Assembly: GCA_026991065.1 (NCBI GenBank)
Contig: JALXCG010000429.1
Span: 1-5,987, forward strand
Direction of reading: 5' to 3'
Length of the DNA stretch: 5,987 nt
From: JALXCG01 sp026991065 [NCBI: Gemmatimonadota bacterium]
Lineage (GTDB): Bacteria > GCA-2686955
The notes beneath the pieces were generated by a model, which was not told the DNA's origin, did not search any database, and was given only the letters and a program-made list of their open reading frames with translations. The position numbers and the translations under genes were made by a program. This document shows positions 1-5,987 of the stretch, piece by piece (position 1 is the first letter of the stretch; each line of letters starts with the position of its first letter).

Positions 1-84
1 CGCCGCCGCGACAGGTCTCCTGGACACCCCGCGACGACGGCGCTTTCAGCACAGCAATGCGCTCCCCCGCCAGCGCTCAGCCGC

Positions 85-3000
85 TCACGCCACCGGCTCG
101 GGCGCGTAGGAGATCTTCGCCAGCTGCGAATAGAGGCGCCAGCGTGCCTCCGCCGCCTGCTGCGCTTGTTCCAGATAACGCTTCGCATTCTCCGGATTGC
201 TCTTGGTCAGCATCTTGAAGCGGTTCTCGCTGTAGGTAAACTCCTCCACCCGGCGCTTCGGCGCCTTGCTGTCGAGGTGCAGCGGATTCTTGCCCTCCTT
301 GGCCAGCTGCGGATTGTAGCGATAGAGCGGCAGCATGCCGGTTTCAACCAACGTCTTCTGGTGGTCCAACCCCTTGTTCATGGGGAAACCGTGCGCGATG
401 CAGTGGCTGTAGGCGATGATCAGCGACGCACCCGGATACGCTTCCGCCTCGAGAAACGCTTTCACGCACTGATTGTCGTTGGCGCCCATCGCCACCTGCG
501 CGACGTAGATCGAGCCGTAGGTCTGAGCAATCATCCCCAGATCCTTCTTGCCCATCGGCTTGCCGCTAAAAGCGAACTTCGCCACCGCGCCCAGCGGCGT
601 CGCCTTCGACGCCTGCCCGCCGGTGTTGGAGTAGACCTCGGTATCGAGCACCAGCACATTCACATTGCGTCCGGACGCCAGCACATGGTCGAGACCACCA
701 TAGCCGATGTCATAGGCCCAACCGTCGCCCCCGACAATCCACACCGCCTTCTTCACCAGCACGTCGGCAAGACTTACCAGATGCTTCGCCTCTTCCGATG
801 CATCGCCGGCCAGCGCCTCTTTCAGCGCCCGCACCCGCTCCCGCTGCGCCGCAATCTCCTCCTCGTTGTTCTGTTCCGCCTCCAGCAGCCCACTCACCAA
901 AGTGTCGCCCAACTTGCCCGCCAATCGGCGCACCAACTCACGCGCAAACTCATTCTGCTTGTCAAGCGTCAAACGGAACCCGAGGCCGAACTCGGCATTG
1001 TCTTCGAAGAGCGAATTGCACCAGGCCGGACCGCGGCCATCGCCATTCACCGTGTAGGGCGTGGTGGGCAGATTGCCGCCGTAGATCGACGAGCAACCGG
1101 TCGCGTTGGCGATCAGCGCCCGGTCGCCGAAGAGTTGCGTGAGCAACTTCACATAGGGTGTCTCACCACAACCACTGCACGCCCCGGAGAACTCGAAAAG
1201 CGGTTGCAACAACTGGCTCCCCTTCACCGTGTGGATTCGCGGCACGGTGCGCTCCAACTCCGGCAGCCCGAGGAAGAAGTTGAAATTGTCGCGCTCCTGC
1301 GCCCGCAGCGGTGGCTGCGGCGCCATGTCCAGACTCTTGTGCTTCGGATTCTGTTTATCCTTGGCGGGGCAGACCTCCACGCAAAGCTCACACCCGGTAC
1401 AGTCTTCCGGCGCCACCTGCACACAATAGACAGAATTTTCCGGGAACTCCTTGCCCTTGGTCTTGCGCCACTTGAAGCTCTCCGGCGCACCCTCGGTCAA
1501 GGCCGCATCAAAAACCTTGGTGCGAATCGCCGCGTGCGGGCAGACCAGCGCGCACTTGCCGCACTCCACACACAGATCTTCGTCCCAGACCGGGATCTCC
1601 AGCGCAATGTTGCGCTTCTCGTACGCCGCCGTTCCCAGCGGGAAAGTGCCATCCGGCTCGAACGCGCTCACCGGCACATCATCCCCCTTGCCGAGAATGA
1701 TCTTCTCCACCACCGTGCGCACATACTCCGGAGCGTCCTCAGGCACCGTCGGCGGCCGCCCGAAACTGCTGCTGACCGCCGCCGGCACCTCCACCTGATG
1801 CAGATTTTCCAGGGTCATGTCCACCGCGGCGAAGTTCAGCTCCACAATCCGGTCGCCCTTGGCGCCGTAGGTCTTCTTGATCGCCTCCTTGATCGCCGTG
1901 ATCGCCTCGTCGCGCGGCAGCACTCCGCTGATGGCGAAGAAGCAGGTCTGCATGATGGTGTTCACGCGATTGCCCATGCCCGCCTCGCGCGCCACCTTGT
2001 AGGCATCGATCACGTAGAACTTGCACTGCTTCTCAATCAGCCCCGCTTGCACCTCGCGCGGCAGGGTGTCCCACACACTTTCCGGCGGCGCCTGGCTGTT
2101 GAGCAGGAACGTCGCTCCGGGAAGCGCGTGCTCCAACATGTCGAAACGCTCCAGGAACACCGTCTGGTGACAACCGATAAAATTGGCCTTGTCGATCAAG
2201 TAGGCCGACTTGATCGGGTGCTTGCCGAAGCGCACATGCGACACAGTTACCGCGCCTGCCTTCTTCGAATCATAAACAAAGTAGCCCTGCGCGTAATTGT
2301 CGGTTTGGGTGCCGATGATCTTGATTGTGTTCTTGTTCGCCCCGACCGTGCCGTCCGACCCGAGACCGTAGAAGAGCGCCCGGTGCACCCCCTCCTGCTC
2401 GGTCGAGTAGTTCGGGTCGTAGAGCAGGCTGCTGCCCGAAACATCGTCGTTGATGCCGATGGTAAATCCATTTTTCGGCCGCTCCCGCCGCAGCTCGTCG
2501 TAGACCGCCTTCACCATCGGCGGATTGAACTCCTTCGACGACAGCCCATAGCGCCCGCCGATCACCAGCGGGAACGATTCACAGGGCCCCTCACCGGCGG
2601 CGAAAAGTTCGCTCAGCGCAGTGACCACATCCTTATACAGCGGCTCACCGCCGGCGCCGGCCTCCTTGGTGCGGTCAAGCACCGCAATCCGCCTGGTCGT
2701 CCGCGGCAGCGCCCGCGCCAAATGACGCGCCGAGAAAGGCCGATAGAGGCGCACCTCGACCACCCCGACCTTGCGTCCCTCGGCATTCATCCGCGCGCAC
2801 ACCTCTTCCACAGTCTGCGCGCCACAGCCCATGATCACAATCACATCTTCGGCATCGTCCGCGCCATAATAATCGAAAAGGTGATACTTCCGCCCCACCC
2901 GCTCGGCAAAACGATCCATCGTCCGCTGCACCACATCGGGGCACGCCGCATAGAACGGCTCGGCCCGCTCGCGCGCCTGGAAGAACACATCCGGGTTCTG

Positions 3001-3657
3001 CGAACTGCCCCGCAACACCGGCCGGTCCGGCGACAATCCCCGCTGCCGGTGCGCCCGCACCAGATCGTCGCGGATCATGTAGCGCAGATCATCGTCGGTC
3101 AACTCCTCCACTTTCGCCACTTCATGCGACACCCGGAACCCCTCGAAAAAGTGCACAAAGGGAACCCGCGATTCCAGCGTGGCCGCGGTCGCGATCACCG
3201 CCATGTCCCCCACCTCCTGCACCGAGCCGGAAGCGAGCAGCGCGAAACCGGTTGAGCGCACCGCCATGATGTCGCTGTGGTCGCCGAATATGGAGAGCGC
3301 GTGTGTTGCGACCGTGCGCGCCGAAACGTGAAAAACCGTCGGCAACAATTCACCCGCCGCTTTGTACATCGTCGGGATCATCAGCAGCAGCCCCTGCGAC
3401 GCGGTAAAAGTTGTCGTCAGCGAACCGCTCTGCAGCGCCCCGTGAACCGCCCCCGACGCGCCCCCTTCGCTCTGCATCTCCACCACATCCGGAACCGTAC
3501 CCCAGATATTCTTCTGCCCCAGCGCCGACCACTGATCGGCCCACTCCCCCATTCCGGAGGAGGGAGTGATGGGGTAGATCGCGATCACTTCGTTGATGCG
3601 GTGCGCCACGCTGGCGGCAGCTTCGTTGCCGTCAATCGTCAAAACTTTGCGAGTCAT
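85..3657 (-). CDS. nifJ: Pyruvate:ferredoxin (flavodoxin) oxidoreductase, complete single-chain PFOR
   Basis: Cytosolic enzyme that oxidatively decarboxylates pyruvate with CoA to acetyl-CoA and CO2, passing electrons through thiamine diphosphate and three [4Fe-4S] clusters to ferredoxin or flavodoxin. The product is 1190 aa. Residues 1 to about 255 are the pyrimidine-binding domain, with YPITPSS at 28-34 (Thr31), Glu64 and Arg114. A transketolase-C-like domain, a gamma domain and a short linker domain follow. Two ferredoxin motifs lie at Cys696/699/702/706 and Cys753/756/759/763. The TPP domain has CSGCGE at 827-832, Cys855 and Cys1086 for the proximal cluster, GDG at 977-979 and Asn1011. 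Spacings between Cys827, Cys855, Asn1011 and Cys1086 equal those of D. africanus PFOR (Cys812, 840, Asn996, Cys1071, from memory). It ends before that enzyme's C-terminal extension, as many bacterial PFORs do. The second of two tandem ATGs (3660, 3657) was chosen from ribosome-binding-site spacing and because Thr31, Glu64 and Arg114 then match the reference numbering; an 11-codon longer frame from 3693 looks non-native. No partner gene is visible. Confidence 0.97.
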   Translation of the reverse strand: MTRKVLTIDGNEAAASVAHRINEVIAIYPITPSSGMGEWADQWSALGQKNIWGTVPDVVEMQSEGGASGAVHGALQSGSLTTTFTASQGLLLMIPTMYKAAGELLPTVFHVSARTVATHALSIFGDHSDIMAVRSTGFALLASGSVQEVGDMAVIATAATLESRVPFVHFFEGFRVSHEVAKVEELTDDDLRYMIRDDLVRAHRQRGLSPDRPVLRGSSQNPDVFFQARERAEPFYAACPDVVQRTMDRFAERVGRKYHLFDYYGADDAEDVIVIMGCGAQTVEEVCARMNAEGRKVGVVEVRLYRPFSARHLARALPRTTRRIAVLDRTKEAGAGGEPLYKDVVTALSELFAAGEGPCESFPLVIGGRYGLSSKEFNPPMVKAVYDELRRERPKNGFTIGINDDVSGSSLLYDPNYSTEQEGVHRALFYGLGSDGTVGANKNTIKIIGTQTDNYAQGYFVYDSKKAGAVTVSHVRFGKHPIKSAYLIDKANFIGCHQTVFLERFDMLEHALPGATFLLNSQAPPESVWDTLPREVQAGLIEKQCKFYVIDAYKVAREAGMGNRVNTIMQTCFFAISGVLPRDEAITAIKEAIKKTYGAKGDRIVELNFAAVDMTLENLHQVEVPAAVSSSFGRPPTVPEDAPEYVRTVVEKIILGKGDDVPVSAFEPDGTFPLGTAAYEKRNIALEIPVWDEDLCVECGKCALVCPHAAIRTKVFDAALTEGAPESFKWRKTKGKEFPENSVYCVQVAPEDCTGCELCVEVCPAKDKQNPKHKSLDMAPQPPLRAQERDNFNFFLGLPELERTVPRIHTVKGSQLLQPLFEFSGACSGCGETPYVKLLTQLFGDRALIANATGCSSIYGGNLPTTPYTVNGDGRGPAWCNSLFEDNAEFGLGFRLTLDKQNEFARELVRRLAGKLGDTLVSGLLEAEQNNEEEIAAQRERVRALKEALAGDASEEAKHLVSLADVLVKKAVWIVGGDGWAYDIGYGGLDHVLASGRNVNVLVLDTEVYSNTGGQASKATPLGAVAKFAFSGKPMGKKDLGMIAQTYGSIYVAQVAMGANDNQCVKAFLEAEAYPGASLIIAYSHCIAHGFPMNKGLDHQKTLVETGMLPLYRYNPQLAKEGKNPLHLDSKAPKRRVEEFTYSENRFKMLTKSNPENAKRYLEQAQQAAEARWRLYSQLAKISYAPEPVA

Positions 3658-3663
3658 CATTCT

Positions 3664-3668
3664 TCTCC
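3664..3668 (-). promoter_or_regulatory. Ribosome binding site of the PFOR gene
   Basis: On the minus strand the bases GGAGA lie just upstream of the tandem ATGATG. GGAG ends 7 nt before the ATG at 3657 and 4 nt before the ATG at 3660, so the second ATG has the better spacing. The upstream in-frame ATG at 3693 would place this site inside the coding sequence, which argues against that longer start. Confidence 0.6.
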
Positions 3669-3807
3669 GTCGGCCAGGCCTGCCTCTTGCCAATCAAACA
3701 CGCGTCTTTTTATCCACACACCGGTCACCGGCGGCCCGTAACGCCACCGCCGAATGCGCGCCCTCCCGAACAGAGTCCGTTGTCGCGCCGGCGCACCCGC
3801 GGCGATA

Positions 3808-3970
3808 GGAGCCTGTCGCGCATTGGCTTTCGAGCCCCGTGTTCGGGCCTGCTTCGAGATCAAGGCGCTGAGTCCGCCGGAAGGCTGGTTGCCTTTCAAG
3901 GACTTGGCAACGCAGAGATCGGAGCAGGGACGGATGCGGGGCGACGCAAAAACAATGTGCGACAGGCTCC
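3808..3970 (+). mobile_element. MITE-like element, copy 1 (163 bp, 18-bp terminal inverted repeats, TA flanks)
   Basis: The left end GGAGCCTGTCGCGCATTG is matched by the reverse complement of the right end, GGAGCCTGTCGCACATTG, with one mismatch in 18. The bases just outside are TA on both sides (3806-3807 and 3971-3972), as expected for a 2-bp target duplication. A second copy of exactly 163 bp lies at 5480-5642 in the same orientation with 12 substitutions and no indels, about 93% identity. The element is too short for a transposase, so it would be a non-autonomous derivative moved in trans. A TA duplication fits IS630/Tc1-mariner-type or IS5 (IS427-group) transposases, but the ends were not matched to a named IS. 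One frame is stop-free through both copies, yet the substitutions look neutral. It sits about 150 bp upstream of the PFOR start. Confidence 0.85.
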
Positions 3971-3972
3971 TA

Positions 3973-4612
3973 GGTGTGGAGCTTGGAACAGAATCGGCAT
4001 CGATCGCCAAACCGGACCGCACGGCACCAGCAGCCGGCCCCGGGGCATCGATGGGGGAGCGTCTCGCTCGGGGCGCATACTACTCCCCTTGGCCGCCGGA
4101 TCCAAACCCCGCGTAACGAAGCCCGCCGATTGTCCCGCCATCCTGTCAATGGCCTCTATTTTGCAGGCAATTGCACCGATCAAGCGGATCTCCGAATCCG
4201 CCCCGCGTGCCCTCCCATTCGCTCTTCTCTGGCAAGGAGCACCGCCCGGGCCACTCCCCGCGCCTCGCTCATACCATCGGTGCAGTGCGCGCTTCGCACC
4301 GCCCGGATCAGGCCGAGCCCGCGGATCCGCCCAGCGCCGATGCCCTCGGCTCCACCGCGCGCCCTCCCTCTGCTCCCGCGCCTCCTCTGGAAGGCGAAAG
4401 CTCTCCGCGCCCCACCGCCGCCGACCGCAGCACGGCACAGCGCACAACGCACAATGCGGCCACCGGAATCCCCTGCCTGGTTTTGCAACTCCGTTCCAGC
4501 ACGCCGGTTCCCGCTCTTCTCCAAGGTCAGCAGAGTGCCCGATGCCAGGCCATAAAGGCCCGGGAGGCCATCGCGCCTCAATCGCGCCGCGGGGAGCCAG
4601 CCCCACACCACA
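3973..4612. other. About 640 bp with no supported gene
   Basis: Several long frames are open on both strands, but they are arginine-, proline- and alanine-rich, show no recognisable domain, lack credible ribosome binding sites and overlap one another, as GC-rich non-coding DNA does. Two short inverted repeats are visible: a 6-bp stem with 6-nt loop at 4184-4201 (GCGGAT/ATCCGC) and an imperfect palindrome at 4278-4301 (CGGTGC/GCACCG). Neither is followed by a T tract, so neither is called a terminator. The stretch may include eroded 5' sequence of the CotH relic to its right, but no residual similarity was recognised. Confidence 0.5.
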
Positions 4613-5475
4613 GACGACGACTCAGATGCGGGCAACGGAGACCATGTCGCCGCCACTTTTCGCTATCGGGAGCGCGACTACCCCAACGTCGGCGTGCGCT
4701 TCAGAGGAGAGTTGTCGGTGTGGGGGTCCGAGCGAAAAAAGCTCCTCAAGATCAAATTCGACGCACTGGTCCCGGACCAGCGCTTTTTCGGTCTAAAGAA
4801 GCTGGGCCTGAGCAACGGTTTCCGTGACCCCACAATGCTCCGGGAGAAGCTCTTTTGCGACGCGGTGATAAGTTGCTGCCGGCGGGCCGGGCGAGCTTCG
4901 CCAAGCTCTCGATCAATGGCGACCATTGGGGGCTCTCTCTGAATGTTGAGCAGGTCGACAAGATCTTTCTCCGGCAACAGTTTGGCAAGAGTGAAGATGG
5001 CAACCTGTTCAAGGGCGATCCGCAGGGGTGGCTGGTGTGGGTGGGGCTGGAGCAGCAAAACTACTACGACAAATATGAGCCAAGAACCAACGAAAGCGCC
5101 AACGATTGGTCCGATCTGCTGGACCTGATCGACCAGGTGGACAACTCCGCTCTGCAAGCTTTTCCCGACACAGTGGAGGCGGCGCTCCATCTGCGCACCT
5201 TTCTTTTTCGCTCCGCCTTCTACAATCTCTACATCTCACTCGACAGCTGTGTGGGGGTGGAACACTATTTCCATCTGTACCATCGCGACGACAGCGACCG
5301 TTTCACCATGCTGCCATAGGACGGCAGTGAGGCGTTCGCCGCCTGCCCGGCGTATGCGTGGCCCGATCTGCTCGACCTGCCGCTCTTGTGGCAACGGCCG
5401 GTAGAGGAGGCGCCTCGCCCGCTGGTCAACCGGGCGTTCGACATTTCAACATGCGGTTCACCAGCAGCGCTGTAG
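4613..5475 (+). pseudogene. Decayed CotH-family protein kinase gene (5' and 3' truncated, frameshift, internal amber)
   Basis: CotH-family proteins are atypical kinases, known from spore coats and common as secreted or surface proteins in several phyla. Family-typical segments appear in order on the plus strand: YPNVGVRFRGELS (from 4679), KKLLKIKFD, LGLSNGFRDPTMLRE (around 4811), then in another frame GRASFAKLSING, NVEQVDK (4942-4962), ANDWSDLLDLIDQVD (around 5101) and YISLDS. The frame changes between about 4862 and 4885, consistent with loss of 1 (or 4) nt. TAG at 5317-5319 falls where the family has the Trp of its LPWD motif; the same frame then stays open for 51 codons through LLDLPLLW and PLVNR to TAG at 5473. 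The signal peptide and N-terminal strand are missing (the first frame opens only at 4556, without a plausible start), and the C-terminal part after PLVNR is lost. A Tyr at 5266 replaces the Asn usual in GxxHNY. The family call is from remembered motifs; the left boundary is approximate. Confidence 0.8.
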
Positions 5476-5479
5476 TCAA

Positions 5480-5642
5480 GGAGCCTGTCGCGCATTGGCT
5501 TTCGAGCCCCATATTCGGGCCTGCTTCGAGATCAAGGCGCTGAGTCCGCAGGAAGGCTGGTTGCCTTTCAAGGACTTAGCAACGCAGAGATCGGAGCAGG
5601 AACGAGTGCGGGGCGACGTGAAGACAATGCGCGACACGCTCC
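5480..5642 (+). mobile_element. MITE-like element, copy 2 (163 bp, 18-bp terminal inverted repeats, AA flanks)
   Basis: Same length and orientation as the copy at 3808-3970, with 12 substitutions of which 10 are transitions, and no indels. The left end is GGAGCCTGTCGCGCATTG; the reverse complement of the right end is GGAGCGTGTCGCGCATTG, one mismatch in 18. The immediate flanks are AA on both sides (5478-5479 and 5643-5644), again a 2-bp direct repeat but not TA, so either the target is not strictly TA or the duplication has mutated. The element starts 4 nt after the last in-frame stop of the CotH relic, and no CotH sequence resumes beyond it, so it did not simply split that gene. Confidence 0.85.
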
Positions 5643-5810
5643 AAGCCGATCCGGCAATTCGCCACCAAGGCCTCACCTGCGTCGTTGGCCGCGGGCGCTC
5701 AGCCACCCGGAGCAGAATTGCGGAATCGGGAGAAGGAGACCGGGCAGTGCTGGCTTCCTTGCGGGAATGGGTTCCTCCGCGCAATCCACGATCGGCAGTG
5801 GCGCAACCGT
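5643..5810. other. Spacer between the second MITE and the convergent Uma2-like gene end
   Basis: This 168-bp stretch separates the 3' side of the CotH relic and MITE copy 2 from the stop codon of the minus-strand gene at the right edge. A frame running out of the MITE stays open across it on the plus strand, but it has no recognisable protein and no start with a ribosome binding site. No clear hairpin followed by T residues, and hence no terminator, was found. Confidence 0.4.
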
Positions 5811-5987
5811 TCAGTCGCGGGCATGTGGATCAATCCCGTGCGCCATCAGGAGTGCCCGCAGCCGAGTTTTTTCCTCCTCGGCTCGCTGCGCCCGAGCTTT
5901 CTCCTCTGCGACGCGCCTTTCGGCGGCTTCAGCCCGAGCCTTCTCCTCTTCAGCCCGAGCCTTCTCCTCCTCAGCCCGGGTCTTGGC
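5811..5987 (-). CDS. Partial gene: C-terminal tail of a probable Uma2-family (DUF820) endonuclease-like protein
   Basis: The last 58 codons of a minus-strand gene are visible, ending at TGA (5813-5811); the start lies beyond the right edge. The visible part is a highly charged helical segment of Ala, Arg, Glu and Lys, with the heptad KARAEEE recurring, followed by LRALLMAHGIDPHARD. Many Uma2-family proteins (PD-(D/E)XK-nuclease-like fold, in vivo role poorly known) end in such an AEEE/ARAE coiled-coil-like tail closing with a short LRxLGIDP-type motif, and this basis is family knowledge only. The catalytic domain is outside the window, so the assignment cannot be confirmed; another protein with a charged coiled-coil tail remains possible. 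That this is coding is fairly secure: the heptad pattern is kept by this frame and the stop follows a natural terminus. Confidence 0.6.
   Translation of the reverse strand, partial: AKTRAEEEKARAEEEKARAEAAERRVAEEKARAQRAEEEKTRLRALLMAHGIDPHARD
5919..5981 (-). repeat. Three tandem 21-nt units encoding a charged heptad
   Basis: Reading the minus strand, 5981-5961, 5960-5940 and 5939-5919 are 21-nt units. The first two differ at only three positions, and the third shares the opening GCTCGGGCTGAAG before diverging. They encode TRAEEEK, ARAEEEK and ARAEAAE. The unit length is a multiple of three and of the heptad, so copy number can change by slippage while keeping frame and coiled-coil register. 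More units may lie beyond the window edge. Confidence 0.75.

What the first reader, a model, noticed from the sequence alone, without database searches (positions are those of the whole stretch)
3808..5642. A pair of 163-bp MITEs with 18-bp terminal inverted repeats and 2-bp target duplications
Two direct copies (3808-3970, 5480-5642) have identical length, about 93% identity, one-mismatch 18-bp inverted termini and matching dinucleotides immediately outside (TA/TA and AA/AA). This combination marks real element boundaries rather than a generic repeat. Ten of the 12 differences are transitions and there are no indels, suggesting modest age or upkeep by repeated mobilisation. I could not match the ends to a named IS, so this may be an undescribed MITE family.
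Basis: partly seen in the sequence, partly recalled or inferred. Interest (0 to 1): 0.65.

Follow-up and report, generated by a model that had tools for sequence, protein, structure and literature searches.

The report
Hairpin mobile repeat landing on stop codons
The two 163-base repeats are copies of a small parasitic DNA element, present dozens of times in this bacterium and in a cousin genus, that folds end to end into one long hairpin and sometimes sits exactly on a gene's stop codon without changing the protein; it is a new family of a known kind of element.

Summary
Both copies are 163 bp, differ at 12 sites (10 transitions), and have 18-bp inverted ends with one mismatch each; flanks are TA/TA and AA/AA. 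The family is much larger: I aligned 52 distinct full-length copies, 42 from the window's genome and 10 from a second genus of the same family, about 83-86% identical; 39 of 52 are exactly 163 bp. The 96 other genomes searched had no match. Left/right dinucleotides agree in 26 of 54 copies (16.0 expected, permutation p = 0.00025), most often TA, flanked by C and G. The whole element is one imperfect rod hairpin with strong covariation: 91 doubly changed pair cells against 21.6 in shuffles, 0 of 500 reaching it. Target TA plus the element's first G rebuilds TAG, so 22 of 108 ends coincide exactly with a called neighbouring gene's stop. No transposase or IS with these ends was found in two incomplete genomes. 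Best reading: an undescribed ERIC/RUP-like non-autonomous MITE moved in trans by an unidentified transposase. Stop-codon overlap and compensatory stems have precedents (PMC2674063), so novelty is modest.

The parts
3806..3807 (.). left target-duplication dinucleotide TA of copy 1
   Evidence: sequence; flank table
3808..3970 (+). copy 1 of the 163-bp hairpin MITE
   Evidence: 40 matching places in the own genome
3808..3825 (+). left terminal inverted repeat of copy 1 (GGAGCCTGTCGCGCATTG)
3953..3970 (-). right terminal inverted repeat of copy 1, 1 mismatch of 18
3971..3972 (.). right target-duplication dinucleotide TA of copy 1, followed by G (CTAG together with the element's last C)
5478..5479 (.). 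left target-duplication dinucleotide AA of copy 2, preceded by C
5480..5642 (+). copy 2 of the 163-bp hairpin MITE, 92.6% identical to copy 1
5480..5497 (+). left terminal inverted repeat of copy 2
5625..5642 (-). right terminal inverted repeat of copy 2, 1 mismatch of 18 (at alignment pair 6-167 it reads C opposite C; five other copies read G-C there)
5643..5644 (.). right target-duplication dinucleotide AA of copy 2, followed by G

Best explanation
It is a non-autonomous miniature transposable element. Its ends are cut and pasted, or copied, in trans by a transposase not found in either assembly, which opens C-TA-G (less often C-CA-G, C-TG-G, C-TC-G or C-AA-G) with a 2-bp stagger and so duplicates the central dinucleotide (the duplication is shown statistically; the enzyme is inferred). 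Because the element begins with G and ends with C, insertion into CTAG rebuilds CTAG at both ends: a TAG stop codon at the target survives insertion from either strand, and new targets for tandem insertion appear (sequence shown; consequence inferred). Together with the scarcity of CTAG elsewhere in this DNA, this explains why a sizeable minority of copies sit exactly on stop codons. The two halves of the element pair along its whole length, and pairing has been kept by matched changes on both arms within and between genera (shown). The cause is inferred to be a mixture of selection on folded copies that go on to propagate and template-switch copying of one arm from the other.
For: Copy number and end count. 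Dinucleotide agreement in 26 of 54 copies against 16.0 expected, permutation p = 0.00025; non-TA agreement 9 against 3.0, p = 0.00055; C at -3 in 43 of 54 and G at +3 in 49 of 54. The 28 full-length copies whose flanks differ are more diverged from their genus consensus than the 24 whose flanks agree (mean 12.4 against 7.3 differences, p = 0.023), as expected if duplications decay with age. A 96.7% pairing rate, 19 of 49 pairs with double changes, 91 doubly changed cells against 21.6 shuffled, and a drop to 37-46% paired when partners are slid by 1-3 columns. 15 same-branch Watson-Crick to Watson-Crick double changes against 2.9 simulated, maximum 9 in 1000; on single-copy branches alone 8 against 2.5, maximum 9. 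22 of 108 ends overlap a called gene's stop by exactly one base. TAG ends closing an open frame of 200 or more codons: 19 of 51, against 35 of 256 CTAG half-sites elsewhere in the loci, p = 0.0002; with 100 or more codons 22 of 51 against 67 of 256, p = 0.018. CTAG is rare: 128 sites outside the elements against about 972 expected from base composition. Two shortened copies (132 and 127 bp) keep both ends with equal flanks CA/CA and TC/TC.
Against: No autonomous element or matching transposase was found. 28 of 54 copies have unequal flanks. No empty site was compared. The gene caller was my own and unvalidated. Transposition itself is not shown; all of this is inference from sequence.
Confidence: 0.82

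Rival explanations
1. It is a structured RNA gene or cis-acting mRNA element (for example a 3'-end stabiliser or RNase III site) kept by selection at each site, and its spread is incidental.
For: Strong covariation and a more stable plus-strand fold (mean MFE -100.7 against -76.1 kcal/mol for the minus strand, plus lower in 52 of 52 related copies). Placement directly behind genes at 22 of 108 ends. Reported precedents for repeats behind genes acting on mRNA (PMC2674063 and PMC2229807, passages).
Against: Stop-codon placements show no orientation preference: 10 at left ends, 12 at right ends. Single copies decay: single-copy branches show 61 changes from a Watson-Crick pair to G-U, 50 to A-C and 54 to other mismatches. 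By eye, no run of T follows the element in the 54 flanks, so it does not look like an intrinsic terminator. No Rfam match on the element.
Confidence: 0.1
2. The covariation has no selective cause: template switching inside the quasi-palindrome copies one arm onto the other.
For: Double changes on single-copy branches include transversion pairs in the outer stem (C-G to G-C in L019 and L024, U-A to G-C in L035, G-C to U-A in L032) that cannot pass through a G-U step; the states in L019, L032 and L035 are private, that of L024 is shared with L010, L026, L029 and L031. The process is described in PMC8794818 (only the start of the abstract seen in a search listing).
Against: Template switching makes Watson-Crick pairs, yet many changes are to G-U. 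In a register that treats both strands alike, internal branches show 21 to G-U and 5 to A-C (p = 0.0025), all branches 82 and 55 (p = 0.026). The excess is weaker in a tree-free count (22 against 15 shared states, p = 0.32) and at consensus level (6 G-T and 3 A-C oppositions in each genus), so the point is open.
Confidence: 0.35
3. It belongs to the IS630/Tc1-mariner group: a TA-duplicating DDE transposase moves it.
For: TA is the commonest duplication (17 of 26). RUP is proposed to be moved by IS630-Spn1 (PMC2229807, passages seen). A CTAG preference for IS630 is recalled, not tested.
Against: 9 of 26 equal flanks are not TA. No PF13358 match in the window's own genome (G001 was not searched with it).
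Confidence: 0.35
4. It belongs to the IS5 family (IS427/IS1301-like group): 2-bp duplication at YTAG-like targets.
For: C-NN-G targets with 2-bp duplications that need not be TA. The IS1301 and IS427 target habits are recalled; a search for them gave nothing I read.
Against: No PF13340 or PF13586 in either genome. The PF01609 hits (1 in G000, 2 in G001) have no matching ends in the 3 kb read around them.
Confidence: 0.3

Closest known systems
ERIC / IRU / RU-1 and RU-2 (enterobacteria)
   Same: 127 and 168 bp, inverted ends, TA duplication, long stem-loop, open frames, occasional in-frame fusion to genes (PMC2759123 and PMC2229807, passages seen). Bacterial MITEs are reported to lie directly downstream of genes or to overlap terminal codons (PMC2674063, passages seen).
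   Different: No sequence match in 5,426 E. coli genomes at blastn E <= 0.01. Here the target is C-NN-G and the ends rebuild TAG. The word 'compensatory' occurs 0 times in the main texts of PMC2759123 and PMC2229807.
RUP (Streptococcus pneumoniae)
   Same: 107 bp, 108 copies, TA target, non-autonomous (PMC2229807, passages seen).
   Different: RUP has a proposed partner IS (IS630-Spn1); none was found here. RUP has stops in all six frames; here four frames are open in copy 1 and three in copy 2, and f2 and r2 are open in 45 and 43 of 52 copies.
Correia / NEMIS (Neisseria)
   Same: Long hairpin MITE with inverted ends, TSD and TA termini (PMC2229807, passages seen).
   Different: Other hosts; no sequence comparison was made. 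RNase III processing was not tested here.
Borrelia plasmid intergenic repeats (PMC2674063)
   Same: Repeats with inverted arms, compensatory changes including transversion pairs in the stems, near or overlapping gene ends (passages seen).
   Different: Short stems (sequence #2: 11-13 bp), on plasmids, no target duplication mentioned in the passages seen.
Rickettsia palindromic elements
   Same: A small repeat that can lie in frame inside genes (PMC10969869, passages); L012 reads through a GNAT gene in frame.
   Different: One convincing in-gene case among 7 called 'inside'; 47 of 54 copies were not called inside a gene.
REP / RAYT systems
   Same: Palindromic, extragenic, many copies (recalled).
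   Different: No Y1 transposase (PF01797) in the window's genome, 1 in G001; a 2-bp duplication is present; each 30-base end alone folds only weakly (-5.8 and -4.2 kcal/mol).

Membership tests
MITE (general) | short, multi-copy, no transposase gene | tested here: met
   163 bp; 40 distinct places in own genome, 152 end matches at up to 3 mismatches
MITE (general) | terminal inverted repeats at fixed boundaries | tested here: met
   18 bp with 1 mismatch; at most 0.44 bits past the 3 flanking bases
MITE (general) | target-site duplication | tested here: met
   26 of 54 equal dinucleotides, p = 0.00025
MITE (general) | ends shared with an autonomous IS | tested here: inconclusive
   none found in two genomes about 84% complete; only about 100 of 152 own-genome end matches were printed
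IS630/Tc1-mariner derivative | strict TA duplication | tested here: not met
   9 of 26 equal flanks are CA, TC, TG or AA
IS630/Tc1-mariner derivative | DDE_3 transposase in the genome | tested here: inconclusive
   0 matches in own genome, which is 84% complete; G001 not searched
IS5 family (IS427-like) derivative | IS5-type transposase with the same ends | tested here: inconclusive
   PF13340 and PF13586 gave no match in G000 or G001; PF01609 loci have other ends
ERIC | sequence similarity to ERIC | tested here: not met
   no blastn match at E <= 0.01 in 5,426 E. coli genomes; E. coli is reported to carry about 30 ERIC copies (PMC10969869, passage)
REP/RAYT | Y1 (RAYT) transposase in the genome | tested here: not met
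   PF01797: 0 in G000, 1 in G001

The most novel reading that the evidence does not exclude
The folded plus strand (RNA or single-stranded DNA) is itself needed for the element to multiply: lineages that leave descendants keep pairing with strand-specific wobble, while inserted copies drift. The MITE would then be mobilised through a folded single strand and not only through its double-stranded ends.
Probability: 0.15. Interest if true: 0.72.

Novelty: new member of a known kind. Interest (0 to 1): 0.37.

Why it matters
A 2007 review of these hairpin repeats states that movement by transposases had no experimental support (PMC2229807, passage seen); I did not search for later tests. A family with dozens of comparable copies in two genera, sharp ends, measurable arm-to-arm covariation and a target that spares stop codons makes two questions testable from sequence: whether the hairpin is needed for amplification, and how a mobile element can insert harmlessly in a compact genome. 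If only ordinary, it still adds an ERIC-like family in a phylum for which two genomes are held.

Tried and rejected
Partner IS by transposase families PF13358, PF01609, PF13340, PF13586, PF01797: none fits. Partner IS by a contig that breaks 20 bases past an end with a different interior (L049): that interior occurs once in G000 and not in G001. Named relatives by exact end pattern in genome contigs: 5 records, none with the whole element; best matches are 18-20 bases or a 44-base partial at 79.5%, which I estimate (not computed in a call) to be near chance. Viral contigs with an internal 23-mer: 0. Plasmids, phages and E. coli: 0.

Coding function: no frame is open in every copy; best are f2 (36 of 42 and 9 of 10) and r2 (35 of 42 and 8 of 10), while f0 is open in 29 of 42 and 1 of 10, so a conserved peptide is not supported; codon-position substitution was not tested. 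'Inside gene' calls: 6 of the 7 were sent to Pfam (L006 was not). In L010, L013, L007 and the first L069 ORF the domain lies wholly to one side of the element, so the ORF start is probably overextended; the second L069 ORF has no Pfam match; L012 is the one convincing case.

Strand-specific pairing: on the RNAalifold pairs G-U exceeds A-C 66 to 28, but that register favours G-U by construction; in a strand-neutral register it is 82 to 55; bootstrap trees gave p < 0.05 for the internal/terminal contrast in 27 of 40, with the worst at 0.86; tree-free shared states 22 to 15, p = 0.32, single-copy states 15 to 19. Reported as suggestive only.

Rows dropped: one search kept copies that match at least query positions 4-160 and lie at least 3 bases inside the locus, so partial copies, copies at contig ends and L030 (diverged first 7 bases) were left out; repeat fetches L001, L005, L015 and the named records L080-L084 were excluded. 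Of 54 kept, the two shortened copies were left out of the alignment (52) but used in the flank and context counts (54).

On reading passages of PMC2674063 both turned out to have precedents; I lowered interest from 0.42 to 0.37 for that reason.

Full report
Observation. The pair is real and as described: 163 bp each, no indels, 12 differences of which 10 are transitions, 18-bp inverted ends with one mismatch, flanks TA/TA and AA/AA.

Family size. In the window's own genome (G000: 4.14 Mb, 902 contigs, 83.8% complete) 40 distinct places match at E <= 1e-3; only 40 of 119 first-look candidates were scored, so this is a lower bound. The 18-mer end has 80 + 72 matches at up to 3 mismatches against 1 + 2 for the control (about 100 of the 152 were printed). 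Reading 31 further regions around end matches gave more copies, shortened copies, and decayed single ends. Of 98 genomes searched, counting the own genome, only G000 and G001 (same family, other genus, 84% complete) have it. These two are all that is held for the phylum, 2 of 2 with matches. G001 copies are about 83-86% identical to window copy 1. Lengths are 163 in 31 of 42 G000 copies and 8 of 10 G001 copies, the rest 161-166. In G001, 13 of 40 listed places begin at base 1 of a contig, so the element breaks assemblies and true numbers are probably higher. No match in plasmids, phages or E. coli genomes, none in viral contigs (exact 23-mer), and no Rfam match on it. The lineage could not be named with the tools used.

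Ends and target. For 54 copies (52 full, 2 shortened) the left and right dinucleotides agree in 26: TA 17, CA 4, TC 2, TG 2, AA 1. Independence predicts 16.0 (permutation p = 0.00025); without TA it is 9 against 3.0 (p = 0.00055). Position -3 is C in 43 of 54 and +3 is G in 49 of 54; beyond that there is little (maximum 0.44 bits). The 28 full copies with unequal flanks are more diverged than the 24 with equal flanks. So the target is C-NN-G, most often C-TA-G, with a 2-bp duplication that decays. The window's copy 1 has A, not C, at -3. As the element starts with G and ends with C, insertion rebuilds CTAG: 20 left and 23 right ends of 54 read CTAG, and 10 copies have both. In L040, L026 and L085 another element end abuts with a 2-base spacer at 0, 2 and 3 mismatches of 12; L008 and L027 reach 4 mismatches and are doubtful, and L075 was flagged only because its contig ends there. 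Tandem use of the rebuilt target predicts such contacts.

Stop codons. With a simple, unvalidated codon-usage gene caller trained on 136 long ORFs of the fetched loci, 22 of 108 ends overlap the neighbouring gene's stop by exactly 1 base: TA from the flank plus the element's outer base (G in 21, and at the right end of L023 an A, giving TAA). There are 10 left ends and 12 right ends; L018, L023 and L024 have it at both ends, between convergent genes. One further such end (L006) fell in the 'inside' class and is not counted. Caller-free check: 22 of 51 TAG ends close an open frame of 100 or more codons, against 67 of 256 CTAG half-sites outside elements (p = 0.018); for 200 or more codons, 19 of 51 against 35 of 256 (p = 0.0002); both ends at once in 3 copies, against 4 of 128 background sites. 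CTAG is rare here (128 sites outside elements in 285 kb, about 972 expected from base composition) and about a quarter of background half-sites already close a frame of 100 or more codons. The simplest account is target choice plus survival of harmless insertions; active seeking of stop codons is not needed. The window's two copies are not on called stop codons: copy 1 lies 150 bp upstream of a pyruvate:ferredoxin oxidoreductase gene and copy 2 lies 160 bp past a CotH fragment. MITEs overlapping terminal codons are already reported in other bacteria (PMC2674063, passages).

Structure. The G000 consensus of 36 rows folds end to end as one rod: -115.5 kcal/mol for the plus strand, -89.7 for the minus. 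Plus is lower in 52 of 52 copies, which are related and so not independent. On the 52-row alignment, RNAalifold gives 49 pairs. 96.7% of cells pair, 19 pairs show double changes, and there are 91 doubly changed cells against 21.6 shuffled (0 of 500); sliding partners by 1-3 columns drops pairing to 37-46%. The structure was derived from the same alignment, so the slide control on cells paired is biased in its favour, and shuffles ignore relatedness. The branch count is the stronger evidence: 15 same-branch Watson-Crick to Watson-Crick double changes against 2.9 simulated (maximum 9 of 1000); on single-copy branches 8 against 2.5 (maximum 9). Five of these separate the genera (columns 11-163, 18-156, 32-140, 43-129, 44-128); others fall on single-copy branches in L019, L024, L032, L035, L043, L058 and L059.

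Why pairing is kept. Using a register that treats both DNA strands alike, internal branches show 21 changes from a Watson-Crick pair to G-U, 5 to A-C and 5 to mismatch; single-copy branches show 61, 50 and 54 (Fisher p = 0.0025). This suggests that lineages which multiply keep a folded plus strand while inserted copies decay. It is not firm: bootstrap trees gave p < 0.05 in 27 of 40, a tree-free count of shared states gave G-U 22 against A-C 15 (p = 0.32), and the consensus of each genus has 6 G-T against 3 A-C oppositions. Transversion pairs in the outer stem on single-copy branches point to template switching as a second cause.

Mobility. PF13358 (own genome only), PF13340 and PF13586 (both genomes) gave no match; PF01609 gave 1 in G000 and 2 in G001 without these ends nearby; PF01797 gave 0 in G000 and 1 in G001. 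Among the 87 G001 end matches I see no inward-facing pair 0.2-3 kb apart. In the fetched G000 loci such pairs are made only by neighbouring complete copies, as in the window, L040 and L069; whether those move as composites was not tested. Both genomes are incomplete, so a partner may exist unseen.

Comparison. It works like ERIC/RU-1, RU-2, RUP and Correia elements (PMC2759123, PMC2229807 and PMC10969869: passages seen). It is not ERIC by sequence. Compensatory stem changes, transversions included, and overlap with terminal codons are reported for Borrelia plasmid repeats, the latter also for MITEs in general (PMC2674063: passages seen). My other searches listed nothing closer by title or abstract start; those papers were not read in full and most subscription journals are not held. 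Verdict: a new family of a known kind, with unusually clear covariation across two genera and a stop-sparing CTAG target.

Noticed in passing
window 4694-5319: CotH kinase (PF08757) remnants in two overlapping frames, profile positions 2-56 and 64-208 of 322: a broken, truncated gene lying between the two MITE copies.
   Followed up: partly
window 85-3657, minus strand: Pyruvate:ferredoxin oxidoreductase, 1190 aa, with POR_N, POR, EKR, Fer4 and TPP_enzyme_C matches.
   Followed up: partly
L012 603-1871: GNAT acetyltransferase ORF read through a reversed copy in frame (163 + 2 = 165 bases = 55 codons); the Pfam match ends at residue 295, just before the element.
   Followed up: partly
L108 2327-2788: An ORF translation with a repeated peptide motif (FNPFFVREALS-like) that may be a CRISPR array, near a DDE transposase gene; repeats not measured.
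   Followed up: no
L009, L027, L044, L079, L089: Called neighbouring genes start inside the element's end (overlap of 16 bases): the element may donate a start codon, or the caller overextends.
   Followed up: no
L046, L047: One-ended copies break off at or near a CTA that may be the stop codon of the adjoining gene, read on the other strand (seen by eye).
   Followed up: no
G000 and G001 loci: CTAG is strongly depleted in this DNA: 128 sites outside elements in 285 kb against about 972 expected from base composition.
   Followed up: partly
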